Origin: an uncultured Psychrobacter sp.
Lineage (GTDB): Bacteria > Pseudomonadota > Gammaproteobacteria > Pseudomonadales > Moraxellaceae
NCBI RefSeq assembly: GCF_947500265.1
Contig: NZ_CANMRN010000001.1
Location: 372,001-436,000, forward strand
Reading direction: 5' to 3'
Length of the DNA: 64,000 nt
Positions 1-64,000 of this stretch are shown piece after piece. Position 1 is the first letter of the stretch, and every line of letters begins with the position of its first letter. The notes beneath the pieces were generated by a model, which was not told where the DNA came from, did no database searches, and saw nothing but the letters and a program-made list of their open reading frames with translations. A program made the position numbers and the translations under genes.

Positions 1-422
1 GGTATATGTAACCCTTTGGTATTATGTGAAAAATATAACGATATTTGGTAATCCTCCCAATCATAAGACACTTATTAAAGAGTATTAAGCTGCCTGTTTT
101 CTAACTGAGAAGCATTAGAAAACTACATAGTAATCTCAGCTTTGCCAGTAAAAATCTTATATTTTGTCTTACGTTGAAGCAAAGTTTTGGTAGTAGCTCA
201 TAAATCAGAAAAGACACAATATAATCGTTGTGTCTTTTCTGATTTATGCCTACATATTTTAAATAAAGCCATTATTGTTGTGGCAGTTTCAATCGCTTTT
301 ACCTGTTATTTAATCTTCATCGATGTACGTAAAATTAAATGATCTTATATCTCAACCTAGAAAATAAAATTACAGGTTGTTCGCTATACTAGGCTTCATG
401 ATAAACATATGGGCTTACCATC
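1..422. other. Non-coding left edge of the window
   Basis: No open frame here looks like a gene. The stretch is AT-rich and holds one strong palindrome, listed separately. It probably contains the end of a transcript from outside the window and the promoter of the PP2C gene at 423, but I could not pick a convincing -35/-10 pair. Confidence 0.5.
200..247. terminator. Perfect 20-bp inverted repeat, likely bidirectional terminator
   Basis: The arms at 200-219 and 228-247 are perfect reverse complements around an 8-base loop. The stem is A/T-rich at its base with a short G+C part. There is no long T-run outside the stem, so a terminator is the most likely reading but not certain; a protein-binding palindrome is the alternative. 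Confidence 0.45.
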
Positions 423-1280
423 ATGATTGCTTCTTCAAATAATTGTCTTTCAAAAGAAATCCCCTCTATCGCACAAGCTTGTGCAGTTACTTTCTTAGGT
501 AATGCCAGTAATAAATTGCAGCAAGATGCTTTTTTCTTTTTAGGCAATTGGTATCAAGAAGACTTAGGGATGATGGCAGTGACTCCAGTTGTAGTGCCCT
601 TCTGCTTGGCAGTGTCTGATGGCGTGGCAAGCTCTAATCACTCACAGCACTGCTCAAAGGCAGTGGTAAAAGCAATCAGACGGTTATGGAACGATCAGAA
701 GAGTATTTCTTCAGATAGTATTCATCAGCTGATTAATGAAGCTAAACACTTATCTAAGCGTCATGGTGCTGCGGCAACCCTCGCGATGATTGCCTGTGAG
801 TTAAATGATGATGGAACCATAAAAGCAACGATAACGCATGTGGGTGACAGTCGCGTTTATCGGCTATCCAAAGGCGCATCACAGTGGCAGTGCCTGACTC
901 GAGATCATAATCTATTGAATGAGCTCATTGACCAGCAAGCACAAGAGCAGGGTCGGCAAGCGGAGTTTGCAGACTATAACCGAGAGGGTATGGCGGGGAG
1001 TCTGTATAGCATTACTGAATGCTTTGCATTGACGGCTGATAACAGTTACTTAAGTGGTGAAGTGCCAGAAGACAGCTCTTGCAAGATTGATATTAATAGC
1101 GGAGATTGTATCGTGGTTTGTACGGATGCCATTCATGACTTAGTGCTGAGTCATGAATGGCAACTTATCAGTGCTAAAACGGATTTACAAGCTTGGCTAA
1201 TCAATCTCAAGAATCAAGTTTATGAATCTGATGGCAATGCTTATGACAATGGCACCGCGATTTTGGTTCGTTTTGATTGA
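423..1280 (+). CDS. PP2C-family serine/threonine protein phosphatase
   Basis: This 285-residue protein carries the PP2C metal-site motifs in order: QDA with D35, VSDG at 65-67 (D66), GAAATL at 115-120, HVGDSRVYR at 139-147, TRDH at 159-162, CTDAIHD at 233-239 and DNGTA at 275-279. The family removes phosphate from Ser/Thr using two Mn/Mg ions. No membrane segment or regulatory domain is seen, so it should be a soluble stand-alone phosphatase. The usual SDG in the later motif is TDA here, a mild departure. No kinase is encoded nearby. It lies 54 bases upstream of a WYL regulator on the same strand. The ribosome site before 423 is weak. Partner and substrate are unknown. Confidence 0.8.
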   Translation: MIASSNNCLSKEIPSIAQACAVTFLGNASNKLQQDAFFFLGNWYQEDLGMMAVTPVVVPFCLAVSDGVASSNHSQHCSKAVVKAIRRLWNDQKSISSDSIHQLINEAKHLSKRHGAAATLAMIACELNDDGTIKATITHVGDSRVYRLSKGASQWQCLTRDHNLLNELIDQQAQEQGRQAEFADYNREGMAGSLYSITECFALTADNSYLSGEVPEDSSCKIDINSGDCIVVCTDAIHDLVLSHEWQLISAKTDLQAWLINLKNQVYESDGNAYDNGTAILVRFD

Positions 1281-1334
1281 ACATTTATGTTAATGATGAG
1301 TTGATTATTCCATCAGTCTAATAGAGAAGCTACT

Positions 1335-2429
1335 ATGCCTACACATCCAATCGCCAGCTACACAAAGTCAGCACGTCTATTTGCTTTATATCAATGCCTG
1401 CCTCGTAGTGAAGCGGATGCTATATCACTGACAGAGTTGATGATCGCATATGGGGATAATCCAGATAATTATACGAATGAGCGTAAAAACTTAGAGAATG
1501 ATTTGACTGGCTTAAACCAAATCTTTAACGATATTTTTTATAGTGATGCTCTGGTTCGAGTACCGAGATGGGGAAAAATAATCAGCGGCAAGACGGCACG
1601 ATTTTATATTGAACCCAGCTTTAGTATCGATAGCCTTAATGAGCAAGCCGTGTTCTTTTGGGAGATGCTGGATAAATATACCGCAAACTATTTACCAGTT
1701 TCTTTTAAACAAGGAGTCACAGATAAGCTCACCCAACTACGACGGCAGGATAAGGAGAGTTTCCAAAAAAGTAAGCTAGGGCAATGGCAAAATCATCTCA
1801 TCACCTTGCCTAGTATCGTGCAAGCACCACAACTTGATAGTGATGTGCTTGGCAGTATTCATCAGGCTTTGCTACAAAATCGCCCATTACACATAAGCTA
1901 TCAAAACAAATGGGAAGACCAGCCAACTCAAAGAGTGGTGTATCCCAAAGGACTGATTTTTATTGACAATATGATCTATCTCACTGGCTTTAATCCTGTT
2001 GATGACCATATCGATGATGATGTGTTATTAAAAGCGCATCGCAACTTTGCGGTCAATCGTATTACCGGGGCAGTAGTCACAGATAAGCCAATACCTGACT
2101 GGGTAGGGCGTGAGGCTTTTTCATTAGAGCATTTGCATCAACTGGGTAGATTAGAGCCGACTATTGATAGCCAGATTAAACTGGTTTTAAAAGTACAAAA
2201 GTATGCCTGTCAGCATTTATACGAGCGCCCCTTATCGACAGATCAGAAGATTACTAAGATTGATGACAATTGGAATCAAGTCAGCGCTACGGTTGCCAAT
2301 ACTTATCGTTTGCAGGATTGGCTGGTAAGCATGTCGCAATTGTCCGTTGTCATTGAACCATTGGAGCTGAAGGAAGTTATTCTTGAACGTTTAAACAGTG
2401 CGTTAGAGCTTTATGAAAATCAGGCTTAG
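1335..2429 (+). CDS. WYL-domain transcriptional regulator
   Basis: The protein has 364 residues. The N-terminal 80 or so residues look like a winged-helix region, and residues about 165-250 form a WYL domain, with the hallmark stretch around MIYLTGF (213-219) and FAVNRI (238-243) matching the family F-x-x-x-R-I pattern. WYL domains bind small nucleic-acid-like ligands and often sit in regulators of phage-defence or DNA-damage genes. It is co-directional with the phosphatase before it and the DUF1810 gene after it (64-base gap), so it may regulate this group. A GAGAAG ribosome site precedes the ATG. The target is inferred from context only. Confidence 0.8.
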   Translation: MPTHPIASYTKSARLFALYQCLPRSEADAISLTELMIAYGDNPDNYTNERKNLENDLTGLNQIFNDIFYSDALVRVPRWGKIISGKTARFYIEPSFSIDSLNEQAVFFWEMLDKYTANYLPVSFKQGVTDKLTQLRRQDKESFQKSKLGQWQNHLITLPSIVQAPQLDSDVLGSIHQALLQNRPLHISYQNKWEDQPTQRVVYPKGLIFIDNMIYLTGFNPVDDHIDDDVLLKAHRNFAVNRITGAVVTDKPIPDWVGREAFSLEHLHQLGRLEPTIDSQIKLVLKVQKYACQHLYERPLSTDQKITKIDDNWNQVSATVANTYRLQDWLVSMSQLSVVIEPLELKEVILERLNSALELYENQA

Positions 2430-2493
2430 TTATTAATAAATTCAAAGTAATTTAGAGGTTCAAACTTCTGAAAGGATACATAGGAGTAGCATT

Positions 2494-2931
2494 ATGAATG
2501 ATTCTTTGTTCAACAATTTTATCCAAGCTCAAAATACTATTTATCCATCGGTTATTAAAGAGTTAACCGAAGGGCATAAGCGTACGCATTGGATGTGGTT
2601 TATCTTTCCGCAGGTTAAAGGGCTAGGACACAGTACAAAGTCTCGACGCTTTGCAATAGAGAGTCTTGATCAGGCAAAAGCGTATTTGCAGCATGACGTG
2701 CTTGGAGCACGGTTAATAGAGTGTACTAAATTACTGCTGTTGCATCCTGATAAAAGCGCTTTAGATATTTTTGGTTCTCCAGATAACCTAAAGCTGCAAT
2801 CCTCGCTAACATTATTTGCCTTTGCAGCTGGTAACAAGTGTGTATTTGAGCAGCTTTTATATCAGTTTTATGCAGGCAGTTACGATATAAACACTATCAA
2901 TATGCTAAGGCAAATCAATGACCAGCAATAG
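2494..2931 (+). CDS. DUF1810 family protein
   Basis: This is a 145-residue soluble protein. The HWMWFIFPQ block at 32-40, followed by GLG and S-RRFAI at 50-55, is the signature of DUF1810, and the length is typical of the family. An AGGAG ribosome site lies 7 bases before the ATG. The biochemical function of the family is not established, so none is assigned. It sits 36 bases before a PD-(D/E)XK protein and follows the WYL gene, all on the same strand, which suggests one transcript. Confidence 0.8.
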   Translation: MNDSLFNNFIQAQNTIYPSVIKELTEGHKRTHWMWFIFPQVKGLGHSTKSRRFAIESLDQAKAYLQHDVLGARLIECTKLLLLHPDKSALDIFGSPDNLKLQSSLTLFAFAAGNKCVFEQLLYQFYAGSYDINTINMLRQINDQQ

Positions 2932-2967
2932 CGCTAAACATAACCGAACGAGGTCTTAAAAGGAAAT

Positions 2968-4212
2968 ATGAGTATGAGTACCGTGCAAAGTTTGATAAAT
3001 GATGTTAGCCAAAAGATTAACGCTTTAGAGACTGCGCAAGCACTCTATAGCCGTCAATTGTCTCCAGACTTCAGTACTTTTGATTATATTAATACTGATG
3101 AATTAGGACTTAGTCGTATTCTAGCGGCTCTGCTTGATCCTAAAGGAAGTCATGCTCAACAGGAAGGCTTTTTAAGGTTATTTGTTGAGCATTGTTTGCC
3201 TGTTATATATAAAAATGATAACTGGCAGATTTTCTTTAACAACCTTGAGAAAACAGACGTTTTTCTTGAAGAAGTGACGGGAAAAAGTAATACCCAACGC
3301 CGTATGGATATTTACTTAAGATGTCAGGTGGGTGATGACAGCTACGGTATTTGTATTGAAAATAAACCTTATGCAGCAGATCAGCTTGACCAAATGAAAG
3401 ACTATGCTATTGAACTTGAAAATAGAAAACACAAGCATTGGCATCTTGTTTATCTAAACGAAGATAATGACGTACCAAGTGAATATAGCGTTGATACTGA
3501 AACTTTGGAAGATTGGATAACCAGCAATCAATATAGTCATCTTAGATTTAGGGGTCTGATTGGTTGGCTTAAAGCTTGTCAAGTAGAATGCCAGAATTAC
3601 AGTGTCAGTGAGTTTATTGCACAGCTAACTAAGTTTATTCAAAAACAGTTTATGGGGATAGAAGATATGAATGAAGACAACGCAATTTTAGATATCATTA
3701 AACAGAATGCAGCTACTATTGATGCAAGTATCAAGGTGTCTAACACTGTAGATCGAATGAAGAAAGAGCTGATAGCTAAGTTGAAAATAGATTTGTTAGC
3801 AAAATATAAAAAAACTGATTACGAATTAGATATTAGTTATATCGGCGAGGGCAAAAGATACGAACAGATTAGATTCATAATTCCTGGCTATGATAAGGCA
3901 TGGGTTTGCTTCGAGTTCGATAATGCAGGGTTTGATCGTCCAATCCTAGGTATTAAGTTTATTTCTGTAGAAGCCGCGAAAGCTTGTCCACATACAGAAA
4001 GTATGAAAACGGTACTTAATACGATGCTGACTGATAAAAAAGTGAGCTCCTCTGCTCAGTGGCCTGCTTACTACTACTTTAATCCGCAGGATTGGAAAGG
4101 TTCGAGTGAGGCATGGTTAATGATAAATGAAGGCACGATGGCAGATAAAATTTTGGAAGAAATGGATAAGGTTTTTCGAATTTTAAATGAAAAAGGTTGT
4201 TTTAGTGATTGA
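2968..4212 (+). CDS. PD-(D/E)XK nuclease-superfamily protein
   Basis: In this 414-residue protein, residues 44-72 (DELGLSRILAALLDP then H and EGFL) and the core D114 ... E131-N-K133 match the PD-(D/E)XK_4 group, whose members are often found in defence and mobile loci. The C-terminal 190 residues carry no motif I recognise. Two ATG codons are possible at 2968 and 2974; the AAAGGA site is 3 bases from the first and 9 from the second, so 2974 may be the true start. Nuclease activity is inferred from the conserved D-ExK residues. Confidence 0.7.
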   Translation: MSMSTVQSLINDVSQKINALETAQALYSRQLSPDFSTFDYINTDELGLSRILAALLDPKGSHAQQEGFLRLFVEHCLPVIYKNDNWQIFFNNLEKTDVFLEEVTGKSNTQRRMDIYLRCQVGDDSYGICIENKPYAADQLDQMKDYAIELENRKHKHWHLVYLNEDNDVPSEYSVDTETLEDWITSNQYSHLRFRGLIGWLKACQVECQNYSVSEFIAQLTKFIQKQFMGIEDMNEDNAILDIIKQNAATIDASIKVSNTVDRMKKELIAKLKIDLLAKYKKTDYELDISYIGEGKRYEQIRFIIPGYDKAWVCFEFDNAGFDRPILGIKFISVEAAKACPHTESMKTVLNTMLTDKKVSSSAQWPAYYYFNPQDWKGSSEAWLMINEGTMADKILEEMDKVFRILNEKGCFSD

Positions 4213-4307
4213 GCTGGTCTTTGTACCTCATGCTGACAAAAAAAACTATTTCTATGAGCCAACAATAGTGCTGATTACAACTCTATAGACATGTGGACGA
4301 CATCATT

Positions 4308-4937
4308 ATGAGAACTAATAGTTGTGGAGACTATCCAATATGTGCGGCTTTATACCGTCCTATCATGGATTATTTTCCGCCATCTATTATCAGTTATTTT
4401 GTCACCAGCAATGACTAGGATGAGCAAACATTATTGGTGTTGAAAAGGAAGTCGGGAGCTGATTTTTTAGTGGGCATACAGACGGGTAATAATGCGTTTC
4501 AACACCTCTTTGACAATCTAGATATCATAAAGTGGATCATTAAATGTCAGTCTAATGAAGTAGAAGATGTGATCGATCTATTAGATGTCTACTCTTCACA
4601 TTATGATGTTTGTCTGAATGCTTGTGATATCAAAAGTTTGTTTGAATGTAGTAGTCCATTTAAATTTATTCAGACTACCACAACAGGTAAAGCTGAATCA
4701 GATCTAATAGAAACAGCCACACAGCAGCTGATAAGCCAAATATCTAGCGTTGGTGATATTAGAGGACTATTTGTCAATCCAGAGAGCAGCGAAAACCTTG
4801 CACTAGAAGACTTTGCTTATATATCAGAAGCTATTGAATCAGTTTATGATGGTACAGAGGTATATTACAGTCAAAGCATTACTAACGAGCTCAACTCTTT
4901 TTGTTTAAGAGCGATATATGCTGAAGCTTGGGTATAA
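4308..4937 (+). pseudogene. Unknown gene interrupted by an in-frame amber codon
   Basis: An ATG at 4308 opens a 36-codon frame ending in TAG at 4416-4418. The same frame then stays open for 173 codons to 4937. Read through the stop, it gives a protein-like sequence of about 209 residues, with a smooth join (ISYFVTSND then DEQTLLVLKRK). A TTG at 4434 or GTG at 4437 could start a shorter protein, but neither has a clear ribosome site. The simplest reading is a gene broken by one nonsense change, or possibly a sequencing error. I do not recognise the family; the C-terminal part is acidic and has no transmembrane segment. Confidence 0.5.
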
Positions 4938-5018
4938 GCTTAACTTTAGAAAAGTGTCCAGTATCTTGCCAATGGTCAAAATTATAATTTATAAGACACT
5001 CTTTACTTTTCAAGAAGC

Positions 5019-5069
5019 AACTAAGTATTGGCATAATGAGAAGCTAACTACACCAATGCTTAGTTAGCT
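5019..5069. terminator. Two overlapping, mutually exclusive hairpins
   Basis: One hairpin pairs 5019-5031 with 5053-5065 (13 pairs, one wobble). A second pairs 5042-5050 with 5061-5069 (9 perfect pairs, 10-base loop). They share their right arm, so only one can form at a time. They lie between two convergent genes and most simply end both transcripts. Confidence 0.4.
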
Positions 5070-5082
5070 ATATTTTAACTAA

Positions 5083-5122
5083 TAGTTATGACTAGTTATG
5101 ACTAGTTATGACTAGTTATGAC
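5083..5122. repeat. Four perfect copies of a 10-bp tandem repeat
   Basis: The unit TAGTTATGAC is repeated four times without a mismatch, starting three bases beyond the stop codon of the DUF4041 gene (stop at 5126-5128, minus strand). A fifth, partial copy is not evident. It is a simple tandem array that could vary in copy number between strains. Confidence 0.85.
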
Positions 5123-5125
5123 GTA

Positions 5126-6604
5126 TTAGGCAGAAAATTCCATTTGTTGCTCTAGAATCGATAAGCTCTGACGGTATTCAGCTGCATCAGCAGCCATTGT
5201 CCAATGAGCCTCTAACCCGGCATCCTCTACATAGTCACGAATTTCTTGTAATGTAACTTCAAAAAATTCTTTACGACTGTTGACCTTGTTAACTGAGGCT
5301 AAATCAAAATAACTGTGTAATTCTTTCTCTAAAGCTGGAGCATCTTCGCTATAAATCATAGCGTGCACATCAAAGACAAATGGTACAGATGCACTGGACA
5401 ATTCCTTAACACGATCTAAAGGCTCTAGTCGACGAGTCATGCCAATTTTATAAATGTCTTCACCAAAACTACCGACATTACTAATAATATATACATGCCC
5501 TCGTCTAGTTTGCTGCGCCATTGATAAAGAGCGCTCTTTACGCGACTCTGCTTCTACTAATCTCTCATTGAGTTCTTGCAATTGGAGCTCATACTGCTGT
5601 TTTTGTTCAGCGGAAGCATAAGCTAATTCTTTACGTACTTTATTCATGGCTTCTCTTACCATCTGCTCGTCTCTTTTAGCCTCTTTTAAGGCTTGTTGTA
5701 TTTCACGATCAGCTGCTTCTTCTTCACGCATTTGAGCGTTAATGTCACGCTGCTCTTCAGCTTCAGACATTTTTTGGTATTTATATTGATAATACACAGT
5801 ACACTCCTGCATCTTTAGCTCTACATAGTCTAAAGAGAGGCCAATTTCTAAGCTAATTAAGCGTTTCTCCAGCTTTTCTGCAAGTTTCTCTATCCTAGTT
5901 AATACGGATTCGTAATTACTACTGTTTATTTTATTAATTAAATAATCACTTTCACTATTGAAAGCAAGAATTAACAAGTAACCTTGATTTTTTAACAAAC
6001 GTTTGTCATATGTGGTATCACCCGTTATTTCTATATAATCTGGATAAGTGTATGCAGTAGCTTCTCTAAGCATTATTTTTTGTTTTTCTCGGATAGCTTT
6101 AAGCTTTTGGTTATATTCTTTGCTGGTTGCTTCCCCATAAGCAGGTAATGGATAAAAACCGTAATCCACATAACTTTTCATATCTGTATAAAGTGACAAT
6201 TCACTCTTCAACTCTGCAAGTTGATCTTCCAAGTCTGATAAATTTTTCTGTTTATAAGGCAGCTGACTGAATGCTTGTTCTATAGTCTGTCGACTAGCTT
6301 CCATACGTTGTAGATCGCTAGTTTTATTTTCTAGTTGATTCAGTAGTCTTTGCTTTTGTTCTATATCTACATTTAGTTTTACTATCTCATTCGTCGATTG
6401 TTGCTTTTCAATTTCGAATTTTTGATTAGCTTTCCACAGCTCGTCTTTTACGACTTCAAGCTTGGCATACCATTGAGTGAACTGCTTTATAATATCATTG
6501 AGTGAACCTAGACTATTGGTGAAACGCTTGTGTGCAACAATAAAGCCAATGATAAATGTAATCGTAGAAACAACGATCAAAACACTAATATCAATCCCCG
6601 TCAT
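5126..6604 (-). CDS. DUF4041 and T5orf172 (GIY-YIG-like) domain protein
   Basis: The 492-residue protein starts with one membrane segment (about 6-24). A coiled coil follows (45-140), then a DUF4041 region (about 148-275, including YGFYPLPAYG at 148-157), a charged coiled coil (280-365), and a C-terminal T5orf172 domain (369-455). The T5orf172 domain has HVYIISN at 370-376, YKIGMT at 385-390, R391 and R398, and E428, the pattern of GIY-YIG-type nucleases. Proteins of this build are common on phages and mobile elements, with no settled function. The gene overlaps the 108-residue gene upstream by four bases (ATGA), so the two should be co-translated. A membrane-anchored nuclease is my inference. 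Confidence 0.75.
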   Translation of the reverse strand: MTGIDISVLIVVSTITFIIGFIVAHKRFTNSLGSLNDIIKQFTQWYAKLEVVKDELWKANQKFEIEKQQSTNEIVKLNVDIEQKQRLLNQLENKTSDLQRMEASRQTIEQAFSQLPYKQKNLSDLEDQLAELKSELSLYTDMKSYVDYGFYPLPAYGEATSKEYNQKLKAIREKQKIMLREATAYTYPDYIEITGDTTYDKRLLKNQGYLLILAFNSESDYLINKINSSNYESVLTRIEKLAEKLEKRLISLEIGLSLDYVELKMQECTVYYQYKYQKMSEAEEQRDINAQMREEEAADREIQQALKEAKRDEQMVREAMNKVRKELAYASAEQKQQYELQLQELNERLVEAESRKERSLSMAQQTRRGHVYIISNVGSFGEDIYKIGMTRRLEPLDRVKELSSASVPFVFDVHAMIYSEDAPALEKELHSYFDLASVNKVNSRKEFFEVTLQEIRDYVEDAGLEAHWTMAADAAEYRQSLSILEQQMEFSA

Positions 6605-6927
6605 AAAACCATCTCCAAATCTAATAGCCTTTCTTTAAGCTGCACACGCGCCTCAACTCGCATTGCTAGCGCTACTTTTCCACGCTCAATAACCTCCTTT
6701 TGATACTCTTTTTCAGCTTTAACCTTTTCGCGTCTATAAGCCTTCTCTTGTTGAATACGCTGTCTTTCTAACTCTTTATTTCTCTGATTCTCTTCTCTTA
6801 ATCTAGCTTTTTCCTGCCGTAACCTTGACGCACGAACTCGCTTTTCTTGACGTTCTTGTTCACGTTGGATCTTTTGGTAGGCTTTATACACTTTTCTAAC
6901 AGTGGGTACGAATTTTGGTTTAGCCAT
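6601..6927 (-). CDS. Small highly charged coiled-coil protein
   Basis: This 108-residue protein is made almost entirely of Lys, Arg, Glu and Gln heptads from about residue 15 to the end, with no membrane segment. It is predicted to be one long helix, and no family can be named. The stop overlaps the start of the DUF4041 gene by four bases, so it is probably made together with, and may bind, the coiled coils of that protein. Confidence 0.6.
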   Translation of the reverse strand: MAKPKFVPTVRKVYKAYQKIQREQERQEKRVRASRLRQEKARLREENQRNKELERQRIQQEKAYRREKVKAEKEYQKEVIERGKVALAMRVEARVQLKERLLDLEMVL

Positions 6928-7240
6928 AATGTATTCTTAATTTAGCTTACTTTTGTATATTGTAACTATTTAAATTTCCTTTGCTATCTTTATCTACTTT
7001 TAAACCTAAGAAACAAACGAAGATGATAGGTCGGATTATATTCATTCAAGCGCTTAGCTGAAATTTCAAAATGTGATTTCTATAAAGGTGCAGGTAAAAA
7101 TAAATATGAGTAATATACATACTCTATCTTTAACGTAGCTACTGCGTAGAATAAGTAATTTACTTGCTCATACCAGACAGGTATCAACCAATGTAATGGC
7201 ATATTAAAGTTGGATTGAGTTTAATAGATGCCTCATACTA
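6928..7240. other. Non-coding gap, no feature seen
   Basis: The AT-rich stretch between the coiled-coil gene and the terminator of the integrase operon has no convincing open frame. It presumably carries the promoter for the minus-strand pair at 5126-6927, but no clear -35/-10 pair was picked. Confidence 0.4.
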
Positions 7241-7272
7241 AAAAGCCAGACAACCTGAGTAGTCTGGCTTTT
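7241..7272 (-). terminator. Rho-independent terminator of the integrase operon
   Basis: The perfect 11-bp stem AAAAGCCAGAC / GTCTGGCTTTT surrounds a 10-base loop and lies 14 bases beyond the stop of the last gene of the minus-strand integrase operon. On the minus strand the right-hand side reads into a T-run. Confidence 0.8.
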
Positions 7273-7286
7273 ATAATAGTTAACAC

Positions 7287-7607
7287 TTATTTCTGCTTTT
7301 TATCTATCCGCCATAAAGCATGCTCACATATTGCGCATAACCAACCGTCTTTTGCGCGCATATAAGGAATATCAGCAGGTACTTCAATTGGACAAGCATA
7401 ACCGCAATACTCACATACAACATCGTCTAAGTAGGCATAACACTGAGCGATTGTTTCAAACAGTATTTGAGGGCTGACCTCATACTTCTCACAAAGCGTC
7501 TTCACATGTTTAATAAAGCCGCTTTTATTATCGTATGTCCAGTAATCCTCACATATTTTGATATCATATGTGCTCTGCATCATATTGGGTTGAAGTTTTA
7601 CACTCAT
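7287..7607 (-). CDS. Small zinc-ribbon-like protein of the integrase operon
   Basis: The protein has about 106 residues. Two cysteine pairs, CEYC and CAIC, about 28 residues apart in the C-terminal third, suggest a zinc ribbon. The frame is open further upstream to 7655, but a GGAGG site lies immediately before two ATG codons at 7610 and 7607. With 5-base spacing, 7607 is the better start and it removes the overlap with the gene upstream. The family is not recognised. It is the last gene of the xis-int-unknown-unknown series, ahead of a terminator. Confidence 0.6.
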   Translation of the reverse strand: MSVKLQPNMMQSTYDIKICEDYWTYDNKSGFIKHVKTLCEKYEVSPQILFETIAQCYAYLDDVVCEYCGYACPIEVPADIPYMRAKDGWLCAICEHALWRIDKKQK

Positions 7608-7617
7608 CATATCCTCC

Positions 7618-7911
7618 TCAGTAGCCACCATAACCAGACTGCGGTAATAGCTCATAGAGCTCTGCTTGAAGCTTAATACTTATATCTTCCACAAAGTACC
7701 CATCCTGAGCATCCAAGCGCTTCTGTACCCATATACGCATCGCCATATCGTTATTAAAGCACCGCTTCACTCCTAAGAAGCGCGCTAGGTTATAACCCGA
7801 TGAAACGTACAACTCACGCATCAATGCATTGGCGATAAGATTTGCATCTGCACTGATTGCACCATCAGGTTTAAACTCACCAAACAGCTCTTCATAATTG
7901 ATGATTTTCAT
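7618..7911 (-). CDS. Hypothetical 97-residue protein, integrase operon
   Basis: No family is recognised. It is a soluble, mostly helical-looking small protein with no cysteine cluster and no membrane segment. Its start overlaps the integrase stop by four bases (ATGA), and it ends 10 bases before the next gene, so it belongs to the same transcript. Small genes placed like this beside integrases are usually element-specific accessory genes. Confidence 0.6.
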   Translation of the reverse strand: MKIINYEELFGEFKPDGAISADANLIANALMRELYVSSGYNLARFLGVKRCFNNDMAMRIWVQKRLDAQDGYFVEDISIKLQAELYELLPQSGYGGY

Positions 7912-9152
7912 TGTGACGTCTCCTTGTCAGTTTGTGCATTTGTGATTAGTCCTTTAGTGTCAGAGCTATTCGATGCGCTGATTAGCTTCTCCTTGCTCGC
8001 CAGTAGTAAGTTATCCATCGCTGAGCCATCCTGACGGGTAATATCAGGCACATAGCGGCTATACACCCGAAATAGCATCTCCGTACTACTGTGACCCATC
8101 TGTCGAGCTATCCACTCAGGATTCTCACCAGCAGCGAGCCAAAGCGTCGCTGCTGTGTGCCGAGTCTGATAAGCACGCCGGTGTTTAAGACCGAGTAGGG
8201 CAAGGGTGGGTTTCCATACCCGTCTATTCACATTACGATACTCCATTGGGTTGCCTTGTGAATTGCAAAACACAAACTCTGACTTTCCATAGGTGCGTGC
8301 CTTCTGCTCTAATAAGGCGTTATAGACTAACTGTGACATCGCAATGTCACGTTGTGAGCCTAACGTTTTCGTCGGACCCATCTCACCATTGACTAATGCC
8401 TCTCTTATACTGATCTCACGGCGATCAAAGTTAATGCACTCCCACTTAAGCCCATCAATCTCACTGGTACGCATCCCTGTAAAAAAGCGGATAGTGTAGT
8501 AGGGCTTATAGTCCGCGCGGACATGCTTTAAAATCAGCCATACCTCAGCCAGCGTAAAGGGATTTACATCCGGACGAGCTTGTTTAAGATTCTTAATATT
8601 TTTATAAGGCATCTCAAACTCATGGCGATCTGATGCTTCTTCTAGTATCATACGAAGTAGTATCATGATCTGGTTGATCCGTGCTACTGACAGACTTGAC
8701 TGACCATCTTTACCGTAACGAACTTTGGCGAGGGAGCTACGGAAGGTCAGCAAGTCTGGTTTTTTTATGGCATGTACCGCTTTACCACCAAACTCAGGTA
8801 ATAAATACTTATTCAAAATAATCTTTGTTTTTTGCCGATAGCTTGGTCGCCATTCAATTTTCTTCTCCTCATAAAAAGTCTCTGAAAACTGTTTAAAAGT
8901 CGGATTGCGACTGATACAAGCTTCGGCTCTATCAGCCAGTACTATCATCTCCTGTGCCCGTTCACTTTTTGGAAAGTAAGCGGCATAGTCGAAGATGCCT
9001 AGGGTAATTTCTGCTTCCATTTTTTTCATGACTTGCGCTAATTTTTTACGATTAGCTGGGTTGTCTTCTAAACTGGTCTTTTCTCGACAGCGCTTACCTA
9101 AGTAGCGGAAGTCAACGACCAGCTTGCCAAACCGTCCTCGCATAGTAGCCAT
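7908..9152 (-). CDS. Tyrosine recombinase / phage-type integrase
   Basis: The protein has 414 residues. Residues 1-60 form a DUF3596-type arm-DNA-binding region, about 82-175 the core-binding SAM-like domain, and 195-370 the catalytic domain. The catalytic residues seen are R228 (in FFTGMRTSEI), K262 as a candidate, R331 with H332 (YQTRHTAA; the usual first His is Tyr328), H354 (QMGHSS) and the nucleophile Y364. It inserts and excises DNA at an attachment site. The gene points away from, and lies 1.1 kb from, the 3' end of tRNA-Gly at 10239, the usual target arrangement. The excisionase-like gene starts 20 bases upstream, and two small genes follow. Confidence 0.9.
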   Translation of the reverse strand: MATMRGRFGKLVVDFRYLGKRCREKTSLEDNPANRKKLAQVMKKMEAEITLGIFDYAAYFPKSERAQEMIVLADRAEACISRNPTFKQFSETFYEEKKIEWRPSYRQKTKIILNKYLLPEFGGKAVHAIKKPDLLTFRSSLAKVRYGKDGQSSLSVARINQIMILLRMILEEASDRHEFEMPYKNIKNLKQARPDVNPFTLAEVWLILKHVRADYKPYYTIRFFTGMRTSEIDGLKWECINFDRREISIREALVNGEMGPTKTLGSQRDIAMSQLVYNALLEQKARTYGKSEFVFCNSQGNPMEYRNVNRRVWKPTLALLGLKHRRAYQTRHTAATLWLAAGENPEWIARQMGHSSTEMLFRVYSRYVPDITRQDGSAMDNLLLASKEKLISASNSSDTKGLITNAQTDKETSQ

Positions 9153-9171
9153 AGTAAATCTCCTTATTTTT

Positions 9172-9387
9172 TTATTGAAGTGCCATACCGTTGATAGCGC
9201 TCATAACCGGCTTGCACATATCTTCTTCGATACGTTCCCATACATACAAAATCTTACGACCACCAAACGGGCGTATGTAGTGAATGTTTTCAATCAAAAC
9301 GGTGTCTTTCATTTGATTGCGGATAGTACGTGCGTCGTACTTGATGCGTTCGGCTAACTCATCAGTTGTTAAATAAGTATTACTCAT
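9172..9387 (-). CDS. Excisionase-like helix-turn-helix protein
   Basis: This 71-residue protein has a MerR/AlpA-type winged-helix core (LTTDELAERI then ARTIRNQM) and a GGRKILYVWERIE wing, like phage excisionases and directionality factors. It lies directly upstream of the integrase with a 19-base gap, on the same strand. A ribosome site, AGAGGTAAAT, comes just before the ATG, and the same ten bases precede the start of the divergent regulator, inside an operator palindrome. It probably directs excision and may also regulate the operon. Confidence 0.7.
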   Translation of the reverse strand: MSNTYLTTDELAERIKYDARTIRNQMKDTVLIENIHYIRPFGGRKILYVWERIEEDMCKPVMSAINGMALQ

Positions 9388-9397
9388 GGTATTTACC
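9388..9397. promoter_or_regulatory. Operator-like palindrome overlapping the xis ribosome site
   Basis: GGTATTTACC carries GGTA/TACC arms and sits directly before the excisionase start codon. It shares its TTTACC half-site with the larger palindromes near the divergent regulator, which suggests binding by the same repressor. Confidence 0.4.
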
Positions 9398-9489
9398 TCT
9401 TTTCAGTTATTAAGTGATTGCATTAAGTGATAGAATAAAAATTATTTTATCAGCCTGTAAAAATGCATCTTGAAGGAATCAGTTAAAAT

Positions 9490-9579
9490 TTACCCGCTTA
9501 AAGGTAATTAATAACCGATTTGTGTAATATATTACCTTTTTACTGCAATGTAAAGCATTTTTACCCGAAAAGAGGTAAA
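9490..9579. promoter_or_regulatory. Cluster of TTAC/GTAA palindromes: operator region
   Basis: Four palindromes lie within 90 bases: TTACC-N8-GGTAA at 9490-9507, GTAATATATTAC at 9524-9535, TTAC-N6-GTAA at 9540-9553, and TTTACC-N8-GGTAAA at 9560-9579. The last covers the ribosome site of the divergent Cro/CI-type gene. The spacing and placement between divergent promoters are typical of phage-type control regions. Binding by the product of the 9584 gene is inferred. Confidence 0.6.
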
Positions 9580-9583
9580 TTTT

Positions 9584-9811
9584 ATGATCGTGTCTAAACT
9601 TCCTGTTATTTTGGCAGAGAAAAAATTGCGTGTAGCAGATGTTGTAAGAGCAACAGGCATGAGTAAATCAACCCTTCATAAACTATATAATGAAGAGTCA
9701 TCAAGAATTGATTTCAATACTATCGACCAGTTATGTGAGTTTTTAGACGTGCAGGTAGGTGACTTGTTTATCTATAAGCCAAATACTGAAGATGTGGGTG
9801 ACCAGTCTTGA
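9584..9811 (+). CDS. Cro/CI-type helix-turn-helix regulator
   Basis: This 75-residue XRE-family protein has the HTH at about residues 16-37 (VADVVRATGMSKSTLHKLYN), followed by the typical helix IDFNTIDQLCEFLDV and GDLF. It is a stand-alone DNA-binding domain without an oligomerisation tail. It is divergent from the xis-int operon with palindromic operators between them, one over its own ribosome site, which suggests autorepression and control of excision. A hairpin terminator lies 170 bases downstream. Confidence 0.8.
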   Translation: MIVSKLPVILAEKKLRVADVVRATGMSKSTLHKLYNEESSRIDFNTIDQLCEFLDVQVGDLFIYKPNTEDVGDQS

Positions 9812-9929
9812 AGACTTACAAAACTGGAAATATATGAGTAGAGAAACAGCTGTATAGCCTTATATAAAAGGCGCTTTAAAGTATGCAATTAAGGTTGGGG
9901 TTATTTTTTATATTTACTTTTCCATGATT

Positions 9930-9948
9930 TGGTCACGTTCTGGTCACG
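9930..9948. repeat. Double TGGTCACG motif, copy 1
   Basis: TGGTCACGTTCTGGTCACG contains two TGGTCACG units 11 bases apart. A near-identical copy lies at 10086-10104. The pairing and position beside the tRNA attachment site fit integrase arm-binding sites; this is inference. Confidence 0.5.
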
Positions 9949-9981
9949 CTATGAGGTCAATCTACAAAAGTAATGGAAAAG

Positions 9982-10022
9982 AAAAAACAACGTTAAGAAA
10001 ATATTTTTTAGCGTTGTTTTTT
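9982..10022 (+). terminator. Terminator after the Cro/CI-type regulator
   Basis: A 15-bp stem (arms 9982-9996 and 10008-10022, one wobble pair) has an 11-base loop. The right arm ends in TTTTTT, and the left arm supplies a T-run on the opposite strand, so it can work in both directions. Confidence 0.7.
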
Positions 10023-10085
10023 ATAAAGGTAGGGATGTAAGTTGGGGTCAATTATAGAATCAGTGTTTATAGCGTGGGCACGAAA

Positions 10086-10104
10086 TGGTCACGTTTTGGT
10101 CACG
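10086..10104. repeat. Double TGGTCACG motif, copy 2
   Basis: TGGTCACGTTTTGGTCACG differs from the copy at 9930-9948 by one base and lies in the same orientation 156 bases further on. Confidence 0.5.
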
Positions 10105-10201
10105 GTGCTGATTTTGAGACTTTTATCTCGTTAGATTAACTTAATAATTTGATTGAACAATAAGATATAAAAACGCTACAAGCCTTGAAAATTGGACAAA
10201 A

Positions 10202-10231
10202 AAAAGCCTCACTGTTAAGTGAGGCTTTTTA
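10202..10231 (-). terminator. Rho-independent terminator of tRNA-Gly
   Basis: A perfect 13-bp stem, AAAAAGCCTCACT / AGTGAGGCTTTTT, surrounds a GTTA loop, 7 bases beyond the tRNA 3' end on the minus strand. T-runs on both sides make it usable in both directions. Confidence 0.85.
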
Positions 10232-10238
10232 AGTATTT

Positions 10239-10313
10239 GGAGCGGGAAAAGAGATTCGAACTCTCGACCCCAACCTTGGCAAGGTTATGCTCTACCACTG
10301 AGCTATTCCCGCT
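10239..10313 (-). tRNA. tRNA-Gly (anticodon GCC), CCA encoded
   Basis: The minus strand reads a 75-base cloverleaf: acceptor GCGGGAA pairing with TTCCCGC, D-arm GCTC...GAGC, anticodon loop TTGCCAA with GCC, T-loop TTCGAAT, and an encoded TCCA end. A strong promoter lies upstream (10350-10377) and a terminator downstream. Its 3' end faces the integrase, so it is the probable attachment site of the element to its left and would have been rebuilt on integration. Confidence 0.95.
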
Positions 10314-10349
10314 AATTATCAATTAACTATCGTCAGTTGATGAAGGCGT

Positions 10350-10377
10350 ATTATACGCAGTTTTTTTTAGGTGTCAA
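10350..10377 (-). promoter_or_regulatory. Sigma-70 promoter of tRNA-Gly
   Basis: The minus strand reads TTGACA, 16 bases, TATAAT: both hexamers match consensus exactly. The -10 box lies 37 bases upstream of the mature tRNA 5' end. Confidence 0.85.
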
Positions 10378-10572
10378 CACCTATGACGAAAAAAATTAAA
10401 GTTATTAAAATAGGCGTGTCTTCTGGCCGTAGATATATGTTATAACGGTTTATTATAATATGTATTCCAAAAGCTTTGTATTACATAAATAAGCTGGGAC
10501 GCACTTTATAATTTAATCGTAATCACATTCACAATTATCAATACTTACAAAGATAAGTCATAAGGATAAAAA

Positions 10573-12243
10573 ATGAGTCAACAATATACCATCGCTGATT
10601 ATTTGTTTGATCGTGTCGCAGAAGCGGGTGCCTCTGAGATATTTGGCGTACCTGGTGATTTTAACTTAACTTTTTTGGATAACGTTCTCGCCTCTGACAA
10701 GCTACGCTGGGTGGGTAACACCAATGAGCTAAATGCTGGCTATGCTGCCGATGGCTATGCACGCGAGCGTGGATTTGCCGCCATGGTGACGACTTTTGGC
10801 GTGGGCGAGCTGTCAGCGATTAACGCGACCGCAGGTTCTTTTGCTGAGTACGCACCGGTATTGCATATCGTCGGTGCACCAAGCACAGCCTTACAAGACT
10901 CAAAGCGCCGTATTCATCATTCGCTTGGTGATGGTGTATTCAATCATTTTATTAAGATGGTCGAGCCTGTGACGGTAGCACGAGCGCAGATTACCCCTGA
11001 AAATGCTGCTTCAGAAATTGATAGAGTGATTCGCTTAATTCTCAAAAAGCATCGCCCAGGTTACTTACTATTATCACCAGACGTTGCGCGCCAGCCTATC
11101 TATCCACCAACGACCAAGTTGATCGATAGCCAAGAAGATATTACCAGCCAAGCGGCATTGTCGGATTTCAAGCAAGCACTAACCGAGTTTTTGCCAAATA
11201 AGACCACAACACTAATGGCAGATTTGATGGTGCATCGTTTAGGCTTACAGTCACAGCTCAAAGCATTGATCGCTGAGACAGATATTCCTTATACCACGCT
11301 ATCTTGGGGCAAGACGCTGCTTGATGAAAATAGCGATCGTTGGGCAGGTACTTATGCGGGTGTTGCTTCGCGTCCAATTGTCAAAGATGCGGTAGAAAAC
11401 TGCGAATGCCTCATCAAAGTAGGGGTGCAATATACTGATACTACTACCGCAGGGTTTAGCCAAGATATCAATGAAGATGTGGTCGTAGACTTGCATTATG
11501 AGCGTGCTGCTATCAGTGGTAAAAACTTTGCACCGATTGCGCTAAAAGATGCGTTGCAAGCCCTGCATGAAGTGATGACCTCTGGCATTAACATCGTGCC
11601 AAAACCTTTCTGTGAAGAAGTTAAGCCGCACGAACAAAAAGGTAAAGACAGTGAGGCTATCCGCCAAGATGATTTATGGCATATTATCGCTGACCGCTTA
11701 GATCACAATAATTTGGTGTTTTCTGAACAAGGGACAGCCTATTTTGGTATCAGTGATGTGCGTCTGCCAGAAGGGGTGACATCATATGGGCAGCCGATGT
11801 GGGGCTCAATTGGCTACACGTTGCCTGCCAGCTTGGGCGCGGCAATCGCATCGCCAGATAAACGCAGTGTGTTATTAATTGGGGACGGTTCAGCATTGTT
11901 GACTATTCAAGAGCTAGCGGTCATGATTCAAGAGCGTATCAATCCAGTCATCGTCCTAATCAATAACGATGGTTATACGGTAGAGCGTGCCATTCATGGC
12001 GAAAATCAATATTATAACGATATTCCTAAATGCGATTGGCAGATCATGCCAAAAGCTTTTGGCGCCACCGAAGCAAACAGTGTATTGCTCAAAGCAGAGA
12101 CGGCAGGCGAGCTAAAATCTGCTTTCGACAAAGCTGCTGCGACTACCGATAAGCTTATAATGATTGAGGTGATCGCAGACAAGCATGATATACCGCCATT
12201 GCTAGCAGACATCAGCGCGGCACTAAAGCCAAAAAAGGATTAA
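10573..12243 (+). CDS. ipdC: Thiamine-diphosphate-dependent 2-oxo acid decarboxylase (indolepyruvate/phenylpyruvate type)
   Basis: The 556-residue protein has the three domains of pyruvate/indolepyruvate decarboxylases. Seen are E52 (NTNELNAGYAADGYAR), the twin His H115-H116 (RRIHHSLGDG), and the cofactor motif GDG at 437-439 through NN at 464-465, followed by GYTVE with E471. It decarboxylates aromatic or branched 2-oxo acids to aldehydes; indole-3-pyruvate would give indole-3-acetaldehyde. A TATAAT at 10507-10512 may be its -10 box, but no good -35 is seen. The gene stands alone with its own terminator. The twin His separates it from the ketoarginine-type enzyme at 18192. Substrate choice is not decided by the sequence. 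Confidence 0.8.
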   Translation: MSQQYTIADYLFDRVAEAGASEIFGVPGDFNLTFLDNVLASDKLRWVGNTNELNAGYAADGYARERGFAAMVTTFGVGELSAINATAGSFAEYAPVLHIVGAPSTALQDSKRRIHHSLGDGVFNHFIKMVEPVTVARAQITPENAASEIDRVIRLILKKHRPGYLLLSPDVARQPIYPPTTKLIDSQEDITSQAALSDFKQALTEFLPNKTTTLMADLMVHRLGLQSQLKALIAETDIPYTTLSWGKTLLDENSDRWAGTYAGVASRPIVKDAVENCECLIKVGVQYTDTTTAGFSQDINEDVVVDLHYERAAISGKNFAPIALKDALQALHEVMTSGINIVPKPFCEEVKPHEQKGKDSEAIRQDDLWHIIADRLDHNNLVFSEQGTAYFGISDVRLPEGVTSYGQPMWGSIGYTLPASLGAAIASPDKRSVLLIGDGSALLTIQELAVMIQERINPVIVLINNDGYTVERAIHGENQYYNDIPKCDWQIMPKAFGATEANSVLLKAETAGELKSAFDKAAATTDKLIMIEVIADKHDIPPLLADISAALKPKKD

Positions 12244-12281
12244 GCAATTCGTAGAAGCTTACTTAATAGAAGTAAATAGCT

Positions 12282-12312
12282 CCATTTAGCAACTTAGCTA
12301 AGTGGGGTTTTT
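12282..12312 (+). terminator. Terminator after the decarboxylase gene
   Basis: CCATTTAGC at 12282-12290 pairs with GCTAAGTGG at 12297-12305 (one wobble), followed by a T-rich tail. It lies 38 bases after the stop codon. Confidence 0.65.
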
Positions 12313-12433
12313 GCATTTTTTTATCATACGGATTAATTAATCAGCGATTGCTCTTATGTCAGTTTGCAGACTTTAGTATCATGGCGGATTGGGCTACGTT
12401 CAGCCTTTATAATCAACAGGAGATGGACCCGTC

Positions 12434-12769
12434 GTGATTTGGTTAAAAATGCTTATCGGCGCCTTGATGGTACTGGCGATTCAAATGTTCGCCCAAACCC
12501 GATTTTTCTATTTGGCGGCACTTGCGCCGCTATTCCCCACTTTTACGTTAATCAGTCACTTTATCGTTGGTACTGAGCGCAGTCCCGCTGATTTAAAGGT
12601 CGCGTTGATATTCAGTATGCTTGGCGTCATACCGCATTTGATTTATACCTTTGTGGTGTTTTTTAGCATCAGTTATATGAGCTTATACAAGGCATTGCTA
12701 TTAGGGGTAGTCGCTTGGACGGTTGCGGCGGCTATTTTGGTACTGACATGGCAATACATTCAGGGTTAA
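12434..12769 (+). CDS. GlpM-like small inner-membrane protein
   Basis: This 111-residue protein has four hydrophobic segments (about 3-21, 25-45, 57-80, 86-108) and the SHFIVG then RSPADLK pattern of the GlpM family. It starts with GTG, preceded by AGGAGA about ten bases upstream. GlpM-like proteins are linked to alginate production in Pseudomonas, but no molecular function is established. It stands alone between the decarboxylase and the antiporter genes. Confidence 0.65.
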   Translation: MIWLKMLIGALMVLAIQMFAQTRFFYLAALAPLFPTFTLISHFIVGTERSPADLKVALIFSMLGVIPHLIYTFVVFFSISYMSLYKALLLGVVAWTVAAAILVLTWQYIQG

Positions 12770-13048
12770 GCAATATTAAGACGTAAACTCTTTTTAGCAC
12801 AGCAATGGCATTTTATGGGCTTCACTTTAATATTTGAACTTTTTTTATTGAAGTATTTTTATTGATTTGGTATTGGCTGCTAGGTCTGATGGTGATGCTA
12901 ATATCATCATAAGTAATTGTCATTCATATTTTGAATAACGGCCGCTTATGATAGGCTCACTGGTGTAATATCTACTAACAGCAAAATAACGAAAAACCCA
13001 TCGCAATCAATTACTATTCTTAATAATAAAAAGTAGGGCTCAAAAAAA

Positions 13049-14839
13049 ATGGATACCTTAAATATCCTGTATCTCGTAGGCGCAGTATTAATTTTCGCCA
13101 GTATCATGGCGAGTACATTGTCGGCGCGCTTAGGCGTACCATTGTTGTTGCTGTTTTTGATAGTGGGTATGTTGGCAGGCGAGCAGGGTATCTTGGGTAT
13201 TGAGTTCTCTCAATATGCGCTAGCCAATTTCGTTGGGCAGGCCGCCTTAGCCTGTATCTTGCTAGATGGTGGTTTACGTACGTCCTTTAAATCGTTTCGA
13301 GTGGGTCTAAAACCTGCGATTACGCTGGCCACGTGGGGCGTGTTGGTCACGGTCATGGTGTTAGGGGTATTTGTCACTTGGCTACTTGATGTCGATTGGC
13401 GCTTTGGTTTGCTGATGGCTGCGATTGTCGGCTCTACCGATGCCGCTGCCGTATTTTCTCTATTACGTAATGGCGGTGTCAAGCTTAACGACCGTGTACA
13501 AGCCACGCTTGAACTTGAGTCTGGTGCCAACGATCCCTTGGCTATTTTATTAGTCACTGGTTTGATTGCCCTAAATGTTGATCCTGATGGTCAGACAGTA
13601 TTTGGATTTTTAGTTTTATTGCTACAGCAGCTGAGCTTTGGGCTAGGTATGGGCTTATTGTTCGGTTATTTCTTATCCCGATTATTGCCCAAGGTACATT
13701 TGGCAGAAGGGATGTATGCCATTTTGATCCTCTCCGCTGGCTTGGCTGTATTCGCTGCGACCAATCTTATTGGCGGTAGTGGGTTCTTGGCGGTATATCT
13801 CACTGGTGTATTAATCGGTAACCATAAGGTCCGCTCAACAGAGCATGTCATGCGAGTAATGGATAGCTTTGCTTGGTTGTCTCAGGCGGTACTTTTTGTG
13901 GTGCTAGGGCTATTGGTCACCCCATCAAATGTACTCAATGTCTGGCATTATTCAGTGGCGATAGCGCTCTTTATGATCTTTGTAGCGCGTCCTATTGCTG
14001 TCTATACCAGCGTCAAACCATTTAAATTTAAAGACAGAGAAATTGGGTTTATTTCTTGGGTCGGTTTGCGCGGAGCAGTGCCTATTACCTTGGCGATTTT
14101 ACCCGTCATGGCTGGGATAGATAACGCCTTTATGCTGTTTGATATTGCCTTTGGTGTCGTGGTTCTCTCACTAATTTTGCAAGGTACGACCATTCCTACA
14201 ATGGCAAATCTGTTTAAAGTACGTATTCCAACGAATAAAGATCCCAAAGAAGAACATGAGGTTTGGGTATCAGATAAGGCCAGTATCACACTGTATGAGT
14301 TTGAGGCAAAGTCAGGCGCATTTGCCATTGGGCGTCACCCTATGGGTATCTCCAAAGGTATCAACCCTGATGAAATCAGTGTCTTTGCGCTAGTACGCAA
14401 CCAACAAATCGTAGTAGTCGATGAGCATACAAAGCTAAAATTCGGCGATAGTGTCTGGTATGCGATGAGAGGTAATCACGCTAGCAAAATCGCTAAGATT
14501 TTTAATGACACGACATTAGATCGCAAAGCTATCGATGATTTCTATGGCGATTGGTTGCTATCACCGAGTGTCAAGCTTGGAGACTTGCCGTTTTTTACAG
14601 GAATTATGGCGTCTGAGACATTGGTAAAAACACTCAAAACGTCCGATGAAGACAGCGCAAAAAATATGTGGGAGCAGACGGTAGCTGAGTACGTAAAATC
14701 GCATTTAGGTACTGCGCCAGTGTCAGGCGACACCGTCGTGATAAGTGATGAATGGTCATTGGTCATTAAGGAAGTCGATGACAAAGGGAAGCTGAGAACC
14801 ATTGGCCTAAAGTACCAAGACCAAACAGCGACCGCCTAA
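13049..14839 (+). CDS. NhaP2/CvrA-type potassium/proton antiporter
   Basis: The 596-residue protein has a CPA1 antiporter domain with about twelve membrane segments in residues 1-390. These include the ILLDGGLRT, STDAAAVFSLL and ELESGANDP motifs expected of the ion path. A soluble C-terminal part follows, with a TrkA-C-like region around 410-475 and a further cytosolic domain to the end. This build matches NhaP2 (CvrA), which exchanges K+ for H+ and is controlled by the TrkA-C domain. It is a single gene; the upstream gap of 279 bases and the AT-rich run before the ATG show only a weak ribosome site. Confidence 0.85.
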   Translation: MDTLNILYLVGAVLIFASIMASTLSARLGVPLLLLFLIVGMLAGEQGILGIEFSQYALANFVGQAALACILLDGGLRTSFKSFRVGLKPAITLATWGVLVTVMVLGVFVTWLLDVDWRFGLLMAAIVGSTDAAAVFSLLRNGGVKLNDRVQATLELESGANDPLAILLVTGLIALNVDPDGQTVFGFLVLLLQQLSFGLGMGLLFGYFLSRLLPKVHLAEGMYAILILSAGLAVFAATNLIGGSGFLAVYLTGVLIGNHKVRSTEHVMRVMDSFAWLSQAVLFVVLGLLVTPSNVLNVWHYSVAIALFMIFVARPIAVYTSVKPFKFKDREIGFISWVGLRGAVPITLAILPVMAGIDNAFMLFDIAFGVVVLSLILQGTTIPTMANLFKVRIPTNKDPKEEHEVWVSDKASITLYEFEAKSGAFAIGRHPMGISKGINPDEISVFALVRNQQIVVVDEHTKLKFGDSVWYAMRGNHASKIAKIFNDTTLDRKAIDDFYGDWLLSPSVKLGDLPFFTGIMASETLVKTLKTSDEDSAKNMWEQTVAEYVKSHLGTAPVSGDTVVISDEWSLVIKEVDDKGKLRTIGLKYQDQTATA

Positions 14840-14990
14840 AATTTTGTCGCAAATTTTTAATGGCTAATTATCAGAATAGTAAGATAAAGCCTTGTCTTTA
14901 AAGGCATTACTTTCAAGACAATGCACCAGCTACTAGAACTCTATGATTAAGAAACACTGAGAGTCCGAGTAGAAAAATCTGCTGATAAAT

Positions 14991-15835
14991 TAGGGCGTGT
15001 CTTCAATTGGATAAGCCCTAAATAATAGTTACAATACCGCATCTATTGAGTCGATGCGAGAAATACAAGTTATGGCAAGAAAAGCATTAACAGATACGCT
15101 TTGGGATCAATTGCAATCGACGATGATAAAGTACGGCTGCTATCAAACTCAAAACAGCCGAGAGATCATGGAAGCCATACTGTGGAAACTACGCACAGGG
15201 GCGCCTTGGCGTGACATACCTGAAGAATTATGTTCGTGGAAAACAGCCTATAGTCGTTTCAACCGCTGGTCGAAAACTGGCTTATGGGCGGATTTTTTTT
15301 TGGCTTATGAAAAGAAGTTGATACGGAATGGGTATTCACAGACGGAAGCTATGTTCGCTGTCATCAGCATGCAAGTGGAGCTCGGCTTGGTGAAGAACGA
15401 GCAATTGGACAAAGCCGTGGCGGAGCAACTACAAAGATACACCTATCCTGTGATGCCGATGGATATCCGCTCAATTTTAAAATCACTGGGGGTGAAGTCC
15501 ACGACAGTCAAGTTGCAGGTGAATTGATTGAAATGATTGGGCAAGCTGATTACTTTATCGCTGATAAAGGCTATGACTCAGAGTCTATCAGAGACAAAGC
15601 TCGAAGCCATAATATGATACCTGTCGTTCCTAAAAGGAAAAATGCCAAACAGCCTAATCCAGAGTTTGATAGCTATTTGTACAAGCTGCGTCATCTTGTT
15701 GAAAATATGTTTGCAAGGCTTAAGCATTTTCGTAGTATCGCTACTCGCTATGAGAAGTTAGCGCGTAATTTTAAGTCAATGCTTTATCTGGCGTGTACTA
15801 TCGTTCATTGTAAGATGAATTGAAGACACGCCCTA
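14991..15835 (+). mobile_element. IS5-family insertion sequence with TA duplication
   Basis: Perfect 16-bp terminal inverted repeats GGGCGTGTCTTCAATT lie at 14993-15008 and, inverted, at 15818-15833, giving an 841-bp element. TA on both outer sides (14991-14992 and 15834-15835) fits the 2-bp duplication of the IS427-type subgroup. It carries one frameshifted transposase. The right end sits in the stop codon of the LysR gene. The same termini bound a MITE at 57131-57300. Confidence 0.9.
15072..15823 (+). pseudogene. IS5-family DDE transposase, two frames
   Basis: The first frame starts at the ATG at 15072 (MARKALTDTLW) and follows the usual N-terminal region up to AYEK. The rest of the normal protein continues in the -1 frame from 15311 (KEVDTEWVFTDGSY, then AIGQSRGG, GGEVHDSQ, IADKGYDSES and VENMFARLKH). 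The catalytic D, D and E lie in that second frame. The switch is at a run of four A (15310-15313). Either one A has been lost, or a -1 ribosomal slip on AAAAG joins the halves, as in related IS elements. The first frame alone runs on, out of register, to 15527. Confidence 0.8.
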
Positions 15836-16753
15836 GGCTTTAGAGTAATTCTCTGACAACAAATTTATCATTTTATTCAAAAAATCTGCCACATGTTTAT
15901 GCAGATTCTCTCGGTATGCCCAGTGATGCTTCACTTCATAGCTTGCCTCATCAGGCAGTAGTATTTTCATCAGTCCCATCTCTTCATAGCGCATTGCTAG
16001 ATCGCGTGGCAAGTAACCAACATGGTGACCTGCTAGGATAAGCTGCGCGGTGGCTTCCATTTGATAGGTAGTCGCGCTCAGTATCTTTGGGCGAATATGA
16101 TTGATACTGACATCAGTAATATAGCCTCGTTTCACCCAATGATGGTCTTGCTCTAATTCCTCAAATGTTAGCTTGTCAGGCTCATGAAACGAGCGATGCT
16201 CACGTCCACAGCAGACGACCTGTGTTTCGATAAAAGCAGGTTGAAAGGTCAGTAGCGGCGGAAAACTACCAAAGTATCCCACACCAATATCACTCTCGTT
16301 ACCGAGGAGTTTTTCTATCATGCTCTCAGGACTTTGCACGTCAATAGAAAAGTGTATCAATGGATTGTCACGGTAGCTAGCAGCCAAGCACTGACGCAGC
16401 GCATCATAAAAAAGCGTCGGCATCTGATCGATTAAACACAGTCTGATATGACCACCACGCACAGAGTCTAACTGACGGATGTAGTGCAATTGATGTTGAA
16501 AGCTGGCAACGGCTTCTGTAAAGCTCAAACATGCCTCGTATACTGCTGCGCCGTCCTCTGTCAGCTTAAACCCTGCTCGACCACGATGACACAGTGTCAT
16601 GCCTAAGCGGTCTTCTAAATGCGTCAAATGTCCACTGATGACAGAAGTCGTGACATTCAAGCGTGACTGAGCAGCTGTCACGCCTTGGCACTCTACGATA
16701 GCCATAAAGCTACGCAGCGTTTTTATATCTACTTTTATTAGCTCATCTAGCAT
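15833..16753 (-). CDS. LysR-family regulator, divergent from guanidinobutyrase
   Basis: The 306-residue protein has an N-terminal winged HTH (about 10-68, with TAAQSRLNVTTSVISGHLTHLEDRLG) and a LysR substrate-binding domain (about 95-295). It is divergent from the guanidinobutyrase gene across a 320-base gap, as a LysR activator is in the Pseudomonas gbuA locus, so control of the catabolic genes is inferred. Its stop codon TAG (15833-15835) is completed by the end of the IS5 element; without the insertion the same place reads TAA, so the protein is unchanged. Confidence 0.8.
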   Translation of the reverse strand: MLDELIKVDIKTLRSFMAIVECQGVTAAQSRLNVTTSVISGHLTHLEDRLGMTLCHRGRAGFKLTEDGAAVYEACLSFTEAVASFQHQLHYIRQLDSVRGGHIRLCLIDQMPTLFYDALRQCLAASYRDNPLIHFSIDVQSPESMIEKLLGNESDIGVGYFGSFPPLLTFQPAFIETQVVCCGREHRSFHEPDKLTFEELEQDHHWVKRGYITDVSINHIRPKILSATTYQMEATAQLILAGHHVGYLPRDLAMRYEEMGLMKILLPDEASYEVKHHWAYRENLHKHVADFLNKMINLLSENYSKA

Positions 16754-17073
16754 CGATCGCCACCCTATATCAAATTAATTAAATAGTAATGGATAAGAAT
16801 TGAGTAATTTTCATCAACCTTACTTTTCTATATGTATTCGTACCATCTACTAAGAAATAAAAAGTAAAAGCTAATTTTATCAAGGTTTTAAGATTACCTA
16901 ACAAAACATTCTGCTTGTCAAAACTTCTGATAATAATATGTAAATTTCGTTTACTACGAAAAAATAGAAGTTTGCTTCTGAATTTTACCATGGTTCATGC
17001 TCTTATATTTATGTATTGTCAATGGCATGTAGCAAATTGTGTACTTAAACCAAATAGAACAAGGAAGTAACTT
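16754..17073. other. Divergent promoter region, LysR and guanidinobutyrase
   Basis: AT-rich 320 bases without a gene. It must hold promoters for both divergent genes and the LysR site, but no clear T-N11-A palindrome or strong -35/-10 pair could be picked. The only good element is the AAGGAAG ribosome site before 17074. Confidence 0.4.
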
Positions 17074-18042
17074 ATGACATTCAATCAACCATTAAGCGGC
17101 AACGATATGCCAAGATTTGGCGGTTTCGCTTCTATGATGCGTCTGCCAACTCAAGCCGATGCTGAAGGGTTAGATGTGGCGTTCGTTGGCGTACCTTTAG
17201 ATATTGGTGCATCCAACCGTAGCGGTGCAAGATTGGGTCCTAGGCAGATTCGTGATGAGTCAAGAATGATTCGTCCTTACAATGTGGCCACTCGCGCTGC
17301 GCCTTTTGAGTCATTACAAGTCGCTGACATCGGCGATGTGCCTATCAATACATTCAACCTGCTAAAAAGCGTTGATATCATCGAAAAATTCTATACCGAT
17401 AAAATCGTCAAACACGGCGCGATTCCTCTAACACTAGGCGGCGATCATACTATCGCGTTGCCTATCCTACGTGCACTTGCCAAAAAACATGGTCCTGTCG
17501 GTATGGTGCATATCGATGCTCATGCTGATATCAATGATGATATGTTTGGCGAAAAAATCGCGCATGGTACGCCGTTCCGCCGCGCTGTCGAAGAAAACCT
17601 AATTGATGGCAATCGTGTGGTACAGATTGGTCTACGTGGTACAGGCTATAGCGCTGAAGAGTTTGACTGGTCAACTGAGCAAGGATTCCGTGTGGTACCT
17701 GCTGAAGAGTGCTGGTATAAGTCGCTAACACCGCTCATGGCTGAAGTACGCGAAAAGCTAGGAGATGGTCCTGTTTACTTGAGCTTCGATATCGACGGTA
17801 TCGATCCGGCGTTTGCCCCAGGTACGGGTACTGCTGAAATCGGTGGTCTGACCTCTACTCAAGGTATCGAAATCATTCGAGGTATGCGTGGTCTAGACGT
17901 GGTGGGCGGTGATTTGGTCGAAGTATCACCACCGTATGATCCATTTGGTAACACCTCGGTATTGGCGGCGAACTTATTGTTCGAGATGCTATGCATCCTG
18001 CCGGGCGTACGCTATGACGACAAGGTTAAAGCGGTTTACTAA
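17074..18042 (+). CDS. gbuA: Guanidinobutyrase (ureohydrolase/agmatinase family)
   Basis: This 322-residue arginase-fold enzyme has the two-Mn ligands H125 (GGDHT), D148, H150 and D152 (HIDAHAD), and D239 and D241 (SFDIDG). The start MPRFGG...MMRLP, HMFGEKIAHGT-like DDMFGEKIAHGT, and EVSPPYD near the end match guanidinobutyrase of Pseudomonas closely as I remember it. It splits 4-guanidinobutyrate into GABA and urea. The neighbouring 2-ketoarginine decarboxylase-like enzyme and aldehyde dehydrogenase would make its substrate, which supports guanidinobutyrate over agmatine. An AAGGAAG site precedes the ATG. Confidence 0.85.
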   Translation: MTFNQPLSGNDMPRFGGFASMMRLPTQADAEGLDVAFVGVPLDIGASNRSGARLGPRQIRDESRMIRPYNVATRAAPFESLQVADIGDVPINTFNLLKSVDIIEKFYTDKIVKHGAIPLTLGGDHTIALPILRALAKKHGPVGMVHIDAHADINDDMFGEKIAHGTPFRRAVEENLIDGNRVVQIGLRGTGYSAEEFDWSTEQGFRVVPAEECWYKSLTPLMAEVREKLGDGPVYLSFDIDGIDPAFAPGTGTAEIGGLTSTQGIEIIRGMRGLDVVGGDLVEVSPPYDPFGNTSVLAANLLFEMLCILPGVRYDDKVKAVY

Positions 18043-18071
18043 TCACCATCAATGATTACCTCTATAATGAG

Positions 18072-18133
18072 CAACCTTTGCAGCCAGTAATTAGTGACTA
18101 ATAATGGGTATGAAAGAAAAAATACAAAGGTTG
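18072..18133 (+). other. Long-range inverted repeat between gbuA and the decarboxylase
   Basis: CAACCTTTG at 18072-18080 pairs with CAAAGGTTG at 18125-18133, and the enclosed stretch holds a second palindrome, ATTAGT-G-ACTAAT at 18090-18102. The T-run after it is poor. It could be a weak terminator, an RNA-processing site or an operator. Confidence 0.35.
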
Positions 18134-18191
18134 TTTTGAGGTATTGATAATTATCTGCATATTCAGCGAAATTTTTTAGGATGACTGACCC

Positions 18192-19913
18192 ATGACCCAA
18201 TTGACGCAAACGCCTTCTTCTTTGTCGGACACATCATCACTGACCTGCGGTGAGCTGTTGGTGCAGTGGCTAGAGTATTATGGTGTAGAGACCGTTTTTG
18301 GTATCCCTGGTGTACACACGGTAGAGCTGTATCGCGGTCTGCCAAATACCAACATCCGTCATGTGACGCCGCGTCACGAACAAGGTGCTGGGTTTATGGC
18401 AGATGGTTACTACCGTGCCTCTGGCAAGATTGGCGTGTGTTTTATCATCACTGGCCCTGGTATGACCAACATTATGACGGCGATGGCGCAGGCATTGGCT
18501 GATTCGATACCGATGTTGGTCATCTCTAGTGTCAATAAAGTCAAAGACACGGGTAGTGGTGAAGGGCATTTACATGAGTTGCATGATCAGCAAGGCATGA
18601 TTAGCAAAGTAGCATTGACGAGCAAGACCATTTGGCAACCTGAATCGCTACCGAAAGTCATCGCAGAAGCTTTTGCCTTATTTAACGGTGCACGTCCGGG
18701 GCCAGTACATATTCAGCTACCTATCGATGTCATCACTGCTGATGCCCGTCATGTTGCTAAGCCGCCTAGTTTAAATGCTGTAGCAAATAGCCAAGCCGAT
18801 ACAAATAGTTTGAGCCTACCACAGGTTACAAGACCATTGCCGAATCCTACGCAATTAGACCTAATTGTGCAGTCATTACAAACCGCGAAAAATCCTGTAA
18901 TACTTTATGGGGGCGGCTGCGTCGATGTCGATCACGATGCACAGCGATTGGCTGAGCTGATAGATGCACCAACGTTTTTGACGATTAATGCCAAAGGCTT
19001 GCTGCCACCTGGTCATCCGTTAAGTTTGGGTAGCAACCAGTCATTAGACGCAGGCCGAGCCGTGATTACCGAGGCGGATTGGGTGTTAGCGATTGGTACT
19101 GAGCTTGGTGAGACTGACTATGATGTGTTCTTTAATGGTGAGTTTAAGATAAATGGCACGCTGGTACGTATCGACTGTGATGCTCAGCAGTTGCAGCGTC
19201 CATTTAGAGCAGATATTGCGGTACTGTCTGACGCACAGATGGCGATTAGTGGTTTATGTAGTCGCTTAGAAGGTCAGACATTCGATCATCAAGCACTGTC
19301 ACGAGTAAATGAGGCCAAAGAAGCCATATTGAAGGACGTAACGACAGACTTTGCGGGTCAGAATGCATTACTAAAGCTGATCAGAGATGAGGTAGAAGAC
19401 GTTATTTTCGTTGGTGATTCAACGCAGCCTGTCTATAGCGGTAACCTTGGTCTTGAAGCCTTAGCGACGCGTAAATGGTTTAATTCATCGACAGGTTTTG
19501 GCACATTAGGTTATGGTTTGCCTGCTGCTATCGGAGCTATGGTTGGCTCAAATCTACCTGTCGTCAGCCTAATGGGTGATGGTGGTATTCAGTTCACGAT
19601 TGCCGAGCTTATCTGCGCCGCCGAGCTTGAGCTACCATTGATCGTTTTGCTATGGAACAACCAAGGCTACGGTGAGATTCGTCGTTACATGGAAGAGGGC
19701 GGTCTACCACTAATTGGCGTCAATATCAAAACGCCAAACTTTGAGCCACTAGCGGCAGGGTTTGGCGCTGGCTATCGCAGAATCACCGATAAGCAGCAAT
19801 TGCTAGACGCATTAAAGACAGACACAAAGGGTAAACAGCCAATCATTTATGAGATTGATGAAGCAGACGATTTTCTAAAAGAAATGGCTGGGACAGTGAC
19901 TTATTTTAGTTAA
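18192..19913 (+). CDS. aruI: ThDP-dependent 2-ketoarginine (5-guanidino-2-oxopentanoate) decarboxylase
   Basis: The 573-residue protein is of the acetolactate-synthase/benzoylformate-decarboxylase type. Glu63 in TPRHEQGAGFMADGYYR activates the cofactor, GPGMTN follows, and near 458 MGDGGIQFTIAEL starts the ThDP motif that ends in WNNQGYGEIRR. The gene lies 149 bases after guanidinobutyrase. This context points to decarboxylation of 2-ketoarginine to 4-guanidinobutyraldehyde, as by AruI in the arginine transaminase pathway. No AruH-type transaminase gene is present in the window. Fold and cofactor are certain; the substrate rests on the cluster and on resemblance to AruI. Confidence 0.75.
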   Translation: MTQLTQTPSSLSDTSSLTCGELLVQWLEYYGVETVFGIPGVHTVELYRGLPNTNIRHVTPRHEQGAGFMADGYYRASGKIGVCFIITGPGMTNIMTAMAQALADSIPMLVISSVNKVKDTGSGEGHLHELHDQQGMISKVALTSKTIWQPESLPKVIAEAFALFNGARPGPVHIQLPIDVITADARHVAKPPSLNAVANSQADTNSLSLPQVTRPLPNPTQLDLIVQSLQTAKNPVILYGGGCVDVDHDAQRLAELIDAPTFLTINAKGLLPPGHPLSLGSNQSLDAGRAVITEADWVLAIGTELGETDYDVFFNGEFKINGTLVRIDCDAQQLQRPFRADIAVLSDAQMAISGLCSRLEGQTFDHQALSRVNEAKEAILKDVTTDFAGQNALLKLIRDEVEDVIFVGDSTQPVYSGNLGLEALATRKWFNSSTGFGTLGYGLPAAIGAMVGSNLPVVSLMGDGGIQFTIAELICAAELELPLIVLLWNNQGYGEIRRYMEEGGLPLIGVNIKTPNFEPLAAGFGAGYRRITDKQQLLDALKTDTKGKQPIIYEIDEADDFLKEMAGTVTYFS

Positions 19914-20018
19914 TAGTAATACTGGCGCTAATGCCACGGATAATCACGAGACCGATAGTCACAGTTCTAAAAAACGACACAAAAATGACAAACGCTGGTT
20001 ACGCAAGGAAGCACGTCC

Positions 20019-21845
20019 ATGACGCCCAATGCTAGAGAAATGTCAGAAAGTAGACATGAGCAAATACCGCGTTTGTTGGCAGAGCTTGCTGCTGTCGTTG
20101 GTACGACCAATGTATTGACAAAACCTAGCCAACAGCAATCTTATGTGCAAGGTGCGATTGAGGCTATCACAGACGCGACCATCGCAGTTGTGATACCGCA
20201 CTCTCTTGTGGCACTATGGCGCGTCATTAATATCTGTGCCACTTTTGATGTGATTATCATTGCTCAAGCGGCCAATACAGGCTTAACAGGTGGTTCAACT
20301 CCGAATGGAGATTATGATCGTCCACTAGTCGTAATCTCTATGCAGTTACTAGCCGGTATGCATTTACTTAATGATGCAGCAGAACTGGTTGCTTTGCCAG
20401 CTGCCACCCTTCAGCAATTAGAGTCCACCCTTGCGCCATTAGGGCGTGAGCCGCATTCAGTACTGGGCTCTAGTTGTGTGGGAGCATCGGTGATAGGCGG
20501 CATCTGTAACAGTTCAGGCGGAATGTTGATGCAGCGTGGACCTGCCTATACTGAGATGGCGTTATTTGCCAGACGCAATACCTCAAGAGCGTTTGAGTTA
20601 ATCAATCATTTGGGACTGGATTTGGGCACACAGCCAGAGGAAATGTTAGAGAACCTGCAAGCTGGCACATTTAGCGAAGCGTCAGATAGTGCAAGCGATG
20701 GTAAAGTCTGTACCAACCATCATTATCAACACAAAGTCCGTGATTGTGAGGCAGAGACACCTGCTAGATTTAACAATGATCCTAACGGCCTGTACGAAGC
20801 GTCTGGCTCAGCTGGCAAGGTCATTGTATTTGCGGTGAGGGTAGCGACCTTTGCCAAGCCCAAACACGAGCAAACATTTTATTTCTCGACCAACGACACT
20901 GATACCTTGTCCACACTCAGAAAACAATGGTTAAAAAGCGAGTTGAAACTGCCTGTTTTGGCTGAGTATATGCACAAAGACTATAACGACATCACGATGC
21001 ACTATGGTCGAGACACTTGTCTGAGTATGCGTAAGCTCTCTGCTAGCAAGATAGGGGCGCTGTATCGACTACAAGCAAAGATTGGCTATTATCTGGATAA
21101 GTGGCATCTCCCAAAGACGCTGCCAGATCGGATATTACAGATGACATCTAGGTTTATGCCGCCGTCATTACCAGCCACTTTGAGTACGCAGGCGCTCTCA
21201 TATAAATACCATTTGATTATAAAAGTCGCAGATGGTTTTGGTAACGACTTTGATAATGGCATTAATAAAGATTCTAATAAAAACGATGGCAACAATATCG
21301 CTGCTGCGCAGGATTTTTTGCAAAATCATATGCAGCAATATCAAGGTGCGCTGCATGTATGCACAGAGCTTGAATCGCAAACGTTATTGGTATTTCGCAG
21401 TGCCGCGACCGCTGCCATGTTTCGTTATCATAATTTAAATCAAGATAAGTTTGGCGAGCTGCTATCGACCGATATTGCTTTACCTAGAAATGCCGTAGAT
21501 TGGGACGAGACTCTACCTGAACATTTACAAAAACAAGTCAGCAAAACTTTTTATTTGGGGCATTTTTTCTGTCATGTCATGCACCAAGACTATTTATTGA
21601 AACCTAAGACCAATGCCAAGCAATTCAAGGAAGACCTGCTGGCATTTTATGACCAACGTCATATTGAGTATCCTGCCGAACACAATGTGGGGCATGTGTA
21701 TCCTGCTAAAACTGAGCTACATTATTTTTATAAAAAACTGGATCCAACCAATTCGCTTAACCCAGGTATTGGTCAGACAGAGAAATGGAAAAACTGGCAA
21801 TCATCGCCCATTAAGGAGAAATTAAATGACGAGTTACATGGATAA
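20019..21845 (+). CDS. Dld-type FAD-dependent D-2-hydroxyacid dehydrogenase
   Basis: The 608-residue protein has a p-cresol-methylhydroxylase-type FAD domain (about 20-290, with AQAANTGLTGGSTPNG and EPHSVLGSSCVGASVIGGICNSSGG). This is followed by the Dld C-terminal membrane-associated region, with HYFYKKLDPTNSLNPGIGQ near the end. Dld oxidises D-lactate and passes electrons to quinone. Here it lies between 2-ketoarginine decarboxylase and a transporter, so a guanidino 2-hydroxyacid is a possible substrate. An Asn/Asp-rich stretch at about residues 403-428 looks like an insert. AAGGAAG precedes the ATG. Its last 20 bases overlap the next gene. Confidence 0.75.
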   Translation: MTPNAREMSESRHEQIPRLLAELAAVVGTTNVLTKPSQQQSYVQGAIEAITDATIAVVIPHSLVALWRVINICATFDVIIIAQAANTGLTGGSTPNGDYDRPLVVISMQLLAGMHLLNDAAELVALPAATLQQLESTLAPLGREPHSVLGSSCVGASVIGGICNSSGGMLMQRGPAYTEMALFARRNTSRAFELINHLGLDLGTQPEEMLENLQAGTFSEASDSASDGKVCTNHHYQHKVRDCEAETPARFNNDPNGLYEASGSAGKVIVFAVRVATFAKPKHEQTFYFSTNDTDTLSTLRKQWLKSELKLPVLAEYMHKDYNDITMHYGRDTCLSMRKLSASKIGALYRLQAKIGYYLDKWHLPKTLPDRILQMTSRFMPPSLPATLSTQALSYKYHLIIKVADGFGNDFDNGINKDSNKNDGNNIAAAQDFLQNHMQQYQGALHVCTELESQTLLVFRSAATAAMFRYHNLNQDKFGELLSTDIALPRNAVDWDETLPEHLQKQVSKTFYLGHFFCHVMHQDYLLKPKTNAKQFKEDLLAFYDQRHIEYPAEHNVGHVYPAKTELHYFYKKLDPTNSLNPGIGQTEKWKNWQSSPIKEKLNDELHG

Positions 21846-23232
21846 GTCGCAGCAGCCGATTTTAGGGAATAATACGGTCGATCCAGAAACGCCAAAAGCA
21901 GGACAGTGGCGTGCGGCAATGTGGAAGTTTTTATTGTTTTCAGCGTTGGGTATTGCACTTTTTATCATACCGTTCGAGTGGGATGGTAAGGTCACAATTT
22001 TATTAGGTGTATTGACCGATACGCTACAATCCGCCTTAGGTGGTTTGGTGACCTATATCACGATGGCGCTCGTGACGATATCCTTTATCGGTGCGTTAGC
22101 CGTCAAAGTATTGAAGCCAAATTTGAATGAAGGTTCGATCGCTAAAAAACTCTTTGATGTTGAGTGGTTTTGGCTTGCTATCCGGTTTTTAGGAATGGCG
22201 TTTGTTTGGATGATTTTTCTACAAGTCGGCCCTGAGTTTATTATCAATCGTAATACGGGCGGTGTTATTTTTGAAGATTTGATTCCTGTCTTAATTCCGT
22301 TGTTCTTCTTTGCCATTTTATCACTGCCATTTTTGACTGATTTCGGCTTGATGGAGTTTTTGGGTACTTTAGCCAGTAAAGTATTTATCAAGCTCTTTAA
22401 ACTACCGGGTCGTTCTGCTGTCGATGCAATGTCTTCTTGGTTTGGTGCCGCGTCTATCGGCTTGCTAGTCACTATGCAAGAGTATGATAAAAGCTTCTAC
22501 AGCCAGCGCGAAGCCGCCATTATCGCGACCACATTTTCCGTCACTTCTATCGCCTTTACCTATGTGGTTGCCAAAACCATCGGCGTAGACAATAACTTTG
22601 TCTTCTTTTATCTGACCATTGCGCTAACCGGTTTTATCGCTGCGATTATCATGCCGCGCATACCACCATTATCACTCAAGCCTGATACGTATCATTCGGG
22701 CAAAAGTATGCTAGATGAAGGCATCCCTGCTGAATATACAACGTACCAATGGGCAGTCAATCGTGCCGTCACTCGCGCACATTCTATGCCTAGCTTAGGT
22801 AAAGTGTTCAAACGTAGCGTACACAATCTGTTTGATATCTATTTGGGACTAATTCCAGTAACGTTCGCTATCGGTACGATTGGTCTTGGTTTAGCAGAGT
22901 ACACGCCTGTCTTTAATTGGATTGCGACACCGCTTGTACCAGTACTTGAATGGTTACAGATTCCAGAAGCGGCCAAAGCAGCTCCTGCCATGATTATGGG
23001 CTTTGCAGATATGTACTTGCCAGCGCTAGTCGGCAAAAGCATTGAAAGTGAGATGACACGTTTCATCGTTGGTGCTGCTTCAATTACTCAGATTATCTAC
23101 ATGTCTGAAGTAGGTGCGCTGATTTTGAAATCAAATATTAAGCTAAATGTATTAGAGCTATTTTTAATCTTTATACTTCGTACGCTTATCAGCTTGGTAG
23201 TGATTACATCAGTGGCGCATCTACTGTATTAG
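21826..23232 (+). CDS. YjiH-type (nucleoside-recognition/GATE domain) membrane transporter
   Basis: This 468-residue protein has about ten membrane segments and the GATE-type core (SLPFLTDFGLMEFLG, SVDAMSSW-like AVDAMSSWFGAASIG, FADMYLPALVG, SQI-like ITQIIYMSEVG). Its AAGGAG ribosome site and start lie inside the end of the dehydrogenase gene, so translation is coupled. The YjiH group is poorly characterised. Its place in this cluster suggests it moves a guanidino compound such as arginine or argininic acid, but that is inference. Confidence 0.7.
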   Translation: MTSYMDKSQQPILGNNTVDPETPKAGQWRAAMWKFLLFSALGIALFIIPFEWDGKVTILLGVLTDTLQSALGGLVTYITMALVTISFIGALAVKVLKPNLNEGSIAKKLFDVEWFWLAIRFLGMAFVWMIFLQVGPEFIINRNTGGVIFEDLIPVLIPLFFFAILSLPFLTDFGLMEFLGTLASKVFIKLFKLPGRSAVDAMSSWFGAASIGLLVTMQEYDKSFYSQREAAIIATTFSVTSIAFTYVVAKTIGVDNNFVFFYLTIALTGFIAAIIMPRIPPLSLKPDTYHSGKSMLDEGIPAEYTTYQWAVNRAVTRAHSMPSLGKVFKRSVHNLFDIYLGLIPVTFAIGTIGLGLAEYTPVFNWIATPLVPVLEWLQIPEAAKAAPAMIMGFADMYLPALVGKSIESEMTRFIVGAASITQIIYMSEVGALILKSNIKLNVLELFLIFILRTLISLVVITSVAHLLY

Positions 23233-23283
23233 TGGCGTGTCTAGTATTCACAAGGCATCTAGCCTGACGATAATATTCAAATG

Positions 23284-23313
23284 GTCGGTTTTTCTGTAGG
23301 CAGTTAAACCGAC
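23284..23313 (+). other. Hairpin between transporter and aldehyde dehydrogenase genes
   Basis: GTCGGTTT at 23284-23291 pairs perfectly with AAACCGAC at 23306-23313 around a 14-base loop. It has no T-run after it, so it may only partly reduce read-through into the aldehyde dehydrogenase gene. Confidence 0.35.
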
Positions 23314-23387
23314 TATTTAGCCAATCACATTACGGACGTTACGCACATAAAGACAATTTGATCAAAAATATAAGGCGATTGACCATT

Positions 23388-24926
23388 ATGGAAATGCTGA
23401 ACTCTACAGATTTAACCAGAGAAACTGCCATACAAACGGCTCAAAACGAAGTTGTATTAAATGCCGTTTATATCAATGGTGACTGGGTTACGATTGAAGC
23501 CCTCGCGACTGACGATAATAATGCAAGCTTTGATAATAGAAATAACCATGCGTTGTATGATCCAAATTCAGGTGAGGAGATTGCAACGACACGTCTGTGC
23601 ACCAGTGCCCATGTAGAGCAGGCAGTCGAAGCGGCTGATGAAGCCTTTGCTAGCTGGTCACAGACTAGTGTAAGTGAGCGTGCCCGCTATCTAAATGCAA
23701 TTGCAGAGTCTATGGAGCAGCAATTCGATAAGTTGGTTGGACTGTCTGTATTAAACAACGGCAAACCAATTGAAGAGGCGAAGATAGACGTAGGGGACGC
23801 CATTGCCTGCTATCGCTACTATGCCAATCTCATCACAGAGCAGGCAACATGGTCTAAGGTATCAACGCTTGAATCGGGTATTCGTTTGTTAAAGACATAC
23901 TCGCCAGTGGGTATTTGTGCGCTGATTACCCCTTGGAATTTCCCAATGGTGACAACCTCTTGGAAGCTGGCACCTGCGCTAGCGGCAGGTTGTACCGTGC
24001 TATTAAAACCGTCTGAGGTGACATTATTACCAGAGCTTATGCTAGGTAATATCCTATCTGAGATAGGTTTGCCAAAAGGGGTGGTTAATATTTTACCGGG
24101 TGCTGCTGAAGTGGGCACTGCTATGACCAGTCATCCGCTGATTGACAAAGTGTCTTTTACTGGTAGTAATGTAGTCGGCGAAAAGGTGATGATCCAAGCA
24201 GCAAAAGACATCAAAGACATTAGCCTAGAGTTGGGTGGCAAGTCTGCTATTATGGTCTTCGCAGATGCTGATATTGATTACGCTTGCGATTTAATCATTG
24301 GCGGTATATTTACCAATGCAGGTCAGATATGCTCGGCCACGTCGCGATTGGTTGTCCATCAAGATATCGCTAAACAGCTGTTTGAGGCATTAAAAGTCAA
24401 AACGGAAAGTCTGCAAATTGGTGACGGTTTTGCGACAGAGACGCAAATGGGTCCATTGGTGAGCGAGCAGCAGCTGAATCAAGTTAAGAAATTCTTTGAT
24501 ATTGCGACAGCTGAAAATCTGGACTGCTTAACTGGCGGTCAGTTGTTAGAAGTATCTGGCTATTTTGTAACGCCAACTGTCTATACGAATGTGCCAACGA
24601 CCAGTCAATTATGGATGGAGGAAGTGTTTGGCCCTGTATTAGTCAGTACAACCTTTATCGACAATGCAGAGGCTATTCGCCTAGCTAATGATAGCAAGTT
24701 TGCTCTAGCAGCTACCATCGTGAGCGCCGATGAGACTGCTGCGCTTGAGATGTCGCTACAAATAAAAGCCGGGCATATCTGGATTAACGAGCAACAAATC
24801 GTACTGCCAGAAGCAGGATGGGGCGGATTTAAGCAAAGCGGTATCGGCCGTGAGTTGGGCGGTGATGGTTTGTCCGCTTATCAGAAGAGCAAACACGTAT
24901 TACTGACCGATCAATTGGATTTTTAA
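23388..24926 (+). CDS. NAD(P)-dependent aldehyde dehydrogenase, probably 4-guanidinobutyraldehyde
   Basis: A complete ALDH of about 512 residues. Seen are the ITPWNFP segment, KPSEVT, the FTGSNVVGEKV nucleotide loop, the base in LELGGKSA, and the nucleophilic Cys in NAGQICSATS. The frame is open from a TTG at 23358, but the ATG at 23388 is the more likely start. The family oxidises aldehydes to acids. Next to guanidinobutyrase and a 2-ketoarginine decarboxylase it would turn 4-guanidinobutyraldehyde into 4-guanidinobutyrate, the step done by KauB in Pseudomonas. The TetR gene follows after a terminator. Confidence 0.75.
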   Translation: MEMLNSTDLTRETAIQTAQNEVVLNAVYINGDWVTIEALATDDNNASFDNRNNHALYDPNSGEEIATTRLCTSAHVEQAVEAADEAFASWSQTSVSERARYLNAIAESMEQQFDKLVGLSVLNNGKPIEEAKIDVGDAIACYRYYANLITEQATWSKVSTLESGIRLLKTYSPVGICALITPWNFPMVTTSWKLAPALAAGCTVLLKPSEVTLLPELMLGNILSEIGLPKGVVNILPGAAEVGTAMTSHPLIDKVSFTGSNVVGEKVMIQAAKDIKDISLELGGKSAIMVFADADIDYACDLIIGGIFTNAGQICSATSRLVVHQDIAKQLFEALKVKTESLQIGDGFATETQMGPLVSEQQLNQVKKFFDIATAENLDCLTGGQLLEVSGYFVTPTVYTNVPTTSQLWMEEVFGPVLVSTTFIDNAEAIRLANDSKFALAATIVSADETAALEMSLQIKAGHIWINEQQIVLPEAGWGGFKQSGIGRELGGDGLSAYQKSKHVLLTDQLDF

Positions 24927-24996
24927 CTAGATTATCACTAGCCACTGTAGAGACCATTTACTAGCTATCAGCATGACTGTTGAATTATTGTAGAGT

Positions 24997-25031
24997 GATT
25001 GCTGATTGCTGATTGCTGATTGCTGATTGCT
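24997..25031. repeat. Five perfect copies of a 7-bp tandem repeat
   Basis: GATTGCT occurs five times in a row without error between the aldehyde dehydrogenase and TetR genes. It lies outside coding sequence, where a change in copy number could alter promoter spacing. Confidence 0.9.
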
Positions 25032-25133
25032 AGGTCGCGCCCTAGCATTACGTTTGTTTACCAGACCGTTTCTTATATTAACTTTACTGTCGCACCCATT
25101 CAGGATAAAATTGAGCAATCATTCAAGTTTTAT

Positions 25134-25170
25134 AGCCGTGCCCATTTTTATATGAGGTCACGGCTTTTTA
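25134..25170 (+). terminator. Terminator-like hairpin in front of tetR
   Basis: AGCCGTG at 25134-25140 pairs with CACGGCT at 25159-25165, followed by TTTTT. It most simply ends the aldehyde dehydrogenase transcript. It lies only 14 to 18 bases before the TetR start, so it would also terminate any transcript that reaches tetR from upstream. Confidence 0.55.
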
Positions 25171-25183
25171 AATGGGGCACATT

Positions 25184-25795
25184 ATGTCACGCACCGCACT
25201 TTACAACCGTCATGACGCCTTGGAGCGTGCGCTACAGCTTTTTTGGCAAAAGGGCTTTCATGCTACTTCTCTAAAAGACATCGAGCAAGCGCTCGATATG
25301 CGACCAGGCAGTATTTATGCCGCTTTCGGTAATAAAGAAGGTTTGTTTCAAGAAGCGCTAGAATACTATGCGCGTCTGGGATTGACCGAGCTTGAGCGAG
25401 TATTGAGCCATCATGAAACGCCTTTATTGGGACTAGCCGCTTATATACGTCAGCTTGGCGGGATTCGTGACAAAGCATTACCGAGCCGAGCCTGTATGTT
25501 GGTCAAAAGCTTACTAGAGCTTGGTGCGCGTGAACAAACAGCGTTAACCAAGGTGGAAATGCTGCTGGCAGGTATGGAGACACGCTTTATAGAATGCTTT
25601 AAAGAAGCGCAGAATGTAGGTGAGATGGATGGTGAGCTTGATCCGGTTAGACTTGGACGCCGTCTACAGGCAGAAGTCATGGGGCTACGTGCCTTTGCCC
25701 AGCGTGACATAGAGAGCTCGACGGTACACGCCCTTGCTGAAGATATGGCCTTATCTATAGAAGCACTGCGCCTCGATGATTCGGTAAATGCTTAG
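25184..25795 (+). CDS. TetR/AcrR-family regulator
   Basis: The protein has 203 residues. The N-terminal TetR helix-turn-helix is at about 10-55 (ALQLFWQKGFHATSLKDIEQ and GSIYAAFGNKEGLFQEAL), followed by a TetR C-terminal ligand domain. The ATG at 25184 is preferred over 25172 because a GGGG site lies 6 bases before it and the hairpin T-run ends at 25170. It is at the end of the guanidino-acid cluster, so it may sense a pathway compound; the ligand is unknown. Confidence 0.75.
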   Translation: MSRTALYNRHDALERALQLFWQKGFHATSLKDIEQALDMRPGSIYAAFGNKEGLFQEALEYYARLGLTELERVLSHHETPLLGLAAYIRQLGGIRDKALPSRACMLVKSLLELGAREQTALTKVEMLLAGMETRFIECFKEAQNVGEMDGELDPVRLGRRLQAEVMGLRAFAQRDIESSTVHALAEDMALSIEALRLDDSVNA

Positions 25796-25845
25796 CGGTA
25801 TGATTATGATGGCTGGGTTTTGATATGGTGTATATCTTCAAATAT

Positions 25846-26472
25846 TTACTTGGTAGATTCGAGCTCCTTGAGGGTATGATACCCACCATGTATACGAGTA
25901 AAAATAGTAACAGCGCAGGCAGTAGCAAAGATACCAGCAAGTAGCACAAAATGCTGAGGCCAAATGCAAAGAGCAATAAAAAGAGCAATAGTTTCGGTGC
26001 CTTCGGTGAGACCATTAAGATAGTAAAAGCTTTTATATTTAAACTGCGGCTTGTCCAATTTAAATTTTTCTGCAGAAATTGCAAAGGCCAAAAAGCTCGA
26101 ACCTGTCCCGATAAATGCCGCTAATAACAACGCACCTGCAATAGCATTTTGTGCAGGGTTGGCCAAAATGAACCCAAGTGGCACAGCGGCATAAAACAAA
26201 AAATCAAGCGTGATATCTAAGTAGCCGCCAGCGCTTGAGCTTTGCTGTGCATAGCGTGCCATTGCGCCATCCAGCCCATCAAAGATACGATTCAATATTA
26301 TCGCTGCCAGTGCGCCATACCATAGCTCAAACGCGAGTAGTGGTAATGCCAACATACCAATCAAAAACCCAGCTACCGTAAGCTGATCAGCCGTAATACC
26401 GAGCTTATGCAATGTCGCTACTATTGGAGTTAGCAGTGGCTTGATCACGGGCGTAATAAACTTGTCTAACAT
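25846..26472 (-). CDS. ynjF: CDP-alcohol phosphatidyltransferase (YnjF-like)
   Basis: The 208-residue integral membrane protein has the family motif DGxxARx8GxxxDxxxD as DGLDGAMARYAQQSSSAGGYLD, then ITLD. The family moves a phosphatidyl group from CDP-diacylglycerol to an alcohol. It follows the YnjD-like ATPase gene on the same strand, as in the E. coli ynjBCDEF order, and this synteny supports the name. The acceptor alcohol is unknown. An AAGGCAG ribosome site precedes the ATG. Confidence 0.75.
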   Translation of the reverse strand: MLDKFITPVIKPLLTPIVATLHKLGITADQLTVAGFLIGMLALPLLAFELWYGALAAIILNRIFDGLDGAMARYAQQSSSAGGYLDITLDFLFYAAVPLGFILANPAQNAIAGALLLAAFIGTGSSFLAFAISAEKFKLDKPQFKYKSFYYLNGLTEGTETIALFIALCIWPQHFVLLAGIFATACAVTIFTRIHGGYHTLKELESTK

Positions 26473-26539
26473 GCGAGCTGCCTTTTGTATTTTGCTTTCT
26501 TTGTCATTTTGGCTGAGTGTTTGTCTCTGATGTCCAAAA

Positions 26540-27172
26540 CTATTGTCCTACATGAATAACCTTACCATTGGCTGCTTCAGCGTCGCTTTGATCGTGCGTG
26601 ACCATGATGGCAGGCAGCTTATGAGTACGAATTTGCTCAAACACCAATTGCCGCGTATCCATTCTCAGCTGGGTATCGAGCTTGCTAAAGGGCTCATCAA
26701 GTAGTATCGCTTTGGGCTCACTCAGTAGCGTTCGTAGTAGGGCGACACGCGCTTGTTGACCGCCTGATAGGTTATCAGGATGACGATCTCCCATCCCTTC
26801 TAATCCTATTTGAGCTAAAGACTGAGCTATTTTTTCAACTCGCTGTTTTTTATTTCCTTTTGGCATGGCAAAAGCAATGTTGCCCGCGACTGATAGGTGC
26901 GAAAACAGCAGGGCATCTTGATACAACACACCAATACGGCGCAAATGTGCTGGCAGGTGAGTCACGTTTTCATCGTTCAACCAGACAGTACCCGTCGCGG
27001 TAAAATCGCTCGCCAAAGTGCCTGTTAGCCAGTTTAGTAAGCTGGACTTACCACTGCCAGAAGGCCCCATCACGGTTAAAATGTCACCACCAGCGATGTT
27101 TTCATTGATACTCAATAACTGCTCATTCTGACGAAACAGTTGTAAGTCTTTTATCTGTAAAGATGATGGCAT
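26540..27172 (-). CDS. ynjD: ABC transporter ATP-binding protein (YnjD-like)
   Basis: A compact 210-residue ATPase with Walker A GPSGSGKSS (about 36-44), signature LSGGQQARVALLR, Walker B AILLDEP, D-loop SKLD and the switch His in VTHDQSDAEA. It would drive the permease encoded just upstream. An AGGG site precedes the ATG. It is close to thiamine/sulfate-type import ATPases, and the substrate is not known. Confidence 0.85.
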   Translation of the reverse strand: MPSSLQIKDLQLFRQNEQLLSINENIAGGDILTVMGPSGSGKSSLLNWLTGTLASDFTATGTVWLNDENVTHLPAHLRRIGVLYQDALLFSHLSVAGNIAFAMPKGNKKQRVEKIAQSLAQIGLEGMGDRHPDNLSGGQQARVALLRTLLSEPKAILLDEPFSKLDTQLRMDTRQLVFEQIRTHKLPAIMVTHDQSDAEAANGKVIHVGQ

Positions 27173-27251
27173 CAGGAACCCTTTGGTTGCGTTTTTTAAG
27201 ACTGATTATTTTAATATTTGATAACGTTTGCTTTCGTTTATGATTAGCGTG

Positions 27252-29015
27252 CTATCGAGTGCCATTTCTAAAAAAGTATTTGGGTAGCATCCAAGCCAAT
27301 ATAAAACCGATGAGCGGTAGCGCCATTTGCATAATGGCATAGACAGCACTGGTGCGCCTACTGGCTCCATTCGCCAGTGTCACTGCTTCCGTCGTAATAG
27401 TGGCAATACGTCCGCCGCCCGCCAATAGAGTTGGCAAGTACTGGCCAAAGCTGATCGCTAGACCGAGTGCTATAGCAATCAAAATAGGGGCAAATAATTG
27501 CGGCAGTTTTATCTGAAAAAACACTTTAATGGGTGCAGCACCAAGGCTGGCGGCCACATGAGCAAAACGTGAGTCTAAGCGTCGATAGCTACTGGCCAGT
27601 GATAAAAACACGTACGGCAGCACGAATAAAAGATGCGCAAAAGCCACGTTAAAAAATGCTGACTGATGATTGGCCAACTGCTGTAACCATACTAAGCCAA
27701 ACAGAAACGCAATACTTGGCACCAAGAGCGGTAAGTAAATAATAAAGCTGGTGCAGTGTGACAGCGGCTTAGCACTCAGTTGCTCAGCTTCCAAGCATAA
27801 CAAAGTCAGAAAAACAGCAAAGGCAGTACTGACGGCACCAATGGTAAGTGTATTGACCAGTGGTGTGCTCATTTGGGTAAAGGCACTTTGAAAATGTAAT
27901 AGCACGAACTGCTCTGGTAGCATCGCCGGAAACCGCCAAAACCCTGCAAATGCCCATAAAACAAGGCCAGCGAGTGACATGAGCATAAAACCAATCACGC
28001 CTACGGTAAGTATAGCGGTGACTTTTTGCCAAATAGCATCTGCATAACGACGTTTGCCATTAACTGATGAAACATTCAATATTGCCTTGATAGTTTTTTC
28101 GCTGCCCAGCCAAAAGGCGACTAAACCTGCTGTCAGTACGAGTTGTAATAATGCGCCTGCTGATGCTTTGATACGCAATGTCAGGTCAACATCGTTGAAC
28201 CATTGTATGATAGAGACAGCAAGCGTTGGCGGTGTGTTAGGGCCCAGTATCAACGGCATCTCAACGCTCGCACTGGCATAGGCCAACACGGCCAAAATCG
28301 GTAAACGCAGAAAAGGATATAACAGGGGCAAGACCGCCTTAAAAAAAGCAGTAATTGGGTAATAACCAAGATTGAGTGCAACGGTATACTGTTGACGCAA
28401 TTTTTTGCCAAGTTCAGGCTGAGAAAGTGCGCCCAGTGCCATTAATAATAAAAACGGCAGCTCCTTTAATGTTAAACCCAAGATGATACTGATACCGTAT
28501 GGATCATGTGGAAACATACCATCGGGTGCCATCTCCCAACCAGTTAGCCAAGGAGAGATGAGCCGTGCAAACATGCCTGACGGCGCAATCAAAAATCCAA
28601 CGGCAATGGCTGCAGCTGCATGAGGAATGACCAAGATAGGGCTTAGTAAGTGCTCAATACGCTGCAACCAAACACTGTTAAAAAACGCGGCCAATATCAT
28701 CAGGGCAATAACAAAAGCAAGTAGGGTGCTGACAAGTCCTGTAGCCAGGCTTAATGCAGCCATCTGCGTGATGCCAGGCGTTTGCCACAGGTCTATAAAC
28801 CCTTGCAGATTCAAGGTCGTCTTTTCTAGGGCAGGAAGCCAGCTCAGAGCAGGCAACAGTACACAGATGAGGCCACAGAGTACGGGTAATATTAATATGA
28901 GAATTAAGAGTTTGGGGCTAAAAGACACGATACGCGTAAACAGGTCTTTTTTCTCAAGTGTAATAGGTCTAGGGCTATCACCTTTTTTCGTTATTTTATC
29001 AAAACCTTGGCTCAT
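27252..29015 (-). CDS. ynjC: ABC transporter permease, fused double unit (YnjC-like)
   Basis: About 587 residues with some twelve membrane segments, made of two binding-protein-dependent permease units in tandem. EAA-like loops lie near LRQQYTVALNLG and AASLGAAPIKVFF. An earlier in-frame ATG at 29066 would overlap ynjB by more than 50 bases. The ATG at 29015 overlaps the ynjB stop by four bases (ATGA) and is the likely start, giving translational coupling. Confidence 0.85.
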   Translation of the reverse strand: MSQGFDKITKKGDSPRPITLEKKDLFTRIVSFSPKLLILILILPVLCGLICVLLPALSWLPALEKTTLNLQGFIDLWQTPGITQMAALSLATGLVSTLLAFVIALMILAAFFNSVWLQRIEHLLSPILVIPHAAAAIAVGFLIAPSGMFARLISPWLTGWEMAPDGMFPHDPYGISIILGLTLKELPFLLLMALGALSQPELGKKLRQQYTVALNLGYYPITAFFKAVLPLLYPFLRLPILAVLAYASASVEMPLILGPNTPPTLAVSIIQWFNDVDLTLRIKASAGALLQLVLTAGLVAFWLGSEKTIKAILNVSSVNGKRRYADAIWQKVTAILTVGVIGFMLMSLAGLVLWAFAGFWRFPAMLPEQFVLLHFQSAFTQMSTPLVNTLTIGAVSTAFAVFLTLLCLEAEQLSAKPLSHCTSFIIYLPLLVPSIAFLFGLVWLQQLANHQSAFFNVAFAHLLFVLPYVFLSLASSYRRLDSRFAHVAASLGAAPIKVFFQIKLPQLFAPILIAIALGLAISFGQYLPTLLAGGGRIATITTEAVTLANGASRRTSAVYAIMQMALPLIGFILAWMLPKYFFRNGTR

Positions 29016-30310
29016 GGACTCACCCCATAACGTGCTTGCCAGCCTTGCTGGATGGCCTCTACCCAACTTGGATGCGGCTCGCTTACCGTGCGTTTGACAC
29101 TATTAAAGGGCAGGGCGCTTGGATGGGGCTGCTTGGTTTTGAATAATGCTTGTTGTGCAGGGCTAAGTGTAGATTGAACCAGTACGCTTTTGTCACCCCA
29201 TACCGAAGGGGTTTGTTTTTTTGCTTGGGCTTCTGGACTCATCAAAAAGTTGGCTACTAATTGTGCCGCCTGAGGATGGCTAGCGTTATAAGGGATAGCA
29301 ACAAAATGAGTATTGCTTAAGCTGCCGTCACTCATGGCATAGCTGCGAATGCTCTGGGGTAAGTCATAGCGCTGCACGGCTGCAGGAACTTCTGGTGCTG
29401 AAAAGGTAAAGGCGAGACTCAGCTCCGTATCATCGACCAAGCGCCGCATCTGCGCACCTGTCTGCACGAACTGCTCGCCATTACGCCATAAGGTTGGATG
29501 AAAGTCATCCAAAAATGCCCATAGCGGATCTAATACGAGCGCGGTGTTTTCTGTGGTGGCAGGCAAGTTGAGCTGTGCGCTAGTGTTTTTACCCGTTTGA
29601 GCGTCTTGTTGTTCATGTAGCATGACTAAGACGTATTTTAAGAAACTCATACCCAAAAAATCAGGCGGTTTGGGGTAGCTAAAGCGGCCGGGGTTTTGTG
29701 CTGTCCAAGCTGTCAACTCATTTAGAGTCGTTGGTGGCTTACTGGTAGCTAAGCTATCGTAATAAAACGTCAGAGAGGCTTGTCCCCATGGTGCTTCCAT
29801 GCCGTTGGTCGGCACACCAAAGTCGAAATTTACGGTTGGATTATTCTCTGGGTCCGTCAACGCAAAATTGGGCAGCTTGTTTGCCCATTGTTTGAGTAAT
29901 AACGAGTTCTCACTCATGGTGGCAAAGTTAGCACCATTAATCCAGACCAAATCAACACTGCCTTGATCGTCATTATGAGCAGATTTTTCTGCGAGTACCC
30001 GACTGACTGCTTCACTGGTATCGCTCAATTTAACATGGACTAAGTTGACACTATATTTGTCATCGACTTGATCGGCGACCCATTGTAGATAGGCGTTAAT
30101 TTGCGGATCACCGCCCCATGCATAGAAATAAACGTCTTGATTGCTGCCTTGGGCTTCCATCTGCTGCCAAGGTGAGAGGTCTTGGTTAATGTTGGCAGTA
30201 GTAGGTGATGCCGTGCTTGCTGATATACCAATACAAATGCTCATCACCATAGCGTAGGTGCTATAGCGCGTAAGACGTTTGAGCATCGGTAAAGCGGTAA
30301 TAACGTGCAT
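29012..30310 (-). CDS. ynjB: ABC transporter substrate-binding protein (YnjB-like)
   Basis: A 432-residue periplasmic binding protein of the type found with thiamine and sulfate importers. A signal peptide covers about residues 1-40 (hydrophobic core YAMVMSICIGISAST). The mature part starts with WQQMEAQG and DVYFYAWGGDP and carries the FxYxxW-like ligand-pocket features of the family. It is the first gene of the minus-strand ynjBCDF order. A GGAA site precedes the ATG by seven bases. The ligand is not known; polyamine or thiamine analogues are possible from the fold. Confidence 0.8.
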   Translation of the reverse strand: MHVITALPMLKRLTRYSTYAMVMSICIGISASTASPTTANINQDLSPWQQMEAQGSNQDVYFYAWGGDPQINAYLQWVADQVDDKYSVNLVHVKLSDTSEAVSRVLAEKSAHNDDQGSVDLVWINGANFATMSENSLLLKQWANKLPNFALTDPENNPTVNFDFGVPTNGMEAPWGQASLTFYYDSLATSKPPTTLNELTAWTAQNPGRFSYPKPPDFLGMSFLKYVLVMLHEQQDAQTGKNTSAQLNLPATTENTALVLDPLWAFLDDFHPTLWRNGEQFVQTGAQMRRLVDDTELSLAFTFSAPEVPAAVQRYDLPQSIRSYAMSDGSLSNTHFVAIPYNASHPQAAQLVANFLMSPEAQAKKQTPSVWGDKSVLVQSTLSPAQQALFKTKQPHPSALPFNSVKRTVSEPHPSWVEAIQQGWQARYGVSP

Positions 30311-30479
30311 TCAAGTTTCCGTTATGATTTAAATGTTAGTAAAGCCGGTAAAGATCTCATAGCCTGTCATATCAAACCAAACAGATACTACGAAATCTAA
30401 ACCAGCTTTGTTCGGCTTTTTTTAGAGCTTTCCTACCAGTCGCATCGTTCAATGACGCTTATCATCAAACTGCCATTAA

Positions 30480-32633
30480 CTAACCGCGACGCCAAGTATG
30501 GTATTTCTCTAACCAGCTTAATACGGTCTCAGGCGCATGAGCACGTTTCCACTCACCAGCGGCGTATTTATTGCCTTCTGCCCAAGTAGGGTAGCTATGA
30601 ATAGTACCCAATATTTTATTAAGACCCAGACCATGTTTCATGGCCAGTATAAACTCAGCGATTAGGTCGCCTGCATGTTCAGACACCACCGTAACGCCAA
30701 GTATTTTATCTTTACCTTTTGGCGTGATGACTTTGATAAAGCCTTTAGCCGCGCCATCTGTGATAGCGCGATCCAGCTCTTCAAATTCAAAACGAGTAAT
30801 CTCGTAATCGATGCCTTTATCAATGGCTTCTTGCTCGTTGATACCGACACGAGCGACTTCTGGGTCGATAAACGTAACCCACGGAATGACGCGATAATCT
30901 ACTTTAAACTTTTTCAGATTGCCAAATAAACCATTCACTGCGGCATACCAGCCTTGATGAGCTGCGACATGAGTAAACTGGTATGGGCCAACGATATCGC
31001 CTGCAGCAAAGATATTGGGATATAACGTCTCTAAGTATTCGTTGGTTACGATCGTACGATTGGTTTCGATACCTAGCGCCTCTAAACCATAACCTTCAAG
31101 GCGTGCGCTACGACCAACGGCACAAAGAAGCTCATCATACTCGATATCGATTTCTGTTTCATTGTGTTTGACGATAATGTATTTTTTGCCATCACGCATC
31201 TCGCAGCGCATCGCTTGATGTGAGGTCAAAATATTAACACCGCTATCAGTGAGCGACTGATGAGCAAAGGTAGACACTTCAAGGTCTTCTTTACCCATAA
31301 TGCGATCGCTCATCTCAATTTGCGTCACGTTAGAACCCAGCCGAGCAAAGCTCTGAGCAAGCTCGCTACCGATGGGGCCACCGCCCAGTACTACTAGCTT
31401 CTTAGGTGCTTCTTCTAGCTCGGCAAACTTGGTCCATAACGTGTCACTGGTTACGTAGCCAGTTTCTTCTATACCTGGCAGAGGCGGTACAAATGGACGG
31501 GCGCCCGTGGCGATAACGATGGTGCGCGCTGTTAGGGTTTGCATGCCGCCATCGTTCAATTGAATTTCTACTGTCCACGGGTCAACTAATTTGGCATAGC
31601 CTTTGACCACATCGACGCCCAGATTGGTATAACGCTCAACGCTATCGTGCGGTGCGATATCAGCCACTACTTGCTGTACGCGTGCCATCACTTTTTTGAA
31701 CGAAAACTGCGGTACAGTGTTCTCTAGACCGTAGTTTTCACCATGACGAATTTGATCAGCGATTTTTGCACTTTTGATGATGGCCTTACTAGGTACACAG
31801 CCATAATTTAGACAATCACCGCCCATTTCACCTGCTTCAACCAGTGTGACTTTTGCTTTGACTGCTGCGGCAATATAACTTGTGACTAATCCGCCAGCGC
31901 CTGCACCAATCACAATCATATTGCGATCGAACTTTTTAGGTTTGGTGTGGTTTTTATAAACACGGCGTTTTTTAAACATGTTCAACACTCCTTTTGCTAT
32001 TAATGGGAAGAAACCTAATAACGCAAACGAGACAATTAAGTTGAAAGATAAAATACCCGATAAGCTGTCTATCTGTGCCAGCTGTGTCCCTGCATTGACG
32101 AAGACAAAGGTCCCAGCTAGCATACCGATTTGACTGACCCAGTAGTAAGTCCATGTTTTAATAGACGTCACACCCATCAATAGGTTAATCAAAAAGAATG
32201 GGAATATGGGTACCAGACGTAAGGTAAATAAATAAAATCCACCTTCTTTTTCGACGCCTGCATCAATAGCTGCCAACCGCTCAGGAAAGCGCTGTTTGAT
32301 GGTGTCACGCAGTAAATATCGCGATGCCAAGAAGGCAATGGTAGCACCAATACTCGATGCGAACGATGCTACTAGCAAGCCTTGTACCAAGCCAAATAAA
32401 GCACCAGCGGCTAGCGTTAAAATCGCAGCGCCTGGTAAGGAGAGGGCAGTGACGACGACATATAGTAAGAAAAATCCACCGATAATCAATAGCGGTGACT
32501 GCGCTTTATAGTCATTAAATTGTGCCATCGACCCTTTTAAGCCATCAAGCGTCAATAATTGATTTAGGTCAAAATAAAAAAAACTTGCCGCTAATATCAA
32601 TATCAATAGTATTAAAAATATTCTTTTAATCAT
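30480..32633 (-). CDS. Fusion of TVP38/TMEM64 membrane domain and flavin disulfide reductase
   Basis: About 717 residues. Residues 1-220 are a TVP38/TMEM64 (VTT/DedA-like) membrane domain with five or six segments (GAAILTLAAGALFG and SIGATIAFLASRY). Residues about 235-717 form a class I pyridine nucleotide-disulfide oxidoreductase: FAD motif VIGAGAGGLV, redox Cys pair GGDCLNYGCVPSK, NAD motif VVLGGGPIGSELAQ, and dimer-face HSYPTWAEG. The C-terminal vicinal Cys pair of mercuric reductase is missing, so it is not a classical MerA. The start at 32633 follows a GGA; the frame is also open to 32648. It lies 170 bases upstream of the ynjB start on the same strand. Confidence 0.8.
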   Translation of the reverse strand: MIKRIFLILLILILAASFFYFDLNQLLTLDGLKGSMAQFNDYKAQSPLLIIGGFFLLYVVVTALSLPGAAILTLAAGALFGLVQGLLVASFASSIGATIAFLASRYLLRDTIKQRFPERLAAIDAGVEKEGGFYLFTLRLVPIFPFFLINLLMGVTSIKTWTYYWVSQIGMLAGTFVFVNAGTQLAQIDSLSGILSFNLIVSFALLGFFPLIAKGVLNMFKKRRVYKNHTKPKKFDRNMIVIGAGAGGLVTSYIAAAVKAKVTLVEAGEMGGDCLNYGCVPSKAIIKSAKIADQIRHGENYGLENTVPQFSFKKVMARVQQVVADIAPHDSVERYTNLGVDVVKGYAKLVDPWTVEIQLNDGGMQTLTARTIVIATGARPFVPPLPGIEETGYVTSDTLWTKFAELEEAPKKLVVLGGGPIGSELAQSFARLGSNVTQIEMSDRIMGKEDLEVSTFAHQSLTDSGVNILTSHQAMRCEMRDGKKYIIVKHNETEIDIEYDELLCAVGRSARLEGYGLEALGIETNRTIVTNEYLETLYPNIFAAGDIVGPYQFTHVAAHQGWYAAVNGLFGNLKKFKVDYRVIPWVTFIDPEVARVGINEQEAIDKGIDYEITRFEFEELDRAITDGAAKGFIKVITPKGKDKILGVTVVSEHAGDLIAEFILAMKHGLGLNKILGTIHSYPTWAEGNKYAAGEWKRAHAPETVLSWLEKYHTWRRG

Positions 32634-32862
32634 GAAAAATCCGGCCAAATAAGGGAGCGAAGGCTAAAATCGTAGTTATTGCTCAAACAGTAGAACACTC
32701 ATCCCTGAGTAACCCTGTTTGAGTAATGGTGGCGATCAAATCGAATCGTCTGAATCGCCTAACCACGATAAAAAGTTTAAGTCGGTAGTCTTAATAGTAT
32801 ATACATTGTGTCTTGTTGTCTGATATTTATACTAGGGGATCAATAAGCACTGCTATCGACGT

Positions 32863-33267
32863 TTATACTGGGAGATTATTTTTACCCAAGGTTAAGGTGT
32901 CATAATCTCTCATTAAGAAAAGCGCTATACAGGCTGCCAGCATTGGCCATGCAGCAAAAAACAGTAAGTTGTCAAAAGGCGTGAGGTAGAGACCAAAGGA
33001 TGCAAAAGTAGAGGCTGCGTGTAGCAATAGAATGATGCCGTATGTCCACTTTTTGAATAAACCCATTACGAACGAGAAGATCAGTATGATTTGTAAGCTA
33101 CCAATCACGTATACGATACTGGTGCCTAAGCCTTCTAATGCATAAAATTGAGAAAACACATTGGCGGTGTGGTCAGGATTGACAAATTTGTCGAGCGTCC
33201 AAAAAAAGAACACAATGAAGACACCAAGGCGAAGGAATAATAGTGAGAGTGGTAGGTGTTTTGGCAT
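32863..33267 (-). CDS. DoxX-like small membrane protein
   Basis: A 134-residue protein with four membrane segments in the DoxX/DoxD arrangement, starting LSLLFLRLGVFIVFFFWTLDKF and with a GLFKKW link between segments two and three. Family members take part in respiratory or membrane redox functions, but no specific role is known here. It is co-directional with the fusion gene downstream, 230 bases away, so it may be separate. Confidence 0.55.
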   Translation of the reverse strand: MPKHLPLSLLFLRLGVFIVFFFWTLDKFVNPDHTANVFSQFYALEGLGTSIVYVIGSLQIILIFSFVMGLFKKWTYGIILLLHAASTFASFGLYLTPFDNLLFFAAWPMLAACIALFLMRDYDTLTLGKNNLPV

Positions 33268-33635
33268 AAATAATCTCTTGTTGAGAAAAACTGAAATTGA
33301 ATTGAAACAAGCTAAGCAAATAAAACGGGCACTATGGCACTGGACTAATAGATAACAAATACAGGTAAAAATACGAACAATATTGAGTGATTACTCAAAA
33401 ATAAACAAAGTATTACCACCAGAAGTGCTAAAAACGCATTGTAGTGGTTATTGAATGGCTGTTCAAGTTGATTATATCCATGTTCTGGCAATTAGAGCGC
33501 TAGGTTACTTTCTTTAACCAAACCAGCAATGTTAGGTTAAAGAAGCCTGACTTGTGTACGTTTGATTGAGTCTATCGACACATTTAACGTTTATTTTGCG
33601 CTATAAAGATTCGCCTAACCTGTATAAATGCAAAA
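33268..33635. other. Non-coding gap between DoxX-like gene and capsule locus
   Basis: No gene here. It contains a palindrome, TTCTTTAACC (33510-33519) against GGTTAAAGAA (33535-33544), of unknown use, and the promoter of the DoxX-like gene must lie near its left end. Confidence 0.4.
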
Positions 33636-33669
33636 AGCCCTTTATAGAACATCAATTCTATAAAGGGCT
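33636..33669 (-). terminator. Terminator of the capsule operon
   Basis: A perfect 14-bp stem AGCCCTTTATAGAA / TTCTATAAAGGGCT with a 6-base loop lies 38 bases beyond the wzi stop on the minus strand. A T-run follows there. Confidence 0.85.
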
Positions 33670-33707
33670 CTAAACCGGCGTCTTTTTATTAAACTATAAT
33701 TTTTACA

Positions 33708-35180
33708 CTAAAAATTGGTAAACTCAAGACCAATACCAGCACCTACATCAGTTGACTGTTTGTTCGAATCTAGTGCCCAGACTCGGCTAGAAATGAGCGT
33801 TTTTGGATTCATTTGATGCTCCCAAGCTATATCAGCTACTTTCAAAGTTTCTGGCTCAGGAAAAGCTTGGTTGTCACTCTCATTCGATTGATTAACCTTA
33901 GCATATTGTAGCTTAGTAGAGATAAAGTTTTGGTTATCTACCCAAAGCTTACCACCAAGCGCCACACTTTCGGCGTCACCACCCAATCCATATCCTAGCG
34001 GATAACCATGTTGATAATAACCATCTGTATAGAGAAAGTGATCATAGGATATGCCGCGTGCTTCACCGCTAGAACGAGTATCAGTATATTCAGCATATAA
34101 TTGATAAGGCAGCGCATTTATACTTGAAGCATAGTCTATACCTGCTAAATACATATTTTTGGCAGGTAAGCCACCAGCTTCATCTTCACCGATATACTGT
34201 GCATAAATACCAGTCGGTACACCTACTAGTGGCATTAAGTTAACGCGAGCATCAAACCCTCCTAGTTGGTTGGCAGGATCTTGATCAGTATTACCAGAAG
34301 TAGTATCGTTGTCTCTTGTTCCTAACAGAGCATCACCAAATGAGCTAAAGCTCTCAGGCCGTCCTTCTCCCCCCCACATAAAAGTACGAGAAGCTCCGAC
34401 TTCTAACCAAGGCCATGGACTAGCAGTAAGACGCGCACCAAAAAGTTTAGCATCTGGTACCGCTTCATAATCGTCCAACTGGCCTGCAAATAATTGATAC
34501 TGCCAAGGACCTACCCAAGATAAATAGGGAGAGGTTGGCACATTTTGCTCATCACGCTGTATAGTCAAACCTACGATAGGAAGACTTGCATCTCCCCGAA
34601 TCAGGCTACCATCATGTCCAGGGCCCCACCAAGTTGGAATTTGTCCAGCTATTAGCCATTGATTAGCAAATTTACCTGCTATATAAGAGCCTTCAAAACT
34701 CACATCGTCATTATTTATTAGGTCATCATTTTTAAGGTTGGCCTGTAGATTGAGTTCCCAATCTTCCTCACTAATACCAGCTTGTAAACTAGCCTGTACT
34801 GTAGACATTTTATTATCAGCAAAAGTTTGTGGTAAACGTTGTCTATCAGTTTGAGCGTATAGACCAACTTGTGCGTTAACAAGCGATTTAGGTTTTTGCC
34901 CTAATGTAAGTTGTATTGACTGTATTATTTGCTGTTGTTCTGAAGTTTTTACTTTAGCTAGACTAAGTACGCGCTTGATCTCATTTGCAGTTAATGGCCA
35001 TGTACTAGTACTTATTTGAATAACACCTTGTGAGTTCAACCAGTTCAGTTCTGATTTTAAGCTCATATCATTGACATATATGTTTTGAGCAGTAGCGTAT
35101 GTACTTACTATGCCAAAACTCAATAAAATGCTTATTACTTTTAAATGATGTAAGCGGTGGTAGGGAGGTTTTTTTGTCAT
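33708..35180 (-). CDS. wzi: Capsule assembly protein, Wzi family
   Basis: The 490-residue protein has a signal peptide (hydrophobic core VISILLSFGIVSTYATA), then a predicted outer-membrane beta-barrel rich in aromatic residues (GQIPTWWGPGHDGSL, AGIDYAS). This matches the Wzi/YjbH-like capsule assembly family, which helps hold capsule on the cell surface. It is the last gene of the capsule operon, after the initiating sugar transferase, and is followed by the terminator. Confidence 0.8.
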   Translation of the reverse strand: MTKKPPYHRLHHLKVISILLSFGIVSTYATAQNIYVNDMSLKSELNWLNSQGVIQISTSTWPLTANEIKRVLSLAKVKTSEQQQIIQSIQLTLGQKPKSLVNAQVGLYAQTDRQRLPQTFADNKMSTVQASLQAGISEEDWELNLQANLKNDDLINNDDVSFEGSYIAGKFANQWLIAGQIPTWWGPGHDGSLIRGDASLPIVGLTIQRDEQNVPTSPYLSWVGPWQYQLFAGQLDDYEAVPDAKLFGARLTASPWPWLEVGASRTFMWGGEGRPESFSSFGDALLGTRDNDTTSGNTDQDPANQLGGFDARVNLMPLVGVPTGIYAQYIGEDEAGGLPAKNMYLAGIDYASSINALPYQLYAEYTDTRSSGEARGISYDHFLYTDGYYQHGYPLGYGLGGDAESVALGGKLWVDNQNFISTKLQYAKVNQSNESDNQAFPEPETLKVADIAWEHQMNPKTLISSRVWALDSNKQSTDVGAGIGLEFTNF

Positions 35181-35239
35181 AGTAGTTTACTCATAATCTA
35201 TAGTGTTAGCGAAACAGATGGTTTATTAATTTCATGACC

Positions 35240-36505
35240 TTACCGAGAACCGAAACCTGTAAGCGTGGTATGAATGGTTCTAAAGAAAATTAGCAAATCT
35301 AATGTAAATGATATGTGCTTTATATAATAAAAGTCATATTCAATTTTTAATTTGGTTTCTTCGGCACCAGTCGCGTATCCTTGATTGACTTGAGCCCAAC
35401 CAGATATGCCAGGTTTTACAATATGACGATAATTAAAGAAGGGAACTTGCTGTTCAAGTTTGAGAGCAAAATCAATAAACTCAGCCCTAGGACCAATCAA
35501 GCTCATCTCACCTTTGAGGACATTAATAAACTGAGGAAGCTCATCAATTCTCGTTCTACGGAGAAAATAACCAACTTTGGTAATACGGTCATCGTTATCA
35601 ACGGTCAGAACTTCTTTAGCTTTCTCACGCATACTACGAAATTTATAGACTTTGATACTCTTACCTCGATGACCAACGCGTAACTGGGTATAAAAAACCT
35701 TGCCATTGTCTTCGAGTTTTATTGCTATCGCAGTGAATAGAAAAATGATGAGAGTCATCGGTAATAGCGCTAAGATGATTAGAAAGTCAAAACAATATTT
35801 GACCATCATATAGTTTTCACAAGGTAGCAATGAGCCGAGCTCGTTTTCATACATATGGTTGATTTTAACTCTACCAGTGAGTGATTCACGAATATGACGA
35901 TGATGGTATACCGGAATGCCTTGCAAAGTCTGATGAGCGATGAACTCTTGCCAATCATCAGTCAAATCGTAACTATGAAGATCTGTTACTATGCCATTTA
36001 CATGCTGACCTAAGTTGGTTGTATCTAGCTTTAACCAATCTGCAGAAGGCACTTGTTCTGGCATATTTATCGCTCTACCCACTGGAATATAAGCAAGAGT
36101 TTGAACGGTATAACGACGATTGATTATATCAATAATGAAAAGATAGCTGAGTAGGCATATGCCGCTGATGCAATAATAAATCAAAGAAAAAGAATACTTG
36201 GTCAATTCAGCAGGCACAAAAACTAAAGCAAACCAAAAAATAAATACGGGCAGTATGTATGAACTCGAATTAATACCTGGAAACTGACGTATCAAGTTCA
36301 AAGTAAATAAAGTTAACGAAGTAAGCATACCACTTATGAGAATATTAAACGTGCTTGTCGTATTGAACCCTTGGTCTAAATAGCTCCAATCCAAGAACAA
36401 GTATGGGATCCAAGTGCATAGTAATAGTCCGATGAGTAGCTGAACAGGTAAAAACTTTAAAGACGCAAATATTCTTTTATTGAACATAAATGAATTCTTA
36501 TTCAT
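35240..36505 (-). CDS. Initiating undecaprenyl-phosphate sugar phosphotransferase
   Basis: The 421-residue polyprenyl-phosphate glycosyl-1-phosphotransferase has N-terminal membrane segments (roughly 13-125), then a central domain. The C-terminal catalytic bacterial sugar-transferase domain (about 235-421) shows KVFYTQLRVGHRGK, YKFRSM, RTRIDELPQ and GEMSLIGPRAE and KPGISGWAQV. It places the first sugar phosphate on undecaprenyl phosphate, starting the repeat unit. An in-frame ATG at codon 7 is a possible alternative start. The sugar is not determined. Confidence 0.85.
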   Translation of the reverse strand: MNKNSFMFNKRIFASLKFLPVQLLIGLLLCTWIPYLFLDWSYLDQGFNTTSTFNILISGMLTSLTLFTLNLIRQFPGINSSSYILPVFIFWFALVFVPAELTKYSFSLIYYCISGICLLSYLFIIDIINRRYTVQTLAYIPVGRAINMPEQVPSADWLKLDTTNLGQHVNGIVTDLHSYDLTDDWQEFIAHQTLQGIPVYHHRHIRESLTGRVKINHMYENELGSLLPCENYMMVKYCFDFLIILALLPMTLIIFLFTAIAIKLEDNGKVFYTQLRVGHRGKSIKVYKFRSMREKAKEVLTVDNDDRITKVGYFLRRTRIDELPQFINVLKGEMSLIGPRAEFIDFALKLEQQVPFFNYRHIVKPGISGWAQVNQGYATGAEETKLKIEYDFYYIKHISFTLDLLIFFRTIHTTLTGFGSR

Positions 36506-36627
36506 AGAGTGCTAAAAACAGTGAAAAACTCGACAAGTATAACTTATTATAGAAGTAAAGAAACTGTAATTATTCAGTAACTTAAATCAGATGCTGAGGA
36601 GTAACTTCAAGGAAAATGAGAGTAAGT

Positions 36628-37788
36628 CTAATTTGAATGATTTAAATCTACCAAATCCATTTCTTCAATCATGAAAGCATTCACTTTATGAACATCGTAG
36701 ATATCTTCCGTTAATTTACGAGACTCTTGCCCCATAGTAGTAATCAACTCAGGATTTACCAAAAACTTTTCCATAGCGTACGACAACTCATTCACGGTTT
36801 TAATAGGTACTAAATAACCATTCAAGCCTTCAGTCACTGTCTCACGACAGCCTGGCGCATCCGTAGTAATAATAGGCCGACCCATAGCCATAGCTTCTAA
36901 TACAGATCGCGATGTACCTTCTCTATATGATGGCAGTACGTATACAGAACTGGCAGCAATAGCAGGTCTAACGTCGTCGAGTTTGCCCCAGTAGGTGATG
37001 ATGCCGCTTGCTATCCATTCATCTAGCTGCGCTTGATCAATTGCTGCTGGGTTTTCATCTATCCATCCTACCAAATGAAACTGGGCTGAAGGATACTGCT
37101 GTTTTATGATTTTAGCAGCCTCAATATACTCGACAATACCTTTATCTTTAAGAAGGCGGGCGATAAGTAAAAAAGAAGGTATGATATTTCCGGATTCATT
37201 TGTAGGGAAGGGCAGTACATTAAAGTCGGCCACATCTACTCCTGAGCCATTAACTATCACAGCAGGTATACTAGATTTTAGTATCTGAAGTTTTTTAAAT
37301 AGGTTTAAGTCGTCAGGATTTTGAAAAAATACTTTAGTCGATCTAGATAAGGCCTGCTGGTATAGACCATGTACTAACTTTTGGAATCCACTACGTTTTC
37401 CAGACTCTTCAACTTCTTGAAAAGTATAACCAAGGCCTGATAACAGCACAAAACGCTTAGGTACTTTGGCAAGCCATGCTGCTAGAGTGCCATATATGAT
37501 AGGTTTGATAGTGTAAGAAAGCATATAATCAGGCTGTATATCACATAATAGTCGATAGGTAACTATCAGTGTCTTCATATCAGCAATAGGATTTGTACCA
37601 GTACGCTGCATAGGTACAGCATGTACGATATAACCTAAGGCAAGTAATGTATTATAATCTTTGGTATGTGACTCTAGATCCGGTGCTAAGACGTGTACCT
37701 CGTAGCCTAGATTGGCTATTGCTTCTAATAGCTTACCTCGAAAGTTCAACACATGAGGTAAGTAGTTTGCACATATTAAAAATTTCAC
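36628..37788 (-). CDS. Glycosyltransferase family 4
   Basis: The 386-residue GT-B enzyme has an N-terminal GXG-like start (ICANYLPHVLNFRGKLLEA) and a C-terminal nucleotide-sugar site YREGTSRSVLEAMAMG, with the E-x7-E pattern, then GCRETV. It transfers a sugar from an activated donor to the growing lipid-linked repeat at the inner face of the membrane. Donor and linkage cannot be read from the sequence. Confidence 0.8.
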   Translation of the reverse strand: MKFLICANYLPHVLNFRGKLLEAIANLGYEVHVLAPDLESHTKDYNTLLALGYIVHAVPMQRTGTNPIADMKTLIVTYRLLCDIQPDYMLSYTIKPIIYGTLAAWLAKVPKRFVLLSGLGYTFQEVEESGKRSGFQKLVHGLYQQALSRSTKVFFQNPDDLNLFKKLQILKSSIPAVIVNGSGVDVADFNVLPFPTNESGNIIPSFLLIARLLKDKGIVEYIEAAKIIKQQYPSAQFHLVGWIDENPAAIDQAQLDEWIASGIITYWGKLDDVRPAIAASSVYVLPSYREGTSRSVLEAMAMGRPIITTDAPGCRETVTEGLNGYLVPIKTVNELSYAMEKFLVNPELITTMGQESRKLTEDIYDVHKVNAFMIEEMDLVDLNHSN

Positions 37789-37855
37789 AGTATTTCACCT
37801 AACTGATTTGACTTGATATTGGGATTCATTACAAATATAAAGATATAAGACGTTA

Positions 37856-39013
37856 TCATTTAAAAAGGAAACGTCTATTAGGCAAAAGTTGCTGGATATT
37901 ACAGTCTGCACAAACAAATAATACGTAAATCATGACAAATGGATAGCGATAACGAACTGCAGTACCGTAATTAAATACTACCAAGCCATAGACAGACATG
38001 GACAATATCATGAATAAAAGCCAGAAAGCGAGCTTGTCTGGACTCTTTATCCAAGCATTGCGAGTAATTAGAAACAAAATGCTTAGTACAAATAAATTCT
38101 CGAATGATTGAATGAAAGGCAGTAGGCCACGTGCTTCCCATATAAACGGTTTAGAGAGGAAGTATAGTCCTGAAGTAAGGCCTTGAATGACAAAATCACC
38201 TATTCCAGATATCAATGTAATGTCTGCAATATCTCCTCCGTCCTCAACATACATAGCTGCTCTATATTTATTGACCAAAGGAATAGCAATAGGAGCCGAT
38301 AAAATAAGTCCAGTTAAACTAATAATACTGATGATTAGTGCTTTAGTTAGCCCCATGCCTTTCTGTGCAACACTAAAAATAAAATACATTAAAACGATAG
38401 GGCCTAGAATAAAAAAGTTCTGAAATTTAATAACATATATGGGGATAATACAAAGAATACTTCTGAATATCTTGGACTCTCGAGCAAAAACAATTGTCAG
38501 AATCATAAAAAAGAAAATTAGTGTCTCCCTTAAGCTTAAAGCTGTATAAAGCGCAGCACTCGGAAAAAGCAAATAAAACCATACAGTAAATTTTGTGAAT
38601 ATATTTTTGAAATAAAGTATGAAGAAGAGAATGATATAAAGCGCTGTGTTATAGAAACCTAAACTTATATAGGAAAAGGGTGCTGGAAAAGGTATCGCGG
38701 CTAGAAAAGCACTCGCCTGTAGAACATTTTGTCCGCTAAATAGAGCCTCTACAAAGCCTAGTTCACCATTTCTTATAGCATTTACGCCTTGCCAATACCT
38801 AAGTTGATCACCCATATAGTGAACGCTAAACAATACGTCATTCAATACAAATGGTAAGAAACAATGTAACACTAAGAGCAACTGATAATTTGTTGGAACC
38901 TTAAACTTGTATCCCAATATTATTATTAGTAGTAGGCATATAAGAAGAGCAGGTAAATCATATAGTCTAAGTGCTATAAAACTATAATTATTAATCAAAT
39001 TCAGGTCTAACAC
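37856..39013 (-). CDS. Polytopic membrane protein, candidate Wzy polymerase
   Basis: A 385-residue, very hydrophobic protein with about ten membrane segments and a large periplasmic loop around residues 65-110. It has no sequence motif beyond that. In a capsule locus this size and topology suit a Wzy polymerase, which joins repeat units in the periplasm. No other candidate for this role is present in the locus, which is the main support. Confidence 0.55.
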   Translation of the reverse strand: MLDLNLINNYSFIALRLYDLPALLICLLLIIILGYKFKVPTNYQLLLVLHCFLPFVLNDVLFSVHYMGDQLRYWQGVNAIRNGELGFVEALFSGQNVLQASAFLAAIPFPAPFSYISLGFYNTALYIILFFILYFKNIFTKFTVWFYLLFPSAALYTALSLRETLIFFFMILTIVFARESKIFRSILCIIPIYVIKFQNFFILGPIVLMYFIFSVAQKGMGLTKALIISIISLTGLILSAPIAIPLVNKYRAAMYVEDGGDIADITLISGIGDFVIQGLTSGLYFLSKPFIWEARGLLPFIQSFENLFVLSILFLITRNAWIKSPDKLAFWLLFMILSMSVYGLVVFNYGTAVRYRYPFVMIYVLFVCADCNIQQLLPNRRFLFK

Positions 39014-39046
39014 TTATTCCTACCTCTACTTTTATAAAGTCTATTT

Positions 39047-40117
39047 TTAGACCAAAAAACTATTTAAAATCTTATTAATCTTAGGTAATTGGCTTTGTAT
39101 AGAGTAGTTTTGCTCTACAGCATCTCTACCTGCCTCACCAAACTGTGCACGTAAATTTGGTGAGTTTATCAACTTGACTATAGTACTGCTCCAATCGGAT
39201 TGCTCTTTGACAAGTAAACCAGATTTTGAATTTTCTATTATTTCGCGGTTCACTCCGACATCACTGGCAATGACTGGAACGCCACTTGCCATGTACTGAA
39301 TGAGCTTATATCCGCACTTTCCTTTTTCCCAAGGCCCATCATGTAGGGGCATGATACCTATATCCATTAAACGAATTAGGTCAGCTTCTGTATTTTCATC
39401 CCAAGGATAAATGTCTACCTCTAATCCCTGGAGATCTTTTTTAATAGCATTCGTAGCACCAACTAAAAGTAAGCGAAACGAACACTGTCTATTAACTTCA
39501 TATAGCATGGGTGCAATTTCAGTAATATACTTTTGAGTAGTGGGTGAACCAATCCAACCTATGGTTAAAAGATCTTTACTTACATTTTCTTTGGTTTTAT
39601 ATTTCAAATGGTCGACTACAGTAGGTCTTAACTTTATGTTCTTAGCTCCTGAGCTTTTGGCTCTTGTTGCAAGATAGTTATTACCAGCCATAACACAGCT
39701 AGAATACTTCATGACTTTATCAATTTTCTTTTTAAGAAATAATTGTACTAGTTTGTTTTTTGAAAAATCATAATTGTGAAATATAGCATCATCGTAATCT
39801 ACTATATATCTCACACCTATTGTGGCCAGCATTTTCTCGAAAAAAGCAGGAAAATAAGGAAATAACTCTTTTTCAATCCAGATAAGGTCATATTGCTTTA
39901 CCGTTAATAGTGTTAGAAAACGTTTGAAGTAATAGCGTGCGCTTGCCAACTTAAATCGATTGCCGTTGTTATACAGGTTTTCAAGATAGGTATTGTCAAA
40001 TAGGCTTTGAACGGTAAACTCAAAGCCACTAGTCTCCAGTAAAGGTAAAAACTGTAGCGTTCTTAATCGAGAACTTGCACCCATACGAGGATATTTGGTT
40101 AAAACCAGCACTTTCAT
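39047..40117 (-). CDS. Glycosyltransferase, GT-B fold family 4-like
   Basis: A 356-residue protein with the end of the acceptor domain around KEKIDY-like KKKIDKVMKYSSCVMAG, and a donor site GKCGYKLIQYMASGVPVIASDVGVNRE with the conserved E. The motif order matches GT4 enzymes of the shorter, single-sugar type. It lies 34 bases beyond the candidate polymerase gene. Specificity is unknown. Confidence 0.7.
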   Translation of the reverse strand: MKVLVLTKYPRMGASSRLRTLQFLPLLETSGFEFTVQSLFDNTYLENLYNNGNRFKLASARYYFKRFLTLLTVKQYDLIWIEKELFPYFPAFFEKMLATIGVRYIVDYDDAIFHNYDFSKNKLVQLFLKKKIDKVMKYSSCVMAGNNYLATRAKSSGAKNIKLRPTVVDHLKYKTKENVSKDLLTIGWIGSPTTQKYITEIAPMLYEVNRQCSFRLLLVGATNAIKKDLQGLEVDIYPWDENTEADLIRLMDIGIMPLHDGPWEKGKCGYKLIQYMASGVPVIASDVGVNREIIENSKSGLLVKEQSDWSSTIVKLINSPNLRAQFGEAGRDAVEQNYSIQSQLPKINKILNSFLV

Positions 40118-40157
40118 TTTAAAACCTTTTTACAATATTCATGAAAAAAACGAGCAG

Positions 40158-41360
40158 TCACTTTTTATAGAGTAAAGTTATTGCTTTATAAACTTTACGA
40201 TACTTCTCGGCTCCTTTATCCGCAGAGAAGTATTCTTCTGCGGCATATCGACAACGTTTGCTTAATTCTTTATCTTGATAGAGCTCGTCAAGGTTGTCTA
40301 ATGCTTGTTCTATAGATTTTTGACTGCCATCTTCAATAACCAAACCTACTTGGTATTTCTCTATTAGGCTAGCCATATCACCAACACCGCGGTTACCGAT
40401 CACAGGGATACCACAAGCTAAAAACTCACCCATGCGTGTTGGGGCCGAGCCCAATTTACTAATCCCTGCAGTAAAGTAAAGTAACCCTGCTTTGATATCA
40501 GCTATGTTACTTGCAATATCGTTAGAGCTTGAGCTCTCAATCTCTAATATTGAAGGTTCGATGCCGTATTGTCTCGCTATTTCACGCAGTGTTTGCTCTG
40601 AATCACGTGTGACTATTTTAAATGTTGAACTACGGTCTCTTTCTAGTTGAGTTTTTAATGACAAGAACAACCAGTCTAAATGATACCATCCACTGATCAC
40701 TGTGCCCATCGTGCCGAGCTTCTTAGGCTTATTCACAGCAGTATTAAGTTTGAATTTGTCTAAATCTACGCAAGTCGTTATCACAGAAAAATTTTGGTTT
40801 TTTAAATATGGCTGTTGTACCTGTAAGTAATCAACTGCAGCTTGGGTAAGACTAACCACATGTGCCGCATCTTTTAGTAGTCTGGACTCTAACCAGACTA
40901 GTATTCGATGAATCATACTACCTCGGCCTAAGCGTCCAGCATCGATCATCTCTTCTGGCCACAAAGCACGCATGTCAAAAATGAAAGGCACTTTAGTTAT
41001 TTTACCTACTAGCCATGCTGCTATCGCTGGTATGTAACTACGGCAGTGTATCAACTGAGCTCTGTTAGAGTATGAGTATGACCAAGTGTAATAAATCAGT
41101 GCTGATAAGTCCCATAGGGTAGCTAATAATCTTGGCTTATGATGGTAAACTTTAGGCTGCCAGTTGATACCATAACTCTCACATTCTTGTTTTAAAGCCC
41201 TTACATCATTAATATTATTGAGGTCTTCAGGTTTTTCAAAACTTATAATAGTAAATTGATACTCGTTTGATAACCGTAATAGGTAAGCTAAAATCTGTGA
41301 ACGACCTAGTGGCTCCATCAGACCAGTGTAAGATAAGTATAGTATTTTTTTCTTAGTCAT
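40158..41360 (-). CDS. Glycosyltransferase, GT-B fold family 4-like
   Basis: The 400-residue protein starts with KKKILYLSYTGLMEPLGRSQ, typical of GT4 acceptor domains. The donor site near residue 320 (APTRMGEFLACGIPVIGNRGVGD) keeps the E-F-L and G-V-G pattern. Its start overlaps the end of the next GT4 gene by eight bases, so the pair is co-translated. Confidence 0.75.
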   Translation of the reverse strand: MTKKKILYLSYTGLMEPLGRSQILAYLLRLSNEYQFTIISFEKPEDLNNINDVRALKQECESYGINWQPKVYHHKPRLLATLWDLSALIYYTWSYSYSNRAQLIHCRSYIPAIAAWLVGKITKVPFIFDMRALWPEEMIDAGRLGRGSMIHRILVWLESRLLKDAAHVVSLTQAAVDYLQVQQPYLKNQNFSVITTCVDLDKFKLNTAVNKPKKLGTMGTVISGWYHLDWLFLSLKTQLERDRSSTFKIVTRDSEQTLREIARQYGIEPSILEIESSSSNDIASNIADIKAGLLYFTAGISKLGSAPTRMGEFLACGIPVIGNRGVGDMASLIEKYQVGLVIEDGSQKSIEQALDNLDELYQDKELSKRCRYAAEEYFSADKGAEKYRKVYKAITLLYKK

Positions 41361-42465
41361 TTTTTACTAGTCTCTCAGGAAACATGATATCTAAATATTG
41401 AGCGGCAATTTTATCAACTGAAAAATCAGCTGCACGCTTTTTTAAGCCTTCAATGTCATGTTCTTCTTTCAAAGATTGCAGCATTGCTTGTGCGAAAGCA
41501 TCAATATCATTTACAGGTACTAGTTTGCCATATTTGCCATCACATAAGATCTCCCTAGGGCCGGATTTACAATCAGTGGAGACTATAGGAGTGCCCATAG
41601 CTAACGACTCTATTATAACGTTCGGTAAGCCTTCATAATGTGATGATAGAACAAATAAGTCAGCCGAAGCTATCCATTTTTGTGGTACTTTACTAAAACC
41701 GACAAATTGAACATATGCTTCAATGCCCAACTTCTTGGCGTTCAGCTCCAGCTCTGAAAGTAGCTCACCCTGACCAACAATAGTCAAAATTGCTTGTTCT
41801 TTCTGTAATAGAATAGCGAATGCTTGTAATAAAAGAGGATAGTTTTTTGCCCATTTCAGAGAGCCAACAGCGACAATTTTTTTGCCGTGGAAGTTTTGCC
41901 AGGCTGTTTGTTGTTGCTGCATACTAAAGGCTGGAATATTTTGGCTAATAGGATTATGAACTACTGTAATGTTATCCCTGTTAATACGGCTAAGGTTTGA
42001 TAAGTCGTCAGCTACACCAGCCGACACGGCAAGTCTTGCATTAGCTAAAGGATAAATTAACGGTATACTAGACTTAAAGATGAATCGATTTAGTCGACTT
42101 TTAAGCAAAGGTGACTGTGAGTAGGTTGTACGATCTGATACCACAACGCGACCCGGCAGATTGGCGAGTTTAAATGCTAAGACTGCTAATAAGGTCAATG
42201 GCCACATTAAAGCAAGTAACGTATCTGGGCGTTCTGCTTTCAGGTATTGCAACAGAGGCAAAAACCCCTGACGGATTCTAGAAGATTTTAGATCAATCAC
42301 ATTGATGCGACTATCCAATGTTGTTAATAGCTCACCATGAGCATCAAGCAATACTAAATCGATAGAAAAACCTTTATTTGCAAACTCGTTAGCCAAAATT
42401 GATGTAACTTTCTCCGCTCCACCAGTTGAAAAATTAGGAAGCAGGAATGCAATTTTCTTTTTCAT
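41353..42465 (-). CDS. Glycosyltransferase family 4
   Basis: The 370-residue GT4 starts with FLLPNFSTGGAEKV, has VAVGSLKWAKNYPLLLQAF at the start of the donor domain, and SHYEGLPNVIIESLAMGTPIVSTDCKSGPREIL with the E-x7-E pattern. It shares eight bases with the next gene, whose start lies inside its end. Confidence 0.8.
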   Translation of the reverse strand: MKKKIAFLLPNFSTGGAEKVTSILANEFANKGFSIDLVLLDAHGELLTTLDSRINVIDLKSSRIRQGFLPLLQYLKAERPDTLLALMWPLTLLAVLAFKLANLPGRVVVSDRTTYSQSPLLKSRLNRFIFKSSIPLIYPLANARLAVSAGVADDLSNLSRINRDNITVVHNPISQNIPAFSMQQQQTAWQNFHGKKIVAVGSLKWAKNYPLLLQAFAILLQKEQAILTIVGQGELLSELELNAKKLGIEAYVQFVGFSKVPQKWIASADLFVLSSHYEGLPNVIIESLAMGTPIVSTDCKSGPREILCDGKYGKLVPVNDIDAFAQAMLQSLKEEHDIEGLKKRAADFSVDKIAAQYLDIMFPERLVKND

Positions 42466-42657
42466 AAAATACCATATAATTTATATGCCGTTGACCATAT
42501 TCGAAAAATAACAAACATATTGTTAGAAATCTTAATAGATGTAACTTTGAGGATATTGCGATATGTATTCGATTACCTAATTAGAGTCTCATGAATTAGA
42601 TATTTAAAATATTATTATGGCTATAAGACTTCTTGGATTTGACATTGTAACGACTAA

Positions 42658-43743
42658 TTAAGAAGTAACAGTCCGGGCTAGCTGCTCCCATCTATTGCCG
42701 ATAGCATTTAGAGAAAATTTCTTAACATTTTCTCTAGCATTGTTGGCTAATGTCCACCTCAACTCATCGTCATCGATTAACCTACACAGCTCAGCTTCCA
42801 TAACCTCGGTATTTTGGTCTTTTACTAAAATACCATCCATTCCATTGGTAATTATCTCACCAGGCCCCGCAACACAGTCATAGCTGATACAAGCGCAGCC
42901 CTGAGACATGGCCTCAATCAGGACCATTCCAAAACCCTCATAACGAGAGCTCAATACAAAAATTGATGACTCCCGCATAGTGCTATCCAAATCAGTACAA
43001 AATCCTAAAAACTCTATATTATTTTCAATATTTAGAGAGATAGCTAGTGACTCAAGGTACTCTCTGCCTTTATCACCAGCACCTGCTATTTTTAATTTCC
43101 AATCTGGATGCCTTATTACAACATTCGAAAATATTTTAAGTAGGTTGTCGAAACCCTTTATACTCCAACGGTCCAACACTCCTGAAGCTAAGATGGTTTT
43201 GTCTCTAGGCCTTAACTCATTGATAGATTCAAAACTAACTGGATTGGGCATAACATATACGTTATTCAAAAATTTTGAATAATAATTATCATAATCATAC
43301 TTTGTAAGTACAGTAACAGCGTTTGCCAATTTATAAATCCAGCGTCGCTCTACCCAAGAAGAAAAGCTTACGCCTGCCTTATAATTGGTATGTTCAGAAA
43401 CTATTACAGGAATATTTAATAGTTTAGAGATTATAGTAACTTTGCTATTCATACCTACAAGGAAAGAAACTGTTAGATCTGGTTTTTCCTTATTAATTCT
43501 AAGTAATAGTCTTGGGAAATACTTTACTCTTCTACTTAACTTATCAAAAAAATCAGATTTTATTTCTTCTCTCTCAAAAATAGGCCGCCATTTTACAGCA
43601 GTATTTAATATATAGTCACATTCAGGCGTTTTGGTAATAACAGTTATTTCATGGCCTCTTGTCGATAGTTCATTCACTACTAAAGAGAGAACTCGCTCTG
43701 CACCGCCACCACGTAGACTACCTATTACAAAAACTATTTTCAT
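42658..43743 (-). CDS. Glycosyltransferase family 4
   Basis: The 361-residue GT4 starts with VIGSLRGGGAERVLS. Its donor site is SSRYEGFGMVLIEAMSQGCACISYDCVAGPGEII, with both glutamates of the E-x7-E pattern. It is bounded on both sides by AT-rich gaps of 150-190 bases with no gene, unlike the tightly packed genes around it. Its place in the locus suggests one of the sugars of the repeat unit. Confidence 0.8.
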   Translation of the reverse strand: MKIVFVIGSLRGGGAERVLSLVVNELSTRGHEITVITKTPECDYILNTAVKWRPIFEREEIKSDFFDKLSRRVKYFPRLLLRINKEKPDLTVSFLVGMNSKVTIISKLLNIPVIVSEHTNYKAGVSFSSWVERRWIYKLANAVTVLTKYDYDNYYSKFLNNVYVMPNPVSFESINELRPRDKTILASGVLDRWSIKGFDNLLKIFSNVVIRHPDWKLKIAGAGDKGREYLESLAISLNIENNIEFLGFCTDLDSTMRESSIFVLSSRYEGFGMVLIEAMSQGCACISYDCVAGPGEIITNGMDGILVKDQNTEVMEAELCRLIDDDELRWTLANNARENVKKFSLNAIGNRWEQLARTVTS

Positions 43744-43892
43744 TATCTATATACCCAATTCATAACGAATATTGAAACTCTATTAATATTATATTTTTAC
43801 AAATTTAACTTGAAATCCTAGACACCATCGAAATATCAGAAAATTATTTTTGAATAAAAATTTTGGCAAAATAGCGACTATATATAAAATAT

Positions 43893-44828
43893 CTATTTAT
43901 TATTTTTCTTCTTGATGACGTTGACGAGTGTATTGGGGAGCAGTAAACGTAATAGTAAGTAAGCTTTATCTTTATCTTTGAATAAATTATTATTTCTCAA
44001 AAAAACCTTGGCTGCTCGTAGTCTCTGACCATTAATAAGATAGCGTATTATAATAGATTTTAATTTCTTTGCTCGAAAATTGTTTAGAGATGTTAGAAAA
44101 TTATCTGCCATTCCTGGATAAGAACTATATTTCTCTAAGTTATGCAAAAAAAATAATTCTCTTTCGGTAAAGTCGATTATTTTATCTGATCGATTTTCAG
44201 CATCACGATAATACACTGCCCCTACAGTTGATGAAAAGGCTATTTCAGTATTCAAAGCAACTCTAACCCACATATCAATATCTGCACCTATTTTGAGAGA
44301 AGAGTCAAAGCTACCAATATTTGAAAGCAGCTCTTTTTTTATACATGTACTACTAGAGGAGAGCGGGTATGCTCCATGTGAAAGACATTCAAAATAACTT
44401 GGAATTATTCCATTCCAAGGGTGAGGTGGCAAATTTTTATAGTAATACGTGTTTAACTGACCATTTCTCTCTTTTACCTTTAGAGCGGTAGCGAAAACTC
44501 CAGCATTCGGATAGGTTGCTATAAGGCCAGAAATAATATTTAAGAACTCTACCTCCCATTCATCGTCGGCATCTAAAAATGCTATAAAATCTCCTTTTGC
44601 TTCTTTGATACCTCTATTTCTAGCCGCAGCCTCTCCTCCATTTTTTTGATTAATTAATCTAACGCATTTGTTGTTATAGTTTTTGACTAATTGTTCACTA
44701 TCATCGGTAGATCCATCATTAACGACGATGCATTCAAAATCTTGAATGCTTTGGTTCAATACAGAGTCAATGGCTCTCTGAATATGGTTAGCTTTGTTGT
44801 ATAGTGGAATTACGACTGAAAACTTCAT
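43893..44828 (-). CDS. Glycosyltransferase family 2
   Basis: The 311-residue GT-A enzyme opens with VVIPLYNKANHIQRAIDSVLNQ, VVNDGSTDDS, and AFLDADDEW with the DxD metal motif. It is the only GT2 enzyme in the locus and has a low-G+C, Lys/Asn-rich C-terminus. It lies at the 5' end of the glycosyltransferase block, beside the dTDP-rhamnose genes, so it may use dTDP-rhamnose; that is inference. Confidence 0.8.
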   Translation of the reverse strand: MKFSVVIPLYNKANHIQRAIDSVLNQSIQDFECIVVNDGSTDDSEQLVKNYNNKCVRLINQKNGGEAAARNRGIKEAKGDFIAFLDADDEWEVEFLNIISGLIATYPNAGVFATALKVKERNGQLNTYYYKNLPPHPWNGIIPSYFECLSHGAYPLSSSSTCIKKELLSNIGSFDSSLKIGADIDMWVRVALNTEIAFSSTVGAVYYRDAENRSDKIIDFTERELFFLHNLEKYSSYPGMADNFLTSLNNFRAKKLKSIIIRYLINGQRLRAAKVFLRNNNLFKDKDKAYLLLRLLLPNTLVNVIKKKNNK

Positions 44829-44980
44829 TTAATAAATATCTCTCAATTATTTTTTCTTTCAAAGCTATAACTTACCAGTAGTAATAATATTGAAAAACTT
44901 TGAAAAGTTAGTTTATAAATAAGATATGAACAGGTTAGTTATTACTTATGATAGGTTTAATTTTTTAAGGTACTTTTAAT

Positions 44981-45550
44981 TTAATACATATCTACACTGG
45001 TCTTTTGACTAAGACTGCTTGCTTCTTTATCTTTTTGACTAACAATCAATTCCATAGACAATGGCCATTCAATAGCTAGTGCGCTATCATCCCAACGTAT
45101 AGATCTTTCGCACTCTTTTGCATAATAATCTGTCGTTTTATACAGGAAGTGTGTGTTGTCTTCTAATGCGATAAACCCATGAGCGAAGCCCTCAGGTATC
45201 CATAGCATATGCTTGTTCTTGCTATTCAACTCAGCACTGACCCACTTACCAAAGGTAGGTGAGTCTTTGCGAATATCTACTGCGACATCTAAAGCGGCAC
45301 CTTGAGTAACGCGTACAAGCTTACCTTGTGCATGTGGCGCTGATTGATAGTGCAATCCACGCAAGACGCCTTTATTTGAGCAAGAGTGATTATCCTGTAC
45401 AAAAGGACGAGGGACTGGTAAATCTAATTTGATAAGCTCTTGGTGAAAGCGCTGCTCGTTAAAGCTTTCCATAAACCAGCCACGCTCATCAGTGAAGACC
45501 GTTGGTTCGATTAATACAACATAAGGAATGTCAGTTTGAATTAATTTCAC
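44981..45550 (-). CDS. rfbC: dTDP-4-dehydrorhamnose 3,5-epimerase
   Basis: The 189-residue cupin epimerase has RGLHYQ and the flanking DNHSC and QGKLVRV segments, and GFAHGF with the catalytic His-Tyr features. The C-terminal tail is slightly longer than usual. It is the third enzyme of dTDP-L-rhamnose synthesis, and its start lies one base from the end of the preceding rfbA gene, so the group is co-transcribed. Confidence 0.95.
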   Translation of the reverse strand: MKLIQTDIPYVVLIEPTVFTDERGWFMESFNEQRFHQELIKLDLPVPRPFVQDNHSCSNKGVLRGLHYQSAPHAQGKLVRVTQGAALDVAVDIRKDSPTFGKWVSAELNSKNKHMLWIPEGFAHGFIALEDNTHFLYKTTDYYAKECERSIRWDDSALAIEWPLSMELIVSQKDKEASSLSQKTSVDMY

Positions 45551-45551
45551 T

Positions 45552-46430
45552 TTATTTCTCGTTCAGAAGATTAAAGAGATACTGACCATAGCCTGTTTTT
45601 TTGAACTTCTCAGCTTGGTCACGAAGGGTATCGTTAGAGATCCAGCCATTGTTCCATGCGATTTCTTCTAAACAAGCTACTTTTAAACCTTGACGCTGCT
45701 CGATAGTATGCACAAAATGACCTGCTTCCAATAACGATTCATGTGTACCTGTATCTAACCAAGCAAAACCACGACCCAATAGCTCAACTTGTAGCTGCTC
45801 ATCATCTAAGTAGCGTTGATTGACATCAGTAATCTCGAGCTCACCACGGTGTGAAGGTGATAGAGACTTAGCAATCTCAATGACACGATTATCGTAGAAA
45901 TATAATCCCGTAACCGCATAGTTAGATTTAGGCTGAATAGGTTTTTCCTCAATACTTAGAGCGACACCGTTTTCATCAAAATCGACCACACCGAAGCGCT
46001 CTGGATCAGCAACATGATAACCGAATACAGTGGCACCCTGATCTTGTGCAGCTGCTGCTTTGAGCTTAGAAGAAAAATTCTGCCCATAGAAGATGTTATC
46101 TCCTAGCACTAAACATACACTACCGTCACCAATGAAATCTTCACCAATAACGAATGCTTGAGCCAATCCATCAGGGCTAGGTTGCTCAGCATATTCTATG
46201 TTAATCCCAAACTGACTACCATTACCTAGCATTTTTTCAAAGTTAGGCAGGTCTTCAGGAGTAGAGATAAGTAGAATATCTTGAATGCCGGCTAACATTA
46301 ATACCGACAATGGATAATAAATCATTGGTTTATCATATATAGGGAGTAACTGCTTAGATACTCCCATCGTGATAGGATGCAAACGAGTACCAGAACCACC
46401 AGCTAAAATAATACCTTTACGCTTTGTCAT
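45552..46430 (-). CDS. rfbA: Glucose-1-phosphate thymidylyltransferase
   Basis: The 292-residue RmlA enzyme has [11 protein letters not shown], the [17 protein letters not shown] segment, [27 protein letters not shown] and WLDTGTHES. It makes dTDP-glucose, the first step of dTDP-rhamnose synthesis. It lies between rfbD and rfbC with almost no gap. Confidence 0.95.
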
Positions 46431-46439
46431 ATTACATTC

Positions 46440-47333
46440 TCAATAGTTGTTAGTTTCATTAATCATTCTGATCACGCCATCTTGCCACTGCGGCAACACC
46501 AGATTAAAATTATTACAGAATTTTGTAGTATCAAGTCTTGAATTGAGCGGACGTTTTGCAGGAGTAGGATACTCTAAAGTAGTTATTGGTTTTATCTCGT
46601 CTACCAGCAGTTCTTTGCCCATAGCTCGAGCGTGTTCAATGACCAAATTAGCATACTCATACCAAGTAGTTTTTCCGCTGGCAGATAAATGATATAAACC
46701 TAAAAGTTGGGGGTTACGGACGCCTTGATATATAGCATGAGCCGTACAATCCGCTAACAATGCTGCACTAGTTGGAGCACCCACTTGATCATTGATTACT
46801 GATAACGATTGACGTTCGCTCGCCAACCGCAACATCGTTTTAGCAAAATTATTACCTTTGCTACCATATACCCAACTGGTTCGAAATATTAGATACTTGC
46901 AACCACTAGCTTGTATAGACTGCTCTCCAACAAGCTTACTCTGACCATATTGGTTAAGAGGTGCTGGATTATCATTTTCATGCCAGGGATTTTTACCTTC
47001 ACCATTAAACACATAATCGGTGGAGTAATGGACTAGTAAAGCGTTTACTCTTTTGGCTTCCTGAGCTAATAGCTCTGGTGCTTGCACATTAATAAGCTGT
47101 ACAAGCTCAGGTTCATTTTCAGCTTTATCCACTGCTGTATAAGCTGCTGCGTTGACAATAATATCTGGTTTCACAGCGTTGATAGTATTACGTAAACCTT
47201 CTAAATCAGATAAATTTCCGCATAAATCTTTGGATCCTAAGCGATCAAGTGCAATCAATGTACCTAGTAGTGAAAGAGTGCGTTGAAGCTCCCAACCTAG
47301 CTGACCACTTTTACCAAATAGTAGTATTTTCAT
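46440..47333 (-). CDS. rfbD: dTDP-4-dehydrorhamnose reductase
   Basis: The 297-residue SDR enzyme has [22 protein letters not shown] and STDYVFNG, then YGQSKLVGE with the catalytic Tyr-Lys. It carries out the last step of dTDP-L-rhamnose synthesis. Its start overlaps the rfbB stop by four bases (47330-47333), so the two are translationally coupled. Confidence 0.95.
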
Positions 47334-48388
47334 TCTGTAGTGCCTAGTCTTTCACGTTGATAACTACCATCTTGCACGCGGCGGCACCATTCTAAATTTT
47401 CTAAGTACCATTCAACCGTTTTACGTATACCTGTTTCAAAACTTTCTTCTGGTATCCAGCCTAAATCATTGGCAATCTTACTAGCATCGATAGCATAACG
47501 TAAATCATGGCCTGGACGGTCTTTGACAAAAGTAATCAGTGACTCATATGCTTGCGTGTCAACTTTTGGTTGTAACTCATCTAATATCTGACAAATAGTC
47601 TTGACCACTTCGATGTTTGGCTTTTCGTTATGACCACCAATATTATAAGTTTCACCCACTTTACCCTCGGTGACTACTTTATATAGAGCGCGGGCATGAT
47701 CGTCTACAAACAACCAATCGCGGATTTGATCACCTTTACCGTAAATAGGTAATGGCTTACCGTCTAAAGCATTGAGTATAACCAAGGGAATAAGCTTTTC
47801 GGGGAAATGGTATGGGCCATAATTGTTGGAACAATTAGTTATAATAGTTGGTAGTCCATAAGTACGCTGCCATGCACGCACTAAATGATCTGAGCTTGCT
47901 TTACTTGCAGAATAAGGTGAGCTTGGTGCGTAAGGTGTAGACTCAGTGAATAAATCAGTCGTACCTTCTAGATCACCATAAACCTCATCAGTAGAAATAT
48001 GATGAAATTTAAACTGAGATTTTTCTGCCTCACCAAGACTTTGCCAATACTGACGTGCAGCTTCTAGTAAATTGTAAGTACCGATGATATTAGTATTGAT
48101 AAATTCAGCAGGTCCATCGATAGATCTATCCACATGAGACTCTGCAGCCAAATGCATAACCAGATTGGGCTCAAAGCTAGTAAAGGCTTGTTTCAGTGAT
48201 TCTGCGTCACAGATATCAATCTGTCGAAACTCGTATCGTGGGCTACCATCAATTACTTTGAGTGATTCTAAATTGCCTGCATAAGTTAGTTTGTCGACGT
48301 TTAGTACTTGATCATCAGTTTTATCTATAATATGGCGTATGACAGCAGAACCGATAAAGCCTGCGCCACCTGTAATTAATATTTTCAT
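47330..48388 (-). CDS. rfbB: dTDP-glucose 4,6-dehydratase
   Basis: The 352-residue SDR enzyme has [48 protein letters not shown] with Tyr-x3-Lys, and [18 protein letters not shown]. It carries out the second step of dTDP-rhamnose synthesis and is the first of the rfbB-D-A-C block. A 92-base gap separates it from the ABC exporter gene. Confidence 0.95.
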
Positions 48389-48480
48389 AAGAATATTACC
48401 AACTTGAGAAGATATTGTTCATGTAAAAGTAAAGAAAAAAATTTTACTATCGTTACAGCTGCCTGTTGCTTTAAGAATAT

Positions 48481-50280
48481 CTAAGAATGTAATGCCATTT
48501 CTTTAAATTTTGCATTTCTATTTATAAGCTCTTGATAGGTACCATAATCTATTATTTTTCCATGATCCATAAAGTAGATGAGATCACACTTCTCTACTGT
48601 CTTTAGACGATGAGCAATCATAATGATGGTTTTTTTGCCATTAAACTCATGGATGGCATCCATAACTATTTTTTCAGTAATACCATCTAGCGCACTGGTT
48701 GCTTCATCAAAGACTAATACTTCGGCCTCATGATAGAGTGCGCGCGCAATACCAATTCGCTGACGTTGACCACCAGAGAGTTGTACACCTCGTTCACCTA
48801 CTTTGGTATTGATACCATCTGGCAGTTGCTCAACCAACTCAGTGAGGTTGGCTAAGGTTAATGCTTTATTTATTTGCTCTAGACTAATGTTTTTCGCTGG
48901 GACACCAAAGGCAATGTTTTCAGCAATGGTTCCTTCACTCAGAAATATGCTTTGCGGTACAAAGCCCAACAGGTCTTGCCATGCACGTTTGTTATCCGCA
49001 GTAATACGAATATCATCTACATACAGACTGCCTTGTTGAGGTGTCAGTAAGCCAAGCAATAAATCTATCAAGGTAGACTTACCAGAGCCTGATGAACCCA
49101 CCAAACCAATCACGCCATTAACAGGGATACTCATATTGACGCCGTCCACTGCTGTTCTATCCTTACCAGGATAACTGAATTCTATATTATTCAGAGCAAT
49201 ACTTTGATTGAGGTTTATCGGTGTAGGCATAGGTGCTTTACTAATGGCCTTCTGGTTTTCAAATGAGTGCTCTAAGTCGTCTTTAACGGCCTCAAAGGCA
49301 GCACTGCTTCCTTTAATTTGAGAAACGCTAGAGTATATCTGCTGTAGAGCTGGCAACAGCTTAAATGCTGCCAATGCATAAACGGCTAAAATGGGGAGGA
49401 CTTCTCCCAAGTTACCAGAGTGCAGTTTAATCAGCACTAGAACTAGTGAAATCATCGCACCGAAGGCTATTAACTCTATGAAATAGCGAGGTACTTGGCT
49501 AATGGCTATATTGGTTCCTTGAGCACGAGCAAAGATCTTGCCACTATCATTAAACCGGGTTATAAAATCGTAGCTTCGGTTTAGCAGTAAGACGTCTTTG
49601 ATACCGCCAAAACCTTCGTTCATGAGTCTAAAGCGTTGGGTTGATACTTCAGAAAGCTTTTGACCATTGCTTACTAACTTTTTCCGGACCAATCTGTATA
49701 GTAGTAAATATGCTAATGAAAATATAAATAAACCCAATACCGCGATGACTGGATCGTAAATTATAATACTGATAGATATAAACAGTGCTAAGACGAGCTT
49801 TGCATTCATTTGCACTAACGGCTGTATTATTCCATTACTGATTCGCGCAGCTTCAGTAGATACCTGTTTGGTAAGCTGTGCGCTACTGCCGCTTGCATGG
49901 AATTGCCAGCTTTGTTGCATATAATAGGTATAGAGGCGATTAGCAATCTCCGTACCAATGCGTGCACCAAAGATTGATAGTTTCCAAATCGTAAACATAG
50001 AAATCACGGTAGATAAAGTCAACATTACTAGAACAGTTAATCCAGCATAGAATAAAAAATCCATGGGATCATTCAAACCGGAAATTTGATACAGCTCAGC
50101 AAAAATACTGTTGGTTTCTAGTATGCTAATATCACCAACCAGTGCCATGAAGGGTGCTATGGAGGCAATTCCTAATAGCTCAGTAAAAGCCATTATGACA
50201 ACCAATACTTGCAATGTATAAAACTGCTTCAATTGTTTATCAGTCAGCAAAGAGAAAAGCTGTCTTATTACTTTTAACAT
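48481..50280 (-). CDS. ABC exporter, probable lipid-linked oligosaccharide flippase (PglK/MsbA-type)
   Basis: The 599-residue half-transporter has six membrane segments in residues 1-320 and an ATPase domain with GLVGSSGSGKSTLIDLLLG, LSGGQRQRIGIARALYH, VLVFDEATSALDG and the switch His in MIAHRLKTV. The fold is that of MsbA and of PglK, which flips lipid-linked oligosaccharides. No Wzx-type flippase is found in the locus, so this is the likely replacement. The neighbouring wbpP-like gene ends 12 bases before it. Confidence 0.75.
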   Translation of the reverse strand: MLKVIRQLFSLLTDKQLKQFYTLQVLVVIMAFTELLGIASIAPFMALVGDISILETNSIFAELYQISGLNDPMDFLFYAGLTVLVMLTLSTVISMFTIWKLSIFGARIGTEIANRLYTYYMQQSWQFHASGSSAQLTKQVSTEAARISNGIIQPLVQMNAKLVLALFISISIIIYDPVIAVLGLFIFSLAYLLLYRLVRKKLVSNGQKLSEVSTQRFRLMNEGFGGIKDVLLLNRSYDFITRFNDSGKIFARAQGTNIAISQVPRYFIELIAFGAMISLVLVLIKLHSGNLGEVLPILAVYALAAFKLLPALQQIYSSVSQIKGSSAAFEAVKDDLEHSFENQKAISKAPMPTPINLNQSIALNNIEFSYPGKDRTAVDGVNMSIPVNGVIGLVGSSGSGKSTLIDLLLGLLTPQQGSLYVDDIRITADNKRAWQDLLGFVPQSIFLSEGTIAENIAFGVPAKNISLEQINKALTLANLTELVEQLPDGINTKVGERGVQLSGGQRQRIGIARALYHEAEVLVFDEATSALDGITEKIVMDAIHEFNGKKTIIMIAHRLKTVEKCDLIYFMDHGKIIDYGTYQELINRNAKFKEMALHS

Positions 50281-50291
50281 AATTTATTCAA

Positions 50292-51356
50292 CTACAGACT
50301 GTTTTGGAGAAAAGTAACATACCAAGGCATCGCTTTTTCAATACCTTGAACAATATCAAAATGAGGGGCATAGCCGAGTGCATTCTGTATCTTACTGATA
50401 TCTGCCTGACTATGACGTACATCACCTGCACGGAAGTCTCGATACACTGCATCCTGAGTATAACTTACCCCATTGATGGCTAAATTCTCTTGTAGTGCTG
50501 TGAATAGTGTGTTCAATGTCGTACGACCACCGACCGCCACGTTATATACCTCATTTTTCGCTTCCTCAGTAGCAGTTGCTGCTAGGATGTTGGCCTGTAC
50601 TGCGTTTTCGATAAAATTAAAGTCGCGACTGGTGTCACCATCACCATTGATGAATACGTCATCGCCTGTGATCATAGCTGCCGTCCACTTAGGGATCACA
50701 GCTGCATACGCACCATCAGGCGTTTGACGCTTACCAAAGATATTGAAGTAACGCAGACCGATAGTATTAAAGCCATAAGTGCGAGCAAACACATCTGCAT
50801 ACAGCTCATTGACGTACTTAGTCACTGCATAAGGGGATAGGGGATTACCAATATTGTCTTCTATTTTAGGCAGAGCAGGGTGGTCGCCATACGTTGAGCT
50901 ACTAGCAGCATAAGTGAAACTAGCAACCTTGGCATCACGAGCAGCAACCAGCATATTTAAGAAACCAGAGATATTGGTATCATTCGTCGCGATAGGGTCA
51001 GCGATAGAGCGTGGTACTGAGCCAAGTGCGGCTTGATGCAGGACATAATCTACGTCTACACAAGCGGCATAGCAGTCGTCTAGCTTACGAATATCGCCTT
51101 CCATAAAGCTAAAGTTTTGCCACTGCTCAGCCGTTACCAGTGATTGCACCTCATCTAAGTTATGCTGAAATCCAGTGGCAAAGTTATCTAAACCGACGAC
51201 CTTTTGATTAAGTAGTAGCAAGGTTTCGAGTAAGTTAGAACCTATAAAACCGGCGACTCCAGTCACTAACCATGTCTTTGGTGCGTTTACCAGCTCTTGC
51301 TTCACTTTCTCATACGTCGTCTGTGTTGGTACTGAACTCTCTGCTTTTAAATTCAT
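50292..51356 (-). CDS. wbpP: UDP-N-acetylglucosamine 4-epimerase (WbpP/TviC type)
   Basis: The 354-residue SDR enzyme has an N-terminal extension before the [12 protein letters not shown] motif, then [24 protein letters not shown], and the catalytic [10 protein letters not shown] with [12 protein letters not shown]. This pattern marks WbpP/TviC epimerases that interconvert UDP-GlcNAc/UDP-GalNAc or their uronic acids. Paired with the neighbouring TviB/WbpO-like dehydrogenase it should make UDP-GalNAcA. Confidence 0.85.
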
Positions 51357-51401
51357 AGGGCTTCTCTTACTATTTACGGCTCTTATTTATGATTAACCAG
51401 C

Positions 51402-52679
51402 TTACAAACGGATATCAGTCTCATCTGTAGCAAATACATATTTAAGATCGTATAGCACATGATTATCTTTACCTAGAGCGCGAATACGGTCTACACCCAT
51501 CTGGACAAACTGATGATGGGCAACAGCTAATATAATGCCATCATACTGATTGGCGATAGGCTCACTAACTGGAATAATATGGTATTCACGCTGGGCTTCG
51601 TGGTTGTCTACCCAAGGGTCGTAGATATCGACGTCGATATTATACTCTTGTAGCTCATGAACGATATCAATGACCTTAGTATTGCGAACATCCGGGCAGT
51701 TTTCTTTGAAGCTAAGTCCTAATATGAGCACTTTTGCGCCTTCAACTTGGATTCGCTTTTTAATCATTGTTTTGACCAGCTGCGTTACCACATACTCACC
51801 CATACTGTCATTTAAGCGGCGACCAGCCAATATAATCTCAGGGTTGTAGCCTATGGCTTGAGCTTTATGGGTTAGGTAGTAAGGGTCAACACCGATACAG
51901 TGACCACCGACTAGGCCAGGGCGAAAGGGTAAAAAGTTCCACTTAGTACCGGCAGCGGTCAATACAGCTTCAGTATCGATATTCATCTTATTAAAGATAA
52001 CAGCCAGCTCATTAATCAAGGCGATATTGACATCTCGTTGCGTATTTTCGATGACTTTTGCCGCTTCTGCTACTTTGATACTCGGAGCTTTATGCGTACC
52101 TGCGGTAATGATTAAGTTATATACCTCATCGACAAAATCGGCTACCTCTGGCGTAGAGCCTGCGGTGACCTTCAAGATATTAGTCACTCGATGCTCTTTG
52201 TCGCCTGGGTTGATACGCTCAGGGCTATACCCTGCAAAAAAGTCCTGATTGAAGGTAAGTCCAGAGATATTCTCTAGTACAGGAATACACACTTCCTCAG
52301 TCGCACCAGGGTATACCGTAGACTCGTAGACTACGATATCATCTTTGTTAAGTAAGCCACCTATAGCTGTAGATGCTTTCACTAATGGAGTAAGGTCTGG
52401 TTGCTTATACGCATCGATAGGGGTTGGTACTGTTACAATATAAAAGTTACAGTCTTGCAGCTCAGTGATGTCTGAGCTAAAGCTCAAATGCGCGGCTTGG
52501 GCCAACTCTTCCTTGCTAACTTCTAACGTATGATCTACACCCGATATCAGGTCAGAAATACGATTACTATTAATATCAAAACCTATTGTAGTAACTTTTC
52601 TACCAAACTCGACTGCAAGTGGTAAGCCAACGTAGCCAAGACCGATAATGGCTATTTTAATATCATTAATATTTATCAT
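51402..52679 (-). CDS. tviB: UDP-N-acetyl-hexosamine 6-dehydrogenase (TviB/WbpO type)
   Basis: The 425-residue UDP-sugar dehydrogenase has [28 protein letters not shown], the [13 protein letters not shown] segment and the catalytic Cys in [16 protein letters not shown], then [16 protein letters not shown]. The long [12 protein letters not shown] signature is typical of the TviB/WbpO group, which oxidises UDP-GlcNAc or UDP-GalNAc at C6. It lies 45 bases from the epimerase gene. Confidence 0.85.
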
Positions 52680-52813
52680 AGTACCTTTTTAAATCATATT
52701 GTTTTGAGTGACAGTCTTCTAAGCAGCATGTTTTTACCTGATGCCTATTTAAATAGAAGGCTACTGGTTTTAAATAGAAAGCTACTGGTTAAAACTTATA
52801 ATCAGTGTGGTAA

Positions 52814-55045
52814 TTATTTATTATTACCATAAGCGTAGCTATAGTGATAACTGTATTTATTCATCACACCTTGTTGTACATCGTTCATAATAATTCCATC
52901 AACACGCACATGATCTTTAGTCAACTGGCCTATTGCATAGACTAGCTGTCTCTCTAGTGAATGATCATATCTAGTCACCATCAATAGTTTATCAGCATAC
53001 TCTGACAAGATAATAGCATCTGATGCCGCTAGTGTCGGTGGAGAGTCGATTATAATATAATCGTAATGCTGATTTAGATTTGACATCAGATCACTCAACC
53101 TTTTACTAGCGAGGAGAGTGGTTGGCTGTGTTGGAAGTTGACCTCTAGGTATAAAATCAATATTGTCCATGCTAGTAGGCTGCACGAAGTTAGCAAGTCT
53201 ATCACTTGTTTGCTCTGTATTATCTTTATTTGACAAATAATCAGCTAAACCGAAGTCCCCTTCTATATTAAAGGTTCTATGCAGCTCACCCATACGCATG
53301 TCAGCATCTATAATCAAAACCTTTTTATCAAGTTGTGCAAATACTTCTGATAAATTGGCAGATATAAATGATTTCCCAACACCAGGGCTTTCGCCTGAAA
53401 TGAGTATAACTTTAGCTCGTTTGCCCGTTTTCCCTTGTTCAGGCATACCAAACATGAGATGAGTTCGTAAGCTTTTTATAGCCTCATAACTCAAGCTGTT
53501 ACGATCAGCATAAGCCAGTAAACGATTAGGTGCTTTTTTGTTTTTAGCTAGTCTTGTCAGTAAAGGAGAACGTGGAATAGTGGCAATCACAGGCACACCA
53601 GTTTTAGATTCCAAACGATCTGGATCCTTAACCGTATTCCTAAGCAAGCTTCTAAGGAATACTACCATGACCCCTAGTAAAATACCCGACAGTATTGAGA
53701 GCATTATAATTCGCTGCTTCTTCGGTGCAATAGTGCGATAAGTACTAATAGGCATGTCGACAATACGTGCAAAACCTATCTGGCCTGCTTTTACGATTTT
53801 TAACTGCTCATAGTTTTTGAGCATAGTGAGATAAATCTCTCTATTGATCTCCGTATCTGCAGATAATTTCAAAAACTCTCTTTGGGTTCCAGGAAGCTTT
53901 GCAATATCATTTTTAATTTCTTGCTTTCTATTATTAAGAACTTTAAGTTGATCATTTATTTGAAGAACTAATGGATGCTCTTCAGTATAGTAAGTGGTTA
54001 AGTCTGCTTTCTTTAGTTTCAGTTCATTAATCTGTGAGTCAATTTGAGAGTTTTCTGCTACTAGTAGACCAGACTCTTGACTAATATCAATACTACCAGA
54101 CCTTTCGCGGAAATCATTAAATATAGCTTCAGACGCTTCTAGCTTTTGCTTAAGTAATGGTATTTGTGTTTCCATAAAGCTAAGTGTCTTAGTCGTTTCT
54201 TCAGATCCACGAGATTTATTTTTAGCAATATAAGAATCAATAATTTTTTTAAGTATCAAGGTGATTTGTTCTTGGTTTGAACCAATCATAGATAGTTGAA
54301 TGATACCAGTTTTACTGCCGAGTTCTGCGACTGTCAGAGCACCACTTATGGCGTCTGTTGTATTCTGAAGGGACTGCTTAGCGATAGTTATAGGGTGGTT
54401 ATCATCAGGTAAATCATTAACAGTGATTTGAATAATACCATCTGTACCTCTGAAATAGTTTACCTTATTTAATTGGCCTTTAAAGTCATCAAAACCATTA
54501 CTAAGCGTAAAGCTATTATCAGTATCAGATTTGAGTAAGGTAAAAGACTTATCTAAGTAAGCTTGTGAGACATCGAACTGACTAATCTTTACCTGCCCAT
54601 CAGCAGTTTTCAGCTCTACACCTTCTACCGTATTCACTTGAGTATGAGTTTGATTACTTTTTATCCTGTCTAAAGAGTTTATCGAAGGATCACTCAAGCG
54701 AATACTCAAATGAAGCAAGTCGACTACTGGCTTCAATATCATACGCGACTTAATTAATAACGCCTCTGTTTGAGCTGGACTTACCTCATTTGAAACGAGG
54801 TCAGAGATATTTGTACCGAGTGCCGAAACACCTTGTGATGCAGTATCGATCTGAACGAGAGCATCTGATTTATAAGTAGGATTTTCATATCTGCTATATA
54901 GTACTCCTATGATTAACCCTAATACTGCAAAAAAAAGCAAGGTTTTCCAGCCTCGTAGCACAACGAAAACTAAAGCTAGTAAGTCGATATCATTACTATC
55001 TTTTTCGGCAGTAGACTTTGATAAGTTGTTTGAATCTGTATTCAT
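52814..55045 (-). CDS. wzc: Wzc-type tyrosine autokinase and chain-length regulator
   Basis: The 743-residue protein has an N-terminal Wzz domain with membrane segments near residues 35-50 and 440-460, and a long coiled periplasmic part. The C-terminal BY-kinase has Walker A ISGESPGVGKSF, VLIIDADMR, IIIDSPP and a tyrosine cluster YSYHYSYAYGNNK at the end. It polymerises and exports together with Wza, and its tyrosine cluster is removed of phosphate by Wzb. Confidence 0.9.
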   Translation of the reverse strand: MNTDSNNLSKSTAEKDSNDIDLLALVFVVLRGWKTLLFFAVLGLIIGVLYSRYENPTYKSDALVQIDTASQGVSALGTNISDLVSNEVSPAQTEALLIKSRMILKPVVDLLHLSIRLSDPSINSLDRIKSNQTHTQVNTVEGVELKTADGQVKISQFDVSQAYLDKSFTLLKSDTDNSFTLSNGFDDFKGQLNKVNYFRGTDGIIQITVNDLPDDNHPITIAKQSLQNTTDAISGALTVAELGSKTGIIQLSMIGSNQEQITLILKKIIDSYIAKNKSRGSEETTKTLSFMETQIPLLKQKLEASEAIFNDFRERSGSIDISQESGLLVAENSQIDSQINELKLKKADLTTYYTEEHPLVLQINDQLKVLNNRKQEIKNDIAKLPGTQREFLKLSADTEINREIYLTMLKNYEQLKIVKAGQIGFARIVDMPISTYRTIAPKKQRIIMLSILSGILLGVMVVFLRSLLRNTVKDPDRLESKTGVPVIATIPRSPLLTRLAKNKKAPNRLLAYADRNSLSYEAIKSLRTHLMFGMPEQGKTGKRAKVILISGESPGVGKSFISANLSEVFAQLDKKVLIIDADMRMGELHRTFNIEGDFGLADYLSNKDNTEQTSDRLANFVQPTSMDNIDFIPRGQLPTQPTTLLASKRLSDLMSNLNQHYDYIIIDSPPTLAASDAIILSEYADKLLMVTRYDHSLERQLVYAIGQLTKDHVRVDGIIMNDVQQGVMNKYSYHYSYAYGNNK

Positions 55046-55058
55046 AAGTATTCACTAT

Positions 55059-55502
55059 TTAACTAATTTTATTAAACCATGGACTCAAACTGTCAATAAT
55101 ATCTTGTTTGGCAGCCTCAAATGCTAACTTGTCATGTCCATAGGGGTCAGCAATATCTTTATCAATCCAGTAGCCGATTCTGAATGTCTTTCCACGACAG
55201 TGTGGCCACTTATCTTCAACCCATTTGCTTTGACTGGTTGACATAGTCAAGATCAAATCTGCTTTCACTGTTAACTCTTCATTAATTTGCTTGGCAATGT
55301 GTTTGTTCATGCTTGAATTAATTACGGGATTAAATGCGGACATCGCATTTAGAGCTTTTGAGTCAGCCCCATGCCCCACAACAGCTGATAAACCTGCTGA
55401 ATCAATATGTTTATTTGGATATTTATCTATCAAAAGAGCCGCAGCTATTGGGCTACGGCATATATTCCCCACACAAAGTACTAAAATATTATTAAATTCC
55501 AT
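55059..55502 (-). CDS. wzb: Low-molecular-weight protein tyrosine phosphatase (Wzb)
   Basis: This 147-residue protein has the C-x5-R catalytic loop VLCVGNICRSP (nucleophile Cys10, Arg16) and the general-acid Asp in the IADPYG segment near residue 119. It removes phosphate from the tyrosine cluster of Wzc. It is placed between wza and wzc with gaps of about 14 bases on both sides. Confidence 0.9.
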   Translation of the reverse strand: MEFNNILVLCVGNICRSPIAAALLIDKYPNKHIDSAGLSAVVGHGADSKALNAMSAFNPVINSSMNKHIAKQINEELTVKADLILTMSTSQSKWVEDKWPHCRGKTFRIGYWIDKDIADPYGHDKLAFEAAKQDIIDSLSPWFNKIS

Positions 55503-55516
55503 AATGCTGACGCCTT

Positions 55517-56605
55517 TTATAAACCTGAAACAGATCTAATTGCCGATGAGGAAGGCAGTAAAGAGCTGATAACACGATTCCAGCGAGTCAAGCCAGTAGG
55601 ATCAACGTAGACAATATCATTAGGAAGCATTTCAAAACGATTAGCCAAAGAGAAGCTCGTAATTGATCGCATATCGACATAGTAGATATTGGTCATCGGG
55701 TAATTAGTATTGTCACGAACAACATATACTTTAGCTGCATCCGCAGTGTTAGAGTTCAGACCATTGGACTCACCTAATACTTGCGCTAAACTTATGCCTT
55801 GCTCCTGTATAGGGACAGGTTCTACTTTGCCAAACTCACCTAAGACATATATCTTATTACGGCTCTGACTATTTACATGAATTGAATCACCGTCTTTTAT
55901 GTATATTTGATTGGCTGATGACCCCATTTCTTGTAATGTTTGTAAACCGATATTGTAGCTAACGCCGTTACGATTTAATACTATGCTGTTAGAGTCACCA
56001 GTTGGCGTTGCTCCGCCCGCCATAGAAATAGCGCTATATAAAGAAACAGGTGTATCTGCAATGCTAAATTGACCAGGCTTACTTACTTCACCGTCAATAA
56101 AAAATTTGTTGCCAAGATAATCAGTAACTTTTACTTGCGGGTCTGGATATTTAAGATAACGCTGTAATTGGCTACTTAGATTTGCAGTAAATTGTGGCAC
56201 ACTCATGCCACTGGCTTTAATACGCCCTATTAATGGAAACTGAATGAATCCTTGCTGATCAACCGGGTAGCCTGTAGACCCTGCAGCAGTAATATCAGGA
56301 TATCCGACCAAGGTAATACTTAAGACATCTGCTTGAGCTATACGATAGTCTGATCGGCTAGAGCTTCTAATTAATTGTGATAGATTATTATCAGGGCGAC
56401 TTATAATCTGTTTAGAAGGTAAGTTTGCTAAACTGAGTGGCTGAATATCAAACTGAATACCATTATCCGCTTGGAAGACACCACTAGGAGGTAAGTCGCC
56501 AGCTTGCAGACCAGTGTTTATGCTCGTGCAACCTGTAGTTGACCCGATAATAAATGTTAAGGCAACAGTAATAGACAGTGATTGCCGAGTTTTCGAAAGA
56601 ATCAT
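55517..56605 (-). CDS. wza: Outer-membrane polysaccharide export lipoprotein (Wza)
   Basis: From the ATG at 56605 the protein has 362 residues, with a lipoprotein signal ending in IGSTTGC (lipid-modified Cys26). Poly_export and SLBB domains follow (YRIAQADVLSITLVGYPD, then SVPQFTANLSSQLQ and GEVSKPGQF). It forms the outer-membrane channel of capsule export. The frame is open 11 codons further to 56638, but AAGG and the signal peptide favour 56605. It is the first gene of the minus-strand capsule operon. Confidence 0.9.
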   Translation of the reverse strand: MILSKTRQSLSITVALTFIIGSTTGCTSINTGLQAGDLPPSGVFQADNGIQFDIQPLSLANLPSKQIISRPDNNLSQLIRSSSRSDYRIAQADVLSITLVGYPDITAAGSTGYPVDQQGFIQFPLIGRIKASGMSVPQFTANLSSQLQRYLKYPDPQVKVTDYLGNKFFIDGEVSKPGQFSIADTPVSLYSAISMAGGATPTGDSNSIVLNRNGVSYNIGLQTLQEMGSSANQIYIKDGDSIHVNSQSRNKIYVLGEFGKVEPVPIQEQGISLAQVLGESNGLNSNTADAAKVYVVRDNTNYPMTNIYYVDMRSITSFSLANRFEMLPNDIVYVDPTGLTRWNRVISSLLPSSSAIRSVSGL

Positions 56606-56638
56606 GACAATTTTTACCTTGATTAAATAGTGATGCAA

Positions 56639-57128
56639 CGAACATTTGAATTTTTAAAATTAAAAGTCAGCAGTCTAGCACACTAAGCTATCTATTTAGT
56701 AGTTTAGTGTATGTTAAATATTTACATAGTTACTATCTATCAAAAGGGACATTAAATACATTTTTTCTAGAAGTTAAATAGAAAGGATGGTTAATTCTAA
56801 TATTATACATATCTTTGCAAATAACTCTAACGTATATAACACAGTGCTTTGAGGTAGAGGAGCCTAATTATTACCTAATATTGTGTCGAATTATTTGATA
56901 GAAGTTATTGTTAATAATATGGTCTTTATATACTAAAATATTCTTTCTAAGTAAGTCTATCTCGTCGTAAAGACTTACTAATAATGAAAATCTGATGTTG
57001 CTCACGACAATCAAGGTTAAAGTTAAACTCTAGCAAAAATTATACTTAACACTATCTATTTTAGGCTTATCTATAAGGGCTATTTAGACTTAGTACTTAA
57101 TAATTATCTAGAATATTTACACTTATAC
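56639..57128. other. AT-rich leader region upstream of wza
   Basis: No gene is seen. The minus strand holds a possible -10 TATAAT (56802-56807) with only a poor -35 match, so promoter assignment is weak. I looked for a JUMPstart/ops element (GGCGGTAG) and did not find one. Confidence 0.35.
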
Positions 57129-57130
57129 TA

Positions 57131-57300
57131 GGGCGTGTCTTCAATTCACCCGATAGTCATCTAAATGGGCTAAAAATGGCTAAATCTTGCCAAACAGCGT
57201 CAAATAGCTGGTTAATATCCCGATATTATCTGCGCTATTTTTCTTGTTTGACGGCAATTTATCTCATTTTTATCACCATTTTTGAAATGAAGACACGCCC
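57131..57300. mobile_element. MITE sharing the ends of the IS5-family element
   Basis: A 170-bp non-coding element is bounded by inverted repeats GGGCGTGTCTTCA (13 perfect, 17 of 18 matching overall) and by TA on each side (57129-57130, 57301-57302). The same termini bound the IS5-family element at 14993-15833. The interior has no open frame and can form an imperfect long hairpin. The IS transposase could move it in trans. Confidence 0.85.
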
Positions 57301-57406
57301 TAGAGTTAAAAATAGATAATGAGAAAATATTTTTAATATATTGTAAGCTAAAACAGTCCAAAATTTAATGTATTTTTGATGGATATTAACTGGACTAAGT
57401 GTTTAC

Positions 57407-57940
57407 CTACCACATCAAGTCATCTGGAATCACATAAGCGGCATACGGATCGTCTTCTGCCAATGCTTCTTCAGCAGTGTCATTCGACACAACCATAAAG
57501 CCTTCCATTTTTGAATCAATTCGATCAGCCAATGGGCGAGGTAATAGCGCGTAGCTCTCTTCCAAACGTGCGATGACTACGTGACCAGCCACGATTTGAT
57601 CGTAGAGTTTCTGAGTGATAGCGATTTTCTTTACTTTGGACTCATCGACAAACTGATAGCTGACCTCACCTTCTGTCTCAGTAATTTGATGCTGCTTAAT
57701 CATTTGCACGATATTGGCCTTTAATGCTTTCTCTTCCAATACGCGCTGTTTCTCTTGATTAAGCTTTTGATCCTTTTCTAGCTTTTGAGCTTGCGCCTCT
57801 GCCAACGCTTTTTTTGCTTCGACGCTTTCTGAGTCACCAGTACGCTTGGCATGTTGCGTTTGCTTGCTGATTTTTTTGGCCTTTTTGCTATCAACCAATC
57901 CAGCCTTTAATAATTGAGCCTGTAGGGCATTTTTTGCCAT
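57407..57940 (-). CDS. DUF2058 (YaiL-like) protein
   Basis: The 177-residue protein has a Lys/Glu/Gln-rich helical N-terminal half starting MAKNALQAQLLKAGLV, and a C-terminal domain with QKLYDQIVAGHVVIARLEESYALLPRP, which is the DUF2058/YaiL signature. The function is not established; the family is described as nucleoprotein-like. An AGGTGA site precedes the ATG. Confidence 0.8.
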   Translation of the reverse strand: MAKNALQAQLLKAGLVDSKKAKKISKQTQHAKRTGDSESVEAKKALAEAQAQKLEKDQKLNQEKQRVLEEKALKANIVQMIKQHQITETEGEVSYQFVDESKVKKIAITQKLYDQIVAGHVVIARLEESYALLPRPLADRIDSKMEGFMVVSNDTAEEALAEDDPYAAYVIPDDLMW

Positions 57941-58303
57941 AATCCAATCACCTAAATAACGATACCGAAATCATAAATGCTAAAAAATACATTGTAGCAA
58001 ACTTTGCTAGCACATGTGGTCAGACGATGATAAGACTTTATATATAGCTAGGTATCAGCCTGCGGTGAGCCATGCACAATGCTGTCGGTAACAAATTGCA
58101 ATTATTGCAAAAGGGTCGCACACATCGCTGGATGAAGCCGTGTAAATTGGTTATTATCAAATGAAGGGGCAAATTTGCTTTATAAGAGGATTTCTGCAAG
58201 GTAACTGTTGTGAAGTAAGTAAAATATACCCTACCCAGAGAGCATAGCTTGGTCAGGACTAACAAGCTGTATAGGATTAAATAATTAAATTTAAGGACAG
58301 ATT
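57941..58303. other. Non-coding region upstream of uspA
   Basis: A gap between divergent genes (minus-strand DUF2058 and plus-strand Usp). No gene and no convincing small RNA are seen. The AAGGA ribosome site at about 58292 is clear. A TATAGG/TTGGTC pair near 58250-58275 has poor spacing and is not called as a promoter. Confidence 0.4.
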
Positions 58304-59167
58304 ATGACAACATCACAGCACATTTTAGCCTGTATTGACGGCTCGGCAGTGACTGAATCGGTTTGTGACTATGCAGCGTGGTATGCCAGTAAACTAAACG
58401 TACCTGTTGGATTACTGCATGTCAGTGACATACCAGCATCGACCAGACGGGATTTATCAGGTGCTATAGGCATAAATAGCCGTCAGTTTTTGTTAGAAGA
58501 GTTGTCCCAGTTGGATGAGCAAAGAGCAAAAGTCGTCAACAGCTATAGCAATGCGTTGGTACAAGATGCAAAAAGCCATATTCAAAGCAGTTTCGCTGAT
58601 GTCAATGTTCGCGTTTATCAACGCCACGGCAAACTGCTTCCTAGCATTGAGCACTTCAAAGAAGAAAATCGTGCGATTGTGATGGGACGACGCGGAGAAG
58701 ATCATAAGAACAGTCGGATCAATATTGGTAGTCAGATTGAGACGGTCGCTCGTGGGTCAGATATTCCCATATTGATTTGCTCAGAAAAATTTGAAGAGCC
58801 AAGCTCCTATATGATTGCCTTTGATGGTAGTAAAACTTCTATTAAAGCGGCACGAATGGTGTCAAAAAGTTCATTATTAAAAGGTCTAAAAGGTCACATC
58901 GTAATGGTGGGCAATCATAACGACGCCGCCAAGCAAAGTATGAGCGCCGCCGCCGCACAGTTAGAAGATGCTGGGTTTGTCGTTGAAGCACATCACTTAT
59001 CTGCTTCTGATGCGGTAGATGGGTTGCTAAAATTTCAGGTAGAGAACAATGTCGACATTATGGTGGTGGGTGCGTACGGACATTCGAAATGGCAGCAATT
59101 GTTTCTCGGTAGTACAACGACAGAAATTATCGCTAGCACGTTATCACCGGTCATTCTAGTGCGGTAA
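58304..59167 (+). CDS. Tandem universal stress protein
   Basis: A 287-residue protein with two Usp domains (about 4-150 and 155-287). Both carry the ATP-loop pattern G-x2-G-x9-G-S: GRRGEDHKNSRINIGSQ in the first and GAYGHSKWQQLFLGSTT in the second. Usp proteins are induced by stress and starvation; the exact role is not known. It is a single gene, with an AAGGA site before the ATG. Confidence 0.85.
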   Translation: MTTSQHILACIDGSAVTESVCDYAAWYASKLNVPVGLLHVSDIPASTRRDLSGAIGINSRQFLLEELSQLDEQRAKVVNSYSNALVQDAKSHIQSSFADVNVRVYQRHGKLLPSIEHFKEENRAIVMGRRGEDHKNSRINIGSQIETVARGSDIPILICSEKFEEPSSYMIAFDGSKTSIKAARMVSKSSLLKGLKGHIVMVGNHNDAAKQSMSAAAAQLEDAGFVVEAHHLSASDAVDGLLKFQVENNVDIMVVGAYGHSKWQQLFLGSTTTEIIASTLSPVILVR

Positions 59168-59194
59168 TAACGTCATATATTTGTGTTTATCGTC

Positions 59195-59233
59195 TAGGGC
59201 GTGTCCTCAGTTTTATATTGTGGGTACGCCCTA
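59195..59233. repeat. Short IS/MITE-end remnant or hairpin
   Basis: A 39-base stretch has TA-GGGCGTGTCCTCA at its left end and TACGCCC-TA at its right, which resemble the MITE/IS ends (12 of 13 on the left). The two ends pair in a 12-bp stem with two wobbles. It may be the remains of a deleted MITE, reused as a terminator for the Usp gene. Confidence 0.5.
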
Positions 59234-59259
59234 ATCATTTAATACCTTTGGAATACTTT

Positions 59260-59943
59260 ATGCTAATTAATGCAGATTTTTCACAACGCGCTTCATTAAT
59301 CCCTGAAGCACATCAATGGATTAAGTCACCACAAAATGGTGTGGAGCGTGTGATGCTTGATCGTGTGGGTGCGGAGAAGGCTCGCGCTACCAGTCTTGTG
59401 CGTTACGCGCCAAACTCTTACTTTCCGCATCATCTACATCCAGGCGGCGAAGAGATTTTAGTATTATCAGGCACTTTTTCTGCAGATGACACTCATTATC
59501 CAGCAGGTTGGTATCTACGTAATCCGCCGACTTCAGGCCATAAGCCTTATAGTGACGAAGGTGCTGTCATTTTCGTCAAGTTGCGGCAAATGTCGTCTGA
59601 CGAAACGCAGCACGTGGCTATCAACACTTATGACGATGCTAATTGGCAACAACAAGGTAGTCGTACTGTCTGCCCGCTTTTTTCCGATGGGGTAGAGCAC
59701 GTTAGTCTACAGCGTATCGATGCAGGCGAGTTATTATTCACTGAGACAGTTCATAGCGGTGCAGAAATATTAGTTATAGCAGGCAAGCTAATAGAAGGTG
59801 AGCAGGTATATCAGCAGGATAGTTGGATACGCCTACCGATAGATGCAAATGTACAAATAAAGGCAGGAGCAGAGGGCGCAACAATATATCTAAAAACTGG
59901 ACATGTTAATCATGTCATTGGTTTGGAGGTTGAAGAAATTTAA
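59260..59943 (+). CDS. Cupin-domain protein (ChrR-like)
   Basis: A 227-residue protein of two cupin units. The first has the metal motif YFPHHLHPGGEEILVLSG with three His and Glu. The second is shorter (SLQRIDAGELLFTETVHSGAEILVIAGK) and has lost most of those residues. The double-cupin order matches anti-sigma-factor ChrR C-terminal-like proteins, but no anti-sigma domain precedes it. The frame is open from TTG at 59218 inside the repeat remnant, but the ATG at 59260 fits the conserved start. Function unknown. Confidence 0.65.
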   Translation: MLINADFSQRASLIPEAHQWIKSPQNGVERVMLDRVGAEKARATSLVRYAPNSYFPHHLHPGGEEILVLSGTFSADDTHYPAGWYLRNPPTSGHKPYSDEGAVIFVKLRQMSSDETQHVAINTYDDANWQQQGSRTVCPLFSDGVEHVSLQRIDAGELLFTETVHSGAEILVIAGKLIEGEQVYQQDSWIRLPIDANVQIKAGAEGATIYLKTGHVNHVIGLEVEEI

Positions 59944-60088
59944 ATAATGCTTATTAATTATATAGACAAAATATAAAAATAATTTGGTACTTCTAGTTCT
60001 TAATCATGACGTACCAAATTATCTGTATTAGAACTTACTACACTATGAAAAACTCTTATCTATATATGAGTATCTTTAGGTAAAAGTA

Positions 60089-61057
60089 TCAAAGATCACT
60101 TGTTTTGATAGCATCTTTGCTCTCAAAGTCAGCCAGCATATCCGTGATCAGCTGATCCTTTTGATGCCATATTTGCTCTACCCATTCAAACATCTTTGCT
60201 TTTATAGCCTCATCTGTTTCATAGCCGCCGTTTTTGATCGCCGTAAACAGGTCTTTGGGTATCTCAATATGTCGTACATCGACACCTAAACGCTTGATAT
60301 TGCCTTTCCATAGATCACTATAAGTGGGAACACCGTCAGGGTAGACAATCGTCATGTCCAAAATCCCATCAATCTCTTCCCCTAATGCACTCATAGCCAG
60401 TGATAACCCGCCAGCGCGTGGCTTAAGTAAATGCGTATATGGGGATTTTTGTTTATCATGTTTACTAGGAGTGAAGCGAGTTCCTTCTAGATAGTTCAAT
60501 AGTGTAAAAGGCTTGTCTTTAAGCAATGCACACGCTCGTTTCGCTTCTTCGATATCCTTACCCTTTAGAGCAGGGTTTTTAGCGATGGCTTCTTTTGAAT
60601 GTCGACGCATCATAGGAAAGTCGAGAAAGTAGAAAGCTTGACCAATGACAGGGATGTATATGAGCTCAAACTTGGTAAAAAAGCGCGTCAATGGCAAACG
60701 TTTTTCGCTGATATATTGCACGATACTGGTATCAACCCATGATTGATGATTGCTCACCAGTAGATACTTACCGTTGGTATGCACATCATCAGGCAGATTA
60801 ATGCGCCAATCTTTGCGCGGTAATACGTTATCGATCAATGCATTGTTGCTATTGATCCAATAGTTCGTCACATCGATAACGGCTTTGTCAGCGATGGCAG
60901 CACCGGTGATAGCCTTGGTAGCACCCATGACCCAGACAGGTAGACCAGCTAACATACTATTGAAAGTGATAACGCTGGTTGCTGTCGTCAGTGAGGCAGC
61001 TTTGCCCAGTTTTGGAGCGCGTTCATGTAGTTTTTGAACGATTGATTTCAATCGCAT
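60089..61057 (-). CDS. PlsC-family acyltransferase
   Basis: The 322-residue protein has an N-terminal hydrophobic segment, the acyltransferase motif NHQSWVD (H-x4-D) and YLEGTRF, the acyl-acceptor motif. This build matches the YihG/LPLAT group, which adds acyl chains to lysophospholipids. The DFPMMRR segment lies between the motifs. It is a single minus-strand gene. The exact lipid substrate is not known. Confidence 0.75.
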   Translation of the reverse strand: MRLKSIVQKLHERAPKLGKAASLTTATSVITFNSMLAGLPVWVMGATKAITGAAIADKAVIDVTNYWINSNNALIDNVLPRKDWRINLPDDVHTNGKYLLVSNHQSWVDTSIVQYISEKRLPLTRFFTKFELIYIPVIGQAFYFLDFPMMRRHSKEAIAKNPALKGKDIEEAKRACALLKDKPFTLLNYLEGTRFTPSKHDKQKSPYTHLLKPRAGGLSLAMSALGEEIDGILDMTIVYPDGVPTYSDLWKGNIKRLGVDVRHIEIPKDLFTAIKNGGYETDEAIKAKMFEWVEQIWHQKDQLITDMLADFESKDAIKTSDL

Positions 61058-61472
61058 ATCGAATCCTTTTACTCATGCCTATGATGAGATATTGATAATG
61101 TTGCTGCATGATTTTAGCAGAAATCAATCTCAGTGTACGAGTGTTAACAACAAATAATAAACAGCATTGATAAATCAAAATGTACAATCGTATTGAGATT
61201 TAGCCGAAACGAGAGACAAATCAAACCATAAAAACAGTCTGTTTTATCTATAAAAATAAACCGATAAAAAAAGAAATACAGATTACTTAAAGGGTAAGTG
61301 TCTATGGTGATATTTCGAGCTCAAATATAGCCCTTATATGCTGGCTAGTCTATGAGTTTCGTCTAGAACCTCTTTTTATAGATTAACAGTACTACTCACA
61401 CATTAGTACTGAGCAAAGATTAATGAAGTTAAATATTTTGATAGCAGTTAAGTTATCAATAAACAAAAAAAA
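61058..61472. other. Non-coding gap, no gene seen
   Basis: About 415 AT-rich bases lie between the acyltransferase start and the terminator of the peroxiredoxin-like gene. They have no open frame of gene quality and no clear RNA. The promoter of the acyltransferase gene should lie near its left end. Confidence 0.4.
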
Positions 61473-61502
61473 GGGCATATCAAGAATTATCTCGATACGC
61501 CC
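61473..61502 (-). terminator. Terminator of the peroxiredoxin-like gene
   Basis: On the minus strand GGGCGTATC pairs with GATATGCCC (one G-T wobble) around a 12-base loop and is followed by a run of eight or more T. It lies 74 bases after the stop codon. Confidence 0.8.
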
Positions 61503-61575
61503 GCTATAATCTAACCAATGAAATTTGACTAGCTAAATAATCGAGTGAATCAACACTCTATATCTACTATATCAA

Positions 61576-62118
61576 TTAGCCGTGCATACCACGGATAGGG
61601 TAATTGTTTTCTGGGTTTCTAACAAAAGCCAAACCGTTTGCCAAGGCTTCAAGATCTGGTCTAGAGAACGGTGCGTTTGAGATATCAACAATATGCACTT
61701 TTCCTTCAGCATTGATAACGAACACAGCAGGCTCAGCGAAAGGATGGTCGGTTTCTTTCTCTGAACGTGGGTCAGAGATATATAGACCTAGCGTATTCAT
61801 CTGTTCGATAGTCAGACCATAAGCCATAGGGAAGCTAACATCTATTTGATCTAGATGACCTTCTAACTGCTCTTTGCTGTCTGCAGATACTGCGATGATA
61901 TCGACACCGACGTCATAGAAAGATTGTTTTACTGTCTCTAAAGTATTTAGGTACTTTGTGCAAATTGGGCAATGCTTACCACGGTATACAACGACCAGTT
62001 TCCAGTCATGACCGTTTTCAGGTTTGCCTAACGAAGTCATTTCACTGTTTAATACTTGTACTTCCATTTTAGGAAACGTAGTACCGGCTTGAATTTTTTG
62101 AGCATAATCTGTTGACAT
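61576..62118 (-). CDS. Peroxiredoxin-like (AhpC/TSA, redoxin-fold) protein
   Basis: A 180-residue thioredoxin-fold protein with VVYRGKHCPICTKYL, which places a Cys-x2-Cys pair (CPIC) at the redox site. It is the length and layout of AhpC/TSA-type redoxins. The family reduces peroxides with a thiol. The AAGGA site precedes the ATG. It is a single minus-strand gene near two other thiol enzymes (YghU and a DsbA-like protein). Confidence 0.75.
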   Translation of the reverse strand: MSTDYAQKIQAGTTFPKMEVQVLNSEMTSLGKPENGHDWKLVVVYRGKHCPICTKYLNTLETVKQSFYDVGVDIIAVSADSKEQLEGHLDQIDVSFPMAYGLTIEQMNTLGLYISDPRSEKETDHPFAEPAVFVINAEGKVHIVDISNAPFSRPDLEALANGLAFVRNPENNYPIRGMHG

Positions 62119-62305
62119 AGTTCTTATCCTTTTTAATAATATTTTTATGGTTAGTTGGTATTTAACAGCCTTACATTAGCAGTCTTAAGTGCAAAAGTAT
62201 TGGATGTTTACAGTAGTCCCAAGTAGTAATAGGAAAAGTTAACATTACCTTTAAAATCAATTAATAAGACTACTTAAGTAAGCTAGTAAGTCATAGACAA
62301 AGCGT

Positions 62306-63193
62306 CTATTTTTTTGCTTCTTCAGTTGTCTGAGCGTCTAGTTTATCTTGAGTTTTTAGCTCAAAATCTGAGGCGTCATGACGTTCGTGTAATTGCTCAG
62401 CAGGTTCACCCCAAGTGCGATTTACCTTGCGACCACGTTGCACAGCAGGACGCTCTAAAATCTCAGTTGCCCAGCGACGCACATTTGGATAGCTCTCAAC
62501 TTGTAGGAACTCTCCTGCATTATATGCTTCGCCTAGTATTAGATTGCCATACCAAGGCCAAGTGGCGATATCTGCAATCGTATACTCATCGCCACCTAGA
62601 TAGCGATTTTCTGCAAGCTCTCGTTCTAGTACATCTAATTGGCGTTTTACTTCCATCGTGAATCGATTGATAGGGTACTCAAACTTTTCTGGTGCATAAA
62701 AGTAAAAATGCCCAAAACCACCGCCCAAGTAAGGAGCAGAGCCTTGCAACCAGAAGAGCCAATTCATCACTTCAGTACGTGCTGCTGCATCTTTAGGCAG
62801 TAGTTTTCCGAATTTTTCGGCAAGATAAAACAAAATAGCGCCACTCTCAAACACACGACTACCAGTCTCTGTATCCAAAAGCACAGGGATTTTTGAGTTT
62901 GGATTTAGCTCAACGAAACCTGATGAGAACTGTCCACCTTCACCAATTTGAATCAGGTGCGCGTCGTACTCAGCTTCTGTCTCACCCAACGCCAATAATT
63001 CTTCGACCATAATGGTAACTTTTTGGCCATTAGGGGTGCCCATTGAGTAGATTTGCAACGGATGTTTGCCGCGAGGTAGATCTGCTTCATGCGTTGGGCC
63101 AGCGATAGGGCGGTTGACGCTTGCCCACTTACCGCCGCTTTCTGCATCCCATGTCCAGATGCTAGGTGGCTCGTAATGATTGGAGTTTGACAT
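62306..63193 (-). CDS. yghU: Glutathione S-transferase-type disulfide oxidoreductase YghU
   Basis: The 295-residue protein matches YghU in full length: SIWTWDAESGGKWA and GPTHEADLPRGKHPLQIYS at the start, TPNGQKVTIMVEELLALG, the GFGHFYFYAP and RFTMEVKRQLDVLE helices, and ERHDASDF at the end. YghU acts on disulfides and organic peroxides using glutathione. An AAGG site precedes the ATG. It lies about 70 bases from the DsbA-like gene on the same strand. Confidence 0.9.
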   Translation of the reverse strand: MSNSNHYEPPSIWTWDAESGGKWASVNRPIAGPTHEADLPRGKHPLQIYSMGTPNGQKVTIMVEELLALGETEAEYDAHLIQIGEGGQFSSGFVELNPNSKIPVLLDTETGSRVFESGAILFYLAEKFGKLLPKDAAARTEVMNWLFWLQGSAPYLGGGFGHFYFYAPEKFEYPINRFTMEVKRQLDVLERELAENRYLGGDEYTIADIATWPWYGNLILGEAYNAGEFLQVESYPNVRRWATEILERPAVQRGRKVNRTWGEPAEQLHERHDASDFELKTQDKLDAQTTEEAKK

Positions 63194-63263
63194 AATGATG
63201 ATACCTTTTTATATACTGTGCTCAATAGAGGGTAATTGGTAAATCAGATCCAGTTTATTGTTT

Positions 63264-63917
63264 TTATTCTGGCATGTCTGCTAGTTGCTTTAAGATGTTT
63301 TTGTAGTTTTCTATACCTTGTGCGCCGCTCACCAGATGACGACCATTAAAGATAACGGATGGTACGCTTTGAACACCTTGCTGCTTTGAATGCTGTACGG
63401 CTTCACGTATCACATTGGCAAAGCGTTGATCTGTGATAACGGCGAGTGCTTCATTACGATCTAGTCCAATATCTGCTGCGACATCTGCCAGTACGGTACT
63501 GTCAGCCACGTTTTTATTATCAACGAAATGCGCAACGAACAATGCTTGTTTTAGGTCGTGCATACGTCCTTGCTGATCAGCCCAATGCAGCAATTGATGC
63601 GCATTAAAAGTATTGTAAGTACGAAACTCGTCGGTAAACTGAAAATTAAATCCAGCTTCTGCACCTGCTGCTGTCATTCTAGCTCGGTTCTCTTTAACGT
63701 CCTCAGCAGTCGTACCGTACTTCTCCATAATATGCTCACGATAGTTTCGTCCTCCGTGCGGCGTATTAGGATTTAATTCAAATGGGTGCCAATGAATCTC
63801 GTGCGGCGTGTTGGTTTGCTTTAATGCCTTGGCCAGTTGACTATAGCCGATAGCGCACCAAGGGCATACAACGTCTGACACGATGTCTATTCGTAAAGGG
63901 TTTTTTGCCTGTTCCAT
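63264..63917 (-). CDS. DsbA-family (FrnE-like) oxidoreductase
   Basis: A 217-residue thioredoxin-fold protein with VVCPWCAIGY, which carries the CPWC redox pair, and a helical insert typical of FrnE/HCCA-isomerase-type DsbA relatives (HPFELNPNTPHGGRNYREH). The frame is open to the window's right edge region (63995), but the ATG at 63917 follows a GAGAGA site and gives the usual family start. There is no signal peptide, so it is probably cytoplasmic. It is upstream of yghU on the same strand. Confidence 0.75.
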   Translation of the reverse strand: MEQAKNPLRIDIVSDVVCPWCAIGYSQLAKALKQTNTPHEIHWHPFELNPNTPHGGRNYREHIMEKYGTTAEDVKENRARMTAAGAEAGFNFQFTDEFRTYNTFNAHQLLHWADQQGRMHDLKQALFVAHFVDNKNVADSTVLADVAADIGLDRNEALAVITDQRFANVIREAVQHSKQQGVQSVPSVIFNGRHLVSGAQGIENYKNILKQLADMPE

Positions 63918-64000
63918 AGGATCTCTCATTAGCGATAAATTAAAATGAAAAACTGCTGCCCGAAGATGTTTCGAACAACAGTATGAAAACATCAAATGGA

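Follow-up and report, generated by a model that had tools for sequence, protein, structure and literature searches.

Fusions of a COG0398 membrane protein to the reductase domains PF07992 and PF02852 have already been published (Todor et al. 2023, PMC10127716). The accessible text of that paper describes reductase domains as the most common fusion of COG0398 proteins, which resemble eukaryotic scramblases and are proposed there to be phospholipid scramblases. The same architecture carries the NCBI name "Bifunctional TVP38/TMEM64 family protein/FAD-dependent oxidoreductase". In neither this name nor the accessible text of PMC10127716 did we find a function, an active-site analysis or an arsenosugar or Ynj link for the fusion. 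A preliminary description of the locus analysed here had called the system still undescribed. The paper and the NCBI name rule this out for the architecture, and the statement stands for the function.

In E. coli, the gene order is ydjX-ydjY-ydjZ-ynjA-ynjB-ynjC-ynjD-ynjE, with ynjF on the opposite strand, so the ynj genes do lie beside ydjX and ydjZ, as that description had stated. We found no assigned function for E. coli YnjBCD, for YnjF or for the fusion, and only a proposed one for COG0398 proteins. For oxo-arsenosugar biosynthesis, the available portions of the source texts describe a radical SAM enzyme that adenosylates arsenic (PMC12159101) and first steps that are carried out by Synechocystis ArsS with ArsM (PMC8552651). 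Likewise in available portions, plankton are described as containing arsenosugar phospholipids (PMC7345539) and seaweeds as containing arsenosugars, the glycerol form of which was studied in PMC6656958. A literature search, mainly of open-access texts without their supplements, found nothing that joins the fusion or Ynj with arsenosugars, which does not prove absence, and no report of Psychrobacter or E. coli making arsenosugars.

Here, we analyse a VTT/TVP38-reductase fusion from an uncultured Psychrobacter sp. Our proposal, which may well be right but which we hold as short of probable, is that it is a membrane-anchored, metal-reductase-like flavoprotein in organoarsenical (arsenosugar) metabolism, whose substrate is supplied by de novo synthesis or by Ynj uptake. 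As far as the literature found goes, the arsenosugar association, the YnjB-ArsS exclusion and the partition of YnjF described below are new, while the fusion itself is known.

The fusion protein and its Ynj operon

The window, by which we mean the whole 64,000-nucleotide stretch of DNA that was analysed, contains the fusion and five nearby genes listed in Table 1. An alternative start codon of the fusion is a TTG at 32648. Residues 70-183 match the COG0398-like membrane domain VTT_dom (Pfam, E-value of 4.9e-24), and PF09335 scores 85.6 bits against a cut-off of 33.9, which places this part in the VTT/DedA superfamily. The C-terminal part (~236-717) is an FAD/NAD(P)H class I reductase-fold domain made up of Pyr_redox_2 (residues 238-561, E-value of 2.4e-60) and Pyr_redox_dim (residues 583-689, E-value of 6.7e-30). 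In a BLASTP comparison with COG0398 members, the fusion aligned to E. coli YdjX (30% identity over 188 residues, E-value of 1.4e-19) and to YdjZ (29%). Of 151 related places confirmed in a genome scan, we kept the best 80, a set with 68-99% identity that is biased to close relatives. All of the best 80 of 151 are fusions, and together with the Pfam domains this upholds the earlier reading of a TVP38-type domain joined to a flavin reductase. A chance ORF is ruled out by the Pfam domains and by these relatives.

Table 1. Coordinates of the fusion and neighbouring genes in the window
Feature	Position	Strand	Evidence
VTT/TVP38-reductase fusion, 717 aa	30480-32633	-	Single open frame, ATG start
ynjB, ABC substrate-binding protein	29012-30310	-	NF008633 505.8 bits vs cut-off 203; 40% identity to E. 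coli YnjB
ynjC, ABC permease	27252-29066	-	BPD_transp_1; 31% identity to E. coli YnjC (BLASTP)
ynjD, ABC ATPase	26540-27172	-	ABC_tran; 46% identity to E. coli YnjD (BLASTP)
ynjF, CDP-alcohol phosphatidyltransferase	25846-26472	-	PF01066 41 bits vs cut-off 22; 58% identity to E. coli YnjF
Small DoxX/MauE-like membrane protein, upstream of fusion	32863-33267	-	MauE 21.9 bits, below cut-off 27

An AlphaFold2 monomer model of the fusion, built from 64 sequences, had a mean pLDDT of 87.1. The sole segment of at least three residues with pLDDT below 50 was 677-683, the loop that holds Tyr681. In the class I reductase fold this loop forms part of the dimer interface, and the position of Tyr681 is therefore beyond the reach of a monomer model. 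A Foldseek search with the model returned reductases only among the matches listed and was uninformative on the VTT domain.

The genes run fusion-ynjB-ynjC-ynjD-ynjF on one strand, with the fusion first, and the run faces a TetR gene. The fusion and ynjB are separated by 169 bp, ynjB and ynjC overlap, and 79 bp and 67 bp separate ynjC from ynjD and ynjD from ynjF. With YnjB above its family cut-off and ynjC and ynjD adjacent and co-directional, the locus encodes a YnjBCD transporter. The small DoxX/MauE-like gene could be a further member of this unit, which is possible but unproven; its relatives lie upstream of the fusion, on the same strand, in many Psychrobacter loci. Promoter-like sites numbered 13 against a shuffle mean of 14.6, and terminator-like sites 13 against 8.0 (sd 3.1), both of which are uninformative.

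The ynjF partner was absent from the preliminary description. YnjF carries the stretch DGLDGAMAR...GGYLDITLD, which fits what we take to be the catalytic motif of CDP-alcohol phosphatidyltransferases. Its best matches among solved structures were inositol-phosphate, phosphatidylinositol and phosphatidylserine synthases and an archaeal CDP-alcohol phosphotransferase, at E-values of 3e-5 and weaker. The YnjB model (pLDDT 88.3) has a fold that also occurs in many proteins that bind sugars, sugar phosphates, polyamines or metals. The matches listed in a fold search with YnjB (Z 25.5-28.1) fit sugars, sugar phosphates, dinucleotides or glycerophosphodiesters and are not decisive, and a YnjB profile gave one weak match among PDB sequences (E-value of 0.00075).

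Active site and class of the reductase domain

The reductase domain contains a CxxxxC redox pair next to FAD, and each of the 153 aligned rows that cover these positions has both Cys274 and Cys279. Lys283 is kept to the same extent (153/153). At the position of Tyr681, all 152 rows with a residue there have Tyr, and Glu686 is found in 146 of 152. Alignments to 5x1y, 4k8d and 1ebd show that the fusion, like MerA, has a Tyr (Tyr681) where disulfide reductases have their catalytic His: the dihydrolipoamide dehydrogenase (LPD) 1ebd reads ihaHPT where the fusion reads ihsYPT, and mercuric reductases have Tyr there. Mercuric reductases were also the best sequence matches among solved structures. No CC was found in the C-terminal tail of any of the 154 aligned rows, and only five rows have any Cys in the tail, in agreement with the earlier observation that the MerA-type C-terminal Cys pair is lacking.

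Residue 100 of the Tn501 MerA core, as counted from the alignment, is presumably the second active-site Tyr of MerA, and the fusion has Val332 at the aligned position. Val332 lies inside a conserved P-H-D-S-x-E-R stretch, where P328, D330, S331 and R334 are invariant in 64 aligned fusions. Tyr393 (YxTS) was considered as the counterpart of the second MerA Tyr and rejected, since the alignment gives Val332 and Tyr393 is present in only 125 of 154 rows. Glu440, which ends the second strand of the NAD-binding domain, is found in 106 of 154 rows, and by the usual rules for this fold it hints at NADH as the cofactor.

MerA membership was rejected on the TIGR02053 score (391.1, cut-off 454.45), the absent C-terminal Cys pair and Val332 in place of the second Tyr. 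Membership in the dihydrolipoamide dehydrogenases or glutathione reductases was rejected on YPT in place of HPT, a TIGR01350 (LPD) score of 395.7 against a cut-off of 408.8 and a score below the cut-off of the glutathione-reductase model. With the Cys pair kept, Tyr681 and Val332, the domain is thus neither a canonical disulfide reductase nor a MerA, and our best chemical guess from the residues is a metal(loid)-type reductase.

Arsenosugar and Ynj genes as alternative partners

For the wider context of the fusion, we turned to 369 evenly sampled gammaproteobacterial genomes. A carrier cut-off of E <= 1e-120 gave 126 genomes with 127 places, one genome (G250) having two. Leaving out the place in the window itself, we retrieved 126 neighbour stretches of ~8.8 kb on each side, many of them cut by contig ends, and typed the places and counted their neighbours by six-frame profile search. 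Fused genes were found at 102 of the 126 places and a reductase alone at 23; in 14 of these 23 stretches, VTT was encoded by a gene of its own. The remaining place held a fragment. The cut-off undercounts carriers, as five of ten ArsS loci from genomes that failed it (L243-L252) hold VTT and reductase genes.

At least one of ArsS, ArsM, TIGR04282 and TIGR04283 was present in 26 of the 126 stretches and none of the four in 100. ArsS itself was found at 19 places, against ~0.6 expected under a rough uniform-placement model, and the profile for DUF547 matched at 16 places. Neighbours were also grouped without labels, by linkage grouping of 1,851 ORFs from 120 loci at three cut-offs. After the fusion itself, an ArsS-like radical SAM family was the commonest neighbour at all three cut-offs (18 of the 120 loci). 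Among the next families were DUF547 (at most 16) and ArsM-like proteins (at most 13), together with separate VTT proteins (11) and, at the loosest cut-off, an ABC ATPase group (13). NCBIfam searches on examples of these families confirmed ArsS (472.5 bits, cut-off 300) and two arsenosugar glycosyltransferases, TIGR04282 and TIGR04283. For ArsM, the example matched arsenite methyltransferases with scores under the family cut-offs. The assignment of TIGR04282 and TIGR04283 to arsenosugars follows NCBI names, which may themselves rest partly on association. A gene resembling 5'-methylthioadenosine phosphorylase (MTAP) was detected by profile at only three ArsS loci.

On an Acinetobacter portensis plasmid, the order is arsS-fusion-DUF547-TIGR04283-TIGR04282-methyltransferase-phosphate transporter, with mtnP opposite. 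A hybrid operon (G402, L171) reads ynjB-ynjC-ynjD-TIGR04283-TIGR04282-fusion on one strand, in a genome with no ArsS match. The start of ArsS lies 114 bp from the fusion match in G471, a phylum-sample genome from the family of the window's genome, and L083, which has no ynjB, has ArsS 4 bp upstream of the fusion. Besides the hybrid operon, further loci bridge the Ynj and arsenosugar types: Rhodobacterales plasmids carry fusion-YnjF-ynjB-ynjC-ynjD, G084 carries ynjC-ynjD-YnjF-VTT-reductase-FA_hydroxylase with VTT and reductase unfused, and a Sphingopyxis plasmid has the fusion with a TonB receptor, a nucleoside transporter, a CDP-alcohol enzyme and a peroxidase-related gene. Among the best 80 of 151 relatives, ynjB is found in 69, a YnjF-like enzyme in 66, an FA_hydroxylase/sterol-desaturase-like gene in 52, DUF547 in 44 and a TonB receptor in 33. 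The 11 without ynjB are L017, L070, L083, four Vibrio and four Marinomonas places; the contig of L017 ends ~0.3 kb past the fusion, and that of L070 has 2.4 kb more, holding other genes.

Whole-genome co-occurrence in the 369 genomes gave associations with both gene sets. ArsS is present in 97 of 126 carriers and 86 of 243 non-carriers (OR 6.1, p 2.7e-14), TIGR04283 in 106 and 86 (OR 9.7, p 6.3e-20) and YnjB in 12 and 2 (OR 12.7, p 7.9e-5), respectively. Within the carriers, however, YnjB and ArsS are close to mutually exclusive: only one of the 97 genomes that have ArsS also has YnjB, compared with 11 of the 29 that lack ArsS (p 1.8e-7). The one exception is the window's own genome, which has an ArsS-DUF547-TIGR04283-TIGR04282-ArsM cassette ~266 kb from the fusion; this holds the genome's only ArsS (TIGR04167) match, and none was found at the locus of the fusion. 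Carriers that lack both ArsS and TIGR04283 have YnjB in 9 of 16 cases, compared to 3 of the 110 others (p 1.3e-7). The exclusion persisted when one genome was drawn per family (79 families, 500 draws, p <= 0.0021). It recurred in a phylum sample of 160 genomes, which overlaps the class sample in some genomes (YnjB in 1 of 19 carriers with ArsS and 6 of 12 without, p 0.007), and the fusion was present in 7 of the 12 YnjB genomes of that sample (p 0.002). The fusion-ArsS association was not replicated there, being not significant in the phylum sample (19/31 vs 59/129, p 0.16).

The partition extends to YnjF. A YnjF-like enzyme is present at 82 of 89 distinct ynjB loci, most of which are close relatives, and at 16 of 20 outside the best-80 named set. 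The profile search found it at none of the 42 distinct ArsS loci fetched, so that among the loci fetched it is confined to the Ynj type. As this profile derives from loci of the Ynj type and from E. coli YnjF, it could overlook CDP-alcohol enzymes of other kinds near ArsS. Common to Ynj and ArsS loci are the VTT-reductase, DUF547 and FA_hydroxylase.

Among other explanations, a general metal- or oxidant-stress reductase survives best, although we consider it rather doubtful. Such an RclA- or MerA-like enzyme (acting on Cu(II), Hg(II) or hypochlorite) would be membrane-anchored and often controlled by ECF sigma factors, and the arsenosugar genes would merely share its regulon. Sigma-70-family genes at 13 of the 126 class-sample places would fit this, as would DUF692, DUF2282 and DoxX genes around the fusion on Citrobacter and Burkholderia glumae plasmids, CcdA and thioredoxin genes on the latter, and mercuric reductases as the nearest solved structures by sequence. 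However, genes of this kind are rarer than the four arsenosugar genes, with DUF692 at only three of 126 places. A stress reductase would also leave unexplained why YnjB and ArsS nearly exclude each other and why lipid genes (CDP-alcohol transferase and FA_hydroxylase) recur, and a role in organoarsenical metabolism remains our preferred reading.

The preliminary description had taken the neighbourhood as conserved and as suggestive of one membrane redox-transport system. The tie to Ynj goes beyond chance: the fusion or reductase is found in 12 of 14 YnjB genomes, and without the window's genome, 5 of the 11 with fusion and YnjB have the two linked, against ~0.05 expected under the rough uniform-placement model. 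In a reductase tree of 153 sequences, in which the hybrid G402 was labelled ynj, ynj-linked copies form 11 separate clades with 10 changes, while 100 shuffles gave at least 17; ars-linked copies require 20 changes, and shuffles at least 26. Ynj is nevertheless a minority context, as YnjB is missing from 114 of 126 carriers and the commoner partners found are arsenosugar genes. With ynjB or ynjC in only 5 of 126 stretches, one of which also has arsenosugar genes, the fusion lies mostly away from Ynj: 121 places have neither gene within ~9 kb, with contig ends truncating some of these stretches. This is the outcome that the preliminary description had named as counting against its general claim. 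A system of fusion and YnjBCD that handles a thiol or a metal and has nothing to do with arsenic, although in keeping with ynjB near the fusion in most of the best 80 of 151 relatives, is thus quite improbable to us. More improbable still is a lipid scramblase tuned by a thiol-disulfide (lipoamide- or glutathione-type) reductase and tied to aerobic metabolism, a line suggested in the accessible text of PMC10127716. In its favour are the scramblase likeness of COG0398 proteins, their frequent reductase fusions and the functional coupling implied by interchange of fused and split forms (16 changes on the 153-sequence tree). Against it stand the invariant Tyr at the position where disulfide reductases have their catalytic His and the sub-threshold LPD and glutathione-reductase scores.

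Proposed role and comparison with known systems

The two alternative contexts point to a common role of the fusion in organic-arsenic, possibly arsenic-lipid, metabolism. We infer arsenic as the element handled from the neighbouring genes. Most likely, the fusion would act at the inner membrane on an arsenosugar or arsenosugar-lipid, whose arsenic centre it would reduce or keep in the reduced state, with the reductase joined to a COG0398-like domain that may handle lipid. In a de novo branch, the substrate would come from ArsM, ArsS, a 5'-methylthioadenosine-phosphorylase-like enzyme, TIGR04282 and TIGR04283. Judging from enzyme classes, the later steps could be phosphorolysis by the MTAP-like enzyme, activation by the CofC-like TIGR04282 and transfer by TIGR04283. 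In an uptake branch, YnjBCD would import the substrate, an alcohol, to which YnjF would attach a phosphatidyl group. The family of YnjF joins alcohols to CDP-activated lipids, so an imported alcohol head group could become a phospholipid. Combined with the scramblase role proposed for COG0398 proteins, this chemistry suggests handling at the lipid level together with arsenic redox at the membrane, fed by two supply routes.

A more specific version, which we regard as unlikely, is that the Ynj operon serves arsenosugar salvage. Glycerol-arsenosugar, or an organoarsenical close to it, would enter by way of a TonB receptor and YnjBCD. YnjF would use it with CDP-diacylglycerol to form an arsenosugar phospholipid, and the VTT-reductase would flip and reduce this product; the ArsM/ArsS/TIGR04282/TIGR04283 cassette would make the same lipid de novo. 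If so, the orphan YnjBCD-YnjF of E. coli would be a stripped-down organoarsenical-lipid system. For the proposed role as a whole, the exclusion pattern ties the fusion, YnjBCD and YnjF to a defined chemistry and predicts organoarsenicals and arsenolipids. If this role is right, enzymes would be named for the handling of arsenolipids, whose metabolism is described as of limited knowledge in the available portion of PMC7345539.

The window protein is a member of the NCBI-named family and has the same domain architecture as the fusion of Todor et al. 2023. With MerA of Tn501 and Lysinibacillus sphaericus, it shares the fold, the redox Cys pair and the Tyr in place of the catalytic His. Unlike MerA, it has an N-terminal membrane domain, no HMA domain in a Pfam scan, no C-terminal Cys pair and Val332. 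The ydjXYZ-ynjABCDE-ynjF cluster of E. coli, as in the window, brings together COG0398 VTT proteins, YnjBCD and YnjF, but it has two unfused VTT genes and no reductase, and contains ydjY, ynjA and ynjE. As for the arsenosugar cassette of ArsM, ArsS, TIGR04282 and TIGR04283, the same kind of fusion is itself a cassette gene on the A. portensis plasmid, and DUF547 and sterol-desaturase/FA_hydroxylase genes are common to arsenosugar cassettes and Ynj-type loci.

The fusion and its surroundings in the window's own genome

A whole-genome search found the VTT/DedA domain of the fusion to be the only one in the window's genome. This genome also encodes a DUF368/VCA0040-like protein (see the table), a member of the alternative undecaprenyl-phosphate flippase family, and its presence may explain why no further DedA proteins are found. 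Within the window, the minus-strand genes that come next after the Wzi-like gene look like a polysaccharide locus, as read from their translations only. Elsewhere in the same genome, an MTAP-like gene lies in opposite orientation beside an arsenosugar cassette.

Location and arrangement of features in the window, its genome and a plasmid
Feature	Location	Source
Wzi-like capsule assembly protein	33708-35180	Window
DUF368/VCA0040-like protein	G000:C10:47761-48474	Window's genome
ArsS-DUF547-TIGR04283-TIGR04282-ArsM	L207 (G000:C1:126400-146300)	Window's genome
DUF2282-DUF692-DoxX-fusion-FAD oxidoreductase-ynjBCD-CDP-alcohol enzyme	L230	Conjugative Citrobacter plasmid

Exceptions to the usual arrangement

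One Psychrobacter fusion, 83% identical to that of the window (L070), has no ynjB after it up to the contig end; it is followed by an opposite-strand gene for a large membrane protein, after which the contig stops. Genome G122 departs from the general pattern. It encodes ArsS and two copies of YnjB (L240 and L241), accompanied by a TonB receptor and DUF547, with no fusion at the cut used (E <= 1e-120) and no YnjF-like gene near either copy.

Transfer and plasmid-borne copies

The fusions of some Psychrobacter and Pseudoalteromonas (L021 and L022) are about 90% identical to that of the window, whereas those of another Psychrobacter group are only about 84% identical. These identities suggest transfer between cold-marine genera. 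Copies with 53% identity, similar to that on the conjugative Citrobacter plasmid (L230), are carried by plasmids of Klebsiella, Salmonella, Providencia and E. coli among the 40 of 90 records listed; a number of these plasmids come from milk or cattle. In Acinetobacter portensis, a plasmid whose name refers to NDM-1 (L229) bears an arsenosugar cassette that includes the fusion. On a Sphingopyxis plasmid (L232), the genes near the fusion encode a TonB receptor, a CDP-alcohol enzyme and a nucleoside transporter. Since this transporter stands where other loci have YnjBCD, the compound imported at fusion loci may be nucleoside-like.
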